Shown here one piece after another: positions 1 through 64,000 of a DNA stretch of 64,000 bases. The notes beneath the pieces are model-generated. The model was not told the DNA's origin and made no database searches. It worked only from the letters and a program-made list of their open reading frames with translations. The position numbers and the translations under genes were made by a program. This stretch comes from Pirellulaceae bacterium. GTDB lineage: Bacteria > Planctomycetota > Planctomycetia > Pirellulales > Pirellulaceae. Numbering within the stretch: position 1 is the stretch's first letter; each line of letters starts with the position of its first letter. Location of the stretch: the NCBI GenBank assembly GCA_029243025.1, contig JAQWSU010000042.1, positions 62,001-126,000 on the forward strand, in the 5' to 3' direction.

Positions 1-797
1 TTGTGGGGCGAATTGATGCCACCCATGATGCCGCGCAGGTGGCGGACGGGGGCCATTTTGTCTTGCCCGCCGACAATGACACCTGCCAACAAGTCGTTAT
101 GCCCGCCCAAATATTTTGTTGCCGAATGGAGGACAAAGTCGACGCCGTAATCGATGGGACGCACATTGAAGGGAGTTGCCAGTGTGGCATCAATTAGTGT
201 GTCGACTTGGTACTGTCGTCCCAGAGCTGCAAACTGTTCTAAGTCGACGACGCTCAAATGTGGGTTGGTGGGCGATTCGCTGACTAGCATTCGAGTTCGG
301 TCATTGATCGCAGCCTCCATCGCCTCGTAATTGCAGGCTTCGACTTGCCGCGTGACCACGCCAAACCGCGATAGGTGTTTTGAGCAGAATTCTCGGCTTC
401 GATGATAACACTCGTTGAAGAAAATTACTTCATCGCCGGCGTTTAATCGAGCCATGAAGACGCCGACAATTGCCGACATGCCACTCGAAAAAAGGACGGC
501 ATCTTCGCCGCCGTCGAGTGCTGCCAGTTTGCGTTCAACGACGCGTTCACCCGGATTTCCATAACGTCCGTATTCTTCGCGCGGCTGCTCTTGCTCGATG
601 TAGTCAATGACTGACTGGGTGTCGGGGAATGTGAAGGTTGACGCACAGAAGATCGGATCGGTAATCGAATCTCCAGGCTTTTGTCTTGCTTCGCCCGAGT
701 GGACTGATTGTGTGGAGACACCCGGCTCGTTTTTGTTCTTTGGTGTCAAATCTTTGTCTCGGGCATCGGCGGAAGAGGACGGAGAGGAAGTCGTCAT
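1..797 (-). CDS. Trans-sulfuration PLP-dependent enzyme (cystathionine gamma-synthase/lyase family), 3' part beyond window
   Basis: Reading the minus strand from the ATG at 797 gives about 265 codons without a stop, running off the left edge. The protein carries the Cys/Met-metabolism PLP family signature: a YGRYGNPG segment near residue 78, SSGMSAI near residue 104, and SATKYLGGHND near residue 225, where the lysine would form the Schiff base with pyridoxal phosphate. The family performs gamma- or beta-replacement and elimination on homoserine esters, cystathionine, cysteine or methionine in the cytoplasm. The N-terminal 30 residues are Ser/Asp/Lys-rich and poorly conserved, so a later start is possible. 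Which member it is (gamma-synthase, gamma-lyase, O-acetylhomoserine sulfhydrylase) cannot be decided from the fragment. A terminator-like hairpin and a tiny Cys-containing ORF lie directly upstream and may regulate it. Confidence 0.88.
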   Translation of the reverse strand, partial: MTTSSPSSSADARDKDLTPKNKNEPGVSTQSVHSGEARQKPGDSITDPIFCASTFTFPDTQSVIDYIEQEQPREEYGRYGNPGERVVERKLAALDGGEDAVLFSSGMSAIVGVFMARLNAGDEVIFFNECYHRSREFCSKHLSRFGVVTRQVEACNYEAMEAAINDRTRMLVSESPTNPHLSVVDLEQFAALGRQYQVDTLIDATLATPFNVRPIDYGVDFVLHSATKYLGGHNDLLAGVIVGGQDKMAPVRHLRGIMGGINSPH

Positions 798-852
798 GGA
801 TTGGTCTTCACACGCAGGAATGGAAACAGATTTACCGGGTTTGCGTGCGTGC

Positions 853-881
853 AAAAAAAAACCGCGGACAAAAAGCCGCGG
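853..881 (-). terminator. Intrinsic terminator or attenuator ahead of the trans-sulfuration gene
   Basis: On the minus strand CCGCGG (881-876) is followed by an 8-nt loop, CCGCGG (867-862) and nine Ts (861-853), which is a classic rho-independent terminator. It points towards, and ends about 55 nt before, the ATG at 797. It therefore either ends a short leader RNA or acts as an attenuator for the PLP enzyme. Confidence 0.7.
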
Positions 882-941
882 CGTTTACAGTCTTACTAAA
901 TTGGACCGCGTCCCACCCTTTGGTTGGTCAGCGATGGCTCT

Positions 942-989
942 TTAGCAGAACAGGCTGCAAGCGGCCGCAAATCCCTGAGGTTCGGACAT
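942..989 (-). CDS. Putative 15-aa leader peptide (MSEPQGFAAACSLFC)
   Basis: A very short ORF on the minus strand starts with ATG at 989 and stops with TAA at 944-942. A GGAGG Shine-Dalgarno sequence (1003-999) lies 9 nt before the ATG. Two of the last five codons are TGC (Cys), the last immediately before the stop. The ORF is followed by the terminator hairpin at 881-853 and then the trans-sulfuration gene. Arrangement and Cys codons fit a transcription-attenuation leader sensing cysteine charging, but nothing except position and codons supports this. It could be a chance ORF. Confidence 0.35.
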   Translation of the reverse strand: MSEPQGFAAACSLFC

Positions 990-1261
990 TCTAACCATCC
1001 TCCGGTTTGGTTTCAAGTTCTTGCTCAAGGGGACAACAAGTTTAACGCCTTTCAACCAAAATTTTATGTTGAAATCTAGGGGTTCTCGGGCTTGGGCCAC
1101 TCACATAAAGTGCACGGAAAGGCCGTTTCCGATTGTGATGTCAAAGCTGAACAGAAACGGACGGAACGTGCTTGATAGGTACTCTTTTTCTGGACGTTTC
1201 TGGCCATTTCAGCATAAACTGGGTGTTGCGAGACGACGAATCCCAATTAGGAGTACTTCGT

Positions 1262-2449
1262 ATGCCTTCGATTCTGCGCTGGTCTTTGATGACACTCATC
1301 AGTCTCTTGACGCTGTGTCCTCTCGGTTTGCTTGCCGTGGCCAGTGAGGGGAAGTTGACACCCGAACAACTTGTGCAGCAGTTGGGGGATGCGCGTTTTA
1401 GCCAACGGCAAATTGCGACGGAGGCACTGACTCAAAGAGGGGTGGCCGCAATCGACGCCGTTCGAGCGGGTATCGAAAGTAAGGATCCGGAGATTCGCTT
1501 CCGCTCCCGAGCCATCTTGCGGGTGATTCGCCATTTAGAACGCGAGAGATTGATCAATGCGTTCATCGCAGGTTTGGAGGTCGAGACGGCAGACGAATTG
1601 CCGGGCTGGACCGACTTCCAAACGATGGTCGGTCAAACTTCAAACTCGAAAGCCTTGTTCGTGCAAATGCTCGAGTCAGAGTGGGCCTTCCTGGATGCGG
1701 TCTACCAGAATGACCCCACGCTGGCCGGATCCTTGCTCGCCAACCGTTGTCAAACCGTCAAGATGATGCAGGGTCGCCGACCGGTGACGATTGGGAACAT
1801 CGCCGCGCTCGTCTTTGTCTCGGCTCGAGAGGATGTGGATATCGCTGACCAATCCTTCTTGATGCGATTGTTGTACAGTAACCCCGACCTGGATCGTGCG
1901 ATGCGAGCTGGGACTTACCGTGAATCGTTAAGAGCCATCATGGGGGCGATGGTCGGAAAAGAGACTTACGACAGTACCCTGGTCCAGAGGCTCAATTTTT
2001 CACTTAAATACGGTTTGAAGCAAGGATTGACGCCGGCACGGACGGTTCTTCGTGATCGGCTCGGAGCACCCCACGATCGGCAGTATTCGATCCTGACCCT
2101 TGCCAAGCTTGGGCAGAAAAGTGATTCCGCGTTAATTGACTCGATGCTCGATGACTCGGGGGTCGTTGCCTCGCATCATCGTATTAACAACGTGCGAATC
2201 ACCACGCAGGTGCGTGACATTGCCCTCGCCTCTTTGATCCAGTTGTCGGGGGCCTCATTTGCGGATTACGGCATGCCGGCTGTGGGAGAGCATCCCACTC
2301 GAATGTTGAATCACTCGACGGTCGGCTTTGCGACCGAAGAGGCGAGAGTGAAAGCGATTGCGAAATGGAAGCAAGACGCGGAGACTACGACACCTGAATC
2401 GGGCGACGAGGGATTAGAAATTGAGTCCCCAGCTATCGGGCTGCCGTAA
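1262..2449 (+). CDS. Exported HEAT-repeat-like protein
   Basis: A 395-aa protein of unknown function. The ATG at 1262 is preferred because TAGGAG lies about 10 nt upstream and the first 28 residues form a clear signal peptide (a basic start, a Leu-rich core, then LLAVAS). An in-frame upstream extension to 1172 would add 30 non-signal residues. The mature N-terminus (roughly residues 30-100) resembles the helical repeats of planctomycete HEAT-like proteins, with a QLGDARFSQRQIATEAL stretch followed by a second helix pair. A later segment (250-330) is again helical with regular Leu spacing. It ends 2 bp before the convergent PQQ-like gene. It is probably periplasmic; the partner is unknown. Confidence 0.8.
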   Translation: MPSILRWSLMTLISLLTLCPLGLLAVASEGKLTPEQLVQQLGDARFSQRQIATEALTQRGVAAIDAVRAGIESKDPEIRFRSRAILRVIRHLERERLINAFIAGLEVETADELPGWTDFQTMVGQTSNSKALFVQMLESEWAFLDAVYQNDPTLAGSLLANRCQTVKMMQGRRPVTIGNIAALVFVSAREDVDIADQSFLMRLLYSNPDLDRAMRAGTYRESLRAIMGAMVGKETYDSTLVQRLNFSLKYGLKQGLTPARTVLRDRLGAPHDRQYSILTLAKLGQKSDSALIDSMLDDSGVVASHHRINNVRITTQVRDIALASLIQLSGASFADYGMPAVGEHPTRMLNHSTVGFATEEARVKAIAKWKQDAETTTPESGDEGLEIESPAIGLP

Positions 2450-2451
2450 CG

Positions 2452-4068
2452 TCATTCGTCCTTTGTTTTCAGACCAAGTTCGTAACAGGTCGCCTGTTGT
2501 CCGTTCCGCACCAGGAGATAGCGCCCATAAAGGCAGAGGTTGTTCCAGGTTAAACCCTCAATTGCTTGGAACTTGCCCAACTGGACATGTTGATCAGGAC
2601 GGGCCTCAACAGCGAATAGCATGCCATTCTCGTCCAGCACGAGCAGTGTTTTTCCCACCAGCAAAATCTGGCCGTAGTCATAGCGTACTTTCCAGCGTTT
2701 TCGTCCTGATTCCACGTCGATGCACTCGAGGAAGGTGTCGTCCAGACCGTAGATATGATTTTCGTGAACGACGACATTGGTGTACTTGGTCTTCATTACG
2801 TTCGATCGACTCCAGCTCTCAACGGCCGACCAACTCCCATCGTCTTCTCGGTGGACCTCGAATACCGCCGCTCCCTGCCCATACCCTTTCGAGATGAATA
2901 CGCGTTGCTTGTCGATCGGAATTGCTTGAGAGTTATTTGCATCGGCCGTTGAGTTACCGGGCCAAACGAATTCCCAAAGCTTTTCTCCATTGGCGGGGTC
3001 ATGTCCGCAAACATAGTTTTGAACAACAATCAAAATCTGTCGCTCGTCATCAAGTTGCACAAGGGACGGTGAAGCGTAACTAATTTGCCGATTTCCGCCC
3101 CGCCAAATTTCCTCGCCCGTTTTCAGATCGTAAGCGATGAGGGAAGACTTAGCTCCGTCGGATGGGCCACCAAGCGGGACGACAATCGCGTTGTCGACTA
3201 CTAAGGGAGACGCTGAACGACCCCAGGCGATAGAAGCCTGGTCGTAAGTGACTCCAGATTCTTCCAGTAGATTTTTTCGCCACAGTTCTAATCCATTGTC
3301 TCCTTGCAAGCATCGTAAGATGCCTGTGGCACCGAGTGCGTAGACACGGCCCTGATGAATCGTGGGTGTTGATCGAGGACCCGCACCTCCAATCACAGTC
3401 GCGTGACGAGTTGTTACCGGATTGGCCCAAACAAGCGCACCGCTGGCGATGTCATAGCAAGCGGTTATCTCTTCCGAACCGCGCTGTTCCATGGTGATGG
3501 CGTACCCATTTACGGCCGAAAAAGCCGACCACCCAGCACCAATGGGTATCGACCAGACGGAAGGTGGTGGCGACTCGGACCAGCGGAAATCAAAGCCTGG
3601 GTCGTCGACTATTAAATTACGATCAGGACCGAGGAATTGAGGAAAATCGTCCGGTGTCGTGATGTCGAGGTGGGCGACCGTGTCCGTCTTGTCGTGTGTG
3701 TTGATTTGGTTCATGGTGGCATCATGAACCGGTGACCAACGGAATGCGAGTCGCGGCATTAAGCCTCCGGTAACTTCTTCGATTCGAAAGCAGTAAAAGG
3801 CGATCACGGAACTGGCCAAGCAAATTCCAAATACCGAATAGCGAAGCGTGCGTGAGTAGCGGGAGCAGAAAGTGAACCAAATCAGGCTGCCGATGGAGGC
3901 GACGAAGATGGAGACGCCAGCCAAGGCCACTCGAGTTCCCGCCCCCATTAATTCGTTCGTTTGAGTCCAAATGATAAATCCGACGGCGAGCGACCAGAGG
4001 ATGATCGGCAGGAAAGGTATTCGACGTCGTAAAGGAATTGCAACGCGGCTTTCAGATTTCGTGTTCAT
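2452..4068 (-). CDS. Membrane-anchored PQQ-like beta-propeller protein
   Basis: The 538-aa protein starts with a basic segment and three probable membrane helices (about residues 18-90). A periplasmic domain of repeated beta-propeller blades follows, with typical PQQ-repeat motifs such as SLIAYDLKTGEEIW, GNNGLELW-type turns and AYDIASGALVW-like turns. A DFPQFLGPDRN segment near residue 140 matches the start of the PQQ-like domain common in planctomycete secreted proteins. Such proteins are often annotated as outer-membrane assembly (BamB-like) or quinoprotein dehydrogenase-like, but no catalytic residues are evident, so a scaffold role is equally likely. The gene ends convergently with the HEAT-like gene and lies 15 bp downstream of the PVC-type gene on the same strand, so the two may form an operon. 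Confidence 0.85.
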   Translation of the reverse strand: MNTKSESRVAIPLRRRIPFLPIILWSLAVGFIIWTQTNELMGAGTRVALAGVSIFVASIGSLIWFTFCSRYSRTLRYSVFGICLASSVIAFYCFRIEEVTGGLMPRLAFRWSPVHDATMNQINTHDKTDTVAHLDITTPDDFPQFLGPDRNLIVDDPGFDFRWSESPPPSVWSIPIGAGWSAFSAVNGYAITMEQRGSEEITACYDIASGALVWANPVTTRHATVIGGAGPRSTPTIHQGRVYALGATGILRCLQGDNGLELWRKNLLEESGVTYDQASIAWGRSASPLVVDNAIVVPLGGPSDGAKSSLIAYDLKTGEEIWRGGNRQISYASPSLVQLDDERQILIVVQNYVCGHDPANGEKLWEFVWPGNSTADANNSQAIPIDKQRVFISKGYGQGAAVFEVHREDDGSWSAVESWSRSNVMKTKYTNVVVHENHIYGLDDTFLECIDVESGRKRWKVRYDYGQILLVGKTLLVLDENGMLFAVEARPDQHVQLGKFQAIEGLTWNNLCLYGRYLLVRNGQQATCYELGLKTKDE

Positions 4069-4083
4069 AAAAAGTGATGGCGC

Positions 4084-7000
4084 TCATCGGGGCGTCATTT
4101 GTTGCAGAAATGAGTAGAGGTCGACTAAATCTTGATCTGTTGTAGCACGCAACAGTCCGCTCGGCATTAACGAGGTTGGACTGTCGGAGATGGCGATCAC
4201 TTCGTCATCAGCGATACGAACCACTTCGTCAGGCCCCAATTGTAGCAGCGTGCCGTTCGGAGATTCGTAAACAACCATTCCCGAGTAAACCCGACCACCG
4301 CGCGTTTCAAAGCGTTTGGTTTGATAAAGGGGAGAGACATTTTGGTTGGGATTGAGAATGGCTGCGAACAAATCGTCTCGCGAAAAACGTTTGGCGACAG
4401 GGTGAAGTTCGGGGCCCAGCCGTCGCTGGCCGGAATGACAGGCAGCACATTGCAGCCGTTGATATACCTGTTGCCCTCGTGATGGATCGCCGCTCGCCCA
4501 GTTTAAGCCGTCGAGACGTTGCTGCCACATCGCTTGGTCAGGATATTCACGTAGTTTTGCGGCTTGTTGGGGGTAGTGATCGCTGAACCAGTCAAAGAAG
4601 GGCGCATGAACTTCAAGTACTTTTTCGTCTTGGAGTCCGTGGTCGTTAACTTGAAATTGTTGATCGGTCCAATGGAGAAGTAGGGCTCGTAAGGCTTTCC
4701 GAGCGGCGGTGTATCGATTCGCCGAACAATGCCGTTGCAAGCTGCTCATCGCAGTCGCTAAATCGTCAGGCGAGGGGTTGGATGTAAGCGACCTGAGTGC
4801 GATAGCCGCACGGACAACCGTTGTTGGGCGAGCTGATTGCAAAGCTTCAATAAATCGGTCGCGGTCGATATCCTGAGGAGCTCGAGAAATAATTTCAACG
4901 ATCGAGTCACGTAGGTGGTAGGCGGACCACTGTTCGCGCAAGATGCGAAAAGATTGCTCATCTGGCAAAAGACTGACCACGCGGATGAGCTCAGGATCCC
5001 ATTGGTCGTCGTCAAAATCCTCGATCCCCCGTAATAAATTTTCGGCAGCTTGTTGCCGAATTGTTGGAGGAGAATTGAGCACGAACAGGCTGTGTGCGGC
5101 GTCGCGAAAGTTGGCGTGATTAATCAATTGGGTGGCTAGTCGAGAATCCTGTTGACAAAGGCGCTGATAGGTCTCCGCAATTCTCAATGGCCAGTTGCGA
5201 CTCGAAAGTTTCTTGCCCGCCGCCATTTTTCGTGAAAGATTCAAGAGGATTTCAGATGTCTTTTCGGTGATCGATGGTGACCGCTCGCCCGAAATGTGGG
5301 CGAGCGCCATCAAATAGTGAATATCGGTTTCAACTTCGGTATGGGCGTTACATTGGTCGACCAATAATGACGGCCAACGGGGGTCCGACGCCGCAAGCAT
5401 GGAAGCGAGACGTGCGATTTCCTGGTCGATTAACTGATCGTTCGTTGGAAACGAACGCAAGAGGAAAAGGTCGCACGCCTTTCGATCAGTTTCGTCAATT
5501 TTTTCTTGCGCTGCTCGGCTGTAACCGACCATGCCGGTTTTTGAATTCTCGGAAACGTTAATATCGCCCAGCTGCAACTGCAGGAGGCGAAGCAGTTCAA
5601 GACGGAGCAACCGAGGATTTTCCATTGAGCTATTACGCAATAGGTCAGAAATCGAGAAGGGTGTTGCTTCATTTCTTCTTTCTAAAACGCGTGCAGCGAT
5701 CTGTTTGTCGAGGAGTCTTGGTGTGCGGACATTCGTTGCTAACCAGCGAATCCACAGGTTGCGCACGCGGCGATCAGTAGACAATAACTTGTTGGAAATC
5801 ACTGGCTGTCGTGCCGCAAGATCATTCGTTGCTTGACTTGCGAGGGGATTCAAGGCGGCTCGCACGATGCGAGGGTGATCAGACTCTGCGAGGCTTGTTA
5901 ACGCGCTGGCGCTGGCCTCGGCGTCGAGGCGACGCCCGATGGCCCAGGCTGCCCGTGCGGTGATTTCAGGCGGATTGGAGGAAGCAAGCAATTTGAGAGC
6001 AACTTCTGATGGGAGTCCGTCGAAGAGTTCGACGAGAATTTCGATTGCGCGAATTCGTTGTTCGACGGTGTATTTCGTGTCAACGGCTGCCGATTCAAAT
6101 GGCCTTGGTCCTAACTGTTCGGCGCCGGGTTTCCACTCTGCCCTCGACCAAGCGGCGAGTGGCTGATCGGCGCTCAAAATGCTAGCCACCTTTGAAGTGA
6201 CGGTTGACGGCTGCATTTCTGATTGGCTGTGAATTCGAAAGACACCGCCTTGGGTGCCGCGACCCCCGATGGCAACGAACAAATCACCGGACGGACCAAC
6301 GGCCAAATCGACGGGGGCGAAACCCACATCCCCAACTGTCGCTAGAAAGAGTTCAGGTGTGCCGCGATAGGTGGTACCGACGACTTCGAGCGGGATGAAA
6401 TAGACTCTTCCCAACGTCCAGCAGCAGCTGAAGACGCCATTTTGGTAATGGTCGGGAAATTGACGGTGACTGTAGACGGTGAGACCGGTGGGGGAGCCGC
6501 GACCTAATTCGGCGACCCGATCCACATTGTCGAAAAAGCTGACGGGACGCGACCAACTGAGTTTCCAGCCATTGTTGACCCAACCATGGTGCTCGCCTTC
6601 GGCGATGTCGAAGAGTCGTGTGGGGGTGTACCACGGCAGATGATGATCGCGTTCACCATCGGCGTCGACCGTGAAGCAGTGACCAAAGCGGTTGATGGAT
6701 AGGTCGTATGGATTGCGAAATCCTTCAGCGACGACTTCACTGATTGCTCCGTCTGGAGAAAACCTCAGCAGTGCACCCGAGCGCGGCTTGTGAATTGGCG
6801 AATTCGGAGTCTGTGCGTAGCTAGCATCGATACCTGCATCATTGCCGCAGATTAAATAGAACCAACCGTCTGGGCCTTGGATAAGACCGTTTGCACCATG
6901 TTCGGGATTTCGGAGTCGAGCCCAGATTTTTGGGGACGCATCACCGACTCCGTCACCGTCGAGATCGCGAATTCTCATTAAAGAATTGTCACCCGTGCAA

Positions 7001-7299
7001 ATCAAATCCGCGCCGTCAAACACCATGCCGTGTGCGCCTCGATTTGGCACCGATGAAAACTGACGAAACGAATCTGCAACGCCGTCGTTATTTTGATCAA
7101 GCAGAGTGCGAACATAGCCTGGCCCCGACACAACCACTTGGCCTTTAGCATTGATCGTCATGCTGTAAACATCGTGAGCTAATTCATCGGTGGCATATCG
7201 ACTTACCACAAAACCATCCGGCACCTGCAAGCCGGTCGGCTCCCCCGCGATTGAGGCCGTAGCAAAAGCAAAGATTAGCAGCAAATAACGAGCGCCCAT
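4084..7299 (-). CDS. PVC-type secreted dehydrogenase-like protein with C-terminal haem-binding CxxCH
   Basis: At 1071 aa this belongs to the large family seen in Pirellula and Verrucomicrobium. A signal peptide (MGARYLLLIFAFATASIAG) leads into an NHL/glucose-dehydrogenase-like propeller (about residues 25-390), with motifs such as NPYDLSINRFG. A long HEAT-repeat region (about 400-850) follows, then a cytochrome-c-like domain with QCAACHSG near residue 950. The ending, VIAISDSPTSLMPSGL, is typical of the haem-binding domain. These proteins are thought to act in periplasmic oxidation, often of sugars, but substrates are mostly unknown. A TTG at 7353 would extend the N-terminus by 18 residues; the ATG at 7299 is preferred because it places the signal peptide first. 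No strong ribosome site is seen for either start. Confidence 0.9.
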   Translation of the reverse strand: MGARYLLLIFAFATASIAGEPTGLQVPDGFVVSRYATDELAHDVYSMTINAKGQVVVSGPGYVRTLLDQNNDGVADSFRQFSSVPNRGAHGMVFDGADLICTGDNSLMRIRDLDGDGVGDASPKIWARLRNPEHGANGLIQGPDGWFYLICGNDAGIDASYAQTPNSPIHKPRSGALLRFSPDGAISEVVAEGFRNPYDLSINRFGHCFTVDADGERDHHLPWYTPTRLFDIAEGEHHGWVNNGWKLSWSRPVSFFDNVDRVAELGRGSPTGLTVYSHRQFPDHYQNGVFSCCWTLGRVYFIPLEVVGTTYRGTPELFLATVGDVGFAPVDLAVGPSGDLFVAIGGRGTQGGVFRIHSQSEMQPSTVTSKVASILSADQPLAAWSRAEWKPGAEQLGPRPFESAAVDTKYTVEQRIRAIEILVELFDGLPSEVALKLLASSNPPEITARAAWAIGRRLDAEASASALTSLAESDHPRIVRAALNPLASQATNDLAARQPVISNKLLSTDRRVRNLWIRWLATNVRTPRLLDKQIAARVLERRNEATPFSISDLLRNSSMENPRLLRLELLRLLQLQLGDINVSENSKTGMVGYSRAAQEKIDETDRKACDLFLLRSFPTNDQLIDQEIARLASMLAASDPRWPSLLVDQCNAHTEVETDIHYLMALAHISGERSPSITEKTSEILLNLSRKMAAGKKLSSRNWPLRIAETYQRLCQQDSRLATQLINHANFRDAAHSLFVLNSPPTIRQQAAENLLRGIEDFDDDQWDPELIRVVSLLPDEQSFRILREQWSAYHLRDSIVEIISRAPQDIDRDRFIEALQSARPTTVVRAAIALRSLTSNPSPDDLATAMSSLQRHCSANRYTAARKALRALLLHWTDQQFQVNDHGLQDEKVLEVHAPFFDWFSDHYPQQAAKLREYPDQAMWQQRLDGLNWASGDPSRGQQVYQRLQCAACHSGQRRLGPELHPVAKRFSRDDLFAAILNPNQNVSPLYQTKRFETRGGRVYSGMVVYESPNGTLLQLGPDEVVRIADDEVIAISDSPTSLMPSGLLRATTDQDLVDLYSFLQQMTPR

Positions 7300-7592
7300 G
7301 AGAGGATGCAATGGATCTTTATTGAAGTTTCGATGTAATGAGTGCACGATCAAAGATCAGGAGTGAATGAACGGGTCAATGAAAAGAACGCGGGAACTTG
7401 TCTCATCATACCCAGCCTGATCTCTTTTGGCTTTGATATTTCTATCGCGAAAGTCGAATGCCGAGGCAACTTCTGCGATCCTTTTTTGGGGTACACCTTA
7501 TTGTCGTTTTGCGTTTGCCCACTGACAAGGGCCGTTCAGGAACGCTTGTCGAGGAAACGTTGTTCTGGCAAAACTCTACCCAGGAGCTCAAT

Positions 7593-8231
7593 TTAATGAC
7601 CCAATGATACTCCCCAGCTGACACGGGGGCGGCGATGAGGTGCATGCCAATGATGCCAGCGTGGTCGATAGGGTGGCAGGCACGGGTAAGCATAATACTC
7701 TTCAAGATAGACACGTCGCGGACTCGGATTCGGAAGCGAGCCGGGCGTCGTCGAGGCAGCCTGCATTGTTCGGATGACTGAATCGCTGACTCCCTCGTTT
7801 TTCAATCCGATTAAGTCGGCGGTGGATAAGCCTCCAACAATGCCTTGGGAATTGATCTGTTGAATGATGACTTGGTCGCTGAGTCCAGCGCGGGTCATCG
7901 TGATCGCATCGTTCATGGCCGTGTGGCTTGTTTGCCGTGCTGACAAGTTCCGCTCAATCAAGGCTTGGTTGTTGGCTTCGACCGTGTCCAGACCGTTACC
8001 GATGGTGGCACCAGTGAGAGCTCCAAAGGCGGTGCCGACGGCCGCGCCGGCCGCCGTATTACCTTGGGAGTCGCCAATCGCAGCTCCCACTCCGGCACCG
8101 GTTAGTCCGCCCAGCAACGCGCCTTGCTCCGTAAAGTTCGTCGATTGGCAGGCCACCAGAGGCAGGAACGCTGCTGTTGTGACGAAGAATTGCCAGACTG
8201 AGCGAAGGGATATCGATTGATGAGTTGGCAT
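7593..8231 (-). CDS. Glycine-zipper lipoprotein
   Basis: A 212-aa protein starting at the ATG at 8231, which gives a short basic N-terminus, a hydrophobic core and the lipobox LVAC, so Cys about residue 29 would be lipidated. Residues 35-75 contain repeated GxxxG spacing (ALLGGLTGAGVGAAIGD and two further repeats), the glycine-zipper pattern of membrane-associated bacterial proteins. A helical region and a short domain with GLSDQVIIQQINSQG and SVIRTMQ follow; that pattern recurs in planctomycete surface proteins. The last 30 residues are rich in Pro, Tyr, His and Arg. Likely an envelope structural protein; an upstream ATG at 8264 would spoil the signal. Confidence 0.82.
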   Translation of the reverse strand: MPTHQSISLRSVWQFFVTTAAFLPLVACQSTNFTEQGALLGGLTGAGVGAAIGDSQGNTAAGAAVGTAFGALTGATIGNGLDTVEANNQALIERNLSARQTSHTAMNDAITMTRAGLSDQVIIQQINSQGIVGGLSTADLIGLKNEGVSDSVIRTMQAASTTPGSLPNPSPRRVYLEEYYAYPCLPPYRPRWHHWHAPHRRPRVSWGVSLGH

Positions 8232-8344
8232 CTGCTCACTCCGACCGTTTGAGAAAAGCTGCAAAACGTGTCGGAGAGCATCTCCGCCCAGCGTTTCTCC
8301 GTCAAGTTAGGCTGGGTGGTTTGCTGTAAATGGGTCGCCGCTGG

Positions 8345-8956
8345 CTAGGTTCCGAATTCATCCTCGTAGTCCTCCATCGATGCCGTAATCACTTTGTAGG
8401 CGTGCTCGGCTCCGTAGACACTGTCGATCGAAGTCTGGGAGGCCTCATCGGGTACCATTTTGTAGGTGGAGAAATAGTGGATCAGTCGTTCGACTAAAGC
8501 TTCGGGTAGATCCTTGACGTCCTGAGCCTTCGACCAGAAATTGTCGTTGGCGAGTACGGCAAGGATTTTGTCATCCGCTTCCTGGTTGTCGATGAGTTGC
8601 AATCCTCCGACAACCCGTGCGTTCACGATGACTTCCGAGCGAGCGATTGGACGTTCGCTCAAAACGCAAATGTCGATTGGATCCATGTCGCCGCGAATGG
8701 CGTTCGGTGAAAGTGCACTGACACGATTTGCACAGCAGGTGCGGGGCACGAATCCATACAACGTGGGGGGTTGTGACGATCCGCGTTGAGGGCGATCCAC
8801 TCGGAGATAACCCGTGGTCTTATCGATTTCGTATTTGACGAGGTCGAAAGGCGTGATTTCGATGTAAGCCCGCACAACGGAAGGCGCGGCAGAACCGGGT
8901 TCCAGCCCGTGCCAGGGATGAGGGCGCCATCGATAGAAAGGTTGTGTAAAGGCCAT
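8345..8956 (-). CDS. ppa: Inorganic pyrophosphatase, family I
   Basis: A 203-aa soluble enzyme hydrolysing pyrophosphate to phosphate in the cytoplasm. The family I active-site signature DxDPxD appears as [12 protein letters not shown] around residue 90, with the usual acidic residues in [15 protein letters not shown] around residue 125 and the YKMVPDE and AYKVI segments further on. Glu/Lys-containing strands ([16 protein letters not shown]) precede these, as expected. The protein is slightly longer than typical bacterial forms because of an N-terminal Trp/Pro-rich extension. It stands alone between the lipoprotein and the enolase-family gene. Confidence 0.9.
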
Positions 8957-9073
8957 GAAGTGATCCGAAATGGTTTTTGTCAGCGTAGGAATGCCATGCC
9001 GTCTGTTATCGCAAGCGGTGAGCTTCTCGACAAGGTGCCGCGGATTGTTAGGCAGTAAAGCATACGGCCAATT

Positions 9074-10435
9074 TCATTCCCAGTGAAAACCCAGTCCGGT
9101 TTGATTAAGAGCGAAGGTCCCAACCGTTCCGTCGTTAATCTCGAACATCGAGGGATAGCGTTTTCGCCAGCCCTCGTTGCCCGCAGGGCAGTATTGACGA
9201 CCGTTGCCTTCAATCGCGGCCACGGTTGGAATTCTCGCCGCAAGTGAAGCCGAGTGCAGAAACGACGCACCCGGGCAGGTTAGATCTTGCACGCAGAGAA
9301 ACATTTGGTACTTCTGAGCCGCTGCGCCCATCAGCAGCGCTTCGCTGTGTCCTTTGCAGCCCTTGAGGGCAACACCGGAGTAACCCAATTCCCGACTTAG
9401 CAGTAACGATTCGAGGTCGACTAAGGATTCATCGATTACCACGGGTTTGATTTTCGCGGCCTCATCCATCTGATTCTCCGGATCTTGACTCAAGTAGCGG
9501 CTCGTGGGTTGTTCAATATATTGAACGCGGTCAAACGCCCCCATTGCTTGGGTTTGGATTCGTTGGAGGAATTCGAGCACGTATTCAACGTTTTGGCACT
9601 TTTCGTTGAAGTCTAATGAATAAAACCAGCGATCGCAGTTTCGAGCTTGTTGGGCTTCACTCGCAACGCGATCCACCGACAGCACGCGATCCACATCCCA
9701 ATCGAGATCGTTACCGTTCAGTTTGATCTTCAGATGCGTCAAGCCGTCGGATTGGATCCATTCAGGGAGTGTTTCCGGAGTGCCATCATTTAATCTTGAT
9801 GGGAGATCCCCATCGGTGAGAGGATCGAGTGCTCCGACGAGATGATACAACGGCATTTGAGACTTAGGTTCTCGCAGAGTGTATTGGTCGAGATATTCTC
9901 CTTCGAAGTCCTTACCGAGCCAGTGTCCTAGATCGGCGTTAAGGTATTCGGAGCCAAGTAAATTGTAAACGTTCTGTTCGAGTGCCTGTCCTTGCGCGTC
10001 AAAGAGAGCGGCGTCCCAGGGGCTGCCGGCGACCAGCTGCGCAAGTCGGGGCATCGCTTCGCAAAGCTCCAGCCGTTGGATTGTTTCTTCTGCAAAACGA
10101 TGATAATCGTTTGCCAAAGCAGTCGTGATTTCGAGCGGGTGACCAACGATTTCCGTTTGGCTGCCGTGTGCGGCAATTCGTTCTGCTAATTCCACCATCG
10201 CAGCCAGGGTGTTTTCGTTGGAGACTTGATCGGAAGGCCAGCCCCAGACGTTGCCCATTGGCATTGACCCTCGTCCGATCCCCCGCCTGCCATCGTTCGT
10301 TTCCACCGCAACTGTAACGTTGAAGATGACAACGTCCGTTACGACACGTCCACCGAACTTCATTGGCGCGCGATATTCGATGCGCTGCGTGTCGGTGTTT
10401 ACGTCTTTGATCCGTAGATCTGTCGGCTTTCCCAT
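9074..10435 (-). CDS. Enolase-superfamily (mandelate racemase/muconate lactonizing-like) enzyme
   Basis: The 453-aa protein shows the two-domain enolase-superfamily layout: a capping N-terminal domain (about residues 1-150) and a barrel. The barrel carries the KxK motif (THLKIKLNGND near residue 230), an Asp ligand in LDFNEKCQ, a Glu ligand in YIEQPTSRYL, an Asp ligand in VIDESLVDL and a general-base Lys in LKGCKGHSEAL. All metal ligands and bases therefore look intact. Members abstract the alpha-proton of a carboxylate to racemise, epimerise or dehydrate it; the substrate cannot be named here. There is no signal peptide, so it is cytoplasmic, and no pathway partners are adjacent. Confidence 0.85.
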   Translation of the reverse strand: MGKPTDLRIKDVNTDTQRIEYRAPMKFGGRVVTDVVIFNVTVAVETNDGRRGIGRGSMPMGNVWGWPSDQVSNENTLAAMVELAERIAAHGSQTEIVGHPLEITTALANDYHRFAEETIQRLELCEAMPRLAQLVAGSPWDAALFDAQGQALEQNVYNLLGSEYLNADLGHWLGKDFEGEYLDQYTLREPKSQMPLYHLVGALDPLTDGDLPSRLNDGTPETLPEWIQSDGLTHLKIKLNGNDLDWDVDRVLSVDRVASEAQQARNCDRWFYSLDFNEKCQNVEYVLEFLQRIQTQAMGAFDRVQYIEQPTSRYLSQDPENQMDEAAKIKPVVIDESLVDLESLLLSRELGYSGVALKGCKGHSEALLMGAAAQKYQMFLCVQDLTCPGASFLHSASLAARIPTVAAIEGNGRQYCPAGNEGWRKRYPSMFEINDGTVGTFALNQTGLGFHWE

Positions 10436-10583
10436 GCGTCATCAGCTCCGATTGTCGAAAATCTCAAGGCGGATATGCTAATCCTGGACTTTGGCAGCGG
10501 CAAGCCAAGAGGACGGATGAAAACTCGATCGCGCGCCTTCGCGAACGCCAGCAGGACACACGGTTCGGCTGCCTGTGGAGAAA

Positions 10584-11297
10584 TTACCTGCGAAGAAATA
10601 GGCCAAGCGTATTGTGTGATGGGGGGGCATTTTGAGGGGGGCTGAGTGGTTGAACGATGATCGTGGAGCTCGCTCGAGTTTGGCCACTGGCCGAACGCTT
10701 GAGGGCGGAGCTCGCCTGCAGGCTGGTCGGGGAATTCGTTTCCAGCCGCGACATTCGTAGCATCCCCGGCAGTTTTCGCTCGGACATCTTCAGCACAACG
10801 TCCCCTTCGGAAGGTGGCCGATAAGGGGTGTCGGGTAGGTGAATCGACCCGGTGGTCGGTACGCTATCCATCTTCGGATAAGTTTTTGGTTTGGGCCGCA
10901 GAGTCGTCTCTGGCGAACCAACTGACAACAATGCATAACGATTTTTTGTCACGAGATAACAGGGGTAATTCGGGCTGATGAATCCGGCCGCTCCGTTCCA
11001 AAACATGCCCTGGTTGTTGCGAAATACGACGGGTGCGCCGAGTGTACGATAGGGGTTCACGCCATACTGATTGCTGGCGACACCTTGAAAATGAATATCG
11101 TAATTTGGAAAGCGAACGTAGAGATCGCCTCCGTACGTGCGAATAAGTCGCGGGCCTGCCTGGAAATCCTGACCATGTGCCGGTGGGATCGGGTACCAAT
11201 TCATCATGATCAAGATCGGGAGAGTCTTCGCGAGATGCTGAACGACCGCTCGGATAAACAACCAAGATTTCCGATTCTCAAACATGAGTAGCCTCAT
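10584..11297 (-). CDS. Exported protein of unknown function
   Basis: A 237-aa protein I do not recognise. It starts with a long basic-then-hydrophobic stretch (about residues 10-42, ending AHGQ) that should act as a signal peptide. The mature part has a Tyr/Asn/Gly-rich section (about 45-120) with beta-like character, then a Pro/Ser/Thr-rich low-complexity tail. A second ATG at 11285 is 4 residues in and equally plausible. It is divergently arranged with the cysteine-hydrolase/ThuA gene. Cell-surface location is inferred; the function is unknown. Confidence 0.6.
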   Translation of the reverse strand: MRLLMFENRKSWLFIRAVVQHLAKTLPILIMMNWYPIPPAHGQDFQAGPRLIRTYGGDLYVRFPNYDIHFQGVASNQYGVNPYRTLGAPVVFRNNQGMFWNGAAGFISPNYPCYLVTKNRYALLSVGSPETTLRPKPKTYPKMDSVPTTGSIHLPDTPYRPPSEGDVVLKMSERKLPGMLRMSRLETNSPTSLQASSALKRSASGQTRASSTIIVQPLSPPQNAPPSHNTLGLFLRR

Positions 11298-11471
11298 CCT
11301 GGAGATGTCGCGGGATCCATTCCAATAGCAACTTCACTCTTTGAGCAAGTCTTACCCGATCCGGCATCCCGAAGAAAGATACATTGGGCAGCTAGTCTTC
11401 GTATCAATTTGAGCTTTTGCTTGCTATCATTGGAACTCGCTGTCGGAGGCAAGAGCAGTTCAGAATTCGTT

Positions 11472-13073
11472 ATGCGAAGGAGGCTCACCGTGGTTGTTTA
11501 CGTGGGAAGAATAAGCGTTCTGGGGACTTTGGCTTTTGTCGTCAGTATGGTCGGGGCGACCGCGGCCAGTTCGGCTAATTCGCTTGAATTCAAAACAAGA
11601 AGACAAGTGCCGGTGGCTCAAGGCGCGTCGCAGCATCATTCCGTTTTTGAGACGGCGACTTGGGATCCGAAGCAAACAGCGATTGTGATCTGCGACATGT
11701 GGGATCAGCATTGGTGTCAGGGTGCGACCAAACGAGTTGCAGAAATGGCGCCGCGAATGAACAAGGTCGTACGGGCAGCTCGCAAGCAGGGAGCGCTCGT
11801 CATCCACTGTCCCAGTTCTTGTCTTGATCACTATCGCGACTCACCTCAGCGAAGGCTGGCCAAGCAAGCGCCCCAGGTAGCGGTCAGTATCCCGTTGCAA
11901 AACTGGTGTAGTTTGGATCTGTCTCGTGAGGCTGGCCTGCCAATTGATGATTCGGACGGCGGTTGCGACTGTCAGCCGACCTGTGCAGGCGGATCGCCCT
12001 GGACGCGTCAGATCGAAACCTTAGAGATCGGACCTGATGATGCCATCACTGACAGTGGTGAAGCCTACTACTTGATGCAAAAACGAGGGATCAAGAATGT
12101 GTTGGTGATGGGGGTACACACGAACATGTGTGTTCTGGGACGCCCATTTTCGATTCGCCAGTTGGTTTACCAAGGGATGAATGTCGTACTTATGCGAGAT
12201 ATGACGGACACCATGTACAATTCGCGGATGAGTCCTTTTGTGAACCATCACACGGGCACCGATTTGGTGGTTCAGCATATTGAGAGGCATTGGTGTCCGA
12301 CCACCACCTCGGATCAATTGATTGGCGGGAAAGAGTTTCGATTTCCGTCTGATCAACGTGGTACGTTCGTCGCCGTGATTGGCGAACGCGAATATCAGAC
12401 GCAACGAACGATCCCTGACTTCTGCAATCGAATGTTGGCGAGTGATTTTCGTTTGCAATATGTGTTTGCAGAACAGGAAAACGGCAACCATTTTCCTGGT
12501 ATCGAGACGGTAGCGGATGCAGACGTCGTCCTCTTGAGTGTTCGTCGTCGAGGGTTATCCAAACAGCAATTAACTTACCTGCGTGACCACGTGGAAGCGG
12601 GCAAGCCCTTGGTGGCCATCCGCACAAGCAGCCATGCTTTTGCGCCGCGGCTCGAAACAAAAAGCAATGACACGGATGTGTGGCCTGAATTCGACCACGA
12701 GGTTTTGGGCGGCAACTACCAAGGGCATCACAACAATAAGCTCATCACCGATCCCACAACCTTCGTGCGAGTCGTCTCGGCCGGCCAACATCCGATTCTT
12801 GAGGGAGTGCGTCAGGATGAGTTGCCGGTTGCGTCCTGGCTTTATAAAGTCAGCCCGTTGGCAGATACGACCACGCCCCTCATGACGGGCCGCGTCGAGG
12901 GTCGTGAGCCCCATGAGCCTGTGGCCTGGATTAACGAGCCGATGGGTGGGGCTCGTGTTTTTTACACTTCGCTCGGACATCCGCAGGACTTCCGACTCCC
13001 TGCGTTTCAACGTTTGCTGGCGAATGCCATTTATTGGGCGGCCGATCAGGATGAATCAATTGCCACGCGTTGA
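11472..13073 (+). CDS. Secreted fusion of isochorismatase-like cysteine hydrolase and ThuA-like domain
   Basis: The 533-aa protein has a signal peptide (about residues 1-32) followed by two domains. Residues 50-290 match the isochorismatase-like hydrolases, with the acidic residue in IVICDMWDQHW and the nucleophile in GVHTNMCVLGRP. Residues 305-525 match ThuA-like trehalose-utilisation domains, with RTSSHAF, HEVLGGNYQGHH and RVFYTSLGHPQDF segments. ThuA-like domains occur in many planctomycete secreted sugar-metabolism proteins. The fusion suggests a hydrolase acting with or on a carbohydrate in the periplasm, but this is inference. The start at 11472 gives the signal sequence; a GGAGG lies 25 nt upstream, too far to be decisive. 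Confidence 0.85.
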   Translation: MRRRLTVVVYVGRISVLGTLAFVVSMVGATAASSANSLEFKTRRQVPVAQGASQHHSVFETATWDPKQTAIVICDMWDQHWCQGATKRVAEMAPRMNKVVRAARKQGALVIHCPSSCLDHYRDSPQRRLAKQAPQVAVSIPLQNWCSLDLSREAGLPIDDSDGGCDCQPTCAGGSPWTRQIETLEIGPDDAITDSGEAYYLMQKRGIKNVLVMGVHTNMCVLGRPFSIRQLVYQGMNVVLMRDMTDTMYNSRMSPFVNHHTGTDLVVQHIERHWCPTTTSDQLIGGKEFRFPSDQRGTFVAVIGEREYQTQRTIPDFCNRMLASDFRLQYVFAEQENGNHFPGIETVADADVVLLSVRRRGLSKQQLTYLRDHVEAGKPLVAIRTSSHAFAPRLETKSNDTDVWPEFDHEVLGGNYQGHHNNKLITDPTTFVRVVSAGQHPILEGVRQDELPVASWLYKVSPLADTTTPLMTGRVEGREPHEPVAWINEPMGGARVFYTSLGHPQDFRLPAFQRLLANAIYWAADQDESIATR

Positions 13074-13118
13074 CACTCTGAGGGAAAGATAGGGTGAAGC
13101 CATTCGCCCGCCTACGAT

Positions 13119-13577
13119 TTATTGGCGAAGTCCACAATCGGCGCAGACGGCCACATAGCGAGATACTCCTGCACCTCCCTGGGTACGGACTGAAACGAGT
13201 CCACCGCAGCGTGAGCAGAAGTCATCGGCTTGCGTAGACGGCTTGTCTTGACAGGTCGCACAGCGTTGTGCGTTCGGGAAGATCTCGATTCGTTCGGGGG
13301 GGATCAATTTTCGGCAGACTTCACACGCACGCGAGTCGTCGAAGTCAAAGTCGTCGCGAGCTTCTTCCAGCAGAAGTTCGTTGTGACCGCAATCCCGACA
13401 GCGAAGATTCTGGCAATGATGACTGAAGAGCTCAAGCATGATGGGCCAATCTGGCTTGGCCTCGCGACGGAGCATCCCTGCATCGCGGAGTATTTGCAGC
13501 ATCTCCTCGGGGCCGCAAAGTTTTCGCTGGTTGCAGATTGGACAGCGAAGTTGGCGAAGGATGTCGTTGGTTGCCAT
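13119..13577 (-). CDS. Zinc-finger protein with DksA/TraR-type C4 motif
   Basis: A 152-aa cytoplasmic protein with many paired cysteines: CPIC near residue 12, HHCQNLRCRDCG around 53-64, CEVC...CATC around 84-108, and CSRCGG plus CADCG near the end. The segment CEVCRKLIPPERIEIFPNAQ followed by CATC matches the zinc finger of DksA/TraR proteins. The acidic coiled-coil tip of DksA itself is absent. It starts 10 bp downstream of the SirB1-like gene and is likely cotranscribed with it. It may bind nucleic acid or RNA polymerase; the exact role is unknown. Confidence 0.72.
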   Translation of the reverse strand: MATNDILRQLRCPICNQRKLCGPEEMLQILRDAGMLRREAKPDWPIMLELFSHHCQNLRCRDCGHNELLLEEARDDFDFDDSRACEVCRKLIPPERIEIFPNAQRCATCQDKPSTQADDFCSRCGGLVSVRTQGGAGVSRYVAVCADCGLRQ

Positions 13578-13586
13578 CGGATCAAG

Positions 13587-14276
13587 TCACTCCGTATCCA
13601 AGCTAACTAGTTGTTCCAGTTCGCACATCGCTTGTAAATTCGATGAGTTTTCTTGCATGGAGAAAATGCTTTGTAAGTTTCGTAAGATTCGCCTGAGCCA
13701 AGCAGTATGCGTGGTTACCTGTGTTAGTTGGGCTGGGTCAATGGGTTGGTTGACGATCTGTTCAAGGTATTGGACCGCCTCCTCTTGCGTCAACATGAGG
13801 CCTCGTCGAAATGGATCGATGATCATTCGATCGTTTGCGATGGTGACCTCCGCTAAAAAGTGCCCCGGGCAATTGAGCCCATTGACGTTCAGTCCCAGTT
13901 GCTCCCCGACAGCTTTATAAATTAGGACGAGCGTGATGGGAATTCCTCGATGTGACTGCATGACGTAAGGTAAACAGCTGTTGCGAGGGTTGTAATAATC
14001 CGCTGAAATTCCTTGGAACGCTTGTTCTTCGAAGAGTACTTGATGCAAGTGAGCCAAAACGCCGGTTTGACTGCCGTTGGGAATGCGAGTTCGCACTTGT
14101 GATGATAATTGTTCAATTTCCCGTTTGACGTCGGGGAGTGAGGCATCCAGCATCAGGTGCTGCGAAATTGCCACGGCCGCTTGGATCAAGGAGTCCGTCT
14201 GATGGATCGACAGCGTTGCCTCTTGGAAAGCCTGATAAGCAGCCGGTTTGCAGAAACGTGGGTGGTTTTGTGTCAT
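13587..14276 (-). CDS. SirB1/YchA-like transglutaminase-family protein
   Basis: The 229-aa protein carries the conserved pattern of the SirB1 N-terminal family: SADYYNPRNSCLPYVMQSHRG around residue 110, then GIPITLVLIYKAVGEQLGL and GLNCPGHFLAEV. In this family a Cys, His and Asp are arranged as in transglutaminases, although activity is undemonstrated. It sits between the zinc-finger gene and the DMT transporter on the same strand with gaps of about 10 bp, so these three probably form an operon. Confidence 0.8.
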   Translation of the reverse strand: MTQNHPRFCKPAAYQAFQEATLSIHQTDSLIQAAVAISQHLMLDASLPDVKREIEQLSSQVRTRIPNGSQTGVLAHLHQVLFEEQAFQGISADYYNPRNSCLPYVMQSHRGIPITLVLIYKAVGEQLGLNVNGLNCPGHFLAEVTIANDRMIIDPFRRGLMLTQEEAVQYLEQIVNQPIDPAQLTQVTTHTAWLRRILRNLQSIFSMQENSSNLQAMCELEQLVSLDTE

Positions 14277-14285
14277 GGCACGGTT

Positions 14286-15326
14286 TCAGGAGTTGTTTGA
14301 TCGGTTTTTCGCCAGCTTCACCGGTTGTGGTTCTGGGCGACTTTTCGGAAACGACGTGCTTTTCGTCATTAACAATAGGCCAACGGCCGTTAATGCGGTT
14401 CCAGCGATCATCGCTGCCGTTAAGGGTTCGTTAAATATGATAACGCCGGCAACGGCTGCCATCGCGGTTTGTGAAGCATTCAGTGCGTTGACGAAGACGA
14501 CGGATGCCAAGTGCAACGCTTTTGTGAGTGCCCAAAAAGCGGCTACATTGCAAATGCCGGCTCCGAACAATCGCATCCAATCTGCCGAACTGGTTTCTTG
14601 GAGCGGCGATAATCCGTGACGTGCAAACGTTATGATGCCGAGAAAAAATACACCAACCACCCCCACCGTGAAAAGAAGTGATGATTGAGGGGTTCCACGA
14701 TTGGAAGAAAATCGGATCGAGATGTTCAGTAAGGTATAAGAAATGCCAGAGATGCATGCGGCGGCCACGCCCATCGTGATCCAGATGGGGGGCAACGACG
14801 CTTGAGCATCGATGGTCGCGATGGCCGCATTTGCGGCGGGAGCACCCACGCTGAGAATACAGAAGGCGAAGATCAAAATACAGGATGCGATGGCCATGCG
14901 AACCGTGATTGCATCGTTCAATAACCATCTGCCCAGTAAGGCGCCGCTCGCGATCAAGGCGCCGAGCGTCAGTGGGACGCTAATTGCCAAACCTACCACA
15001 CCGAGAGACCACTGAAAGAAAATGTTTCCAGTGATCTGACTGATAATTGCGACCAGAACGGTTCGTCTCAAATCGGCCGAAGATTCGAAAAGACGCTCTT
15101 GACGTATCAGCCTGCGGATCACCAAGGGGCCGAACGCAATCACCGTGGGTATGGCTTTCACGCAGGTGACCCAGCTGGGATCGAGGTGAGTCAAGGAGCG
15201 TAGGAACACGTTGGCAGACGTGTAGCCGACTGCCGCCAGCAGACCGCAGGCCGTCGCCAGGAATGTTATCTCGTGCCGGAGTGAATGGGGGCCGTTTGGT
15301 GCTAACCGTTCTTGTGGTTCAGCCAT
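14286..15326 (-). CDS. DMT-superfamily (EamA) transporter
   Basis: A 346-aa membrane protein with about ten hydrophobic helices arranged as two EamA repeats (about residues 22-165 and 178-325). The second half includes SGISYTLLNISIRF and an Ala/Gly-rich final helix. EamA proteins usually export metabolites such as amino acids or nucleobases across the inner membrane; the substrate is not predictable. It is first in a probable three-gene minus-strand operon with the SirB1-like and zinc-finger genes. Confidence 0.85.
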   Translation of the reverse strand: MAEPQERLAPNGPHSLRHEITFLATACGLLAAVGYTSANVFLRSLTHLDPSWVTCVKAIPTVIAFGPLVIRRLIRQERLFESSADLRRTVLVAIISQITGNIFFQWSLGVVGLAISVPLTLGALIASGALLGRWLLNDAITVRMAIASCILIFAFCILSVGAPAANAAIATIDAQASLPPIWITMGVAAACISGISYTLLNISIRFSSNRGTPQSSLLFTVGVVGVFFLGIITFARHGLSPLQETSSADWMRLFGAGICNVAAFWALTKALHLASVVFVNALNASQTAMAAVAGVIIFNEPLTAAMIAGTALTAVGLLLMTKSTSFPKSRPEPQPVKLAKNRSNNS

Positions 15327-15398
15327 GGGAGCAGCTTATGCTTTCAGAAATTCCAGCTGCACGCAGGGCACGGTTGGAGGGGCGCATCTCAACGGCCA

Positions 15399-16268
15399 TT
15401 AAGATGAGGGGGAATAGAGCAGCGGAAAGAATTGACCTGACAGCGGACTGCCCTCTCGGATGATGGGCACGCCTTCGAGGAGGGATTCGTTGCTCGACGA
15501 GTACACGCCGTCACGAACTGCGTTAATTACCGCCGCCCTTCGCGGCCGTGCTGTTCGGTTTTCGTGCGATCCGTGCACCATGAGCGAATGGTGAAACGCG
15601 CACTCGCCTGCTTTCATTTCGGCAGCTACGGGCTGTTCAAATTTTTCTAATTGATCGGCTGATAGCACCTCGCTGATGGCGGCCATGTCGCCAGCCAACC
15701 CAGTAATCGGTAAGAGGTCCCATCGATGGCTACCGGGAATGTACTGAACGCATCCGTTGTCGACCGAGGCATCGTCTAATGCGATCCAGCAGGTCAAGTG
15801 AGCGATGGGTTGGGTCCGAGTCCAGTAAGAGTAATCCTGATGCCAGGCAACGATACCGCCGTGATGAGCCGGTTTGTAAAAGAGTTGATCGTGCCAAAAC
15901 CGAACCGCCCCTTGTAGCAGTTGACTGGCTGGAACGGTGAAGGCTGGATTCCAGAGTAGGTCGTGGAATCCGGGACCGATTCGCCAAGCACCAAGTGCGT
16001 GGAACAGCACTGTATCCGGGTCGGTTGATTCGTCGGCATTATATTCGTACCAGTGCTCTCGCCCCGCATGAGAGTCGCTTTGAAATTCAGCAAGTTCCCT
16101 TCGCAATGCTTCGACCTGATTGGCAGTCAGCATTGGGACGCCGGCCAAGAAACCTTGCTCTTCGAATTGTTCGATTTGTTCCTGCTCCAGACGGAATTCG
16201 CCGGGATCTGCCGAGTGGGCAAATAATTCGGTAATCGGCTTGTGTGATTTTGACAGATCGGGAGTCAT
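15399..16268 (-). CDS. Phytanoyl-CoA dioxygenase (PhyH) family oxygenase
   Basis: The 289-aa protein matches Fe(II)/2-oxoglutarate oxygenases of the PhyH family. The iron-binding HxD is seen in WHQDYSYW around residue 142. The distal histidine lies in [14 protein letters not shown] around residue 235, where the Arg or the following RPRR would bind 2-oxoglutarate. [12 protein letters not shown] is also characteristic. It probably hydroxylates a small molecule in the cytoplasm; the substrate is unknown. GAAGG about 6 nt before the ATG serves as ribosome site. Immediately upstream is a 12-bp direct repeat array (16282-16317). Confidence 0.87.
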
Positions 16269-16281
16269 GTTTTTGCCTTCT

Positions 16282-16317
16282 CAGTACCACTGTCAGTACC
16301 ACTGTCAGTGCCACTTG
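16282..16317. repeat. Three tandem 12-bp repeats upstream of the PhyH gene
   Basis: The unit CAGTACCACTGT occurs perfectly at 16282-16293 and 16294-16305, and degenerately at 16306-16317. The array lies 13-49 nt before the ATG of the PhyH oxygenase, so it is either in its 5' UTR or overlaps its promoter. It could be an operator array or a replication-slippage product. Confidence 0.8.
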
Positions 16318-16522
16318 GATGGATTGTCAATGTGGTAGATAGAATGAGTGAAATTTCGGAAGACGGCAAGCTGGCTTGGGATCGTACAATAGGCGGAGAT
16401 GGGATGTAATGCCGTTTCAGGCGAGCGGTCCGAGATATCGATTTCAACGCCCAAAACTGCTGGTATCGGCAACGAATCATCCTAGAATGCAGATCTCGCT
16501 GTCCCAACGCTGGAGATTTTCC

Positions 16523-17416
16523 ATGAATACTCACCTCACTTCCCGGCGTGCGTTCATCAATCGAACCGCGGCCGGCTTGGCAACACTTGGCACCTATTCT
16601 TGCGGGAACGCCGCGAATGGTGAGTCGCAGAAGCAGCGTTTTCCACTAAGTCTGCATCAATTTTCCCTGAAAAACTTGTTTGATGACGGGCGACTGGATC
16701 TGCTGAGTTACCCTCGCTTTGTGAAAAATCGCTTGCAGATTTCTAATCTTGAATTTGCCGCCGAATTCTGTTCAGGATTGCTGGATTCGCCCCGGCAGGC
16801 AGAAGCGATTCGGAGGCAATCGAAGCAAGTAGGTGTCACGAATCGAATGGTGTTGTGCGGAGATAGCACTGCGTTGGACGCGGCAAATGCAAAGCAGCGA
16901 GCGATGGCGATCACAGAGCATCTGCGGTGGGCAAAAGTCGCGGAACATCTTGGCTGTCAATACTTGCGAGTGCGAGCTTCCACAGAAGGTGATCGCCAAC
17001 AGCAGCTCGAAAATGCAGCGGCGGGGGTTGGTGGCCTTTGTGACGCGCTCAAGTCGTCAAAAGTCTCTGTGCTGGTCGAAAACATCGCGGCCTGGTCAAG
17101 TAACCCCGATTGGCTTGTCCAGCTTGTTAAAAGAATTGGGGAGGACCGAGTGGGGTTGGTCGCTGATTTTGGCAATTTTGACGGGAATCCCTATGAAGGA
17201 ATGAAGACGATTCTGCCGCACACCAAGTCGATATGTGCCAAATCTTGGGAGTTCAACGACGCAGGGCAAGAAACCAAGATTCATTATGAGCGAATGATGA
17301 AGGTAATAAAGCAGTCGAAGTTTCGCGGCTGCGTCGCGATCGAATACTTGGGAGATCAGCCGGTGATTGGCATTGATCGAACGGCGGCTCTCATTCGCCA
17401 GTATGGCAACGGCTAA
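16523..17416 (+). CDS. Tat-exported sugar phosphate isomerase/epimerase-like TIM barrel protein
   Basis: The 297-aa protein begins with a twin-arginine type leader (SRRAFINRTAAGLATLG). The ATG at 16523 has GGAG 8 nt upstream. The mature part is a xylose-isomerase-like TIM barrel (AP endonuclease 2 superfamily), with SLHQFSLKNLFDDG, LVENIAAWSSNPDWLV, LVADFGNF and VAIEYLGD strands carrying the expected Glu/Asp/His metal ligands. In planctomycetes such secreted proteins accompany Gfo/Idh oxidoreductases, and one lies next door in convergent orientation. The substrate is presumably a sugar or polyol, but this is inference. Confidence 0.82.
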   Translation: MNTHLTSRRAFINRTAAGLATLGTYSCGNAANGESQKQRFPLSLHQFSLKNLFDDGRLDLLSYPRFVKNRLQISNLEFAAEFCSGLLDSPRQAEAIRRQSKQVGVTNRMVLCGDSTALDAANAKQRAMAITEHLRWAKVAEHLGCQYLRVRASTEGDRQQQLENAAAGVGGLCDALKSSKVSVLVENIAAWSSNPDWLVQLVKRIGEDRVGLVADFGNFDGNPYEGMKTILPHTKSICAKSWEFNDAGQETKIHYERMMKVIKQSKFRGCVAIEYLGDQPVIGIDRTAALIRQYGNG

Positions 17417-17479
17417 CCAATTGGTCAGCCGTCGGTTCTACGCCGTCCCATGCTCGTAGAAGGACTCGGGACAGATTCC

Positions 17480-18781
17480 TTAGGACATCCAGTTGCGTGA
17501 ACCGCGCGAACGAAGTTGGTTCGCTTCGTCGTCATTCACGAACTCTTCTTTGGCAGGGTCGAGCGTGAGTTTTCGTCCCAAAATCCAGGCAATCGCAGCC
17601 GCGTGACAGGTGATGTGGGAATGCCGCATCACGTCAGGGTTAGCAGCCGTTTGTTCACGGGAGCGGATGCAGTCGAAGAAGTTTCTTGCGTGATCACGAA
17701 CCTCCAGACCACGGATGCGTTTGCCAGGTCGGACCGGCTTGCTTTGCAGAGACTCAGGCTCAACCACGATTTCGCCTGCATCTCCCGTCTCCACCCAACC
17801 CGCTTCGCCGACGAACCGCACCGGACAGGTGCCAAGCCGAGTGATGTAATCAGGCGATCGATCGCCAAATGGTTCCGGCAAAAAGTCGATGCTCAACTTC
17901 ACGCCATTTGCATAGTGGCAAATGACATTCTTATCGGAGGGGTAATAGTCCAGAGGCATCGTTTCGTCGGCTTGATTCGCCCACTGGCAGAGATCGACGG
18001 TGTGGGCTCCCCAATCCAGTAGCCTCGCTCCCGAGTCGAAGTCCCACTGGCCACGCCAGCGACCGTTGACGTAGTTTTGATTGAACGGTCGCCAAGGTGC
18101 GGGCCCGAGCCAAAGATTCCAATCGACAACTTCGCGCGCGGGGGTTGGCTGTGCGGGGAGCCATTCATTACCAAGGGTCGGTAGGTAGACCGACGCATGT
18201 AGGGTTTTGAGCTTGCCGAGCTTTCCGCTCTGTGCCATCTGAACTGCGCTCTGGAAGTTTGGTACGCTGCGGCGTTGGGTCCCCGCTTGAAATACGCGTC
18301 GCTCACGATGCATGGTGTCGGCAAGCTGTTGGCAATCCGCGATTGTGATCCCACATGGTTTTTCGCTGTAAACATCCTTGCCCGCTTTTGCGGCGAGAAT
18401 TGAGGCTGCCGCATGCCAACGATCACCGGTTGCGATCAAAACCGCATCAATGTCATTGCGGTCTAATAAGCTGCGGAAATCGCGATAGATGACGCAATTC
18501 TGGTTGCTATAACGCTCGTCGACTAATTTTTTTCCCGCGGCGCGCCGACTCGCTTGGACGTCGGCGATTGCCAGACAACGAATGTCATCGAATCCGAGCA
18601 TCGCTTGGAGATCGTAAGTGCAACGCGGGCCAATGCCGATGACACCTAAGCCGATCTGATCGTTAGGGCCCGTGTTTGGGCGAGCGGACAAACTTGTGGT
18701 CGGCAACCACGTCGCCAAAGAAGCAGCTGTTGCAGACCCGATCATGAAATTGCGCCGAGTTTGATTGCTTTGGCCCTTCAT
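17480..18781 (-). CDS. Tat-exported Gfo/Idh/MocA oxidoreductase
   Basis: The 433-aa protein starts at the ATG at 18781, preceded by AGGAGAG. The leader contains a twin-arginine motif, TRRNFMIGSATAAS. The NAD(P)-binding fold follows with GLGVIGIGPRC near residue 47, VLIATGDRWHAAAS near residue 125 and EKPCG near residue 150. The C-terminal half carries GARLLDWGAHTVDLCQWA, which is typical of planctomycete members. Tat export with bound nucleotide suggests a periplasmic sugar or polyol oxidoreductase. It is convergent with the TIM-barrel isomerase-like gene. Confidence 0.87.
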   Translation of the reverse strand: MKGQSNQTRRNFMIGSATAASLATWLPTTSLSARPNTGPNDQIGLGVIGIGPRCTYDLQAMLGFDDIRCLAIADVQASRRAAGKKLVDERYSNQNCVIYRDFRSLLDRNDIDAVLIATGDRWHAAASILAAKAGKDVYSEKPCGITIADCQQLADTMHRERRVFQAGTQRRSVPNFQSAVQMAQSGKLGKLKTLHASVYLPTLGNEWLPAQPTPAREVVDWNLWLGPAPWRPFNQNYVNGRWRGQWDFDSGARLLDWGAHTVDLCQWANQADETMPLDYYPSDKNVICHYANGVKLSIDFLPEPFGDRSPDYITRLGTCPVRFVGEAGWVETGDAGEIVVEPESLQSKPVRPGKRIRGLEVRDHARNFFDCIRSREQTAANPDVMRHSHITCHAAAIAWILGRKLTLDPAKEEFVNDDEANQLRSRGSRNWMS

Positions 18782-19250
18782 TTTTCTCTCCTGAGTTTGA
18801 GGTTTGCTCTCTTTGGGCTGAGGCCGCATTCTAACCCGAAAACTATTTGCTCGCATTGTTTCCCTTTCCGGCAGAGACGGTGGCCTGTTATTCTGTTGAG
18901 ATCGTCACAGTTTCATGCCGGTGGATAAGAGTGGAGTCAACAAAAGTCGGCTGGGGTTTGTGGCTGGAGTTTGTGGCTGGTAAGCGAATTCGCTTATGGC
19001 GAAGGTGGAAGGCTTGGGTTGTGGATTATCCAACGGTAACCGGCAACCGCGGGTTGAGGACACGTGTCTTCTCTGGAAAGGTAGGAGCCATCAAGCGGAT
19101 CGCATTTTGTGGTTGTGGTTGTGGTTTCCGTTCTGATTCGTTGTTGAAAGTAATTGACGTCCTGAAATCTAGGCGATACGATTCGTTCAGTTCGAACAAT
19201 CGAATCCCCGGGAAAATGAAATTGATTTCCCCCTCTTCCGAGCAGATTTT
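18782..19250. other. Intergenic region with 13-bp tandem repeats
   Basis: A 469-bp divergent gap between the Gfo/Idh gene and the esterase gene. No convincing ORF is seen. GGCTGGGGTTTGT (18949-18961) and GGCTGGAGTTTGT (18962-18974) are near-identical tandem copies followed by a third GGCTGG; a GTGGTTGTGGTT run lies near 19110. Promoters for both flanking genes should lie here. Confidence 0.5.
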
Positions 19251-20141
19251 ATGATCAGAAAATATCTTTTGATGGCCTGTGTTATCTCGATGAGTGGAAT
19301 TCAATCAGGGGCAAATGAGCCTCAGGAAACCCTGCTGCTTTGGACGGATTCGGCTCCCGGTGCGCTGGGCACCGCGGAAAAAGATCGGCCAAAACTGTCG
19401 GCTTATTTGCCTGCAAAGACGGAGGCAAACGGAGCTGGAATCGTCGTCTGCCCTGGTGGAGGCTATGGTGGCTTGGCGATGGGGCATGAAGGGCGTGAAA
19501 TTGCCGAATGGCTAAATGGAATGGGTGTCGCGGCTTTTGTGCTCGATTACCGGCATCGCGGAAAAGGTTACGGACATCCAGCTCCCATGCTTGATGTGCA
19601 ACGAGCGATCCGCCAGGTTCGTACCAACGCAGGTCGATGGAATGTCGACGCAAATCGTATTGGAGTGCTTGGGTTCTCTGCCGGAGGTCACTTGGCGTCG
19701 ACGGCTGGGACGCATTTTGATGCCGGGCACGCTGACGCGAAGGATCCAGTGGATCGATTGTCGTGTCGGCCCGATTTTATGGTGCTTTGTTATCCCGTGA
19801 TTGCCTTTGACGAACCTTTTACGCATCGAGGTTCTCAGAAGAATCTATTGGGTGAAAATCCAGCGGCTGATCTGGTTCTACAATTCTCGAATGAGAAACA
19901 GGTGAATGAGAAGACTCCACCGACATTCATGTTTCATACGGACGCAGATCGAGCCGTTCCTGCCGAAAATAGCACCGCCTTTTACGCCGCCTTGCGAAAG
20001 GCGAAAGTGCCTGCTGAACTCCATGTCTACGCGAACGGAAGACATGGCGTTGGGCTGGCCCGAGATATTCCCGGAACGTCAACCTGGTCGAAACGTTGTG
20101 AAGAGTGGATGTCTGCAGCGGGCTTCCTGGGGAATCACTAA
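19251..20141 (+). CDS. Secreted alpha/beta hydrolase (BD-FAE/acetyl-esterase type)
   Basis: A 296-aa protein with a signal peptide (about residues 1-21) and a canonical alpha/beta-hydrolase triad. The nucleophile Ser is in GVLGFSAGGHLA near residue 144, the Asp in HTDADRAVPAENS near residue 233 and the His in GRHGVGLA near residue 264. The VVCPGGGYGGLA segment near residue 70 is the oxyanion-hole motif (HGGG-like) of the esterase/lipase family related to carbohydrate acetyl and feruloyl esterases. It probably deacylates polysaccharide-derived substrates in the periplasm. Confidence 0.87.
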   Translation: MIRKYLLMACVISMSGIQSGANEPQETLLLWTDSAPGALGTAEKDRPKLSAYLPAKTEANGAGIVVCPGGGYGGLAMGHEGREIAEWLNGMGVAAFVLDYRHRGKGYGHPAPMLDVQRAIRQVRTNAGRWNVDANRIGVLGFSAGGHLASTAGTHFDAGHADAKDPVDRLSCRPDFMVLCYPVIAFDEPFTHRGSQKNLLGENPAADLVLQFSNEKQVNEKTPPTFMFHTDADRAVPAENSTAFYAALRKAKVPAELHVYANGRHGVGLARDIPGTSTWSKRCEEWMSAAGFLGNH

Positions 20142-20157
20142 GCTTACCCGGTTTAAA

Positions 20158-20185
20158 CCCCCGAACGACTCTTGGCGTTCGGGGG
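20158..20185. terminator. Strong hairpin between convergent genes
   Basis: CCCCCGAACG (20158-20167) and CGTTCGGGGG (20176-20185) form a perfect 10-bp stem with an 8-nt loop, 17 nt after the esterase stop and 80 nt after the end of the convergent BBP7 gene. No T-run follows on either strand, so it is only a candidate terminator or mRNA 3' stabiliser. Confidence 0.5.
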
Positions 20186-20266
20186 GACGAATCGGGGACT
20201 TAAACACCGCCTGTTCCCACGTTTTCTTTGCGGCAGCATCGCTTTTTCGGGGCGTGTGTTGGCAGC

Positions 20267-21505
20267 TTAAAAGGTCGCTTGCAAGCCGACCGTTGCTCCG
20301 TGGAAATAAAGTGTTCCACCGGTGTCTAAGACGGCGGAGCCAGGGGCGATCAGATCGGTTACTGGGATTTGATCGGGGGCGAGTGCGATACCGTCCAGAA
20401 ACATTACCTGGTAACCACCAATGACAGAGAATCCTGCACCCAGGTCGTAGACACCACGCAATCCCAATTCGCCTATAAAGCTAGTGTGGTCTGCGCTCGC
20501 GCTGATCCGATCTACGACGCTCGGACCGATTTGCGACAGAGCCGGTGCGTAGGTGTTTTGGTCTGCTGAGTTAAAGAGAATACCCGCTCGGATGATACTG
20601 TCGATGTGAAACGATCCCAGGGTGACAAGCTGGGCGTCTCCGCCAATCTGAAAACCATACATGTGGTTATTGGTGTCAATCGAATAGATGGGTTCGACAA
20701 TGGGAGCAATGGTAGAGGTGGCCAAGTCATCGCCAAATTCTACCCAACGAAAACCGGCCAGGACGGTGACGCATGAGGTGACTCGACGGCGAAAATTGAC
20801 TTCTAAGCTGTAGAGTTCGGATCCATAGTCGGCGCGAAAGATCGTGCCCGGTGCAGTGTTGGGGAAATTAATACCGGGGCCGATGAGAACTGGAGAAACA
20901 ATGTTTCCGCCCGGCTTGGATGTGTTCCACGAATCAATTCCAAAGAAGCCAATTCCGATGCCCCAACAACAGGCAGTCTCGTAGATTAAATTCAGGCGAG
21001 GTACCGCTCGATGATCAAACTCTAAGTTGTCGACATTGACAATCTCTTGGCCCGTGTTCTGGTCGGTCATTAAGGTAAACGAATCTGCGGTTGAACGACG
21101 CAAGAACATTGACTCGGCCCAAACGGTCCATCCGGAGCAGCAGCACAGGCATGGATCGCATGGTGACGAAAACGAACAGCTGTCACAGCCGGTTAGGCAA
21201 CTTCCGCATCCGGGCGCTTCGCACAAGCCGAGGGTCGAACAGCATTCCAGATTCAGATTGCACGGGTTTCCTGCACAGCAATCGTTTACACTCGGGGCAC
21301 AGGCACAACTAGCTTCGGTACCACAGTCAGATTCGCATCCGCAGTTTGGTTCGAGTTCGCAACCTGATTGATGTCCGCAGGGACGTTGGTGCGAGTCACC
21401 TTGAGTCATTTCGTTGATCGACCGTAAGTGAAAGTCCAGTGCACTGGCGCTTGCGGTCAACCAACAGAAGAGCCCGAGAATGAGTGGGATTGATGACTTT
21501 CTCAT
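20267..21505 (-). CDS. BBP7-family outer-membrane beta-barrel protein with Cys-rich N-terminus
   Basis: The 412-aa protein has AGGAG before its ATG and a signal peptide (about residues 1-23). Residues 42-126 hold roughly 22 cysteines, several in CxC or CC pairs. The segment from about 128 (WAESMFLRRS) to the end alternates polar and hydrophobic residues like a beta-barrel, with ETACCWGIGIGFFGIDSW and SLEVNFRRRV strands, and ends in a C-terminal Phe (VGLQATF), as outer-membrane barrels do. The pattern fits the planctomycete BBP7 family. The Cys-rich part could form disulfides or bind metal; the role is unknown. Confidence 0.82.
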   Translation of the reverse strand: MRKSSIPLILGLFCWLTASASALDFHLRSINEMTQGDSHQRPCGHQSGCELEPNCGCESDCGTEASCACAPSVNDCCAGNPCNLNLECCSTLGLCEAPGCGSCLTGCDSCSFSSPCDPCLCCCSGWTVWAESMFLRRSTADSFTLMTDQNTGQEIVNVDNLEFDHRAVPRLNLIYETACCWGIGIGFFGIDSWNTSKPGGNIVSPVLIGPGINFPNTAPGTIFRADYGSELYSLEVNFRRRVTSCVTVLAGFRWVEFGDDLATSTIAPIVEPIYSIDTNNHMYGFQIGGDAQLVTLGSFHIDSIIRAGILFNSADQNTYAPALSQIGPSVVDRISASADHTSFIGELGLRGVYDLGAGFSVIGGYQVMFLDGIALAPDQIPVTDLIAPGSAVLDTGGTLYFHGATVGLQATF

Positions 21506-21860
21506 GGATTTGGCTCCTGTCAGAGAGAGTCTGCCGGTCGCGCCGTCAGGGGCGTGACGTGAATTGACGGACCCAAAAGCCCGACGAGTGGGGCTAAGAG
21601 CAAAAGGAAAAGAGCTCGCGGGTGGCCGACGACCGGTATGGTGGGATTTGGGGAAGTGGTGTTATCTGTAGAATTGAATCGACCGTCGCGGTCCGCAAGG
21701 CGATGATTTTCACTACCGCCAAAACAATCGATAATTTCGGATGAAGTCAATCAACCGTTAAAGTTTCGCAGCGGGGGGGCGCGGCTGTCAGCTAGCGTTG
21801 TTGTCCGCGGGGGTCCGCACCGCATCGGGCCATCAAATTGATTCTCAGCGGGTTGCGTGT
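21506..21860. other. Intergenic region, no gene seen
   Basis: A 355-bp gap between two minus-strand genes. A 76-codon reading frame at 21520-21750 with a hydrophobic stretch is not supported by a ribosome site or a recognisable domain. The promoter and 5' UTR of the BBP7 gene are expected here. Confidence 0.4.
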
Positions 21861-22607
21861 CTAATTCTTGGCTTCGCGGGATCGTGAAGATCCGTAGGCT
21901 GCTGAGAACGCCACAATACCCAGGAGAGTCCAGATGGCGACTGTGGTCGGTTCTGGCACAACGCCCACGCTGAAGGAAAGATCGCTCACGGCAAATCCTT
22001 CCCAGTCCATTCCGCCTGACTCTTCCGGAATGTAGATCGAAATTCCGGAGATAAGATTCGCTCCGGTGTTTTCACCCACACTGTACTGATGCGTACCGGG
22101 TGAGAGATTGTTCATGCGTTCGACTGTCGATCCGTCGGCCGCGTAAGCTTCTATGACCGTGGGTGTGTTAACATCAAGGTCACCGAGATAAAAACAAACA
22201 TGGCTGACCGGTTTGTCGAATAGGATCGCCAATGGAGTCGTGAAGTATTTCCCTTCGACTGAACCGCCTACGACGATATTGGTCGGCAGCGAGAGATCGA
22301 AGAGTGTTTCGACATTCGGTGCATTGGCTGCGAGTTGTAAGGGCCCCGTAGGGATGTTGTTGTTGAGTGTGTTGTTTGTGCTGCCAACCGTTTGTCCTGC
22401 GAGCACGCTTCCCATACTCACCGTGACGCTCTCGTAGATCGGCGCGCCGGATACCGTGTATTGAGGATTGATAACGCCGATTTTGTCGAAAACGACGTCT
22501 GTATACTGGTCGCAATCGCCCAGTGAACCAGTGGAGACTGCGGACCAAGCTGGAAGGTTAATGAGCAGGAGTGCGAGGATGGCAGCGAGTGGTAAACGAT
22601 ATTTCAT
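21861..22607 (-). CDS. PEP-CTERM sorted exported protein
   Basis: A 248-aa protein with a signal peptide (about residues 1-22) and a C-terminal sorting tail: VVPEPTTVAIW near residue 215, a hydrophobic helix and a basic SSRSRE end. PEP-CTERM tails are recognised by exosortase/archaeosortase-type enzymes that anchor or release proteins at the surface; the sorting enzyme is not in this window. The middle is beta-rich and Gly/Thr/Asn-rich, with two Cys. The ATG at 22607 gives the signal peptide; an in-frame extension to 22733 is unlikely. Confidence 0.85.
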   Translation of the reverse strand: MKYRLPLAAILALLLINLPAWSAVSTGSLGDCDQYTDVVFDKIGVINPQYTVSGAPIYESVTVSMGSVLAGQTVGSTNNTLNNNIPTGPLQLAANAPNVETLFDLSLPTNIVVGGSVEGKYFTTPLAILFDKPVSHVCFYLGDLDVNTPTVIEAYAADGSTVERMNNLSPGTHQYSVGENTGANLISGISIYIPEESGGMDWEGFAVSDLSFSVGVVPEPTTVAIWTLLGIVAFSAAYGSSRSREAKN

Positions 22608-22818
22608 CGAGAGGGTTCCCGACAGGCTTAGGATATTGATCAACGTCGACTTCGAACCCCATAGTAAATCCAAACATTGGGATCGCAATCCTAAAAACGT
22701 GCATTGTTGTACCGTGTACGTATCTTGAATCACTGCTTGTCAACGGTTCGTAGCGTTGTATCAAGATGGTTTGACAGACAAGTGATTTTGATGTCGGTTC
22801 ACAGTCTGAATTCGGTGG

Positions 22819-24042
22819 TTAGTTCAATGTTCGAGCTGCAGCATGGCGTTCCCCCTCACTGCGTTCCCCCTCACTGCGTTCCACCTGTTGTCGAATGGAC
22901 CAGAGTCGATCTCGGCAGGAGACAAACGCATTCATGATCCGCGGATCAAAATGTTTTCCTTTTTCCTGCAACATCATTTTGAGACATGCGTCGGGCATGA
23001 AAGCAGATTTGTAGGGTCGACTGCTACTCAGAGCATCGAATACATCGGCTACCGCGGTGATTCGAGCTTCGATAGGAATGGCTTCGCCTGCGAGTCCTCT
23101 TGGGTATCCCGTTCCATCCCATCGCTCGTGATGACAGAGAGCTATTTGAGCGGCAATTCTCAACAGGGTTGTGTCCGGCGAGTTTCGATTCGCTGCGACA
23201 GTTCGGTAATGACCGAGAGTTCGCCATTTTGAATCCATCGCAGAGTGAATGATATCCCTTCCGAATTCACAATGACGCATCATGTGTAAATACTCCTTCT
23301 CCGTGAGTTCGCTCGGCTTCAGGAGAATGAGATCTGGAATTTGGATTTTACCCACATCGTGCAGGAGGGCGGCTTGTTCGAGCAGTTGAACTTGATTCGG
23401 ATCGAAGCCGAGTTGTTCACTGATTGCTCCCACATATAGACCAACTCGGAGTAGGTGGAGATGCGATTCGGCGTTTGAATGTTCTCCTGCTCGGGCAAGA
23501 CAAAATAATAGATCCTGTCGGGATGCCATTAAATGTTCGATTTGATCCTGGGTAATTGAATCGGATGGCGTGGAAGCCAAGGTCCTGCTCCATCGCAAGC
23601 GAGGGTTCGAGATCGCCTGGACTCGAGCGATGAGGTCGATGTCATGAAACGGGCGGTCGATGAAGTGATTGAATCCCAGTCGAAGAGCTTGTTGTTTCGA
23701 GTCCGTGTCGAGCGAGTCGAAGACCAAGAGCACGGGAAGTTCATGCGGGCAGATGTCATCAAGGAAAGCAAGTTCTTCGGAAGTTTCTTTCGCTTGTCTC
23801 ACATTCAAGATAAGTAAATCAGGGGTTTCGTCCTCGGACGGTATTTCAATAGCGGATGGCTCGCTCAACTTTCGCAGCGTTGCAACCGATCTTACAGCGC
23901 CGAGGATTTGGAGGATTCGGTCCTCTTCCCCGTGGTCAAAACCGAGCAATATCAGGGACTTCAACGGAAGTTCGGTGGTCGAACTTTCGCGTGATTCCTC
24001 GGCTTGATAGTCGACCGATTCTTTTACGGACTTAGAAGGCAT
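22819..24042 (-). CDS. HD-GYP domain protein with degenerate receiver domain
   Basis: A 407-aa cytoplasmic protein. Residues about 28-145 resemble a response-regulator receiver, but the phosphoacceptor Asp position is Asn (LLILNV, near residue 78) and the conserved Lys is Arg (FIDRPF), so it is probably not phosphorylated normally. Residues about 190-385 form an HD-GYP phosphodiesterase domain with LLHDVGKIQIPD (near 227) and HHERWDGTGYP (near 304) intact. HD-GYP enzymes degrade cyclic di-GMP. The C-terminus contains a duplicated SEGER unit from a 15-bp DNA repeat. It stands alone. Confidence 0.87.
   Translation of the reverse strand: MPSKSVKESVDYQAEESRESSTTELPLKSLILLGFDHGEEDRILQILGAVRSVATLRKLSEPSAIEIPSEDETPDLLILNVRQAKETSEELAFLDDICPHELPVLLVFDSLDTDSKQQALRLGFNHFIDRPFHDIDLIARVQAISNPRLRWSRTLASTPSDSITQDQIEHLMASRQDLLFCLARAGEHSNAESHLHLLRVGLYVGAISEQLGFDPNQVQLLEQAALLHDVGKIQIPDLILLKPSELTEKEYLHMMRHCEFGRDIIHSAMDSKWRTLGHYRTVAANRNSPDTTLLRIAAQIALCHHERWDGTGYPRGLAGEAIPIEARITAVADVFDALSSSRPYKSAFMPDACLKMMLQEKGKHFDPRIMNAFVSCRDRLWSIRQQVERSEGERSEGERHAAARTLN
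22846..22890. repeat. 15-bp tandem repeats in the HD-GYP C-terminus
   Basis: GCGTTCCCCCTCACT is present exactly at 22846-22860 and 22861-22875, with a degenerate third copy at 22876-22890. In the minus-strand gene this encodes SEGER repeats (ERSEGERSEGER) just before the stop. The length is a multiple of three, so copy-number changes keep the frame. Confidence 0.85.
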
Positions 24043-24559
24043 CTCGAAACTCGAGAGTGATCAGGGAAATGGGGAATGGCTGTATGAAGCTGAGGCTCGT
24101 TTGCCCTCTTTCGATGGTATTCATTTTTTCGGGACAAACTTTAGGCCGGAAGCAATAATTTCGGACGGATACGACAGACGTGTCGATTGTGCGGCCTCCG
24201 GGAGTGGGTTGCCGTTTGGTTGTCAATTAAGTTCAGGATCCATGATCTGAGTGGGATGCTATTTCAAACGACAGAGTGTACGGGCAAACTGCCGATAATC
24301 CTTGGGCCCGGATGACGACTTGCCTCTCGTTTTATCTCAGGATAAGGCGGAACAATACTTGTCAGGTTAAGGCTAGTTTACTTTGCTTTTCAGCCGAGGC
24401 GGAACTGTGACGGCTTCTTCGATGCAGTCGTTACGATCCGCACCGTCCTTGAGGTCAGTCGCTGTCAAAAGGCTACATGACCTAAGTTTTTTAGTGCTTT
24501 GTCGTTGTTTCCAACGCGTGAATCGTTGATCTCTGTCGCTGTTGTCAGGTGCCGGCCTT
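24043..24559. other. Intergenic region upstream of the export-like cluster
   Basis: A 517-bp divergent gap between the HD-GYP gene and the first adaptor gene. No coding pattern, repeat or convincing riboswitch is visible. Promoters for both directions should lie here. Confidence 0.4.
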
Positions 24560-25396
24560 ATGTTGATTCGCTTTGTACTTCCCTCTTTGCTTCTCGTTGT
24601 TGCTTTTTCCGTTGAAGGGAAAGGCCAGTCCGAGGCGGATGCCTTTACCGAACCCTTTCAGGAACTCGAATTGGCTGTGAGCGATGCAGGCGTGCTTACG
24701 GAGGTGAATGTGTGCGCCGGTGAGCCCGTCAAGGCGGGGCAAGTTCTAGCGAAATTGGATAGCAGTGTATTGGCCGCATCCTTGGAGATCTCGCAAGCAA
24801 AATCCAGGTTCGTTGGGGCTCTTGATGCGGCGGTGGCTGAACGAGATCTGCGTGAAAAACAGTTTCGCCAGCTTGACAATCTTTACGGTCGAGGTCATGC
24901 GACCGAACGCGAGTTGGAACGAGCCCAGACCGATTATCAGATCTCCAAAGCACGGGTGGCGATGGCTCGAGAGGAATTGTTTTTACATCGATTAGAGTGC
25001 AAACGTATCGAAGCTCAGATTGAACGTCGAAGAATCCGCAGTCCAATTAATGGCATTGTCAGCGACGTTGCCAAGCAGGTGGGTGAATTCTTTTCCCCGA
25101 CGGACCCGCACCTAATGACGATCGTTCAATTGGGGAAGTTGCGTGCGAAGTTTTCGCTGACACCAGGGGAGTCGGCGGGCATCAAGGTCGGCGATCAGAT
25201 TTCCCTGCGGGTGACCCAACCGACACGAGAGGTAATCGCCAGAGTGGAGGCGGTCTATCCTGTGGTTGATGCAAAAAGCGGAACTCGAATTATCTCAATG
25301 GTGATAGATAACTCGCAGCGAAAAGTTAGAAGTGGCGATCGGTGTTTCATGAAAATTAATCGTAACGGTGGGAAAACAAGGTACACGGGGAATTAA
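24560..25396 (+). CDS. HlyD-type periplasmic adaptor subunit (small)
   Basis: The 278-aa protein has a signal peptide (about residues 1-22). A split biotinyl-lipoyl-like domain comes in two halves: residues about 38-68 (GVLTEVNVCAGEPVKAGQVL) and the second half after residue 155 (RRIRSPINGIV). An alpha-helical hairpin rich in Glu, Arg and Gln (about 70-150) lies between, and a short beta-barrel follows. This is the fold of membrane-fusion proteins that link an inner-membrane pump to a TolC-type channel. It is the first of three adaptor-like genes on the same strand, 57 bp before the next. A TTG 18 nt upstream (24542) is an alternative start. Confidence 0.82.
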   Translation: MLIRFVLPSLLLVVAFSVEGKGQSEADAFTEPFQELELAVSDAGVLTEVNVCAGEPVKAGQVLAKLDSSVLAASLEISQAKSRFVGALDAAVAERDLREKQFRQLDNLYGRGHATERELERAQTDYQISKARVAMAREELFLHRLECKRIEAQIERRRIRSPINGIVSDVAKQVGEFFSPTDPHLMTIVQLGKLRAKFSLTPGESAGIKVGDQISLRVTQPTREVIARVEAVYPVVDAKSGTRIISMVIDNSQRKVRSGDRCFMKINRNGGKTRYTGN

Positions 25397-25453
25397 GCAC
25401 TGGCGGTGCACAACTCAGTGTCGACAAGTGGATTGAGGGATGAAGGAGCGCGG

Positions 25454-27313
25454 ATGAGCCAAAGCTCGGTTAAAACCATTCCGAAGCGAAGGGTTGCCTC
25501 AGCGGGTGAGTCTTCCTTTGACGTGCGCCAGTTGGGACTTCACCTTGAGGAAGTGCTGGGCTCAGCCACATCCGAGGTAGAGGCGATTGAATCGTTGCTG
25601 CAGTTAGCCTTGCAACTCATGCGCGCGAACATGGTGCTCTACTTCGACGCGGATTCAACGGGCCAGCTGTCCAGTTATCCAACTGGCCAATTTCCAGCAG
25701 TTGTTGCCGAGCCTCTGCTGAATCAACTCTACTCGCTTGCCGTGATGACACAGGAAACGGCAACGGTGCAAATTGCTCGCGTTGAACAGGCAGGAGAAGT
25801 GATCGCGGTAGCGGTGCCGGTCTTCCGTTCAGATCAGATCAAGGAAGTCATGTTGGTGGTTATCGACAGTAGTGGCGACCTGCAACAACGACTCACGGAG
25901 CTTGTGCAAGTGGCACAATTGGTGGCGGCCTTTGCCGGGCAATGGCGGGGTCGTTTTGTCGCTTTGAAGTCAGGCCATGAACAGAGTCAATGGAGTCGCT
26001 TCAGTCGGGCAATGGTTGCTGCTGGGGAGGTTGAACGATTTGACTCGGCCGTCAGCAAGCTGGCCGATGGTGTGCAGGAATTCTATCAAGCCTCATGCGT
26101 TGCTGTCGGATTGCGGCGGTCAGGTGGACTTGTGAAGCTCCTGGCGATCTCGAATGGATTGCAGTTTGACAGGTCCTCCGAGCTGACCAAACGATTGGAA
26201 GCGGTCATGGCAGAGGTCCTGGTGATGAACGGTGATCGAACTGTGGCAGGTGAGGCGGTGGGGCGTAAAACCCATGCGTTAGAAGAATTGGAAAAGAGTC
26301 TGAATGTTCGCTCAATCTATCGCGCCACGCTCAGAAATGGTCAAGGCGATCTGGTCGGGGCTTTTGTCGTCGCGCGTGACGAGCCGATTGCCGGGGAGGA
26401 TCAGCAAGGTGCAGAACTTATCGAGCGATTATTGGGGCACGAAGTGGATTTGTTGAATCGATCCAGGCCTGGCGTTTTCGCCGGGGCCAGAAATCGCCTT
26501 CATCGCCTCTCGAGTGCCTCGAAACGGGGCATCATCACACTTGGCATTCTGGCCATGTTGTTGTTGTTTGTCATGCCCGTTCCCCACCGAATTATTGGCC
26601 GTTCTGAGATTCAACCTGTCGCTCGGCGATTCGTTGCAGCTCCGTACGAAGGTCGGTTAGAGGCCGCATTCGTTGAGCCAGGGGACGTGGTTGAAAAAGG
26701 CCAAACCGTTGCACGAATGGATGCTCGTGAAATTCGTCTTGAACGGGCCGCGGTGGAGGCGGATCTCGTTCGTTCGATGAAGCAGCGCGACACATCGATG
26801 GCGAATGGTGATGCAGTAGGAACTCAAATGGCCGAGTTTGAAGGGGACCGTTTACGGCTTAAGCTCCAATTGCTGCAAGAACGGATGGATCACTTGGAGG
26901 TCAAGAGTCCTACGGATGGGATGGTAATCAGTGGAGATCCGAGGAAATTGGAAGGCTCGCGTCTGAGGATCGGCCAGACGCTGGTGGAGGTTAGTCCCCT
27001 GGGGAAGAATGTTTTGGAAGTCGCCATCCCCGATGAAGACATCTCTCATGTCAAAGTAGGACAAGAAGTCGCTTTTCGATTGGAAGCTCTGCCCTATTCC
27101 GACTTTGGAGGGGTGATCGCCAGTCTTCAGCCACGATCGGTGCAACAGGACTCTGCGAACGTGTTTTTGGCAGAGGTTACGATCCATGGCGAGACTGAAA
27201 TGCTCCGACCCGGGATGCGTGGTCGAGCCAAAATTATGGCGGCCAACCGATCACTGGCCTGGGTGCTTTTTCACCGAGCCTGGGAAAACGTCTTTTTCAG
27301 AATGGGGTGGTGA
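25454..27313 (+). CDS. GAF-like/HlyD-type fusion adaptor protein
   Basis: The 619-aa protein starts at an ATG with GGAG 5 nt upstream. Residues about 25-340 look like two GAF-type sensory domains, with AIESLLQLALQLMRANMVLYF and a second unit around 190-340 including LVGAFVVARDEP. A transmembrane helix (about 358-378) follows, then a periplasmic HlyD-like part with lipoyl halves (EGRLEAAFVEPGDVVEKGQTV and LEVKSPTDGMVIS) and a beta-barrel. Cytoplasmic GAF domains joined to a periplasmic adaptor could couple export to a signal. The gene overlaps the next one by a GTGA start/stop, suggesting translational coupling. Confidence 0.8.
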   Translation: MSQSSVKTIPKRRVASAGESSFDVRQLGLHLEEVLGSATSEVEAIESLLQLALQLMRANMVLYFDADSTGQLSSYPTGQFPAVVAEPLLNQLYSLAVMTQETATVQIARVEQAGEVIAVAVPVFRSDQIKEVMLVVIDSSGDLQQRLTELVQVAQLVAAFAGQWRGRFVALKSGHEQSQWSRFSRAMVAAGEVERFDSAVSKLADGVQEFYQASCVAVGLRRSGGLVKLLAISNGLQFDRSSELTKRLEAVMAEVLVMNGDRTVAGEAVGRKTHALEELEKSLNVRSIYRATLRNGQGDLVGAFVVARDEPIAGEDQQGAELIERLLGHEVDLLNRSRPGVFAGARNRLHRLSSASKRGIITLGILAMLLLFVMPVPHRIIGRSEIQPVARRFVAAPYEGRLEAAFVEPGDVVEKGQTVARMDAREIRLERAAVEADLVRSMKQRDTSMANGDAVGTQMAEFEGDRLRLKLQLLQERMDHLEVKSPTDGMVISGDPRKLEGSRLRIGQTLVEVSPLGKNVLEVAIPDEDISHVKVGQEVAFRLEALPYSDFGGVIASLQPRSVQQDSANVFLAEVTIHGETEMLRPGMRGRAKIMAANRSLAWVLFHRAWENVFFRMGW

Positions 27314-29463
27314 ATTTGTCCGCCAAACGCAAATCTCTGGTCGATGATCCAACACTGGTGCGTGTGCGGCTTCGTGAAGATGTTCGCTGCACGTTACAGC
27401 ATTCTAATAACGAACCTTACTATCAACTCGAAGATCAACTCAAGGCAAAGTTTTATCGACTCGGCACTCGAGAATGGGAATTGGTTAAACTGCTCGATGG
27501 CAAACAGTTGCTCCGGGAAGTGATCGCTCAGCAAGCATCTTTGTCAGCCAGAGAAGCGGTCATGCTTGTCAGATGGTTGACGCAAAATCAACTAGCTTCC
27601 ATCGAAGCGAACGTTGTACATCCCATTTATGAGCTTCCGAAAGCGAGCCTTGACCGTTTTCAGGGGAGCTTGAACCCCTTGTTTCTCCGTATCCCTTTGT
27701 TTGATCCGGATCACTTGTTAAAACGATGTTTGCCGTGGTGTGCTTGGACGATTAGCCCGATTGCTTTTGTGGTGTGGCTGGGATTGTGTTTGCTGGCTCT
27801 AGGGCAGGTGCTAACACATTGGGACCGGTTTCGTTTGTCACTCACCACGATTTTGACCCCAGCGAATTGGTTTTGGTTGTTGGTCGTTTGGGTGATGCTG
27901 AAGGCCGTTCATGAGTTCTATCATGGGCTGATCTGCAAAAAGTATGGAGGACAAGTTCCTCGTTGTGGATTGGTACTGATTCTGTTTTCGCCGATTGCGT
28001 TCGTGGACGTTACTTCCTCTTGGCGATTTCGTTCGAAGTGGCAACGGATTTTTACGGCCGCGGGAGGAATGTACATTGAATTCTTTGTTGCCAGTATCGC
28101 GGTCTTAATTTGGGCACGAACAGAACAGCCGTTGATTGAGCAGCTCTGCCGAAACATTATTGTGATGGCGAGTGTTTCTACGCTGCTTTGTAACGCAAAT
28201 TTTTTGATGCGATTTGATGGTTATTACATTGTCGCGGACTTGTTGGAAATCCAGAATCTGTATTCAAAAGGGCAGCAATACCTAAGATACTTCGGACGTC
28301 GATATTTGCTGGGTGTCGATATCGAAAACCCATTAGCACGAAGCTCTCATGCAATATTGATTCGTGCCTATGCTTTTGCGGCTCTGTTATGGCGCTGGCT
28401 TTTTTGTGTGGGAATTGTGCTCGCTGCTTCGGTGATGTTTCGAGGCGCTGGAATCGCACTCGCGGTTTCGGCAGCAACTTTGTGGTTGGTGATTCCCGCC
28501 GTGAAGCTTGGACGCTATCTGATTCGTGGTACCTCGACTGAGCAGCCGAATCTTGTTCGATTTGCGTTGATTTTGGGCGGCTTGATGCTGCTGGTTGGAT
28601 CGTCGCTCGCTTTACCTTGGCCGGGAGGCGTGTCGGCACCCGGCATTGTTGACTACGATCCCTTAACGATGCATCGGGTTGACAGTCCGGGCTTTGTGCG
28701 GCAGGTTCATGTCGCCCCGGGTGAACTGGTGGAGCCGGGGCAGCTGCTGGTGACGCTCGAGAATTCCGAATGGGCTTTGCAACTTGCAGAGATCGAAATT
28801 GAAATTGAGGAGTCTCTGATCCGTAGCCGTGTGTTACGCGGGGATGCTGATGTGGTGAATTATCAGGTTGAAGGACGCAAGCTGATCAGTTTATACGAGC
28901 AACGAGACGAATTAGAACAGCGGGTTCGTAAGTTGGAAATAGTCGCTACTACCCGCGGAAATGTAATCGGACACGATTTGCAATCGCTCGTGGGTCAATA
29001 CATGCATACGGGCGCACCGTTGATTGCCATCGGAGATGAAAAACAGAAAGAAGTTCGACTGTCAGTCTCCCAAAAGAACGTTACTTTTTTTCTGAAGCAG
29101 TTGGACCGGCATCCGGTCATTCGAATCAAGGGCCGCTCCACCGCCATCACCAACGGAGTGTTGACTCGCGTGGATCCGCGAGCCACGCGTCGCCTTCCCA
29201 ATCCGGGCTTGGCGGCACCGAATGGTGGACCGTTGGCAGTTGTGATGCATCACTCCGCAGAGCAAACAACGGAAGACGAACCGTTTCAGCTCGTGGAACC
29301 CCATTTTTTGGTGAGAGTGCAGATTCCAACTTCCGAAGCAGAATCCTTGCACGCCGGCCAGTTAGCTCAAACGCGGATCGAAACAGTGGGCGACACCGTT
29401 GGAAGCCATTTCTATGGTGTCGTGAGTCGATGGATCCGGACTCGACTGGAAGACAAAGGCTAG
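27310..29463 (+). CDS. PqqD-like/M50 metalloprotease/HlyD-like membrane protein
   Basis: A 717-aa protein. The GTG at 27310 overlaps the upstream TGA (GTGA), so it is the likely start. Residues about 10-100 resemble PqqD-like peptide-binding domains (FYRLGTREWELVKLLDG). The membrane part has several helices (about 145-430) and the M50 metalloprotease motif HEFYH at 201-205, together with a later NANFLMRFDGYYIV stretch supplying the Asp ligand. The C-terminal third is a HlyD/lipoyl-like domain (GFVRQVHVAPGELVEPGQLL) after a last helix. This is the YydH-like architecture found with peptide export or processing. It probably processes or transports a peptide at the inner membrane with the two adaptors. 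Confidence 0.82.
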   Translation: MNLSAKRKSLVDDPTLVRVRLREDVRCTLQHSNNEPYYQLEDQLKAKFYRLGTREWELVKLLDGKQLLREVIAQQASLSAREAVMLVRWLTQNQLASIEANVVHPIYELPKASLDRFQGSLNPLFLRIPLFDPDHLLKRCLPWCAWTISPIAFVVWLGLCLLALGQVLTHWDRFRLSLTTILTPANWFWLLVVWVMLKAVHEFYHGLICKKYGGQVPRCGLVLILFSPIAFVDVTSSWRFRSKWQRIFTAAGGMYIEFFVASIAVLIWARTEQPLIEQLCRNIIVMASVSTLLCNANFLMRFDGYYIVADLLEIQNLYSKGQQYLRYFGRRYLLGVDIENPLARSSHAILIRAYAFAALLWRWLFCVGIVLAASVMFRGAGIALAVSAATLWLVIPAVKLGRYLIRGTSTEQPNLVRFALILGGLMLLVGSSLALPWPGGVSAPGIVDYDPLTMHRVDSPGFVRQVHVAPGELVEPGQLLVTLENSEWALQLAEIEIEIEESLIRSRVLRGDADVVNYQVEGRKLISLYEQRDELEQRVRKLEIVATTRGNVIGHDLQSLVGQYMHTGAPLIAIGDEKQKEVRLSVSQKNVTFFLKQLDRHPVIRIKGRSTAITNGVLTRVDPRATRRLPNPGLAAPNGGPLAVVMHHSAEQTTEDEPFQLVEPHFLVRVQIPTSEAESLHAGQLAQTRIETVGDTVGSHFYGVVSRWIRTRLEDKG

Positions 29464-30409
29464 CGAGCAACGGTTGCGCTACCTGAAATCATAGGCAGCG
29501 CGCGGCCGATCGCTGACCATGAAATTACTCCCAACACTTTGCTTCCTCAGTCGGAGATTGCCCGAAGCCATTCCGATGGCCTGGTTGGCGACGCGACGGG
29601 GGATTGTTTGTCTCGACATTTGACACACACACTCGGATTAAGACTGAATTCCTGGTGCGAAGTTGCGCAAAAAAGTTTTCTGGATCGGGGAAACGGGTCG
29701 CAATGCCAAAAGGTTGACAGAGCTGATTCATGCGGTCGATTGTTTGATCGATTCTCTAAATCTACCGGGCAAATTCCCTGCACCATCCACGGGCGCGAGG
29801 GGATCTAATTGCTAGGCTTTTATCGTGTTTCAAACGCCGGATGGTGGACCGAATGGCCGTTGAAAAGAGTTTGGACGAGTGTCGACGGTGGTATTTGCGG
29901 ACGGCATTCCTCCCCATGATTATGATTTCGACCGGAGATGTTGAGGGATGTCGTGAAACGACAAGCGGTTCCGGAAAAGGAAGGCTCTACCACGGTCAAT
30001 GGTGACCCGCTGGTCCTGTTTTCCGATGTTTATGCTGAATCTCACACGCAACGCCGGGTTGAAAGCGATGGGTAGGTTTGCGTTTTGTGGGCGCAGAGTC
30101 CTTACTGAAAACGTTTGAAGTTGAATTCACCCGGAATCGGGCGGAATAGATTTGGGAAAGCAGCGGAGGTCGATTCGCACTTGCCAAAGGCTGGATTGGT
30201 GAGATACAAGTTGGTCGAACTGGTGTGCATCATGTTTGTGCCGAGGCTTCTCCTGTTTGGGAGGGCTTGAACGAGTTGCCGGCACCTGGTTGAGCCGCCG
30301 CTTGTTTGGTAAACGGACGGTGATCGCCGATTTTGGTTTCGAGCTTTGCCGCGCCCGGCGTGGCGGCTCGCAATAGAAAAACAACGCGTATCGTCCGGGG
30401 GTGTTTGAG
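29464..30409. other. Long region without a recognised gene
   Basis: A 946-bp stretch between the M50 gene and the DUF2817 gene. Reading frames on both strands are short and lack ribosome sites, domains or consistent codon use. A 34-codon frame from the ATG at 29519 and about 54 codons around 29840-30004 are the only plus-strand candidates, and neither looks like a known protein. A small peptide substrate for the adjacent M50/HlyD proteins could be hidden here, but I cannot point to one. Confidence 0.4.
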
Positions 30410-31498
30410 ATGATGGTTGGTCAGCTTGACGCGTTTTCACCCGACTATGCAACAGCACGGCGGAAGTTTCGCAGCGCGGTCGCTCGGCCCGGTTGGATCT
30501 TCGAGGAGCATTTACTGCAGGAAGAGGGACCTGATGGTGAAACGCTTTCGGTTGATGTGGCTCGCTATTGTGTGAAAGGCTCGCGGCAAACGCTCGTGAT
30601 CTCGTCCGGACTACATGGTGTGGAAGGCTTTTTGGGATCTGCGGTTCAGCTTGAAGCGTTGCGTGTTTGGGCAACTAAGGCAAGACCGCGAGTGAATGTG
30701 GTGGTGCTTCATGCTCTGAATCCGTATGGATTTGCTTGGCTGAGACGATTCGACAAGCAGAATGTGGATCTCAATCGAAATTTCCTGTTGGAAGGTGAGT
30801 CCTATCAAGGTTCGCCCGCCTCCTATTCGACCCTGGATGGGTTGCTGAATCCACAATGCGCGCCAAATCGTCTTGATATGTTCCGAGTCCAGGCACTGCT
30901 GTTGATCGTCCGGCATGGTATGCCTGCTTTACGTCAGGCGGTTGCCGGTGGGCAGTATGACTTTCCCCGGGGACTGTTTTTTGGAGGGCATAGAGCTGCT
31001 TCGATTCAGCAATGGTTAGGCGATATCCTAGATGAATGGTTGGTGGACAACGACAACGTTATGCATTTAGATTTCCACACGGGATTGGGACCCCATGGCC
31101 AATACAAGTTGCTACTGGATCCACCTTTGCGACCTTTAGATCAAAAGCGAATGTTGGAGTGGTTTGGTAGCGGGACATTTGAAGAGAGTGATTCGAATGG
31201 TATCGCCTACAAAACCCGAGGGGGCATCGGACCCTGGTGTGTTTCGCGGGAAATCGTGCCCAACTACCTTTATGTCTGTGCTGAATTTGGGACTTACGGG
31301 CCGATGGCAGTCATCGAGGGTTTGCGCGCCGAGAATCAGGCTTATCACTTTCTAGACAGCAATCAGCCCGCATACGGGCGGGCCCAGCGACGATTGAAGG
31401 AACTGTTTTGCCCGGAAGCATTAGCTTGGCGACGGACGGTGTTAAGGCAGAGCCTGGCAATCGTTGCTCAAGCGGAGACTGGCCTGTCTGACTTGTAA
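30410..31498 (+). CDS. DUF2817/M14-like zinc carboxypeptidase family enzyme
   Basis: A 362-aa protein starting at one of two adjacent ATGs (30410 or 30413) after a GGGGG-rich ribosome site. SSGLHGVEGFLGSAVQLEAL near residue 66 and NVDLNRNFL near residue 119 match the zinc-binding HxxE and NxxxN regions of the M14-like DUF2817 family. The second His ligand is likely in MHLDFHTGLG near residue 220 and the catalytic Glu in the YVCAEFGTYG segment near 287. The family removes terminal residues or deacylates small substrates. There is no signal peptide, so it is cytoplasmic. It converges on the TolC-like gene. Confidence 0.82.
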   Translation: MMVGQLDAFSPDYATARRKFRSAVARPGWIFEEHLLQEEGPDGETLSVDVARYCVKGSRQTLVISSGLHGVEGFLGSAVQLEALRVWATKARPRVNVVVLHALNPYGFAWLRRFDKQNVDLNRNFLLEGESYQGSPASYSTLDGLLNPQCAPNRLDMFRVQALLLIVRHGMPALRQAVAGGQYDFPRGLFFGGHRAASIQQWLGDILDEWLVDNDNVMHLDFHTGLGPHGQYKLLLDPPLRPLDQKRMLEWFGSGTFEESDSNGIAYKTRGGIGPWCVSREIVPNYLYVCAEFGTYGPMAVIEGLRAENQAYHFLDSNQPAYGRAQRRLKELFCPEALAWRRTVLRQSLAIVAQAETGLSDL

Positions 31499-31524
31499 GA
31501 CGTGAGGCTTGTCGCCGGAACGGG

Positions 31525-33426
31525 TTAACGGCGTTGCTTGTGCGGTGGAGTCCGCGATTGGACGTGTGTCGAAACGGTTGAGCCCCGATCTGAGGACGAT
31601 GCGTTCGAGGGGTGTTGCCTGTTTTTATCGGAAACTTCCGATGAGATCGGCAGGTTGCGGCGGAGTTCAACCTGGGGTAAGCAGTTTTTGATATAACGCT
31701 CCATCGTGATCTGTTCGGTTTGTAGCATGGTACCCAACGCTCGTTGATAGGCCATGTGGGAAGTGTTGTAATCTAATTGGGAATTGAGGAATGCGAATTC
31801 GGCCAGGTTGAGCCGTTCCTGGGCGTCAAGGAGATCCTCGAGTAGGACGCTGGCTGATAGATCATTACCTGGCAGGAGCCTCCAACGGTCGTAGAGATAC
31901 CGGACTTCGGCCTCTTCACCGGAAACGGCTTGAAAGTTTGCCAGCATTTCCCGATAAGATGTGCTGACTTCGCGCACAGCCGCTTCGACTTCGAAACGCA
32001 ATGCTTCCATGGTGACCTGCAGTTGTGACTCTAGCTGGCGAAGCTCTAGTCGTCGTCGATCATAACGGGCTTTTGCGCGACGGTTGTTGATCGGCATTTC
32101 GTATTGCAGTCCCACGCTATAACTGGGTTCGCCGCGGCTGTACTGGTCGAGAATTGAGCCTCCAATGTTGGCATTGCCTCGTAATCCACTCACATAAGTG
32201 TCCACGACGAGATTGAGCAGCGGCAGTAATTCGTTGCGTGACATATTCAAACGAACACCCGCGGCTCGTATCTGTTTAATCGACGCGGCCAACTCGGGGC
32301 GATTGTGGAAAGCGATTTCAACCGACTGTTGAACATCCATGGGAGCGGAGTATTTCAGCGGTAGCGACTCGGGCAGTAATTCATTATCGACGCTGTTGCC
32401 TAGAGCCGGATCGTTGACCAGCGCGCGAATACGACTTTCGGAGTTTCGTATTGCCATTTCGGCGCGATAGACCTCGGCACGTCGGCTGGCAACGGCCGCA
32501 CGTGCACGCATGATTTGGCTCTGCAGAGCATCAATGGTTCGCCGCCGTTCCATCTCGGTGAGAATCTCACGGGCCGCATTGCGGAGACGTTGTTTTTGGA
32601 GCAAATTTGCTCGTTGCAAATACAGTTCCCAATAAGCACGAGTGATTTTGAGGAGATGCGATTGTAGTTGACTCGAGAAATCGTCCTGTGCGGTCGCAGT
32701 GTCGATCTGGGCCAACACGGTAAGACTCGTGTTGTAAACGCGACCAGCTCCCTTGAGAAGCGGTTGGGTGTAGCTGATCGTGAGCCGTGAATTCCCCTGA
32801 TTTGGCGGTGTAAAAAAGATGGAGTTGTTGTCACGGTAACCGATCTCTTGTGCGATATCGAATCGGCCGCCCAATGTGTTTTTTCTCCTTAAACCGGCGC
32901 TGGTCGCAAAGTCGTGTTCACGGAACCGCAGGGGGCCCCCGGTCTCAAGTTGGTTTCCCACCGGATTACTCGTGTCAACGAATTGAGATTCGACAAAAGC
33001 CGACCAGTCAAATTCGGCATTGGCTTCGATAATTGCCGTTTCCCGAATCAAGGGTGCCTCTTGGATTACGCGGATTTGAGCGGAGTATGCAAGAGCACTT
33101 ACCAACAATTCATCTAGGCTGATAGGAATTGGCGTTGTACCTTGGACAAACGGTTCGCGAACGGCGGTATCCCACCAGTTGGTCAGCCTCTGCTCGACTT
33201 TCGGCCTGGGCAATCGAGCAGGACTCGGATGCTGATCGGGCAGAGATGGAGAAGGCAGCCGCACCATTTCGTTCCCTGGTGGATTCGCTGCTTGTCGGGT
33301 TGGGACCTGACTCCACAATGGACCGCTGTTTGCATTGATCAAGCAGACAGACATCCAGGCGAGCGTGCATCGGATCAGCACTATCCGGCGACCTGCCATA
33401 ATCTGCGGGCTTCGTTGTCGTCGCAT
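31525..33426 (-). CDS. TolC-family outer-membrane efflux protein
   Basis: A protein of about 633 aa with a basic/hydrophobic leader (about residues 10-40 from the ATG at 33426; the ATG at 33399 is an alternative). The mature protein is long and helical, with two outer-membrane-efflux repeats. Repeated features are helices with AYWELYLQRANLLQKQRLR near residue 260, FHNRPELAASIKQIRAAGV near 345 and QLDYNTSHMAYQRALGTMLQ near 555, together with Tyr-rich strand segments such as RLTISYTQPLLKGAG. TolC-type proteins form the outer-membrane channel for HlyD-adaptor systems. Three adaptors lie 2-9 kb away, so it is the likely channel for that cluster although convergently transcribed. Confidence 0.85.
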   Translation of the reverse strand: MRRQRSPQIMAGRRIVLIRCTLAWMSVCLINANSGPLWSQVPTRQAANPPGNEMVRLPSPSLPDQHPSPARLPRPKVEQRLTNWWDTAVREPFVQGTTPIPISLDELLVSALAYSAQIRVIQEAPLIRETAIIEANAEFDWSAFVESQFVDTSNPVGNQLETGGPLRFREHDFATSAGLRRKNTLGGRFDIAQEIGYRDNNSIFFTPPNQGNSRLTISYTQPLLKGAGRVYNTSLTVLAQIDTATAQDDFSSQLQSHLLKITRAYWELYLQRANLLQKQRLRNAAREILTEMERRRTIDALQSQIMRARAAVASRRAEVYRAEMAIRNSESRIRALVNDPALGNSVDNELLPESLPLKYSAPMDVQQSVEIAFHNRPELAASIKQIRAAGVRLNMSRNELLPLLNLVVDTYVSGLRGNANIGGSILDQYSRGEPSYSVGLQYEMPINNRRAKARYDRRRLELRQLESQLQVTMEALRFEVEAAVREVSTSYREMLANFQAVSGEEAEVRYLYDRWRLLPGNDLSASVLLEDLLDAQERLNLAEFAFLNSQLDYNTSHMAYQRALGTMLQTEQITMERYIKNCLPQVELRRNLPISSEVSDKNRQHPSNASSSDRGSTVSTHVQSRTPPHKQRR

Positions 33427-33776
33427 AGGAGTACGTCCGAGATCGCAAGGGCGGCCGACGCCGCAAATAATCTCCAAACCTCAAGGTTTGACGCGGTAGG
33501 CTGATCCCATCGTAGGTGGATTCGACCAAATTTGCGACGCGGGAACAGCTTCGACTCTCGAGTCGATGTAATCGTTAGTGATCCTGGAGTTGGCGAAACT
33601 CGACAACTTTGCCCAATCGATAATCTTCGCCGTTTGTCGAAAACAGGACGGGGGCACCGGAACCAACCAGAGCAATGAATCGGGAGTGGCGCATGGAGCC
33701 AGATGGGCCCGCGATCCGAGAGGAATGGCAAAGCCAGTTACGGTCTGAGTGGATCGAATATGGCCGGCCGGTGGCT
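33427..33776. other. Intergenic region, no gene seen
   Basis: A 350-bp gap between the TolC-like gene start and the end of the HerA-like gene, both on the minus strand. Its frames overlap on both strands without a coherent protein. It should contain the TolC promoter. Confidence 0.35.
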
Positions 33777-36233
33777 TCAGTTTCCTGGCTTGGGGGTTGG
33801 AATCCAAACGATTGCGAAGAGTCGGATGTCGATATCTGACTTCCGGGGTTTTAACTGGATTGTTTCAAGTTCCAGCTTGAGCGGATCCATCTGTTCACGT
33901 ATTTCAGCAGCTTCCGCGCGGAAATCTGCTTCTAGATCCGCGAGTCGATTGCGATACTCCTCGGCCTTTCTTTCTGCACGACGGACATCTTCAGCCTGTT
34001 TGGAAGCGCGACCGAATCCTTGGGCCGTGCGAGATGCGCGTCCGATGTTGGTGGAACTGAATTTCTTTTTGCCAAGCATCGCGCTGAGTAGATTGCTCCC
34101 CAGTGAGATCATGGATCGCATATTGGCCTCTTTGGCTTGACTCGCTTCGCGTTCGATCGCCTCTTCGGCACGGTTGATTCGGTCTTCTGCCGTTTGTAAT
34201 CGGGATGCGTATTTGTGCCGCAACTTATCGACCCGTCCGTCACGAGCTTCTCGCGCGAGATCGGTTAGTCGGATACGGAAGTCGCGTTCGGATTCGCCTG
34301 GTCGGGAATATTCTTTGAGAGTTGCACATTTGAAAAGGTCATAGCGCTGCTGCCGATACAAGAAATCGCGAAGCGACTTTTTGCATTCGGAAAACGTACT
34401 CGATTTGCTGAGTAAATTGGGCAAGGGTTCAAAAGTGCAAGGCGAAAGCGGTGCTTGTCGTAGGTCCGTGCGATTCATTTGCAGAACGCTCGCGGTATCC
34501 CAATCCGGATGAACTGCATTCACGGGCACTTGAAGTGACCACTGATACTCGTCGTCGGCGGCAAGGCCTCGACGCGTATCGACAAAGTGCACTTTTATGA
34601 AGGCCAAAATTTGAGGTGAATAATGAAAAGTGTCATGGTTCGGTTCGTCGGACGGAAGAAAAAACGATTCGACATTGCGCGGGACGACGGGAGCGTGCGG
34701 ACTCGCGGCACTCCTGCCGGATGCATGCTCGATTGGATTCGTAGGGCGATCTGGTGGCGTTTTGTCAGTTGTTCCGGCGGAAGAAGGCTCGACCTTTTCA
34801 GCGGTCTCTTGTTTGGATTTCATCAGACTGCGAATCTGATTGCGAGTCATGGGGCCGGCTAAGTACGAAAGTGCCCACCGTGTCTGGAACACTTCGGGCG
34901 CACTGTCATGGACGTTGTGCATCAAGAATACGCGTTTGCCGACATTGGAGAGGATTTCCGCAGCGGTTGAGCGATCAAACGCTTCCCCAGATTCGGTCGT
35001 CGCGCCCTCAAGTCCGTCGAGCACGCGGTCTTTGTCTCGTTCCGTTTGTAAGCGGCCTAGGAACCAAGTGCCGGCATTCGACAGCCCTTTGTAATCAAGA
35101 TCGACCGGGTTTTGTGTGGAAAGGACGACGCCAAGTCCGAATGCTCGGGCCTGCTTTAGCAGGGTGAGAAGCGGTTTCTTAGAGGGAGGTTCTGCGACGG
35201 GTGGCATGTAGCCAAAGATTTCATCGATGTAGAGCAAAGCGCGTAAGCTATTGGTGCCTGAACGACTGCGCATCCAGCCTAATGTCTCGTTGAGCAACAG
35301 TGACACAAAGAACATTCGCTCTGACTCGGACAAGTGCGCGATCGAAAAAATCGAATGTCTCGGTTTGCCGGATGGCGAGTAGAGCAGTTGGTCGACATTG
35401 AGGGGTTGACCCTTCAGCCAGGCCGCGAAGCTAGGCGCAGCCAATAGATTGTTCAATGCCATGGCTAATTCAAACCGATCTTTCGGTGGAAAGAACGATT
35501 CTAAGTCCATGACTCCGACTTGCTGAAAGGGTGGTTGCTGAACTTGTTGAATCAGTTGGCCTAAATCCAAGTCCTTGCCACTGCGCCATGACTCATCGAG
35601 GAGCCGAGTGATCAGAATGTGTTCGCGAGAACGGAGCGGGTCGGCATTAATGCCTAATAAACCTAGCAGGCTGTTGGCCGTCGTCGTGACGCGGTCCCGC
35701 AGCAAATCCGCATTTTCAACTACAGAGGGAGGAGGCGCCGCGAAAGACGAAAGGATGGAAATTGGCAGGCCGGCGTCGCTACCTGGTGTGTAAACATTGA
35801 ATTCGACCGCATCGCCCAGGCGACTTATCCGTTCGGGCGTCTGATCCCAATCAGCCAATCCCTCGCGCCAACGCGAAGCCTGCATTGCTGCGTAATCTTC
35901 GACGGTCATTTGCTCGCGTTGAGCGTCGTCCGCATGAATCCATGGTAAAAAATCTTCTGGGCGTAATTCCGGGAAATTGAGAAGTAAATTCGAAAGGTCT
36001 CCTTTGGGATCAATGATCAATGCCGGAATGCGATCGATCGCAGCTTCTTCTAACAGGCCAACTCCCAGACCTGTTTTTCCACTGCCTGTCATCCCCACAA
36101 TTACGGCATGCGTTACCAAATCTTTGGAATCATACAATACTAGCTCTTCTTCACGTCGGTTCGAATCCAGGTTGAATGATTTGCCCAAATAGAAAGAACC
36201 GAGGGATTCGTATGAGGGCTGATCTGCAGACAC
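33777..36233 (-). CDS. HerA-like ATP-binding protein (DUF87/DUF853-type)
   Basis: An 818-aa cytoplasmic ATPase of the HerA/FtsK superfamily. Walker A is GMTGSGKTG near residue 47, followed by ALIIDPKGDLSNLL; Walker B is LLYIDEIFGYM near residue 335, and VVLSTQNPVDLD fits the sensor region. The central part (about 445-600) is Ser/Pro/Thr-rich, then a helical C-terminal half contains a long Glu/Arg/Ala coiled coil (about 680-790). HerA-like proteins are DNA-translocating ATPases, but no NurA nuclease is next to it, so its role here is open. The C-terminal coiled coil is unusual for HerA itself. Confidence 0.85.
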   Translation of the reverse strand: MSADQPSYESLGSFYLGKSFNLDSNRREEELVLYDSKDLVTHAVIVGMTGSGKTGLGVGLLEEAAIDRIPALIIDPKGDLSNLLLNFPELRPEDFLPWIHADDAQREQMTVEDYAAMQASRWREGLADWDQTPERISRLGDAVEFNVYTPGSDAGLPISILSSFAAPPPSVVENADLLRDRVTTTANSLLGLLGINADPLRSREHILITRLLDESWRSGKDLDLGQLIQQVQQPPFQQVGVMDLESFFPPKDRFELAMALNNLLAAPSFAAWLKGQPLNVDQLLYSPSGKPRHSIFSIAHLSESERMFFVSLLLNETLGWMRSRSGTNSLRALLYIDEIFGYMPPVAEPPSKKPLLTLLKQARAFGLGVVLSTQNPVDLDYKGLSNAGTWFLGRLQTERDKDRVLDGLEGATTESGEAFDRSTAAEILSNVGKRVFLMHNVHDSAPEVFQTRWALSYLAGPMTRNQIRSLMKSKQETAEKVEPSSAGTTDKTPPDRPTNPIEHASGRSAASPHAPVVPRNVESFFLPSDEPNHDTFHYSPQILAFIKVHFVDTRRGLAADDEYQWSLQVPVNAVHPDWDTASVLQMNRTDLRQAPLSPCTFEPLPNLLSKSSTFSECKKSLRDFLYRQQRYDLFKCATLKEYSRPGESERDFRIRLTDLAREARDGRVDKLRHKYASRLQTAEDRINRAEEAIEREASQAKEANMRSMISLGSNLLSAMLGKKKFSSTNIGRASRTAQGFGRASKQAEDVRRAERKAEEYRNRLADLEADFRAEAAEIREQMDPLKLELETIQLKPRKSDIDIRLFAIVWIPTPKPGN

Positions 36234-36338
36234 GATGGGATCCTCCGTGATGAGCGGGCTCAGTGAATTTGGGAAACCAAGTCTACAACAAAACGGGCGT
36301 TTGCTATACGACTCGGTTTATTTCATGGTGACTTTCGC

Positions 36339-37046
36339 TCAGGCTGACGTTTCCTCAATCCAATGGTTGATTGTCTGAAAAACATTGTCGAGCATCGGTT
36401 CGGTCAAACGCCCCGTGAAAGTGTTTTGTTGGCTCGGGTGGTAACTGCCGATTAACAAGCTACCGTTTGTCAAAATGTATTGTGCGCCGTGGCCAAATTT
36501 CGGCCGAGTCGTCGATAGCCACCCGCGTTGGGTCAGATGGTCGATGCTCGCCTTCCAGGCAATCTGTCCCAGGGCAAGGAAGACGGCCGGTTGCAATAGA
36601 TCAACGATCTCATTGAGAAATGGGTGGCACTGTTCAATCTCAGTCCGAGTTGGTTTGTTATCGGGGGGAGCGCAATGGCATACGGCTGTGATGGCACAGT
36701 TTTGCAGGGTTAGGCCATCATTTCTCGCTACTGAAGATGCTTGGTTTGAAAAACCGGCTCGGGCTAATGCCCGGTATAACCAGTCGCCACTACGATCTCC
36801 GGTAAACATCCGTCCAGTTCGATTGGCGCCGTGAGCTCCAGGAGCCAAGCCGACGATCAGCAGTTGAGCACTGGGGTCACCAAAATTGGGCACGGGCCCA
36901 GCCCAGTAGTCCCAGTCGAGATAAGCTTTGCGCTTGGTCAATCCGATCGATTGGCAATGGGTACGTAATCGGTCGCAAGCTTGGCAATCGACAATCCGTT
37001 GGTTCAGGGCGTTCCATGGCGACCGTGACATGTGGGATTCGTCCAT
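36339..37046 (-). CDS. Uracil-DNA glycosylase, family 5 (UDGb-like)
   Basis: A 235-aa protein with the Fe-S cluster cysteines CQACDRLRTHC near the N-terminus and a further Cys in each of the CAITAVCHC segment. The motif GLAPGAHGANRTGRMFTGD near residue 68 is the family 5 (UdgB) signature, where a GxxPG-AHG loop replaces the usual catalytic Asp region. GSYHPSQQNT near the C-terminus is the second binding loop. It would remove uracil or other deaminated bases from DNA. It is followed on the same strand by the SRPBCC and protein-transferase genes with short gaps. Confidence 0.88.
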   Translation of the reverse strand: MDESHMSRSPWNALNQRIVDCQACDRLRTHCQSIGLTKRKAYLDWDYWAGPVPNFGDPSAQLLIVGLAPGAHGANRTGRMFTGDRSGDWLYRALARAGFSNQASSVARNDGLTLQNCAITAVCHCAPPDNKPTRTEIEQCHPFLNEIVDLLQPAVFLALGQIAWKASIDHLTQRGWLSTTRPKFGHGAQYILTNGSLLIGSYHPSQQNTFTGRLTEPMLDNVFQTINHWIEETSA

Positions 37047-37079
37047 TTCGAGCGATAGGTAAGGGGAAACGCAGAAAAC

Positions 37080-37535
37080 CTAGGATAGCAATCGTTCGAT
37101 TTGTGCGCGTCGGTAGGTGGAAATAGTCTTTGGGATTCGCTTTGCAAACCATGGGTGGACGACGCTTCCTAGTGGGCCCCAGTCAATGCCATCGTCGATG
37201 TGATCCACCATTTGAGTACTTTGTTCGGTTGCACGGAAGTCATGACGATGGCCCCATTGCTGATAGGATCCTCGAATCTGTTGATCGACGAAATGGTGCG
37301 GAGGCGAAGAGTCGGTGATTTCCGTTTGCCAATGAAAGGGCATGCCGAGCAACTTGAGTTGGTAATCGATCAACGCGCCGCTTTGCATCCGAATCGGCAA
37401 AGGGGTAAGTATCTGAAATTGAAGTGTGGGAGGGGTGATTTGTTCGAGATTACCCGCATCCGCAAAAAACGCAAACGTGTCGCGGAGGTTTCGAGGAATC
37501 AGTTGCGCTTGCTGCTGTTGGTAAGACTTTGCCAT
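37080..37535 (-). CDS. SRPBCC (START-like) family protein
   Basis: A 151-aa cytoplasmic protein with the helix-grip ligand-binding fold pattern: an N-terminal strand and helix, then GALIDYQLKLLGMPFHWQTEI and the FVDQQIRGSYQQWGHRHDF strands, ending in a long helix RRAQIERLLS. The family includes cyclases and lipid or steroid carriers; the ligand here is unknown. It lies 33 bp downstream of the uracil-DNA glycosylase gene and 18 bp upstream of the protein-transferase gene, suggesting a short operon. Confidence 0.78.
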   Translation of the reverse strand: MAKSYQQQQAQLIPRNLRDTFAFFADAGNLEQITPPTLQFQILTPLPIRMQSGALIDYQLKLLGMPFHWQTEITDSSPPHHFVDQQIRGSYQQWGHRHDFRATEQSTQMVDHIDDGIDWGPLGSVVHPWFAKRIPKTISTYRRAQIERLLS

Positions 37536-37553
37536 TTTTGATGGTGCGGGTGT

Positions 37554-38330
37554 TTAACGGTTTTGCGGGAGGTTGGTGGCCTGGTGGGGGATCCAGACCG
37601 GCTGGATCTCGTCCGTGACATAAGCCTCAAGGATCTGATGGGGATGGTAACGATCCTTGTAACTCATCGAAGGGCAATCTGAAATCCAGTATCCCAAATA
37701 GTGGTGAGCGATCTGATGTTTCGTAGCGTGCTCGATTTCGGCCAGCATAGAAAAGACTCCTGGCCCTTGGGAACGCCAGGCTGGATCGTGAAAAAAGTAA
37801 ATGCTGGATGCGGATTGCTTGGTGATGTCCACGAGTCCCACGCCAACGAGTTGAGTCCCCTGGTAGTATCGGAATTCACGTGCGAATGGAAAATTACCGA
37901 TGAGGAAATGGGTGGTAAACGTTTCTAGGTCTACCTGATTTTCTCGCCAACCGCGACGTTTTGACATGTCGGCATGGTAGGCATTGAAGAGAGCGACCGC
38001 TTCCGTGCAAGGCGACGGAGCGGATACTTCGATACGGATTTCACGATTGCGTCTCCAGCATCGCCGTTGGCTTTTCGTCGCTCGGAACGCCGCGACATCG
38101 ACCCGCAGACTTCTGCATTGATAGCATGATTTGCAGGCAGGCCGGAAGAAATAGGCCCCCTGTCGACGCCAGCCACGGCTCAACATCGCGTCGTAGCTCT
38201 GATTGTCGAGTTTTGCAATGACTTTTATTTCGTAACTGGCTTCCGCGGTCGGTCGATAAGCGCATGGCTCACTAGGGGAGACAATTGAAAGGATGGGAGC
38301 CGGAGTGGATGAGCCGTGGGGATTTCGCAT
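37554..38330 (-). CDS. bpt: Aminoacyl-tRNA--protein transferase (Bpt/Ate1-like)
   Basis: A 258-aa enzyme of the leucyl/arginyl-tRNA--protein transferase family. The N-terminal part has the paired cysteines and aromatic residues of the family: YDAMLSRGWRRQGAYFF near residue 48, then CKSCYQCRSLRVDV. The C-terminal GNAT-like half has YFFHDPAWRSQGPGVFSML, YLGYWISDCPSMSYKDRYHP and a GVGLVDI strand. These enzymes add Leu or Arg from aminoacyl-tRNA to proteins with acidic N-termini, tagging them for ClpS/ClpAP-type degradation. The tRNA used cannot be told from sequence alone; bpt-type enzymes are leucyl. Confidence 0.87.
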   Translation of the reverse strand: MRNPHGSSTPAPILSIVSPSEPCAYRPTAEASYEIKVIAKLDNQSYDAMLSRGWRRQGAYFFRPACKSCYQCRSLRVDVAAFRATKSQRRCWRRNREIRIEVSAPSPCTEAVALFNAYHADMSKRRGWRENQVDLETFTTHFLIGNFPFAREFRYYQGTQLVGVGLVDITKQSASSIYFFHDPAWRSQGPGVFSMLAEIEHATKHQIAHHYLGYWISDCPSMSYKDRYHPHQILEAYVTDEIQPVWIPHQATNLPQNR

Positions 38331-38353
38331 GAGGGTGTGAAGGCAACAGGATT

Positions 38354-39643
38354 CTAAAGGACTTTCGGTTCCCAGCCGGGCTCGTAGCGACGAGTCCAGT
38401 GACTCGCGGCAAGGTCGTCATTCTTGATTTGGCCGTTAGATCCATCGCAGTCCAATGACCGGTTGATGCGGTGCGCGATGTTGCCCAGATGACATAGCAA
38501 CGCGCTCTTGTGGCCATCAGCAATTTCCGCATTCAACGAATGAGGGTCGTCATTTTGAATTGCTTGAATGAAGTTATCGATGTGTTCTTCGTCACCGCTA
38601 TTCGAATCGGTCACTGCTAGTTTGACTTGGTTTCCTCGGTCAAAAAATCGAAAGTTGCCGTTGGCCTCTAATTCAAGGGTGCCGTTCGTGCCGTAGAAGG
38701 TGACAAAACCTTGCCCGTGTTTGTTGCAGCTGAGCCCTTGCCAGCTGATTGAACGATCGTCTACGAAATCAAAGCACACCGTTTGTGTGTCGGGAGTTTC
38801 TTGGTCATCGTCATAGGCGTAACGACCTCCACTGGAGGTTACTCGGATTGGATAGTCGGCCGCCAATCCCCATCGGCAAAGATCCAGCGTGTGAACTCCA
38901 TTGTTCCCGAGCTCGCCGTTTCCCCAATGCCATCGCCAATGCCAGTTGTAGTGCACGACATTTTCAAAAAAAGGTCGTCGAGGGGCGGGACCTTGCCATA
39001 ATTCATAGTCCAGCGTATCGGGAGCTGTTGTCGCGGATTGGGTTCCGATCGAGACTCGGGCATTGTCGTACCAGCATCGAGCAAGATACACGCGACCCAA
39101 CAAACCATTTCGCAGCTGTTCAATTGCCCGGATCGTACCCGCACTACTGCGTCGCTGAGTGCCGACTTGAACGGCCCGCTGGTGTTTGCGAGCGGCTTGA
39201 ATCATCCGCTCCCCTTCTTCGGGAGTATGGCTGCACGGTTTTTCCACGTAGACATGTTTTCCTGCTTGGCAAGCAAGGATCGTGGCCGTCGCATGCCAGT
39301 GATTCGGTGCCGCACAGACGAAGGCGTCAATAGATGGATCGTCCAGGATTTTCCGAAAGTCGGTCACGCCCTTGACCTGGTCGTGGCCTTGGGCTGCCAG
39401 TTGTTTCAGGCATTTCTGCAATCTTGTCTCGTCAACATCACTGACATAACGTATTTCGACATCTTTGCGCTTGCCAAAACGTTTTGCCAAAGCCAAGCCC
39501 CGATTGAGCCCCATGATTCCGATGCTCACCCGGTCGCCGTCCCCCGCGGTAGCAGCTCGCAATGTCTGGGGCAGCGCTATTCCCGCAGCGCTTACCAAAG
39601 CCGTGTTGCGAAAAAACTTTCGACGACCGATGATATCCGACAT
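38354..39643 (-). CDS. Tat-exported Gfo/Idh/MocA oxidoreductase
   Basis: The 429-aa protein has a twin-arginine-like leader (GRRKFFRNTALVSAAGIALP) and a GxGxxG-type fold (SIGIMGLNRGLALA near residue 40). AAPNHWHATATILACQAGKHV and YVEKPCSHTP segments follow, typical of Tat-exported planctomycete members. EKPC near residue 147 carries the conserved Lys. The C-terminal part contains NGVHTLDLCRWGLA. It is probably a periplasmic oxidoreductase. It is divergently transcribed from the large PVC-type CxxCH gene, with 134 bp between, so the two may share regulation. Confidence 0.87.
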   Translation of the reverse strand: MSDIIGRRKFFRNTALVSAAGIALPQTLRAATAGDGDRVSIGIMGLNRGLALAKRFGKRKDVEIRYVSDVDETRLQKCLKQLAAQGHDQVKGVTDFRKILDDPSIDAFVCAAPNHWHATATILACQAGKHVYVEKPCSHTPEEGERMIQAARKHQRAVQVGTQRRSSAGTIRAIEQLRNGLLGRVYLARCWYDNARVSIGTQSATTAPDTLDYELWQGPAPRRPFFENVVHYNWHWRWHWGNGELGNNGVHTLDLCRWGLAADYPIRVTSSGGRYAYDDDQETPDTQTVCFDFVDDRSISWQGLSCNKHGQGFVTFYGTNGTLELEANGNFRFFDRGNQVKLAVTDSNSGDEEHIDNFIQAIQNDDPHSLNAEIADGHKSALLCHLGNIAHRINRSLDCDGSNGQIKNDDLAASHWTRRYEPGWEPKVL

Positions 39644-39777
39644 ACTGAACGCCTGCTAAGGGGGTTGGATTGAGAATAAGACGATTTAATCAAAAAATGT
39701 CTCTGCCCTGATTCTATCAAAAAGATGATGACACGATTGGGTGAACGGATCAACGGTTAAAAGAAAGGCTTGAAGCG

Positions 39778-42700
39778 ATGTCGATCGGCTACACGGTGAA
39801 ACTGGGGTTTCGAGTAGCCCTAGGCTTGCTTTTACTAAATGGAACGCTTCTGGCCGACTTTCCGCAAAGGAAATCGGTGGTGCTGGGGGGGCATCGTTTT
39901 CAAATTCCGACTGGAATGGAGTTGCGACAGGTGGCCGGTCCTCCTCTCGTTTTGCGCCCGATTTGTGCTGATCTGGACTTCGAGGGCCATCTTTATGTTG
40001 CCGATTCGAGCGGATCGAACGCGAACGTTCAGGACCAGTTGCAAAATAAGCCACATCGAATCGTCCGTCTCACCGATTCCGATCGGGACGGTGTTTACGA
40101 CAAGTCGACGGTATTCGCCGATCGCATGATGTTCCCGGAGGGAACGTTGTTTCACCAAGGGTCACTCTATGTTGCAGCGCCGCCGAGTATCTGGAAATTG
40201 ACCGATACGGATGGGGATGGCGTTGCTGATGAACGAATCGAATGGTACGACGGCAAGACGTTGACCGGTTGTGCGAACGATTTGCATGGACCTTATCTGG
40301 GCCGAGATGGATGGATCTATTGGTGTAAGGGGGCATTTGCCGAACAGTCCTTCGAACGTCCGGGACAAGCACCCTGGGTGACGCGAGCCGCCCATGTTTT
40401 TCGGCGACGCCCAGAGGGTGGCCCGATTGAAGCCGTCATGACGGGCGGAATGGACAACCCCGTTGAAGTCGTGTTTACGCCCGGCGGAGAACGTCTGTTT
40501 ACTACAACATTTCTCCAGCATCCGGCCAATGGTTTGCGAGATGGAATAATCCACGCCATCTATGGGGGGGTGTACGGGAAGGTTCACAGCGTGATCGACG
40601 GACACCCTCGTACGGGTGAAGTGATGCCGGTCATGACTCATCTGGGGGCAGCGGCTCCCTGCGGTTTGTGCCTTACTGAGTCGAACGGCCTGGGGGCAAA
40701 GCTGAAGGGAAATGTATTCGCCTGTTCGTTCAACATGCACAAGGTCACCCGACATGTGCTTCACAAACGGGGGGCGACGTTTCAAACGGTTGATCATGAC
40801 TTCTTAGAGTGCGATGATCTCGACTTTCATCCGACGGACGTGCTGGAGGATGCAGACGGAAGCCTGATCGTGGTTGACACGGGCGGGTGGTACAAACTGT
40901 GTTGTCCCACGTCTCAACTCGAAAAACCCGATGTGCTTGGAGCCATCTATCGGGTGACCCGTACGGGGCAAGCAGCGCATTTCGATGCTCGAGGAGAACA
41001 GCTTGATTGGCAACGGTTAATGCCAGGGGAAGTCGTTGCCTTGCTGGGCGATTCTCGCCCGGTTGTCCGGCGTCGGGCCCAATCGCGGGTCGTAAACCAG
41101 CCGGATTTGTTTCTCCAAGAGATTGCCAGCGAGCTTCGATCGAATGAGGATGCAGCTGCGCGGCTGCAGTTGGTATGGACTGCCATTCAGTTGTCCGGCG
41201 ACGAAGCACGAGCGATCGTGCGGTTAGCACTGGACGATCACGATGCCACCGTCCGCCAGGCGGCGGCACACGGTGTGAGTCTTTGGCGCGACCATCTAGC
41301 GATAGGGAGTTTGGAACGCCTGCTGAATAACGAATCGGTTCACAACCGTCGCGTGGCGGCCGAGGCACTCGGACGATTGAGGCAACCGCTTGCCATTGAT
41401 CCGATTTTGAAATCATTGGAAACAGCCGAAGGGCGTGCCTTGACCCATTCTTTGACCTATGCCTTGATTGAAATCAATCAGGCGAAACGCGTGCAAGAAC
41501 AACTCTTTGCCCGTGGACCCAAGGTGTTTCGTGCTGCCGCTACGGCACTCGATCAGATGCAACCGAGTCAATCGCAAGCCGATGACATCGTTCCCCGTCT
41601 GCTGAGTCTTAATGCGGAAACGCGTCAAGTGGCTGGCTGGATTGTGGAGCAGCATCCGGAATGGGGAAAGCAAGTTGCGGAAGTTTTGCAAACGCAGATT
41701 CAAGCGGACGACGAGCACGATGAGGTGCGACGTCTGCTGTTGGACCTTGTTCCGTTACTTTTTGATAACAAAGAGGTTCAGGGTGTCGTGGGGCACTTGC
41801 TCGCAGATTCGAAGCTTGATGTGGTCAAGCGACGTCAGTTGCTTGGGGCGATTGCCAAGCGACCTCGATCGACTCTGCCAAAAACTTGGCTTGAACCCTT
41901 ACGGGACGCGGTTAACGATCCGGATTTGTCGCGGCAAGCGGTCGAGGCCCTGATGGCGTTCGGAGAGGCTCCGTCGCAGCAGTCTATCCTGAAGACTGCC
42001 CTAATCGAGTTGGCAGAAGATAGGGCAAGGCCTGATCCGCTAAGACTGAAAGCTGCTGCCGCTTTGGGGCCTGGTCGGATTCGGATTTCAGGCGAACTAT
42101 TTACGCTGTTGTGTCGGTTTACGTTAGATGAAGACGAGCTGGAAAATCGACGGCTAGCCGTCGCGGCGCTGATTCAAGCGAAACTTTCGCGGCAACAGTT
42201 GCTCGATTTGGCCGGCTCCCTGGAGGTCGTCGGACCGATGGAGCTGGGATCGCTTCTACAGGCATTTCAAAAAAATAACGACGACGCGATTGGAACCGCC
42301 TTGCTCGTGGCCCTTTCGGAATCTGAGTTTTCGGACGCCCTGCCCTCCTCGGTGATTCTGACGAGCATGAAAGATTTTGGATCGGACATCCAAGCACGAT
42401 TGAAAGATTGGCTGCAGCTGAATCAGCTAGATTTAGCCGCGGACCGCGAACGGCTTGAGCAATTACTGGGGGAGTTACCCGGAGGTGATATTCGTCGTGG
42501 GCAACGCGTTTTTCATTCCGCCAAGGCCGCCTGTGCCGCATGTCATGCCATGGGCTATCTGGGGGGTCAAATCGGTCCTGATCTGACACGCATTGGGAAA
42601 ATTCGTTCCCGTCGCGATCTCCTGGAGGCGATTGTGTTTCCGAGTGCCAGTTTTGTTCGAAGTTACGAGCCCCTGAATGTGACGACCCTGGATGGTCGTG

Positions 42701-42900
42701 TGGTTAGCGGTGTTGTTCGGGAGGATAGTCGAGCCGGGATCACGCTGATCGATACGCAGCGGCAAACGCGGTACATTGCTCGGGATGAAATCGATCAGAC
42801 GTTGCCGGGAAAGTTATCGGTGATGCCAAGTGGCCTCGATCAGCAGTTAACGCCGGGTGAACTCGCTGACTTACTTGCCTTTTTGCAGTCCGCAAAATAG
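39778..42900 (+). CDS. PVC-type secreted dehydrogenase-like protein with HEAT repeats and CxxCH
   Basis: A 1040-aa protein with a signal peptide (about residues 10-24). It then has an NHL/dehydrogenase-like propeller (about residues 30-395, with the repeated SDRDGVYD and TDTDGDGVADERI calcium-like loops), HEAT-repeat helices (about 430-860) and a cytochrome-like CAACH at 919-923. The closing KLSVMPSGLDQQLTPGELADLL matches the Pirellula/Verrucomicrobium haem-binding family. It is a paralogue of the gene at 4084-7299. The protein probably acts at the cell surface or periplasm in sugar oxidation; the substrate is unknown. Confidence 0.9.
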   Translation: MSIGYTVKLGFRVALGLLLLNGTLLADFPQRKSVVLGGHRFQIPTGMELRQVAGPPLVLRPICADLDFEGHLYVADSSGSNANVQDQLQNKPHRIVRLTDSDRDGVYDKSTVFADRMMFPEGTLFHQGSLYVAAPPSIWKLTDTDGDGVADERIEWYDGKTLTGCANDLHGPYLGRDGWIYWCKGAFAEQSFERPGQAPWVTRAAHVFRRRPEGGPIEAVMTGGMDNPVEVVFTPGGERLFTTTFLQHPANGLRDGIIHAIYGGVYGKVHSVIDGHPRTGEVMPVMTHLGAAAPCGLCLTESNGLGAKLKGNVFACSFNMHKVTRHVLHKRGATFQTVDHDFLECDDLDFHPTDVLEDADGSLIVVDTGGWYKLCCPTSQLEKPDVLGAIYRVTRTGQAAHFDARGEQLDWQRLMPGEVVALLGDSRPVVRRRAQSRVVNQPDLFLQEIASELRSNEDAAARLQLVWTAIQLSGDEARAIVRLALDDHDATVRQAAAHGVSLWRDHLAIGSLERLLNNESVHNRRVAAEALGRLRQPLAIDPILKSLETAEGRALTHSLTYALIEINQAKRVQEQLFARGPKVFRAAATALDQMQPSQSQADDIVPRLLSLNAETRQVAGWIVEQHPEWGKQVAEVLQTQIQADDEHDEVRRLLLDLVPLLFDNKEVQGVVGHLLADSKLDVVKRRQLLGAIAKRPRSTLPKTWLEPLRDAVNDPDLSRQAVEALMAFGEAPSQQSILKTALIELAEDRARPDPLRLKAAAALGPGRIRISGELFTLLCRFTLDEDELENRRLAVAALIQAKLSRQQLLDLAGSLEVVGPMELGSLLQAFQKNNDDAIGTALLVALSESEFSDALPSSVILTSMKDFGSDIQARLKDWLQLNQLDLAADRERLEQLLGELPGGDIRRGQRVFHSAKAACAACHAMGYLGGQIGPDLTRIGKIRSRRDLLEAIVFPSASFVRSYEPLNVTTLDGRVVSGVVREDSRAGITLIDTQRQTRYIARDEIDQTLPGKLSVMPSGLDQQLTPGELADLLAFLQSAK

Positions 42901-42923
42901 TGCTGGCGTGAGCAGTACGGCGC

Positions 42924-42960
42924 AAAAAAAACTCGGCAACGGTTCAAACCCGCTGCCGAG
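42924..42960 (-). terminator. Intrinsic terminator after the dockerin-like PEP-CTERM gene
   Basis: On the minus strand CTCGGCA (42960-42954) and TGCCGAG (42938-42932) form a 7-bp stem around a 15-nt loop and are followed by eight Ts (42931-42924). It ends the minus-strand gene starting at 44397, 25 nt past its stop. Confidence 0.82.
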
Positions 42961-42984
42961 CGAAATGGTCAAGAGGTCAATGCT

Positions 42985-44397
42985 CTAGCGACGTCGCCAG
43001 AAGAGTAGGAGCCCGGTTGCAAGAAGTACCAGGCTGGACGGTTCCGGGACAGCTGCAGCAGCTGGATTCGGTCCGCCAGGTCGCAATCCGGCATCGTATC
43101 CGCCGTTGTTGAAAGCTGCGACGAAGTCGCCTGAATTGAAACGGCCATCGCCGTCCCAATCGCCCTGGTTCCAGGTGGCGTCGGCATCTTGCTCATATTT
43201 CGCTGCAGTAAAGACGACCACAAAGTCGCCACTGTCGAAACGGCCATTCAAATCGGCGTCACCCATCCAGGTATTTTTTAGTTCATTGACCCACAGGACG
43301 CGATCATTGGTATCGACAACACCGTCGGCGTTCTCATCAAAAGCCAAATCTTGCGAATTGATGGCGGCAGCTTGGAGATCCAAGTCGCCGGCGTCTAAGG
43401 CACCATTTCCGTTGTAGTCACCCCGTGGTCCGCCGGTTACAGGTTCAATGACGCCTTCGGCAATCGAGATGAAATCGAGATCCCATGCACTGGCGCGAGA
43501 CGTTCCTGGGATACCAATGGAAAGTGGCCCCATGCCACCGCCGTCGCTGCGAATGCCGGCTGTCACGTCAAATTCACTCGCTTCTGTACTTCCATTTGTG
43601 TAAACGTTAATTCGATGGGAACCAGGGCCATCGGGTGTGCCCTGAATCGTGATCCAGAATTCCTGCCATTCTGAAATGTTTTCGATCTCCAAGAAATTCT
43701 CATCGCCGGCACCCGTGTCACCACATCCTTTGCAGGCTATGTCTTCACTCAAATCATTCAATAGCAAACCGTTCTGGCCTACTCCATCGCCTTCCTCTGT
43801 GGTCAAAGCGAACCCAACCGATCCCAAGTTGAACGGTTGAAAGAGGCTGATGTGGGCCGTCGAATCGAATTCGATGATGTGTTCGCCAAGGCCGTCAGTG
43901 GGCCATTCGTCATCGGCGCCGCCCCCGTCCGGATACCAGGGGTCGATGGGACCCGTGGCGGCAGTCGAGATTCGACCGCGAAATGAAAAAGTGAAGCCAT
44001 CTTCTAGGAACTCTTCACCGATCCCATCCAAATCAACAATGTCTCGGTCGAAAAAGATTTTGCGATTGCTCGGATCTCCACCGATTCCTGTTTCATCCAC
44101 ATAGTCACGCGGATCCCCCGTGTCCTGGATGCGAATAAAAGTTGTGTCGCCTTCCTTTAGCGCGGAGACACCGCCAGGTGCGTCTTCGCCGATGTCACTC
44201 CCATCCCATGAGTCCGAACCGCCGCCGAAAGTCCATCCGCCATCGAGCGCTTCGCCGGGATCGTCCAACCTCGAATCTCCGTTGTATTGATAGCTCCATC
44301 CGCTTGCTGGGTCGCCGTAGGCCAATCCGGCCCAGGTCGTTTTGCCGCTAATCAGCAAAGTTGAAGCTACCAAAGTGGTCCATAACAAGCACTTCAT
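42985..44397 (-). CDS. PEP-CTERM protein with dockerin-type repeats
   Basis: A 470-aa exported protein: a signal peptide (about residues 1-23), a Gly/Asp-rich beta domain resembling a laminin-like/concanavalin fold (about 30-310), then three dockerin-type EF-hand-like segments (GDYNGNGALDAGDLDLQ near 330, DADLNGRFDSGDFV near 389, GDWDGDGRFNSGDFV near 421), each with Asp/Asn calcium ligands. The end AVPEPSSLVLLATGLLLFWRRR-like tail is the PEP-CTERM sorting signal. It is probably a surface protein that may bind Ca2+ and carbohydrate. A terminator sits just after the stop codon. Confidence 0.87.
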   Translation of the reverse strand: MKCLLWTTLVASTLLISGKTTWAGLAYGDPASGWSYQYNGDSRLDDPGEALDGGWTFGGGSDSWDGSDIGEDAPGGVSALKEGDTTFIRIQDTGDPRDYVDETGIGGDPSNRKIFFDRDIVDLDGIGEEFLEDGFTFSFRGRISTAATGPIDPWYPDGGGADDEWPTDGLGEHIIEFDSTAHISLFQPFNLGSVGFALTTEEGDGVGQNGLLLNDLSEDIACKGCGDTGAGDENFLEIENISEWQEFWITIQGTPDGPGSHRINVYTNGSTEASEFDVTAGIRSDGGGMGPLSIGIPGTSRASAWDLDFISIAEGVIEPVTGGPRGDYNGNGALDAGDLDLQAAAINSQDLAFDENADGVVDTNDRVLWVNELKNTWMGDADLNGRFDSGDFVVVFTAAKYEQDADATWNQGDWDGDGRFNSGDFVAAFNNGGYDAGLRPGGPNPAAAAVPEPSSLVLLATGLLLFWRRR

Positions 44398-44817
44398 CGT
44401 TTCGTCCCTTTCGCTGCCATGTTTGCGTTTACAAACTGATTCATCCAGAGCTGCCTATCCGGTGCCCAGTTTAACGAGATGACAAGGGAAATCCAACTTT
44501 TCGATAGGAAAAAACAACTTGTTTCTGACTAATTGGGTGGGGGTAACTTGGAGTCGTTTCGGTGTGGAGTCAGAATGACGGCGTTTCTGTGATTCGTTGG
44601 GCTGGAGGGAGCCATTCCACTTTGTCTGCGATTGCGGGCGTCATGATGAACGATTGGTGGAATCCCCCAAGTGATTTGGCCCCGAACAAGTTCACTGCCA
44701 AAAAAATCGGCCGAAAAAAAACGAGATTTAGGGCGTTCGATGTTCCAACGATGGTTTTCTTTCAACTAAAATGACGGACACAACTCGTGTTTAAGTTTTG
44801 TACAAGGACTAGGTGTT
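44398..44817. other. Divergent intergenic region, no gene seen
   Basis: A 420-bp gap between the dockerin-like gene and the next Gfo/Idh gene. Runs of A (44699-44722) and low-complexity sequence are present, but no hairpin with a T-run or protein frame is convincing. Promoters for both genes are expected. Confidence 0.4.
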
Positions 44818-46143
44818 ATGACTGAGCATCGTTCGCTAGGCGCATCCCGAAGAAGTTTTCTCAAGAGATCAGCCGTGGTCGCGTCGACGGTCGGTATGCC
44901 ATCGATCGTTCCGGCTTCTGCATTGGGGCTGGGCCCCCATGTAGCCCCGAGCAACCGAATTGCTCTGGGGTTCATCGGTACGGGTGGCAAGGGACGTCAT
45001 AACATGGGGCAGTTCTTGGGTTTCGACGACTGCCAAGTTGCGGCGGTTTGTGACGTTGACTCGGGCCATCTGCAGACCGCGAAGGCTCAGATTGATAAGC
45101 GATATGGAAACAATGATTGCCTGGCGGTAGATGATTTTCGTGAGTTAGCGAGTCGTGATGATTTAGATGCGATCTGCGTTTCCACGCCCGATCACTGGCA
45201 TGCGTTGGCGACAATTGCGGCTCTGAACGGCGGGAAGGATGTTTACTGCGAAAAGCCACTCGCAAACTCAGTTGCGGAGGGACGCGCGATCTGTCGCGCT
45301 GCTGCCCTCAACGACCGGATTGTCCAGACCGGTAGTCACGAACGATCGGGGGAAAGTCGACGTCACGCCTGTGAGTTGGTTCGCAATGGACGAATTGGAA
45401 AGCTCCATACCATTCGCATTAACTTGCCGACAACCGATGCTCACCATCTGAATGTCAAAAAGTGGCTTGGCGAACAACCCGAAGGACCCGCCCCGGACGG
45501 GCTCGATTGGCAGATGTGGTTAGGTCATACACCCGATGTGCCCTTCACCGAAAAGCGTTGCCATTTCTGGTGGCGATTTATCTTGGCGTATGGCGGTGGA
45601 GAGATGACTGATCGAGGAGCCCACGTGATTGATCTTGCTCAATTGGGTGCCGGCAAGGATGATACGGGACCTGTGGAGTGCATCGCGAACGGGACCCAAA
45701 ATCCATCTGGCATTTTCGATGCCTACATGGATTATGTTTTTGTCAATGTTTACGACGATGGTTTGAAAATGATTGGCTCCACCAAGGGACCCCGTGGTGT
45801 GAAATTCGAAGGGGACGAGGGCTGGATTTTCATTCACGTTCATGATCCTCTCGTGGAGGCCAGTGACCCACGGATTTTAGAATCTAAAATTGGCAGGCGA
45901 GACATCCAGCTGGGTCGCAGTCCTGGGCACCATCGTAACTTTATTGATTGTATGAAAAGTCGCCAAGAGCCCTTAGCGACGGCGGAAATTGGGCATCGAA
46001 CAGGATCTATCTGCCATCTCAACAATATCTCGATGAAGCTAGGTCGTCCCATCCGTTGGGACCCGGTCAATGAGGTGATCATCGACGATGAAGAAGCGAA
46101 TGCACTGCTTGCGCCGAGGATGCGAGAACCTTGGAGCCTCTAG
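44818..46143 (+). CDS. Tat-exported Gfo/Idh/MocA oxidoreductase
   Basis: A 441-aa protein with a twin-arginine leader (SRRSFLKRSAVVASTVGMPS) and an AAGGA-like ribosome site upstream. The dinucleotide-binding segment is ALGFIGTGGKGRHNMGQF near residue 51, followed by VCDVDSGHLQ and STPDHWHALATIAALNGGKDV. The EKPLANSVAEG segment carries the conserved Lys, and MTDRGAHVIDLAQLG matches the C-terminal domain. It is the third such gene in the window and the most similar in layout to classic planctomycete secreted members. The following SenB-like gene starts 82 bp downstream. Confidence 0.88.
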   Translation: MTEHRSLGASRRSFLKRSAVVASTVGMPSIVPASALGLGPHVAPSNRIALGFIGTGGKGRHNMGQFLGFDDCQVAAVCDVDSGHLQTAKAQIDKRYGNNDCLAVDDFRELASRDDLDAICVSTPDHWHALATIAALNGGKDVYCEKPLANSVAEGRAICRAAALNDRIVQTGSHERSGESRRHACELVRNGRIGKLHTIRINLPTTDAHHLNVKKWLGEQPEGPAPDGLDWQMWLGHTPDVPFTEKRCHFWWRFILAYGGGEMTDRGAHVIDLAQLGAGKDDTGPVECIANGTQNPSGIFDAYMDYVFVNVYDDGLKMIGSTKGPRGVKFEGDEGWIFIHVHDPLVEASDPRILESKIGRRDIQLGRSPGHHRNFIDCMKSRQEPLATAEIGHRTGSICHLNNISMKLGRPIRWDPVNEVIIDDEEANALLAPRMREPWSL

Positions 46144-46225
46144 CCACTGAGGGCTCGTTGGCTTGATGCAGGCGACGTTCGAGAAGGGACCGTTGTCTTG
46201 TTGAATTCAGCGAAGGGACTCGTTG

Positions 46226-47173
46226 ATGCGAATATTGATTGTGACACCGGGTGTTCGCGGTTCGCGAACCGGAAATCAAATTACGGCTTTGCGATGGGCG
46301 CGGATCCTGCGCGGTTTACGCCATTCGGTCGCGATCGCGTCAAGTTATGAAAAGCAAGCCTGCGATCTTTTGATCGCGCTTCATGCTCGGAAGAGTGCGG
46401 GGACGATTTGTCGATTTCGGCAGGCGTTGAATTCTGTTCCCCTGATTGTCGCGTTGACCGGTACCGATTTGTATGGTGACTTGGGGCGATCGCCCGCTGC
46501 GCGAAAGAGCATCGACCTGGCCGACTATGTCATCTTGCTTCAGCCTGCTGGCATCGAGCCGATTCCCGAGAGGCTGCGTGCCAAATGTCGGGTGATTTAT
46601 CAATCGGCGATTGCTTCGTCTCCTCGCCGCCCGCTCAAGCGATCTTTTGAGGTGGTCATATCGGGGCATTTGCGGCCAGTGAAAGATCCGTTCCGAGCGG
46701 CCTATGCGGTGCGGCATCTGCCCATCGATTCGCGGCTTTGTATTACCCATCTTGGTGCAGCGCTGAGTGCGGAAATGAGGCGGCGCGCCGACTTAGAAAT
46801 GCTGCGCAATACACGTTATCGATGGTGGGGGAATGTGCCTCACTGGCGTTCCCGGCAGTTAATTGCCCGCGGCCGAGCTTTAGTTCTGAGTTCAAGAATG
46901 GAAGGCGGCGCGAGTGTGATTGCTGAGTCCATTGTTAATCGTACGCCCGTGATTGCCTCCGACATTTCGGGGAATCGAGGCATGTTGGGAGCTGACTATC
47001 CCGGATTATTCGCTTGCGGTAATACACTTGAATTGCGATCCATGTTGTGGAAAGTTGAGCAGGACGTGAGTTTCCGAAATGAACTGCGACGACGGGTAAC
47101 GGCGCGGCTCCCCAATCACTCACCGATGACCGAGCAGCGTAGTTGGCGAAAACTAATTAGCGAACTGAGCTAA
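46226..47173 (+). CDS. senB: SenB-like selenosugar synthase (TIGR04348-type glycosyltransferase)
   Basis: A 315-aa GT-B-type glycosyltransferase. Diagnostic segments are GNQITALRWARIL near residue 18, LIALHARKSAG near 50, VALTGTDLYGDLGRSP near 75, VVISGHLRPVKDPFRAA near 145 and SSRMEGGASVIAESI near 220, then ISGNRGMLGADYPGLF. These match the SenB family, which makes a selenosugar from UDP-sugar and selenophosphate in selenoneine biosynthesis. No SenA (EgtB-like) or SenC/SelD gene is seen in the window, so the pathway would have to be completed elsewhere. The start is the ATG at 46226 (GAAGGG upstream). It overlaps the convergent PP-loop gene by 4 bp. Whether it uses selenium or sulfur is unproven. 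Confidence 0.72.
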   Translation: MRILIVTPGVRGSRTGNQITALRWARILRGLRHSVAIASSYEKQACDLLIALHARKSAGTICRFRQALNSVPLIVALTGTDLYGDLGRSPAARKSIDLADYVILLQPAGIEPIPERLRAKCRVIYQSAIASSPRRPLKRSFEVVISGHLRPVKDPFRAAYAVRHLPIDSRLCITHLGAALSAEMRRRADLEMLRNTRYRWWGNVPHWRSRQLIARGRALVLSSRMEGGASVIAESIVNRTPVIASDISGNRGMLGADYPGLFACGNTLELRSMLWKVEQDVSFRNELRRRVTARLPNHSPMTEQRSWRKLISELS

Positions 47174-48177
47174 TTCGTATGGGGAGTTTGTGTCAATGTT
47201 TTCATTCGATCGACCGCTGGATTTGCCTGAATGATTATTTCTCGCCTCGATTTCCCGTTGTCGATTTCAGCCGTTTGTGGATCGGTTTTTCCGATGCGGC
47301 TGAAACGTAACAGTAAGGCGCCGGCGCATTCCACCGCCTTGGGCGATATTTGTCCCGACACCAAAACGATGGGGCCCGGAAAATTTTGCGGCGAAATAAG
47401 TACCGTGGAAATAGGAGGAGTTGTTTTGTGGAGGGAGCGCAAAGCATCATTGTCAGACGCATTTCTCCCGACGATGATCTTGGTCTTGGCATCGAGTCGG
47501 AAATGGCGACCATGCTTGAGTGATTCGAAATCCCAAACGGCATTCATCTGGTTGTATTGAAGTAGGTCGAAGACCTTGCGACCGAACGCAGGTTCGGTAA
47601 GTGCGCATCCGGAGGCGATCTGAGGGATTTGTTTGACGCCCAATTCTCTCGCGAGTTCGATTAACCCTTTTCGACTGCTACCGGTGAAGCCATAGAGTTG
47701 ATTCCGATCAACCAGTCCGGATCGCTCCGGCAAGGTGGGTGGTAAGCACAAGGCGGATAAGGGACGCAGCAGCTGGTCGTCAAGCTGGGAATGGAACGAA
47801 ATGATTTCGAGATCCCGTCGCTTTTGGTCTTTGGCTCGCTGACCAATGATTTCGCCGCTAATCAGAAAGTCAGCTTCACTTTGACGCATGCATTCCGCCG
47901 CTTTGCGAAACATGTAGATGCGGCAATCGAGGCAAGGATTGGCACCGCGGCCATAACCAAAACGTGGGCTTTCGATTAGCTCGAAGTAGTCTGCGTCCGG
48001 TTTTATGATCGTCAGCTTGATGCCAAGTGTGTGGGCTGCTTGGGCCGCTTCATGATGGCAATTGGTGTAAATTGTTTGAAAGTGCAACGCTTCGACGTCA
48101 ATCTCTTGGAGCTGCATTAAGCGGATTGCAAGCAGGCTGTCGAGTGCACCAGAGAGTAAAGCAAGACAGCCAGGCAT
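47170..48177 (-). CDS. PP-loop (ThiI/MnmA-like) sulfurtransferase-type protein with NFACT-R-like domain
   Basis: A 335-aa protein. Residues 6-14 (LLSGALDSL) are a variant of the SGGxDS PP-loop for ATP pyrophosphate binding. NPCLDCRIYMFRKA near residue 84 contributes a Cys pair as in tRNA-thiolation enzymes, and IASGCALTEPAFGRKV adds another Cys. The C-terminal part (about 215-320) with LKHGRHFRLDAKTKIIVGRNASDN and NFPGPIVLVSG resembles the DUF814/NFACT-R domain seen in a family annotated as tRNA thiouridylase-like. It would adenylate tRNA or another substrate for sulfur or selenium insertion. It is convergent with the SenB-like gene. Confidence 0.7.
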   Translation of the reverse strand: MPGCLALLSGALDSLLAIRLMQLQEIDVEALHFQTIYTNCHHEAAQAAHTLGIKLTIIKPDADYFELIESPRFGYGRGANPCLDCRIYMFRKAAECMRQSEADFLISGEIIGQRAKDQKRRDLEIISFHSQLDDQLLRPLSALCLPPTLPERSGLVDRNQLYGFTGSSRKGLIELARELGVKQIPQIASGCALTEPAFGRKVFDLLQYNQMNAVWDFESLKHGRHFRLDAKTKIIVGRNASDNDALRSLHKTTPPISTVLISPQNFPGPIVLVSGQISPKAVECAGALLLRFSRIGKTDPQTAEIDNGKSRREIIIQANPAVDRMKTLTQTPHTN

Positions 48178-48225
48178 GCCTGTGGGGTAATCTTTAGATT
48201 GGTTGTGGTGCTGCTTCCCGACGTG

Positions 48226-48960
48226 TCAAGCGTCAGCAAGGAAAGGAGGTTGATTTCCGTTTAGATTGGCGAGTGCATTGCCCGCAGCTCGCTGTTCCGC
48301 CGCCTTTTTATTTTCGCCCCAGGCTGGAGGAAATGTGCGATTGTTGAATTGGGCAGCCACGCAAAATCTTTTTTCGTGATCCGGACCCCGTTCGTCGATC
48401 AGATGATAGGTTGGGGTTGCACCAAAGTCCCGCTGAACCAGTTGCTGCAACATCGACTTGTAGTTGTCATCGGTTTCACCGGAGGCAGCTAGATCAATTT
48501 CTTCCTGCATGGTACGTCGCACAAATGAACGCGAGGCTTCATTGCCGCCATCGAGGTAGATCGCTGCCACCACCGACTCAAAGACGTCTGCCAACAACGA
48601 CCGAGGCACAGGTTGTTCGGTCGAGATACCCTTGCCAACGATCAGCATGGGTTCGAGATCCATGCGGTGACTTAATTTGGCACAAGTTTGGCGGCTCACG
48701 ACCACTGACTTGATACGTGTTAGCTGTCCTTCGAGTAGCTCGGGAAATTGTTGAAACAACATTTCGCAGACCACATAGCCCAGAATCGCGTCGCCCAGGA
48801 ATTCGAGACGTTCGTTCGATGCAAGACGATGTTGCGCGCCGGAGGCATGTGTTAAGGCTGCATGCAGCAGCGATTTGTTCTGAAATGTGTAGCCGAGTCT
48901 CTCTTCACAAAGCTTCAAATGCTCGGAGATGTCGGAAGAAAACTCGGCGTCAGAATCCAT
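48226..48960 (-). CDS. rnc: Ribonuclease III
   Basis: A 244-aa dsRNA endonuclease. The RNase III signature appears as NERLEFLGDAILGYVVCEMLF near residue 45, with the catalytic Glu and Asp pair, and LADVFESVVAAIYLDGG near residue 120 provides the second acidic set. The dsRNA-binding domain follows from about residue 165 (KSMLQQLVQRDFGATPTYHL to the KKAAEQRAAGNALANL helix). It matures rRNA and regulates mRNAs. The gene stands alone, 49 bp upstream of (and codirectional with) the PP-loop gene. Confidence 0.92.
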   Translation of the reverse strand: MDSDAEFSSDISEHLKLCEERLGYTFQNKSLLHAALTHASGAQHRLASNERLEFLGDAILGYVVCEMLFQQFPELLEGQLTRIKSVVVSRQTCAKLSHRMDLEPMLIVGKGISTEQPVPRSLLADVFESVVAAIYLDGGNEASRSFVRRTMQEEIDLAASGETDDNYKSMLQQLVQRDFGATPTYHLIDERGPDHEKRFCVAAQFNNRTFPPAWGENKKAAEQRAAGNALANLNGNQPPFLADA

Positions 48961-49289
48961 GAACTAGCTCGATAGATGTAGCGGATGAGGGGTGCAGCGG
49001 AGGGAGGTGGCGGGCCGCCAAAAAATTGAATTCGCACGCTGATTTAGTCCCCACCCTAGTCTGGGACCAATACTATGTCAATTCGAGCTGTCGAAGATGT
49101 TCCGGACGCTTAGCCTGAATTGGAGGCTGGATCCGACTCCGTGAGACGATGAACTTGACCTTGATGGGGACGAGACCAACAATGCTACGTCACGTCAGCC
49201 GTGGGAGACGAGAAAATCGCATTTCAAGGTGGCTCGTCTGTCGTGGTGATACGCTTAGTTGAAAAACATCAACGCAGGGGTTGTGGTTC
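48961..49289. other. Divergent intergenic region upstream of the CbiA-like gene
   Basis: A 329-bp gap between the RNase III and CbiA-like genes. I looked for a cobalamin riboswitch before the CbiA-like gene and saw no matching consensus. CCCACCCTAGTCTGGG (around 49051-49066) is a weak partial inverted repeat. No gene is apparent. Confidence 0.4.
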
Positions 49290-50594
49290 ATGATTCAGCT
49301 TCCCCGGATCGCCATCGGCTCGATTCAGCAGAATACAGAGATTGAACCGTTCTTGGGCGCTTTGTTGCAGGTCTTGCGTCAAACAGTCGTCGACGCCCAA
49401 GTCTTCCGGTCGCAGTCGCGTTTTGTCGCCGTTGATGCGGGTCGCATTGTAACGGGTAAAGGTCAGCGACATCTGGACAGCTGGCTGATGTCGCCTGACG
49501 CGTGTCGACGAGCCTTCAGTTATGGCAGTCAGGGAGCGGATTTGTCGATCGTCGTCGGTCCGTACTCGGATGTAAGCCAGCGTGACTACCGTGGTGGCAC
49601 ACTGGGCGCCCTCTGCAATTGGCTCGAATTGCCCCAGGCAATTCTGCTTGATGTGTCTCAACTTGGCCACTGCCGTTTGCCACAACTGCCCTCCGAGGCC
49701 CGTGGCCTATTCTTGACCGGAGTGGGGTCGATGGACGACCTCTATCGCTGGCAAACCTATCTGGAATCCCACTCCGATCTCCAATTTCTGGGGGCGACGA
49801 TGGATTCGGAGATCCTACGTCATCAGTGGCATAATCGGTCCCTCGCGGGGGGCTGTCCCAAGGAGTTGATCGATCTGCTGGCGGACCAACTGTCCCGCTC
49901 TTTCCGCTGGGATCGATTATCTGAACTTTCCCGACAATCGGTGCCGAGTTGGACCGACGAGCTCGCGATCACTCCGACGTTTGGTCGGTTTCATTCCGGA
50001 GTTGCAATCGCTTACGATGAAGCTTTCAACTGCTACTTCCCGGACACGCTTGATGCGTTGGAGAGGCAAGGCGCCAAAATCTGCGACTTTTCGCCGCTGC
50101 GAGGAGATAAATTACCGCGAGGGTGCGAAACAGTGTTATTTGGATGTGGTCACCCAGAACGTTTTGCACCTCGATTGTCGCGGAACCACTGTATGAAACA
50201 GGCGCTGCACCAGCACGTCAGAGCGGGGGGGCGTGTTTATGCGGAAGGGGGCGGTCTATCCTACGTTTGTCGAGTGTTGAAGTGTCGGCATGGTCGATAC
50301 GAGATGGCCGGTCTTCTTCCGGCTGTTGTTCGGCAATGTCACCGTGATTCGGCCCCGGTTGAGTTTCGCATGGCTCGTACCAATTGGCTTGCTCCCGCCG
50401 AGACAATCGTACGGGGATATGAAAATCCTTGTTGGCAACTGTTGGCAAATCAAGGGTTGAGAGATTACAGCGATGGTCGTCTGCAAGTGGTCGGTTGCCG
50501 TGGCGTGATCGGGAGCCGTCTCCATCTTCATTTTGCTTCCCAGCCGAGCATGCTGAGAAATCTTCTCCATTCGGGTAAAACGGTGGATTGTTAG
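49290..50594 (+). CDS. CbiA/CobB-like protein lacking P-loop and glutaminase cysteine (pseudoenzyme)
   Basis: The 434-aa protein aligns by eye with cobyrinic acid a,c-diamide synthase along its length. RHLDSWLMSPDACRRAF near residue 65 corresponds to the LDPWLM region, the VAIAYDEAFNCYFPDTLDAL segment near 238 is the start of the GATase domain, and LHLHFAS is near the end. However, the N-terminal GxxxxGKT P-loop is replaced by IAIGSIQQNTEIEPF, and the catalytic Cys of AECGG is Gly (AEGGG, Gly320). It therefore should not hydrolyse glutamine or ATP as CbiA does. The ATG at 49290 has AGGGG 9 nt upstream. A binding, scaffold or new catalytic role is likely. Confidence 0.78.
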   Translation: MIQLPRIAIGSIQQNTEIEPFLGALLQVLRQTVVDAQVFRSQSRFVAVDAGRIVTGKGQRHLDSWLMSPDACRRAFSYGSQGADLSIVVGPYSDVSQRDYRGGTLGALCNWLELPQAILLDVSQLGHCRLPQLPSEARGLFLTGVGSMDDLYRWQTYLESHSDLQFLGATMDSEILRHQWHNRSLAGGCPKELIDLLADQLSRSFRWDRLSELSRQSVPSWTDELAITPTFGRFHSGVAIAYDEAFNCYFPDTLDALERQGAKICDFSPLRGDKLPRGCETVLFGCGHPERFAPRLSRNHCMKQALHQHVRAGGRVYAEGGGLSYVCRVLKCRHGRYEMAGLLPAVVRQCHRDSAPVEFRMARTNWLAPAETIVRGYENPCWQLLANQGLRDYSDGRLQVVGCRGVIGSRLHLHFASQPSMLRNLLHSGKTVDC

Positions 50595-50797
50595 ACGATT
50601 GTCGGTCTTGCGTCCAATTTCGGCTCGAACAACCGATTCGCCTGAGTATGCTGAAGGCTTTCGTTCACCGGAACCAAAAACGTTTTTGCACTGGCCTTTT
50701 CCCTTTGGGTGACGCATCTTAAAGTTGCGGATACCTATCGGACGGATCGAGACACGGCATTTATCGCGTTGCGCCGCTTTTTCACTGGATTTCACTC

Positions 50798-52141
50798 ATG
50801 ATTAACACGCTTTTTTTGCCCGAACTCCGTGAGATGCTGAGCTCTCATAATGCGGCCGATTTAAGCGAATTCTGCGAAGCGATTCATCCGGCAGCAACGG
50901 CCGATTTCATGTCAGGGCTGAGCGCCACCGAGGCTTGGCAAGTCTTGCAGCATGCATCGTCGGAAACGCGGGCCGAAATCTTTCACTATTTTGAACCCGA
51001 CCGCCAAATCCGGATTCTCAAAAAGCAGGATCGAGGGCAAATCGTTGAGTTACTGACGATGATGGCGCCCGATGATCGAGTCGATCTGCTGAATGAAGTG
51101 GATGACAGTCTTGCCCATGAACTCGTTGCTCTACTACCCGCTGACGAGCGACGGGAAACGCTTCGGCTCAGTGCCTATCCCGAGGATACGGCGGGTGCCG
51201 TGATGACCACGGAATTGGTCAAACTGTCGGAAAACCTCACGGTCAGCGAAGCGCTCGATGAGCTGCGGAAGTTAGCGAAAGAAGCGGAAACAATCTACTA
51301 CGTCTATGTGGTGGATGAATCGGACCATTTACGGGGCGTGCTTTCAGCCAGAGACCTTATCTCCTCGCTGTCGACTCCGAATCGCTTACTTCATGACATC
51401 ATGGAAACGGAGCCCATTACGGTTGATGCCTATGATGATCAAGAAGATGTGGCTCGAAAGGTTGCTCAATATGACCTGTTGGCGATCCCGGTGGTAGACG
51501 AGCAGCACCGAATGCTCGGTATTATCACGCATGATGATGTGATCGATGTGGTTCGTGAAGAAGCGACCGAAGATGCTCAACGCATCGGTGGTGTGGCTCC
51601 GCTGGAAGCCGGATATTTGCAGACGCCCATTTGGAGATTGTTTTGGAATCGAGGCATCTGGCTGTTACCGCTTTTTTTTGCCGCTTTGCTGACGGCCGGG
51701 GCGATTCACAACTATGAAGTCCAGCTCGATAAGTGGAGCTTTCTGATTTGGTTTCTTCCGCTGGTGATTTCATCCGGAGGGAATTCTGGAAACCAGTCGG
51801 CAACTCTCGTGATTACTGCCTTGACGAATGGGAATGTTCGTTTGGGAGATTGGTTCATGGTGATCGCGCGAGAGTTCACGATGGGCTTGCTACTGGGGGG
51901 CGCACTGGCAATGGTTTTTCTTCCTGTCGGGTTTACTGTCGCCCCCGATGCTGTCCTGGTGGTCCCGCTGACATTATTGCTGGTTGTTGTTTGCGGTACG
52001 CTGGTAGGCTCTGCCTTGCCGTTGATTTTTCAAAGGTTAGGGCAAGACCCGGCTCTGATGAGCAATCCGTTTGTTGCCGGAATTGTTGATATCGTGGGGA
52101 TCATTATCTACGTCAACGTGGCGATTATGATCTTGAGCTAG
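50798..52141 (+). CDS. mgtE: MgtE-type magnesium transporter
   Basis: A 447-aa inner-membrane Mg2+ channel. The N-terminal helical domain (about residues 1-130) has MgtE superhelix repeats with LLNEVDDSLAHELVALLPADER. Two CBS domains (about 135-255; SARDLISSL, ITHDDVIDVV) follow, then five C-terminal helices (about 275-447), including the conserved SSGGNSGNQSATLVI segment and SNPFVAGIVDIVGIIIY at the end, which line the pore. MgtE is regulated by Mg2+ binding to the N and CBS domains. No Mg-sensing leader was recognised upstream (50595-50797). Confidence 0.93.
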   Translation: MINTLFLPELREMLSSHNAADLSEFCEAIHPAATADFMSGLSATEAWQVLQHASSETRAEIFHYFEPDRQIRILKKQDRGQIVELLTMMAPDDRVDLLNEVDDSLAHELVALLPADERRETLRLSAYPEDTAGAVMTTELVKLSENLTVSEALDELRKLAKEAETIYYVYVVDESDHLRGVLSARDLISSLSTPNRLLHDIMETEPITVDAYDDQEDVARKVAQYDLLAIPVVDEQHRMLGIITHDDVIDVVREEATEDAQRIGGVAPLEAGYLQTPIWRLFWNRGIWLLPLFFAALLTAGAIHNYEVQLDKWSFLIWFLPLVISSGGNSGNQSATLVITALTNGNVRLGDWFMVIAREFTMGLLLGGALAMVFLPVGFTVAPDAVLVVPLTLLLVVVCGTLVGSALPLIFQRLGQDPALMSNPFVAGIVDIVGIIIYVNVAIMILS

Positions 52142-52231
52142 TTGCTCTGCCTTGACGAGTTTTGCCGAGAAGAGTGGCGTCGAGTTGGGGGCAACCCGAG
52201 CTGAAGTTAGAATCAGCTTTTGATTAGCTCA

Positions 52232-52570
52232 TCAAATATCGAGCGCAGGTTCGCCCAGATAGAGCTCAAGAATTTGGCTCTGAACCTTGATGGCTCGGAT
52301 CAAAACCCAAATCTGTTCGTTACTGAATTTGCTGGGATCTGATTGAGCCAGCTCCTCGAGTTCTGCGGTCATGGCCGCATGTTGGTCCGTTGCTGCTTGT
52401 AACCGCAGGCTCATTTCACGCCAGGCCGCTGCGACCGTGTCGGGATCAGCTAAATCGTCGACGCAATCACTGGCGTTTGATAGCAAGAGGCAGAGTCGAG
52501 CTATTTGAGTTGTGTCGGCGTTGGGCTCGAGTTGTTCAATTTTTTGAGCGAGTGTTTGGCAGTCAGTCAT
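52232..52570 (-). CDS. Small helical protein of unknown function
   Basis: A 112-aa acidic, almost entirely helical protein (TLAQKIEQLEPNADTTQIARL, then AAWREMSLRLQAATDQHAAM and IWVLIRAIKVQSQILELYL). No domain is recognised. Length and composition are compatible with a coiled-coil or small adaptor. It lies between MgtE and the GT4 gene on the strand opposite MgtE. Codon use is normal and there is one start ATG at 52570; it is likely real but functionally unassigned. Confidence 0.6.
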   Translation of the reverse strand: MTDCQTLAQKIEQLEPNADTTQIARLCLLLSNASDCVDDLADPDTVAAAWREMSLRLQAATDQHAAMTAELEELAQSDPSKFSNEQIWVLIRAIKVQSQILELYLGEPALDI

Positions 52571-52711
52571 CGTTAGCTAAGTCGGGGTGAAGTTGCCATC
52601 AGAACGAATGCTTGGTGGTTTCCGGATCCCTCGGTTCACGCTGAATTTTCTTCCGTCAATGTGATACTTTAGCTTAAGAAAACGACGATGAAATCGACAT
52701 GGAAATTTGGT

Positions 52712-53827
52712 CTAAAGCTCTGTGGTGAGTGCGTGGTAATGTTGCATCAAATGGGTGGCCGCTCGTTGTTTCCCGAAAACATCGTTCGCTCTTTTCCTCG
52801 CCATTTTCCCCATCATTTCTCGCTTTCGAGCGGAGTTGAGCAAATCTTGCAGGATTTCAGCAGCATGGATCGGATTGCTCGGGCGGAGCAAGGTGGCCGA
52901 GCCACTTGCTGGGGGGAAGATTTCAGATGTACCACCAACATCGGTTGCCACAATGCAACATCCACTGGCAGCCGCCTCCAGCAGCACGCGTCCGAGGGGT
53001 TCCTGACGAGCGAAATGGGCGAGAATGGTGAATTCTGGCAGCAACTGTTCGACATCGTCCCGGCGTCCGAGAAAATGCACACGACCGGACAGTTGTTCGT
53101 TGGCAGACTGATGAAGCCGGTGCTCATATTCAATTGCTTCCGCTTTTTCCGAGTGGCGCTGACCGACGAGCACAAGGTGCGGCGTCGGCTCACTTATCTG
53201 TGCTGTTGTCGCCAGAAGTTGATCAACTCCTTTCCGCATGCCAATTTGTCCGATACTACCGATCAGTGGGGTTGATGCGGCTAAGCCCAATTCTTGGTGC
53301 AAAAATCCGGTGGGCTCGCGAGGATAGAATCTCATCAGATCAACGCCATTGTGAACGACATGGATTTGTTCCGCTGGAAATTTGGCCTTTCGGTACCAGT
53401 CTCGCGTGGCCGAAGAAACGGCCAACAATCTTGTATGCGCCAGCACATCGCCGGCGGCCGTTTGGCTCAAACGCATCATATCCCGCAGGTGTCCAAGGCT
53501 TGGAATTCCCAAATCACGGCAAATCGGACCCGACAAGCGGCTCATCGACAGGCTGTTTGCGTGAATTAGATCGGGTTGCACTCGTTGGATGATCTGCTTC
53601 AGCTGCTGTCGTCGTTCATCTTGACTCGCTTGACTGGCAGGTAAATTGAAAGGCAGTAGGGAAACGTTGAGTGCCTGAAGGTGTTTGGCCAGATCACCCT
53701 CTGCCGGCGCAGCCAGGTGGATCTCGAAATGACGGCTGACCTCTGGTAGCACGCTTAGCAGCGAATATTCGCCTCCGTTGAGCGTCGCATATTCAAGCAA
53801 GATCAAAACACGAGTTTGCAGTGGCAA
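52712..53827 (-). CDS. Glycosyltransferase family 4
   Basis: A 371-aa cytoplasmic GT-B glycosyltransferase. The N-terminal half has VLILLEYATLNGGEYSLLS and LIHANSLSMSRLSGP, and VVHNGVDLMRFYP near residue 160 precedes the nucleotide-sugar domain. GSIGQIGMRKGVDQLL near residue 192 is followed by AHFARQEPLGRVLLEAAASGC near 270, where the second Glu of EPLGRVLLE is the typical EX7E-like motif. It probably builds a surface polysaccharide or glycolipid; acceptor and donor are unknown. It stands alone. Confidence 0.87.
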   Translation of the reverse strand: MPLQTRVLILLEYATLNGGEYSLLSVLPEVSRHFEIHLAAPAEGDLAKHLQALNVSLLPFNLPASQASQDERRQQLKQIIQRVQPDLIHANSLSMSRLSGPICRDLGIPSLGHLRDMMRLSQTAAGDVLAHTRLLAVSSATRDWYRKAKFPAEQIHVVHNGVDLMRFYPREPTGFLHQELGLAASTPLIGSIGQIGMRKGVDQLLATTAQISEPTPHLVLVGQRHSEKAEAIEYEHRLHQSANEQLSGRVHFLGRRDDVEQLLPEFTILAHFARQEPLGRVLLEAAASGCCIVATDVGGTSEIFPPASGSATLLRPSNPIHAAEILQDLLNSARKREMMGKMARKRANDVFGKQRAATHLMQHYHALTTEL

Positions 53828-54230
53828 CGTGTGGCTCCTCGAATGCCTTTGTGGTCGCTATTTTAAGAGGCCTTCCGACGCTGCTCAAAACGTGCGGTGC
53901 CCGAATGGTCTTGTGATCAACTCTGGTTGTCATTTCGCCTGTTAATAGCTGCTGAGTTTAATCGTTTTCCTGCCGATCGTGGGGCGAATTCATGAGCTTC
54001 TCGCTGGGCCAGCGAGTCAATGGCCCTTCTGCCCCCGCATCCTGAAACGCGGGTTGTTCAACTGCGGGCGCCGATGATCGAAAACTTTGGTAAACTCGTG
54101 GCCCTCGTTTGGCCGTTGCCTTGGTCACCCGTTTTGTCGCTCGAATAAACAATTGTTGAGCGTTTGACGTGGCGTTCTGGCTCGGTCCACTGGCAGGATC
54201 GGCCGCATTTGATTTTAGAAGGGAGCTCTT
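53828..54230. other. Intergenic region, no gene seen
   Basis: A 403-bp divergent gap between the GT4 gene and the HAD-type gene. A minus-strand reading frame overlapping the HAD gene (53958-54311) is Ser/Ala/Pro-rich and not supported by a start signal. GAAGGGAGC at about 54218 is the ribosome site of the HAD gene. Confidence 0.4.
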
Positions 54231-54890
54231 TTGACGAAACCGCCAAGCCTGGCTGCCGTGGCGTTCGATCTTGATGGATTGATGGTGAACACCGAAGAGT
54301 TGTTTATCCAAGTCGGCACGCAGATGATCAACCGTCGAGGATTTGATTTAGATCTTGGTCTGCTTCGACAGATGATGGGCCGTCCAAGTCGCGTCAGTCT
54401 GCCACTCATGATCGACTGGTATGGACTGTCAGATTCGGTGGAAGAACTCGAAAAAGAAACGGCGGAGACGTTTCAGAGTCTCCTCAGCGATCAGTTGTCA
54501 CCGATGCCAGGACTAGTGTCATTGATTCAATATCTGGATGAGAACCAGATCCCGAAAGGGATTGCCACCAGCAGTCGGCGCTCTTTTGTCGAACGTGTGT
54601 TGGAGATTATTTCGCTGCCCACAGAATTTGACTTTGTGTTGTCTGCCGAAGATGTAAAAAATGGCAAGCCAGATCCTGAAATTTATCAGCTGGCGGCAAA
54701 AAGATTTAAGGTGGCTGCTGAGCGAATGATGGTATTGGAGGATAGTGAGGCGGGGTGCCAAGCAGCGCTCGCTGCAGCGGCCTTTGTTGTGGCGGTTCCC
54801 GGCGATCACAGCGTGGGGCACTGCTATGACGGAGTCCAATTAACGGTAAACAGTTTAGCCGACGAGCGGATTCTAGCCGCGCTTAAATAG
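54231..54890 (+). CDS. HAD-superfamily hydrolase (beta-phosphoglucomutase/phosphatase-like)
   Basis: A 219-aa HAD protein. Motif I is AFDLDGLMVNTE near residue 12 (nucleophile Asp and DxD), motif II is the Ser/Thr of GIATSSRRSF near 117, motif III Lys is in NGKPDPEIY near 145, and motif IV is MVLEDSEAG near 170. The cap insert (about 20-90) is helical, as in the phosphoglucomutase-like subgroup. It acts on a phosphorylated metabolite, probably a sugar phosphate. TTG at 54231 is chosen as start because GGGAG lies 6 nt upstream and there is no ATG close by. Confidence 0.85.
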   Translation: MTKPPSLAAVAFDLDGLMVNTEELFIQVGTQMINRRGFDLDLGLLRQMMGRPSRVSLPLMIDWYGLSDSVEELEKETAETFQSLLSDQLSPMPGLVSLIQYLDENQIPKGIATSSRRSFVERVLEIISLPTEFDFVLSAEDVKNGKPDPEIYQLAAKRFKVAAERMMVLEDSEAGCQAALAAAAFVVAVPGDHSVGHCYDGVQLTVNSLADERILAALK

Positions 54891-55033
54891 CGTGGGGTGC
54901 TTTTCACTTGACGTTTAGTCGACGGCACTGTTAGACTCAAGCAGGCAGTCAATTCGCTTCGCCGACGAGGGCCAATGCAAGGGCCTCGTTTCTCTTGGCG
55001 AGGACCGTGGCAAAACATGGAAGTGGTGCAAGG

Positions 55034-55801
55034 ATGTTAAAAACTCTCGGCTGTGTCTTACTCAGTTCTTCCGAAGCAACTCCCATTTCGAATCAGTTGG
55101 GGCCGTTTGCCAGCCGACAGCTGGCTGGGACACCACTCGTCGATTGGGTCGTCCGGCGAGCGACTGAGGCACAGCGTCTTTCCGATGTGGTCGTGATCAT
55201 TCCAAGTGGATGTAACGAAACGGAGTTGCAGGAGCTCGTGCCGCCCAACGTCCGGATCTTTGTCAGTGAGAAGAGTGACGGTTTAGCTCAGGTATGCGAT
55301 TGCTTGGAGTCTTTTCCTGCGGAAGCAGTCGTGCGGATCCGGATCGAGTCTCCACTCGTCGATCCGAGTCTCTTGGATCGGTTAATTACAGCGTTAGAAG
55401 GTGAGTCTTCGACCGACTATGCAACTTTCGCCTCGACGGATGGAGCGAGCCTACTGCACGCCCAACTGGGACTGATCGCGGAATACTGCCGAGCTGCGGC
55501 CTTGAAGCGTGCCAATCTCAGGGCGACCGAAGCTTGTCATCGATCCGATCCGATGCACTTCGTTCGAAATCATCCGGAAGAATTTGTGTTGAGATTACTG
55601 CCAGTGCCCAAGGAGTTAGACCGGGACGATTTGCGACTCTCGCTCAAAAATCAGGAAGATTGGGAGCATGCTGAGCAGGTGGTGGAAGCCTTGGGGGCGG
55701 ATGAGCTGGATTGGCATCGGATTGCTCGATTGCTTGATCGGCAGCCCGCGCTACGTGAGCGAATGGCCGTCTTGAACCGGAGTGAAGTCGCCAGGTCTTG
55801 A
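55034..55801 (+). CDS. SpsF-like cytidylyltransferase-family protein
   Basis: A 255-aa protein resembling the nucleotidyltransferases of the SpsF/CMP-KDO family. It has a CVLLSSSEATPISN segment near the start, an RQLAGTPLVDWVVRRATEA segment near 30, LSDVVVIIPSG near 53 and VVRIRIESPLVDPSLLDRLI near 105. The usual nucleotide-binding N-terminal R-x-x-S-x-R loop is not well preserved, so activity is uncertain. It may make an activated sugar or polyol for surface glycans. The start ATG at 55034 follows GCAAGG; a longer reading from 54995 would add 13 non-homologous residues. Confidence 0.65.
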   Translation: MLKTLGCVLLSSSEATPISNQLGPFASRQLAGTPLVDWVVRRATEAQRLSDVVVIIPSGCNETELQELVPPNVRIFVSEKSDGLAQVCDCLESFPAEAVVRIRIESPLVDPSLLDRLITALEGESSTDYATFASTDGASLLHAQLGLIAEYCRAAALKRANLRATEACHRSDPMHFVRNHPEEFVLRLLPVPKELDRDDLRLSLKNQEDWEHAEQVVEALGADELDWHRIARLLDRQPALRERMAVLNRSEVARS

Positions 55802-56005
55802 ACGCAGCAACTCTGTTTGTTGTCGCGCTCCGGGTTGATCGAAGCTGACTTCCGCTGTTATCCTAAAAACAATGGTCGGCTGAGGGGTCCTGGCCGCCTG
55901 TCTTTTGATGTACGCCTGTGTGGTCTGAGCGATTGTATGGGGTAGGCAAACTACAGCTCTTTATTGGCTCTTGGGATTTCGGATCTCGACGCTTAGGGAA
56001 ATTCT

Positions 56006-57298
56006 ATGCGAAATGTGATCACACTCGTGTTGGGTGGTGGCCGTGGTAGTCGCCTTTATCCGCTGACAAAGGTTCGGTCGAAACCCGCTGTGCCGTTGGC
56101 TGGAAAATATCGTCTGATCGATATTCCCCTCTCGAATTGCATCAACAGTGATTTGCGGCGGATCTATGTTTTGACGCAGTTCATGTCGGTGAGCTTGCAC
56201 CGTCACATTCGCCAGACCTACCGATTCGATTCGTTCAGTGCTGGATTTGTCGAGATTCTCGCCGCGCAACAGACCATGGATGGGACGGATTGGTACGAAG
56301 GGACTGCCGACGCGGTCCGGAAAAATGTGCGATATCTTGAGCAGTCTGATATTGATTATGTGGTCATTCTATCCGGAGATCAGCTCTATCGGATGGACTA
56401 TCGGGAGATGATGAAGACGCATATCGAAGCCAACGCCGACGCCACGATTGCGGCGATTCCAGTTGATCGCAAGGACGCTGCTGCACTTGGGATCATGCGA
56501 ATCGGCGATGATGGAAGTGTGCATGGCTTTGTTGAGAAGCCAACAACTGACGAGCAGCTAGGTCCCGTCTTGATGGATCCAGCATGGATCGAGGCGCGGG
56601 GTATTGAAAGTCGAGGACGTGAATGTCTTGCAAGTATGGGAATCTATGTTTTTAATCGAGATTTACTGGTTGACGTGTTGCGAAGCACTTCCTATCAAGA
56701 TTTCGGGAAAGAGATTTTCCCAACGCTGATCGAACCCAAAAACGTCCAGGTCCACCTATTCGATGGTTACTGGGAAGACATCGGTACCATCCAGGCTTTT
56801 TACAACGCAAATCTGCAATTGGCCACGGATAAACCACCCTTCGATTTGATTTATCCTGAAGCGCCGCTTTATTCACGTGCGAGATTTTTGCCGCCTTCAC
56901 GACTCGATGGAGTCAATATCCGTAACAGTCTAGTCGCGGACGGTTGCCGAATTTCACCAGGGGTGAAGATTGAAAATAGCGTGATTGGCTTGCGTTGTAC
57001 GATCGGTGAAAATGTGACCATTCGTGATTCGATCATCATGGGAGCCGATGAATACGAGACGAATTCAGAATTGCGAGATGATGATCGTTTGGATCGGCCA
57101 CCGATTGGTATTGGAGCGGATTCGTTAATCGTCGGTTCGATCGTTGATAAGAATTGTCACATCGGACGGGGCGTGAAAATTGTGCCCAGATCAGATTTTC
57201 CCCAGGGGCTTCACGAAAGCGGACCTTGTGCCGTCTGTGATGGGATCCCTGTGATTCTCAAAGATGCGATCGTTCCGGATGGTTGGAATTTGGAATAG
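56006..57298 (+). CDS. glgC: Glucose-1-phosphate adenylyltransferase
   Basis: A 430-aa enzyme making ADP-glucose from ATP and glucose-1-phosphate, the first committed step of glycogen synthesis. GGGRGSRLYPLTKVRSKPAV near residue 11 holds the nucleotide loop, and VILSGDQLYRMDY near 125 and FVEKPTTDEQL near 175 are the substrate segments. GTIQAFYNANLQL is near 258. The C-terminal part (about 300-430) is the left-handed beta helix. AGGG about 8 nt before the ATG serves as ribosome site. The typical glgC/glgA operon is not seen here. Confidence 0.93.
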   Translation: MRNVITLVLGGGRGSRLYPLTKVRSKPAVPLAGKYRLIDIPLSNCINSDLRRIYVLTQFMSVSLHRHIRQTYRFDSFSAGFVEILAAQQTMDGTDWYEGTADAVRKNVRYLEQSDIDYVVILSGDQLYRMDYREMMKTHIEANADATIAAIPVDRKDAAALGIMRIGDDGSVHGFVEKPTTDEQLGPVLMDPAWIEARGIESRGRECLASMGIYVFNRDLLVDVLRSTSYQDFGKEIFPTLIEPKNVQVHLFDGYWEDIGTIQAFYNANLQLATDKPPFDLIYPEAPLYSRARFLPPSRLDGVNIRNSLVADGCRISPGVKIENSVIGLRCTIGENVTIRDSIIMGADEYETNSELRDDDRLDRPPIGIGADSLIVGSIVDKNCHIGRGVKIVPRSDFPQGLHESGPCAVCDGIPVILKDAIVPDGWNLE

Positions 57299-57411
57299 GA
57301 AAACGAGCGTGCCATCAGCCGGGATATTCACGATGACTCTCGCTTTGTGCAACGCATCTTAATCGCGGAGTTGCTGAGAAAACTGCTTCTTTGCTTTTAG
57401 CAGGCATCTAA

Positions 57412-58191
57412 TTACAGTCGCCGAATGTGAAATCCACCATCGACGTTAATACGCTCGCCGGTGCTAAAGGGGAAAGAGCCATTTGCGATCGCGGAAACGG
57501 CTAAAGCGACATCGCTGGGGTCGCCCCAGCGTCGAATGGGAGTCAGACCATCCTCGATTAGCCGGTCATATTTTTCCTTCACGGGTGATGTCATGTCCGT
57601 TGCGATTACGCCAGGGCAAATCTCGAATACTCCGATGCCGTATTCAGCAAGGCGAGTGGCAAATAGCCATGTCATCATTTGCATGCCAGCTTTAGCAATG
57701 CAGTAATCGGCTCGATTTTCAGACACCGTGTAGGAGGACACGGAAGAGATATTAATGATATTCAATCGTAGGCTTGGACCTTTCTTTGCCGCTCGGCTCA
57801 TTTCATTTGCGACGAGTTGGGATAGAAAAAAAGGGCCTTTCAAATTGGTGTCAAAAACGTGATCCCAATCTTCTGGTGTCGACTCAAGTAGGTCTTTTCG
57901 GCCCGGGGAAGTGATTCCAGCGTTGTTAACGAGCAGGTCGATACGCCCCCATTTCTCAAGCGTCATGGCAATCAGACGCTGTCGCTGATCGGCATCGCCG
58001 ACGCTTGCCTGAAGTGCGATTGCCTGCCCCCCTGCTCTTTCTATTTCGGCGACGACTTCGAGTGCAGCGTCCGATCGCCTTACAAAATTGATGACAACGG
58101 AATAGCCTTCCAAGGCAAGTTTCGCAGCGATTGCTCGACCAATACCTCGCGAAGAACCCGTAATGATGGCGACCGGATTTGGGTGTTGCAT
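57412..58191 (-). CDS. SDR-family oxidoreductase (3-oxoacyl-ACP reductase-like)
   Basis: A 259-aa short-chain dehydrogenase/reductase with TGSSRGIGR near residue 12 (cofactor loop), NNAGI near 88, ISSVSSY near 148 carrying the catalytic Ser, and YCIAKAG near 162 carrying the Tyr-x-x-x-Lys pair. FEICPGVIATDM and the GERINVDGGFHI end are typical of the classical SDRs annotated as 3-oxoacyl-ACP reductases. It probably reduces a ketone in an unspecified pathway. No fatty-acid genes are adjacent, so FabG activity is not assured. Confidence 0.87.
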   Translation of the reverse strand: MQHPNPVAIITGSSRGIGRAIAAKLALEGYSVVINFVRRSDAALEVVAEIERAGGQAIALQASVGDADQRQRLIAMTLEKWGRIDLLVNNAGITSPGRKDLLESTPEDWDHVFDTNLKGPFFLSQLVANEMSRAAKKGPSLRLNIINISSVSSYTVSENRADYCIAKAGMQMMTWLFATRLAEYGIGVFEICPGVIATDMTSPVKEKYDRLIEDGLTPIRRWGDPSDVALAVSAIANGSFPFSTGERINVDGGFHIRRL

Positions 58192-58485
58192 AACTGGGCC
58201 TTTTCAGCGAATCGTCGCAAGACACGAGGCTTCCTATTCGATGGTGCTTCTTACCGATTGTATAGGATTCTGTCAACGTGCTCGTCTCCAGCCTGCTCGA
58301 CGCCGTCTTGCCTGCCTTTGCTAAGCTGATTGACCACTTGCGACGTTGCCTGTTCTGAGAGGAGAATAAGGGACGCTCGCACTCGTCATGGATCGTTCCA
58401 TCCTATCTGCTCGGTGCGCGATGATAATTTGGTCCCAGGGTCGGTTTGTTGATTCGATGTCCTGTTTTTGCAATGAAACAAGGTG

Positions 58486-59691
58486 ATGGCAAAATTCGAA
58501 AAGAATCTGTTTGAGCGACTTGTTCAGATACGTCGTGATCTGCACCAGCATCCTGAATTGAGTTACCAGGAATATCGCACGGCTGACCGTGTTTGTGCGT
58601 TTTTGGATCAACTGCCTGAGGTAAATTACCGCCAAAAAGTGGCGGGAGCGGGAGTTGTTGCCGAAATCGTACGCGGGCGATTTGCTGAGAAAGCGTCTTG
58701 GGTGGCCTTGCGGGCCGATTTAGACGCATTGCCGATGCATGAAGAAACGGGCTTGCCGTTTGCCTCGTCGGTGCCGGGTGTGATGCACGCTTGTGGGCAC
58801 GATGTGCACACGACCGCATTGTTAGGTGCCGCGACCTTATTGGCAGAGGAAAGCGAGCTTGCCGCACCGATTCGTTTGCTCTTTCAACCGGCCGAAGAAA
58901 CAGGCGATGGTGCTCAAGCCATGATTGAAGCCGGTGCCCTGCGGGATGTTGGAATGATTTTTGGTGGGCACGTCGATCAGCATTATCCCGTTGGTACCAT
59001 TGTTGTTGCGGAAGGTACCGTCAATGCATCCAGCGATGCTTTTGTCATTCATATTCAGGGGCGCGGCGGTCATGCGGCCCGCCCTCATCAGACGATTGAC
59101 GCGGTGATGGTCGGATCACTGCTCGTTATGGCCCTTCAGACCATTGTCTCCAGGGAAATCAATCCATCGCATCCTGCCGTTGTGACGGTGGCAAGGTTCG
59201 AAGCCGGAACGGCGGCGAACGTAATTGCCGATACAGCCACACTCCAAGGGACTGTACGAGCGCAAGATGCCGACGTGCGACTTCGCCTTGAGGCAGCATT
59301 GAAAAGAATGGCTGCTTCGATCGGGCAATTGCATGGGGCGAAAGTCTCCGTGGAAATCAGTCGAGGAACTCCTATGCTGATCAATCAAGGAAAAGCTCTG
59401 GAACTAGCGCGAAATTCTGCAATTGATGTGGTGAGTCATGATCAGGTTCTCCCGATGGAATCCGCTAATATGGGAGGAGAAGATTTTAGTTACTATCTCG
59501 AGCACGTTTCAGGCTGTTATGTGCGTTATGGAGCACGAGGAAGCGACCAGCATGGGTATCCAGCCCACTCAGCAAAATTCGACGTCGACGAATCCGTGTT
59601 GGCCGTGGCTTCGTCTTATTTGGCTCGTGTCGCAAAAACAGCAGCAAGCTATCTGGCAACCGCGAACAACAAAGGACAAACGAAGAAGTGA
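58486..59691 (+). CDS. M20-family amidohydrolase (hippurate/IAA-amino acid hydrolase type)
   Basis: A 401-aa metalloenzyme. Metal ligands and catalytic residues lie in RADLDALPMHEETGLPF near residue 75, HACGHDVHTTALLG near 103, QPAEETGDGAQAMIE near 137, FGGHVDQHYPVGTI near 162 and GGEDFSYYLE near 327. The GRGGHAARPHQTIDAV segment matches the dimerisation domain of peptidase M20D. It cleaves N-acyl amino acids or peptide-like amides in the cytoplasm. ATG at 58486 is one codon inside a possible GTG start at 58483. Transcription then runs towards the minus-strand hairpin region. Confidence 0.88.
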   Translation: MAKFEKNLFERLVQIRRDLHQHPELSYQEYRTADRVCAFLDQLPEVNYRQKVAGAGVVAEIVRGRFAEKASWVALRADLDALPMHEETGLPFASSVPGVMHACGHDVHTTALLGAATLLAEESELAAPIRLLFQPAEETGDGAQAMIEAGALRDVGMIFGGHVDQHYPVGTIVVAEGTVNASSDAFVIHIQGRGGHAARPHQTIDAVMVGSLLVMALQTIVSREINPSHPAVVTVARFEAGTAANVIADTATLQGTVRAQDADVRLRLEAALKRMAASIGQLHGAKVSVEISRGTPMLINQGKALELARNSAIDVVSHDQVLPMESANMGGEDFSYYLEHVSGCYVRYGARGSDQHGYPAHSAKFDVDESVLAVASSYLARVAKTAASYLATANNKGQTKK

Positions 59692-59956
59692 TTGAAAGTA
59701 ATCGCTGGCTAGGTGCGGAGTGTTAGGAAGCAAAGAGCTGTTGGACACCCAGGCAGTTTATCGCTGTTAGCGTTTGTAAGCCTTGATGGCAGCGATCTAA
59801 ATGGTCGCTCAAGCGATCCGATTATTGCCTGTCGCGATGCATTTAGAATGCATCTCCGCTCGCCGACCGGTTAGCTGCTCTGGCGAGTCGATTTTGGCAA
59901 CGCGATGACCATGAATAAAGGTCAGCGGCGGAGTTCTATCTTTTCTCAATCACGGC

Positions 59957-59992
59957 AAAAAAAAACGGCAGAGCGATGAATCGCTCTGCCGT
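59957..59992 (-). terminator. Intrinsic terminator ending a minus-strand transcript
   Basis: On the minus strand ACGGCAGAGCGA and TCGCTCTGCCGT form a perfect 12-bp stem with a 4-nt loop, followed by T8-9 (59965-59957). No minus-strand gene ends just upstream of it, so it marks the 3' end of an unannotated RNA. Confidence 0.85.
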
Positions 59993-60000
59993 CGTGTTCC

Positions 60001-60038
60001 CTGAAGCAGCGGAGAGTTTGAACTCTCCGCTGCTTCAG
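60001..60038. repeat. Perfect 18-bp inverted repeat
   Basis: CTGAAGCAGCGGAGAGTT (60001-60018) and its exact complement (60021-60038) are separated by 2 bp. As RNA it would fold into a very stable hairpin; as DNA it is a long near-palindrome that could also be a protein-binding site. Confidence 0.9.
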
Positions 60039-60193
60039 TAGTGAGCTTCACCGTGAAGCACCTATCGGAACGGTTGACCCATTTACCGTTTTGGTCCGAT
60101 ACGTTGTTCGCTTCAACCCAGGAGGGAGGGTAGTACCAAAATCCCGCAATTCTCGATACTGACGGTGAAGCCCTCGCGTTTCAAATTATTTCA

Positions 60194-60517
60194 TCACCTT
60201 TGTTCACCACGTCGGCCGATCCGAAAAATTCTCGATTCGGGTTCCCAGCCCACCGAGCTGGAATTGTTACGTGAATACGGTTTGTGAATTGATACTGTCA
60301 ACGTTGACAAGTCTGTTTGCGACCGACAGTGAATACCGTGAAGCCGCATGCTGGTTTGCTGATCCGTTGGTAGATCAGCGATTGACAGCAGCGTTCGAAG
60401 TGATGTCTCGAACAACTGCGTCCTCAACTGAGGAAGGGATATATCACCCTTGGTGATCTCTGCCAATGTCAAAATAGTCCGGAGCGCCAAAAAAACTCTG
60501 GAAATAGAATTTCGCAT
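60194..60517 (-). CDS. Possible small protein, weakly supported
   Basis: A 107-codon reading frame on the minus strand begins at the ATG at 60517 with a basic/hydrophobic start (MRNSISRVFLALRTILTLAE), then a helical segment with GDISLPQLRTQLFE and LLSIADLPTD. There is a weak GGCGAG 8-13 nt upstream. It lies ahead of the hairpin/terminator region and downstream of the MurE terminator, so a minus-strand transcript could carry it. No homology is recognised; codon use is only moderately convincing. Confidence 0.25.
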   Translation of the reverse strand: MRNSISRVFLALRTILTLAEITKGDISLPQLRTQLFETSLRTLLSIADLPTDQQTSMRLHGIHCRSQTDLSTLTVSIHKPYSRNNSSSVGWEPESRIFRIGRRGEQR

Positions 60518-60763
60518 ATCGAATCGCTCGCCGGGCTGGACGATAGCGGGTTCGATGGCATTGCAGTCAAGCGAACTTGAAATCACGTCTTGAGGTCGGC
60601 TGGGTTGCTTCGGTTGCGATTTGATTGGCGTTGGGGCCTGGTGATGTGGGGCGTTGAGAATGCCGCCTCGGCGTAATCGTAATCCCGTTGAGGCAACTCG
60701 AGAACCGTAGAGCGGTCCGCTTGCTTGTAGGGAAGTGGCGGGGCCTTGAGTGGATTCCGCCGC

Positions 60764-60804
60764 AAAAAAAACAGCCGGCGAGCTGTCAATGGCTGCCGGC
60801 TGTT
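60764..60804 (-). terminator. Intrinsic terminator of the MurE-like gene
   Basis: On the minus strand AACAGCCGGC and GCCGGCTGTT form a 10-bp stem around a 15-nt loop; eight Ts (60771-60764) follow. It sits about 45 nt after the murE-like stop codon. Confidence 0.88.
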
Positions 60805-60849
60805 GGTGGGTTGTGATCTGCTCGATTCGATGGTCGTATTCTGCTGGGA

Positions 60850-62337
60850 TTATGCAGGTGACCAAGGGCACGAGTAATTGTCGTCCACATGTTGTAGCCA
60901 GTAGCGTGCGACGTCTTCGTCGCAAAGTGTGACTTGGTCGGGGCCCATCGATTCCCGACCGCCGGCTAAAACAACGGTGTCGCCAGGTTCTGCTTCGGCA
61001 AGTGTCCAGCAAATTGCTTTGGCCCGGTCGGGCATGAGGTGTCCTTGGGACGGTCGGTCGAAACCGTCGAGCACGTCATGTGCTGAATTGAGTGCCATTT
61101 TTCGATCGAATCGACTGCTCGTGAGCACCGTTGAGTCGGCAAATTTTTCGAGGATTTGCCCTGTTCTGGCTCGACCCGCAGTGGAAACTCGATGGTCGAC
61201 ACCGAGCACGCAATGCAGGCGTCCTGCCGTGACTTCTTGCAGGGTTTGCAGGACGTTCCCGAGTGATTCGGCCGTGTGAGACGCGTCCACAAATGTGCCA
61301 AAAGATTGACCGCACTCGATTCTTTGCAGTGCACAGGGCACGGATTCGATCGATTCAATGCCGCGAACAACCTTGTTGGGGTCGATCCCTAGCGTTAAAG
61401 CGATGGCGGCAGCAGTCAGGCAGTTGTAGATGTGGGCATCCCCGATGATTTGCGTGCGAATGGCGATCGATTCATCACCGGCATCGAGGAGGAACGTTTG
61501 TTCGCTGGGGTGTCTTTCGATTAGCGTGGCGGATAGTTCAGCCGGTTTGTTAAGGCCAATTGTGAGTGCGGGCACGTCAAGCGTTGCTAGCAAAGAGCAG
61601 CTCACTGCGTCGTCCGCATTGAGGACGGCAAAGCCTCCAGGTTTCAGATGTTTGAGTAGGCGAGCCTTGGCGAGATGATAATTTCGTAGGGAGCCATGCC
61701 ACTCCACATGCTCGCGGCGAATATTGGTGATCACAGCAGCATCGAGGCTCATGCCACTGAACTGTCGTGTTGCCAGTGAGCGGCTGGAAACCTCCATGAC
61801 AGCATGGGTAGCGCCTTGGCTGCGGGATTGGGCTAGCCAATTCGCCATCGTGGCTGGATTGGGGTGAGTGTGGAGCTCCGTGGTCGAGCGGTTCTCGCCG
61901 ATTGGACCATAGGAATTCATCGAGCCAGCTTTGATATTGGCCTGTGCAAAGATTCCCATCAATAACTGTTGGGTCATTGATTTTCCGTAGGAACCTGTGA
62001 TTCCAATAGTTCGCAAAGACTGACACGGATTACCTGACAGTGCATGGCACAGGCTACCGAAGGCTACTCGTGTGTCGGTTACGATGAATTGTGGAACGGA
62101 ACAGGGGATGATTCGTTCGGTTAGAATCGCCGTTGCACCACGCTCGACCGCCAATTCAATCGCTTCTTGGGATTCAAGGTGCGTGTCGTCCATCACGACA
62201 AACAAATCGCCAGGCTGGCATTGATCGGGAGCAACGCAACAGGACGTAACGCGCGTTTCATCGCCGCCGTGCCACTTGCCTCGTGGAATGATGCTGGAAA
62301 GACGCAAACCATGGTTGGAAGCAGGTAAGTCATGCAT
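60850..62337 (-). CDS. Divergent MurE-like Mur ligase
   Basis: A 495-aa Mur-ligase. GITGSYGKSMTQQLL near residue 112 is the ATP loop but differs from the usual GTNGKT. MEVSSRSLATRQFSG near 170 and VITNIRREHVEWHG near 192 match MurE, with Arg for the conserved His of SSH and Glu for Asp of RDHLD. The C-terminal part lacks the DNPR motif that selects diaminopimelate (SSRFDRKMALNS instead), and the AGKGHE motif appears as AGGRESM. It has a good GGAGG 10 nt before the ATG. It may use another amino acid or substrate than canonical MurE. Confidence 0.78.
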   Translation of the reverse strand: MHDLPASNHGLRLSSIIPRGKWHGGDETRVTSCCVAPDQCQPGDLFVVMDDTHLESQEAIELAVERGATAILTERIIPCSVPQFIVTDTRVAFGSLCHALSGNPCQSLRTIGITGSYGKSMTQQLLMGIFAQANIKAGSMNSYGPIGENRSTTELHTHPNPATMANWLAQSRSQGATHAVMEVSSRSLATRQFSGMSLDAAVITNIRREHVEWHGSLRNYHLAKARLLKHLKPGGFAVLNADDAVSCSLLATLDVPALTIGLNKPAELSATLIERHPSEQTFLLDAGDESIAIRTQIIGDAHIYNCLTAAAIALTLGIDPNKVVRGIESIESVPCALQRIECGQSFGTFVDASHTAESLGNVLQTLQEVTAGRLHCVLGVDHRVSTAGRARTGQILEKFADSTVLTSSRFDRKMALNSAHDVLDGFDRPSQGHLMPDRAKAICWTLAEAEPGDTVVLAGGRESMGPDQVTLCDEDVARYWLQHVDDNYSCPWSPA

Positions 62338-62654
62338 GCTACTAAGGCCTCCTTGCCCTAGTGCGGCGGGAACCGCGAGCTCGTGCCGAAGCTGTGCTAC
62401 CTTCCTGGTTTTACAGCTGACAACGGTCCGATTTGGGTCAAATGCGGATGGAACTCCGGAATGCCATCAAGGGCCATACCGGCGTCACACCGAACCTCTG
62501 CGGTCAGGTTCTGCGAAGCGATTTTCAGCATATCTCGATCAGTGTCAAGCCAAGTTTAAACGGGCGAATTTCCTCGATCATCGGCCTAGATAATGAAAGC
62601 CTAATCGCCTGTTGCCTCATTCATGGTCCGATCGAAATTGTTTGAACCGAAGCA
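62338..62654. other. Divergent intergenic region, mostly occupied by a possible small gene
   Basis: The 317-bp gap between MurE and the creatininase-like gene contains the MurE ribosome site and the candidate small CDS at 62442-62645. No terminator or repeat is seen. Confidence 0.35.
62442..62645 (+). CDS. Possible small protein of unknown function
   Basis: A 67-codon frame from ATG at 62442 (MRMELRNAIKGHTGV...) shows alternating hydrophobic/polar residues in LRSDFQHISISVKPSLNG and ESLIACCLIHGPIEIV, with fairly natural codon use. There is no visible ribosome site. It ends 9 bp before the convergent creatininase-like gene. It may be a real small beta-rich protein, or only a chance frame. Confidence 0.35.
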   Translation: MRMELRNAIKGHTGVTPNLCGQVLRSDFQHISISVKPSLNGRISSIIGLDNESLIACCLIHGPIEIV

Positions 62655-63380
62655 TCACGGATGAAATGCGGGAACTTTGATCTTGCGTTCTCCGCGAATC
62701 AATTTTTCCAAGTGTTCGGTTAATCGTTCGACAATACGTTCCATGAATTCTGCGCCCTGTGCCTGCGTCGCGTGAGTTGGTGTCTGGTCCGCTTGGGAAC
62801 GCATGGCGCTTTCACGGACGTTTTCACCAAATTCGCTCATTGCGATTGCTGTTTCAAATTCCTGGGCGTGCCCAGGGAGATCATCTGGCAGTCGGTGTCC
62901 GCTTTTGAGGAGGTCAACGGCATCGGATTCATTTAAGACGTCCCAATACGAGAAAAATTCAAGATTGATTTGAAATTCTCGCACGAACTGATCCCATACG
63001 GCCTGGCAGGGTTGCATGTTACCGCCATGGCCATTCAAGACGAGGATGTTTGTGAAGCCAGCTTTGGTGAGGCTGCGAATTAAATCGTTCAAGACGGCTA
63101 GGAAGGTACCGGGGCGGAGGGTTAATGTGCCCGGGTGATTCATGTGATGTTCACTGATTCCTACCATGAGGGCCTCGGCAACCAGAACGGATGGCGAAAG
63201 GTTTTGAGCGACTTGTAAGGCCACTGCCGTAACGCTGCGCCAATCGTGTTCCATCGCCAAGTGTTCCAAATGCTGTTCGATGGCAGCTACAGGGAGAATG
63301 CAAGCCTTTAGTTCGCCACTGTCCATTCGTTCACGAAATTCGCGTCGCGTTAGTTTGCGTAGCTGGCATGGGGTGGACAT
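62655..63380 (-). CDS. Creatininase-family amidohydrolase
   Basis: A 241-aa protein of the creatininase/creatinine amidohydrolase family. Segments are LPVAAIEQHLEHLAMEHD near residue 30, MVGISEHHMNHPGTLTLRP near 88 and VLNGHGGNMQP near 120, which carry the His/Glu/Asp metal ligands. The usual EQHGxHLPLxTD motif is altered to EQHLEHLAMEHD, keeping Glu, His and Asp. Such enzymes hydrolyse cyclic amides in cofactor or creatinine pathways; the substrate here is unknown. It is cytoplasmic. Confidence 0.82.
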   Translation of the reverse strand: MSTPCQLRKLTRREFRERMDSGELKACILPVAAIEQHLEHLAMEHDWRSVTAVALQVAQNLSPSVLVAEALMVGISEHHMNHPGTLTLRPGTFLAVLNDLIRSLTKAGFTNILVLNGHGGNMQPCQAVWDQFVREFQINLEFFSYWDVLNESDAVDLLKSGHRLPDDLPGHAQEFETAIAMSEFGENVRESAMRSQADQTPTHATQAQGAEFMERIVERLTEHLEKLIRGERKIKVPAFHP

Positions 63381-63427
63381 CTAGTAACTCCTTGAACCGT
63401 GAGGTGGATTCTGTTCTTAGGATCGTA

Positions 63428-63877
63428 TTAGGTCGGTATTGGGATCTCGTAGTAGGAAAGCGCCCATTCCTGCATCAAACGAATTCGCTTGGGTTGAATC
63501 CGGTAGATGATTAACTCTGGATTATCGACCGATCCGAGGTATTGTCGCAACAGTGGGTTCTCTGCCCAAATCGTTTTGAGCAGGCTTTGGTCGTCGACTA
63601 TTTTGGCGAGGCCGGAGATGCGAACTTGGTCGTGAGTGTCGGAGAGATAGCAGAGCTCAACTTGGGGGTTCGCTGCGATCTCTTTGGTTTTTTGATAGCT
63701 GCGTAGGTTTGCGATGTAAACGACGAAGTCGTCAGTACGAACTGGTGAGACAGGGCGCAATCTTGGTTGGTCTCCATCGCAGGTTGCCAGTTGTGGAAAG
63801 CGGCATGATCGAACGACGTTACGGGCGAGTTCGAACGCCTGTTCGTTAGTCAATGAAGGGACTTCGGGGCGTGTCAT
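63428..63877 (-). CDS. Pyridoxamine 5'-phosphate oxidase-like flavin protein
   Basis: A 149-aa split-barrel FMN-binding protein: LATCDGDQPRLRPVSPVRTDDF near residue 30 and YQKTKEIAANPQVELCYLSD near 62 are the flavin-binding region. The ending NPELIIYRIQPKRIRLMQEW is typical. Members include F420/FMN-dependent reductases and general-stress proteins; the substrate is unknown. The ATG at 63877 follows AAAAAAGGC, a fair ribosome site; an upstream extension (to 63946) is basic and unlikely. Confidence 0.8.
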   Translation of the reverse strand: MTRPEVPSLTNEQAFELARNVVRSCRFPQLATCDGDQPRLRPVSPVRTDDFVVYIANLRSYQKTKEIAANPQVELCYLSDTHDQVRISGLAKIVDDQSLLKTIWAENPLLRQYLGSVDNPELIIYRIQPKRIRLMQEWALSYYEIPIPT

Positions 63878-64000
63878 GTGAGTGCCTTTTTTGCTTGCTC
63901 TGTAACGCTGCGATCGATCAATTTGATTTGTGGCTTTACGTTTCATCGCTCGGCTTCATGACGTTGACGCGCTAAGTTGCCTGGCAGTCGTGAACTGCCA

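Follow-up and report, generated by a model that had tools for sequence, protein, structure and literature searches.

Genes at the locus

The window, that is, the whole stretch of 64,000 nucleotides that was analysed, comes from a Pirellulaceae bacterium. It contains three consecutive plus-strand genes for HlyD-type proteins, hereafter the trio, together with the neighbouring features listed here.

22819..24042, minus strand: receiver-like/HD-GYP protein, a neighbour (Pfam HD_5, 3.6e-31)
24542..25396, plus strand: small HlyD/RND-type periplasmic adaptor, 284 aa (Pfam HlyD_3, 1.1e-15; RND_mfp, 2.1e-35)
25406..27313, plus strand: tandem GAF / TM / HlyD fusion, 635 aa (Pfam HlyD_D23, 4.8e-14)
27307..29463, plus strand: fusion of an N-terminal PqqD-like region, a predicted M50 site-2-type metalloprotease and HlyD, 718 aa (HlyD_3, 1.5e-6; Peptidase_M50, 1.2e-4)
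27910..27924, plus strand: M50 active-site motif HEFYH, residues 202-206 (60-sequence alignment)
30401..31498, plus strand: DUF2817 (M14-like) protein (PF10994, 6.9e-82)
31525..33477, minus strand: TolC-family outer-membrane channel, 650 aa, convergent (Pfam OEP, 3.3e-22)

Open reading frames and Pfam matches agree with the gene list of an earlier note on this DNA, which comprised the small HlyD, GAF/HlyD, M50 (HEFYH)/HlyD, DUF2817 and convergent TolC genes. The start chosen there for the small adaptor was the in-frame ATG at 24560; the M50/HlyD gene has an alternative start, GTG, at 27310. The overlap of the GAF/HlyD and M50/HlyD genes as GTGA, noted earlier, is seen in the ORF coordinates. 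A profile scan of seven window proteins (21861-33477) found no ABC, MFS or radical-SAM protein, as had been claimed, and no RND pump among them.

By its HExxH motif and distal aspartate, the M50-HlyD protein belongs to peptidase family M50 and is a predicted protease. H202, E203 and D304 (of FDGYY) are invariant in an alignment of 60 M50-HlyD sequences, and H206 is conserved in at least 90%. The Peptidase_M50 match of the window protein itself, 22.0 bits, is below the cut-off of 27.2, and 56 of the 60 members, the window's included, match at E ≤ 0.01. The M50 part of the fusion proposed in the note is upheld. Its PqqD-like part is weak: PF05402 (PqqD) matched 1/60 members, a PDB single-sequence search with residues 1-108 returned one match at E 0.51, and a fold search for this N-terminus was uninformative because the HlyD half filled the match list. 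The HlyD half is clear in the predicted structure (pLDDT 92.1), residues 439-694 of which align to MacA 9qgy with Z 17.7 and rmsd 2.8 over 218.

No GAF match was obtained with Pfam in the window's GAF-HlyD protein, and 10/52 aligned members of its family matched PF01590 (GAF). The AlphaFold model (pLDDT 88.8) matches two GAF folds in tandem. With VIA-align, residues 36-185 resembled the single GAF 4g3v (Z 15.8, rmsd 2.5 over 138), residues 190-356 resembled 4mcw (Z 15.1, rmsd 3.0 over 151), and the model resembled the PDE5A tandem GAF 3lfv (Z 18.0, rmsd 9.3 over 303); residues 369-626 aligned to MacA 9qgy (Z 17.1, rmsd 4.9 over 245).

The earlier note had read the cluster as a peptide-processing machine. 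A RiPP, epipeptide or daptide-like system for peptide maturation and export, with M50 as leader peptidase, would account for the single PqqD match and for the nearly end-to-end alignment of residues 29-396 with the daptide M50 model NF041824 (148.4 bits), the YydH/LiaK model NF058609 being matched weakly (22.9 bits). Such proteases share the M50 core with the window protein, and the daptide match spans the N-terminal region. However, both matches are under their cut-offs (300 and 225, respectively), the window type differs by its HlyD fusion and giant candidate cargo, and giant proteins are recurring neighbours of the family (see below). Neither a RiPP precursor nor a radical-SAM gene was seen at this locus. 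The note had suggested looking for a short precursor ORF between the M50 and DUF2817 genes. No conserved ORF was found in the gap at 29464-30400 relative to that of the same-genus locus L041, in one pairwise comparison by blastn and translated ORFs: the lowest blastn E was 0.68, and the closest pair of ORFs matched over 17 residues at E 0.02, compared with 1.4e-7 for the DUF2817 gene. With no conserved gap ORF found against L041, and none of the seven scanned proteins being a radical-SAM enzyme, peptide maturation is unsupported, and we regard it as highly improbable.

Conservation of the trio

The M50-HlyD gene is present in 39 of 40 genomes (the window's own and 39 relatives), G022 being the one without, and further loci were found in sequence records bearing the labels Planctomycetota, Verrucomicrobiota, Gammaproteobacteria and Desulfobulbaceae. 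Among the best 80 of 561 M50-HlyD loci from named genomes, GAF-HlyD is kept in 74, a small HlyD homologue is nearby in 54, and ABC motifs, the one transporter type screened for, occur in 2. Three of these 80 loci repeat earlier contigs and two are near-identical; after removal of the three repeats and one near-duplicate the counts become 70/76, 51/76 and 2/76. A TolC homologue was seen in 32 of the same best 80, many of which are cut by contig ends. The order TolC - short SecA - HlyD - GAF-HlyD - M50-HlyD recurs across loci. Judged by sequence, the three genes form a unit that has been kept together in several phyla. The note had said that the cluster would be no unit if homologues came only with ABC transporters or were not kept together; the counts above uphold the unit, and with it the proposal of a trans-envelope export unit having M50 and GAF domains and no ABC transporter.

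Not all neighbours belong to it. DUF2817, which had been included in the cluster, is outside the unit and a mere neighbour, because its cluster occurs in only 2/41 loci, both of the window's genus. The HD-GYP gene (22819..24042) was rejected as a part of the unit, no homologue having been found at the same-genus locus L041. A family of GGDEF, HD-GYP or GGDEF/HD-GYP proteins (c4) adjoins some loci of clade A, the clade of the M50-HlyD tree that contains the window protein, but does not do so regularly.

The machine has been described before: in 2015 Kamneva, Poudel and Ward reported a secondary SecA_DEAD/HlyD/Peptidase_M50/GAF locus, the role of which they called "completely unknown" (PMC4452313). 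According to the text of that paper, the locus encodes three HlyD-domain proteins, one with M50 and one with GAF, sometimes OEP/TolC, no ABC transporter, and a second SecA_DEAD protein without SecA_SW; some SecA copies are encoded away from it. The authors proposed that SecA acts as the ATPase and that M50 may form a pore. By this described gene content, the window trio is a member of the published locus: M50-HlyD, GAF-HlyD and a further HlyD protein are encoded together, and the genome has a second SecA_DEAD without SecA_SW. The difference lies in the place of the SecA gene, which in this genome is on another contig (C30). No cargo is named in the sections of PMC4452313 consulted, and DUF4347, cadherin and LEPR are absent from its main text; the legend of its Figure 3 mentions proteins over 1,000 residues.

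The shortened SecA paralogue

The frequent SecA-like partner of the trio is absent from the window locus, and no SecA gene was found on the window's contig (C42). Only two SecA matches exist in the genome, on contigs C51 and C30; that on C30 (L058:3114-5123) is short and adjoins a second trio. It matches SecA_DEAD, SecA_PP_bind and the P-loop in Pfam, gives no Pfam match for the wing/scaffold, and aligns to B. subtilis SecA over 16-611 only. The wing/finger region of SecA is used at SecYEG.

Short SecA genes lie within 10 kb of M50-HlyD in 24 of 55 cases, against 0/38 for housekeeping SecA. For this count, 94 rows gave 55 short and 38 main genes, a contig-edge SecA (G010:C10) being left out; here, as in the DUF4347 proximity counts below, two partial HlyD rows were dropped from the M50 table. 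Distances among SecA and M50 proteins are correlated (Mantel r 0.83, n = 42, 0/2000 permutations as high; one of 43 loci, with a SecA frame over 1000 aa, was omitted). The SecA tree has no housekeeping outgroup. In the M50-HlyD tree, the window protein falls in clade A (support 98/97), alongside loci that contain short SecA (among them L043, L048, L051, L052 and L056). Among the 40 genomes, short SecA was not found in G022, G033 and G034; only G022 also lacks M50-HlyD, and G033 has a SecA fragment at a contig end. From this distribution, the shortened paralogue is probably the energy source that is otherwise absent at the window locus.

Alternatively, SecYEG, driven by housekeeping SecA or by the short SecA, might carry the giant proteins described below across the inner membrane, the M50/HlyD/GAF/TolC proteins only processing them and moving them over the outer membrane or retaining them at the surface. 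The preprotein-binding domain kept by the short SecA would fit, as would the finding of an own SecA at only 18 of the best 80 of 561 loci (many cut by contig ends). A dedicated second SecY was rejected, a single SecY being found in each of the 8 genomes checked, and this also fits. However, the short SecA is without the wing/finger region, it co-varies with M50, and a hydrophobic N-terminal segment was absent in 35/35 cargo proteins with DUF4347 or the C-terminal motif. On balance, we consider passage through SecYEG unlikely.

Candidate cargo and a possible export route

We propose giant LEPR-XLL/DUF4347 proteins as the candidate cargo class. LEPR-XLL (NF012209) and DUF4347 (PF14252) were previously known as annotations, and no link between these giants and a secretion machine was found in the literature searched. 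The main text of the polymorphic-toxin paper PMC3482391 does not contain M50, HlyD or TolC, and HlyD and SecA each have 0 occurrences in the texts of the giant-protein papers PMC12288469 and PMC11573180. The candidates carry an N-terminal motif LE-x-R-x-[LM]-x-[SD]-A (LEPR-XLL type), behind which DUF4347 and cadherin/Ig repeats frequently stand, and in many Pirellulales their C-terminus consists of a hydrophobic segment together with DPLP[IV].

Several counts link them to the trio. DUF4347 is within 10 kb of M50-HlyD in 10/27 frames (30 rows, less three second or fragmentary domains of frames already counted), and in three closed genomes 4/9 were observed at this distance versus 0.17 expected. 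In a phylum sample of 294 genomes, 12 have DUF4347; M50-HlyD is present in 9 of these 12 versus 65/294 overall (p = 1e-4), and in 6 of the 9 genomes carrying both, the two lie within 7.5 kb. The other three, with weak DUF4347 matches (48-61 bits), had no M50-HlyD match; such absences are weak because three candidates per genome were scored. G022 also combines a weak DUF4347 with no M50-HlyD. Candidate cargo was found at 13/28 loci with full flanks versus 1/20 control loci drawn from four genomes (p 0.003). Of 12 genomes hand-picked from the 80-locus set, 6 had been picked after a giant was seen at the locus; the 6 without a giant previously seen beside M50-HlyD all gave LEPR-XLL matches (E 1.4e-4 or better), compared with 1/14 controls. 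At E ≤ 0.01, LEPR-XLL is found in 26 of the 40 genomes, versus 39/40 for M50-HlyD. In the Verrucomicrobiales locus L248 the giant sits between M50 and TolC, and in the Desulfobulbaceae locus L242 it opens the TolC-HlyD-GAF-M50 run.

The trio might instead form a GAF-controlled small-molecule efflux or envelope-signalling complex, giants nearby merely marking islands of surface-protein genes. The adaptors do resemble MacA/RND adaptors, GAF domains often bind small ligands, GGDEF genes occur in 4/20 clade A loci, and LE-type frames occur outside clade A too. These frames lie near 5/16 clade B loci versus 1/20 controls, which is too weak for a cargo claim in clade B. Against efflux or signalling stand the lack of an RND or MFS pump among the scanned window proteins, the scarcity of ABC motifs in the 80-locus screen (which looked for ABC alone), the position of the giant within the gene run at L242 and L248, and the co-occurrence of DUF4347 and M50-HlyD across the phylum. 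We find this explanation improbable.

The reading we favour, with fair though limited confidence, is that the window trio and TolC form the ABC-free, type I-like export conduit of a secondary-SecA/HlyD/M50/GAF locus, driven by SecA and serving giant LEPR-XLL/DUF4347 cargo. We infer all its functional steps from sequence. Three MacA/HlyD-type adaptors would dock on TolC. The short SecA, with its ATPase core kept and its wing and two-helix-finger region lost, would give an ATP-driven push; for the window copy it would be supplied from the sister locus on the other contig. The M50 membrane protein would be both the inner-membrane part of the conduit and the cargo processor, and its PqqD-like region may read the cargo leader. 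The cargo would be giant surface proteins or exoproteins with the LE-x-R motif and no hydrophobic signal peptide, which in many Pirellulales M50 could release by a cut at the C-terminal hydrophobic segment plus DPLP[IV]. The GAF domains may regulate export.

A more specific version is offered tentatively, as a possibility that we would not yet bet on. LEPR-XLL could be the tag that directs proteins to a one-step secretion machine with no ABC transporter. The leader would be recognised, and perhaps cut, by the PqqD-like/M50-HlyD protein; the SecA that has lost wing and finger would push giant adhesin-like proteins through M50/HlyD/TolC, bypassing SecYEG; and cleavage of their C-terminal segment within the membrane would set them free. 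If true, this mechanism would be distinct from types I, II and SecA2 pathways and common to Planctomycetota, Verrucomicrobiota and some Proteobacteria.

Type I secretion (HlyB-HlyD-TolC) shares with the proposed conduit an HlyD-type adaptor, TolC and, at related loci, large repeat-rich cargo. The window unit differs in having no dedicated ABC exporter and in its three adaptors, of which one carries a predicted protease and another GAF domains; its type of candidate signal is N-terminal, and that of classical type I cargo lies at the C-terminus. As in the Gram-positive accessory SecA2 pathway, a second SecA paralogue would be dedicated to particular cargo, but the SecA considered here is truncated, without wing/finger, its partners are HlyD/TolC proteins, and there is no second SecY in the 8/8 genomes. 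Pairing the SecA/HlyD/M50/GAF machine with the LEPR-XLL/DUF4347 giants would make both puzzles testable in culturable planctomycetes. If correct, the pairing would account for ABC-free export of proteins that range from 1,000 to more than 5,000 residues, and would add another SecA motor acting outside SecYEG.

The C-terminal motif was found in 2/294 phylum-sample genomes, the window's own (G000), which is in the profile, and G276, and because these are only two the test is not counted alone. In G276 the M50 gene is about 16 kb from the C-terminal end of the giant and 7.4 kb from its DUF4347. No giant was seen next to the trio or elsewhere in the window. For the window copy the cargo link comes from homology and from a 212-aa protein with both cargo ends, which is encoded about 94 kb away on the same contig and which the LEPR-XLL model does not match at E ≤ 1. 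The genome has 11 LEPR-XLL matches; we infer that the window copy may handle this protein with its two cargo ends or the LEPR-XLL proteins of the genome.

Composition and conservation of the unit

The cluster was confirmed as the earlier note had described it, with all its genes present where it placed them. Pfam and NCBIfam supported HlyD-type domains in the three adaptors (a small one, the tandem GAF/HlyD fusion, GAF-HlyD, and the M50/HlyD fusion, M50-HlyD), an OEP match in the TolC-like protein, and DUF2817 as the fourth gene. In the window M50-HlyD, the M50 match lies below the Pfam cut-off. The M50 identity holds for the family, as 56 of 60 aligned members, window protein included, matched it at E ≤ 0.01, and HExxH and the distal Asp of FDGYY are retained. 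AlphaFold gave confident models (pLDDT 92.1 for M50-HlyD, 88.8 for GAF-HlyD), whose C-terminal halves resemble MacA 9qgy (Z 17.7, rmsd 2.8 over 218, and Z 17.1, rmsd 4.9 over 245, respectively). The N-terminal half of the GAF-HlyD model matches tandem GAF domains, in agreement with the GAF-like region proposed, and the GAF family was matched by sequence in 10 of 52 members. The PqqD-like domain claimed for the M50 fusion is weakly supported, by a match in one of 60 members.

Of 40 genomes (39 relatives plus the window's own), 39 carry M50-HlyD, with up to eight copies per genome. The sole genome without it, G022, has a weak DUF4347 match (4.2×10−7). A tree built on 39 copies places the window copy in clade A (20 rows, support 98/97) and a second copy of the window's genome, L058, in clade B (16 rows); a third clade, C, is small.

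A scan of named genomes gave 561 M50-HlyD relatives, of which the best 80 loci were retained. These are mostly from Planctomycetota, and also from Verrucomicrobiota, Gammaproteobacteria and Desulfobulbaceae. They include three repeats of earlier contigs and two near-identical loci; four were removed, leaving 76. Contig ends shorten many of them; the full-flank set consists of the 28 loci with at least 21.5 kb, no repeats among them. Control loci were placed at round coordinates in four genomes.

Table. Loci with each component, among the best 80 of 561 M50-HlyD loci and in controls (order: GAF-HlyD, small HlyD, TolC, short SecA, ABC motifs)
Best 80 loci: 74, 54, 32, 18, 2
76 loci, duplicates removed: 70, 51, 31, 18, 2
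28 full-flank loci: 26, 21, 13, 8, 2
20 control loci: 0, 1, 0, 0, 0

With GAF-HlyD at 74/80 and ABC motifs at 2/80 of these best loci, and both at 0/20 controls, the genes are conserved together and not tied to ABC transporters, the two points on which the earlier note had made its cluster depend. One contig carrying GAF-HlyD, M50-HlyD and TolC (L162) comes from a MAG labelled Saprospiraceae (OFTM40); with its Bacteroidota label, it would be a case of horizontal transfer or of mis-binning.

A short SecA associated with the unit

Neighbour cluster c2 at M50-HlyD loci is a SecA paralogue, here called short SecA, and is the candidate energy source of the unit. In two copies scanned, SecA_DEAD, PP_bind and the P-loop were matched, and the wing/scaffold domain gave no match. 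For the copy of the window's genome, the alignment with B. subtilis SecA covers residues 16-611 only; the wing and two-helix finger of SecA come after this point. The frame is 628-728 aa long for 40 of the 42 copies, and the recurrent gene order is TolC, SecA, HlyD, GAF-HlyD, M50-HlyD. Of 55 short SecA genes, 24 have M50-HlyD no more than 10 kb away, versus 0 of 38 for housekeeping SecA. No short SecA was seen in three of the 40 genomes: G022, where M50-HlyD is also absent, and G033 and G034, where it is present; G033 has a SecA fragment at a contig end. Paired SecA and M50 distances correlate (r 0.83, n = 42; none of 2000 permutations as high), shared ancestry of the hosts contributing to this value, and clade B SecAs form a single group (SH-aLRT 99). 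In the window's genome, the sole short SecA is on contig C30, adjoining the clade B M50-HlyD copy. The window copy therefore borrows it, uses the housekeeping SecA, or works otherwise.

Kamneva, Poudel and Ward (PMC4452313) describe secondary SecA_DEAD proteins lacking SecA_SW or having a fragment of it, co-encoded with M50, GAF and HlyD proteins, sometimes with OEP, and without ABC transporters. The authors propose that SecA is the ATPase and that M50 may form a pore, and call the broader role of the locus "completely unknown". The machine had thus been published before, as an uncharacterised locus, and the locus in the window is a new member of this SecA-linked, ABC-free export system. The interpretation in the earlier note was right in part: an ABC-free export unit stands, as one of a kind already published.

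Giant proteins as candidate cargo

Next to several clade A loci are giant proteins that have an LE-x-R motif at the N-terminus; two that were scanned carry DUF4347 and cadherin-type repeats. Among the 40 genomes, 10 of 27 DUF4347 frames lie within 10 kb of M50-HlyD; for three closed genomes the count is 4 of 9, versus 0.17 expected. In a phylum draw of 294 genomes (two of them, G000, the window's own, and G018, also among the 40), DUF4347 occurred in 12, nine of which have M50-HlyD, versus 65/294 overall (Fisher p 9.8×10−5, ignoring genome kinship). All 9 genomes with DUF4347 above 90 bits have M50-HlyD (p 8×10−7, kinship again ignored and the cut set post hoc), and in six of them (G276, G044, G076, G065, G133, twice, and G164) the two genes are 1.4-7.4 kb apart. 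Candidate cargo was found at 13/28 full-flank loci versus 1/20 controls (p 0.003), and DUF4347 at 9/28 versus 0/20 (p 0.006).

The LEPR-XLL model, searched at E ≤ 0.05, matched in 12/12 genomes hand-picked from the best-80 set versus 1/14 named control genomes of unrelated organisms. In six of the 12 (L195, L202, L210, L193, L184, L149) a giant had previously been seen at the locus, so these are not independent; the informative six (L206, L156, L167, L208, L205, L170) all matched at 1.4×10−4 or better. The one control genome with a match was that of Deinobacterium chartae. Outside Planctomycetota, a Desulfobulbaceae locus (L242) has a 3703-residue frame starting MKKKIKRHLLLEQLEDRIFLSASP, then TolC, HlyD, GAF-HlyD and M50-HlyD, and a Verrucomicrobiales locus (L248) has a 3226-residue giant between M50 and TolC.

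No 19-residue window with Kyte-Doolittle ≥ 1.6 was present before or around the LE motif in 35/35 candidates with DUF4347 or the C-motif, so the leader does not resemble a Sec signal peptide. At the C-terminus, many giants of Pirellulales have a hydrophobic stretch with GY-x-x-W ... P-x-W-x-x-[FM]DPLP[IV]; this ending was found in 13 of 40 genomes. Giants of four loci in Proteobacteria and Verrucomicrobiota (L242, L211, L244, L248) are without the DPLP end and share, by eye, an aromatic C-terminus, approximately W-[ND]-x-x-x-x-Y-[EQ]-F-x-[AS], possibly a second C-terminal signature.

DUF4347, cadherin and LEPR are absent from the main text of PMC4452313, and no report of the cargo link was found in the literature searched, which covered few subscription papers and no preprints. 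As far as searched, the proposed pairing of the unit with giant LEPR-XLL/DUF4347 proteins is new, and linkage and co-occurrence argue for it. Our best explanation as a whole is SecA-linked, ABC-free export with these giants as probable cargo; our confidence in it is moderate, slightly lowered because six of the 12 genomes searched with LEPR-XLL are not an independent test.

Candidates and neighbours in the window's genome

A C-motif profile built from four other genomes matched one gene in the window's genome (E 2.8×10−7):

C42:185859-186497 (L091:9860-10498), minus strand, 212-residue two-ended protein, on the window's contig outside the window, about 94 kb from the trio

It has LESRTLYSASP near its start (LE-x-R-x-L-Y-S-A) and a GY...DPLPIL end. 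No Pfam domain was found at E ≤ 0.001, and nothing recognisable lies between the two ends. The LEPR-XLL model had no match at E ≤ 1, so the N-terminal motif was called by eye and with our own pattern. From its two ends, the protein is a candidate minimal cargo. DUF4347 was not found in a search of this genome, and LEPR-XLL gave 11 matches, in frames of 1351-2231 residues. As candidate cargoes, the window copy has these frames and the 212-residue protein, none of them adjacent to the trio; for this copy the giant pairing is supported only indirectly.

Two neighbours of the cluster have homologues at the same-genus locus L041, that of the first adjoining the trio:

21861-22733, minus strand, 290-aa protein ending in VPEPTTVAIWTLLGIVAFSAAYGSSRSREAKN
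33777-36233, minus strand, 818-aa protein adjoining TolC, with GMTGSGKTGLG

The first has no Pfam or NCBIfam match, and its C-terminus resembles a PEP-CTERM sorting signal; the second looks like a HerA-like ATPase. GGDEF motifs occur close to four of the 20 clade A loci (L044, L045, L046, L060); among the best 80 loci of 561, seven (L152, which repeats L046; L185, L209, L144, L149, L150, L154) have GGDEF or HD-GYP motifs nearby, versus 0/20 control loci. Judging from these motifs, c-di-GMP may regulate some copies of the unit.
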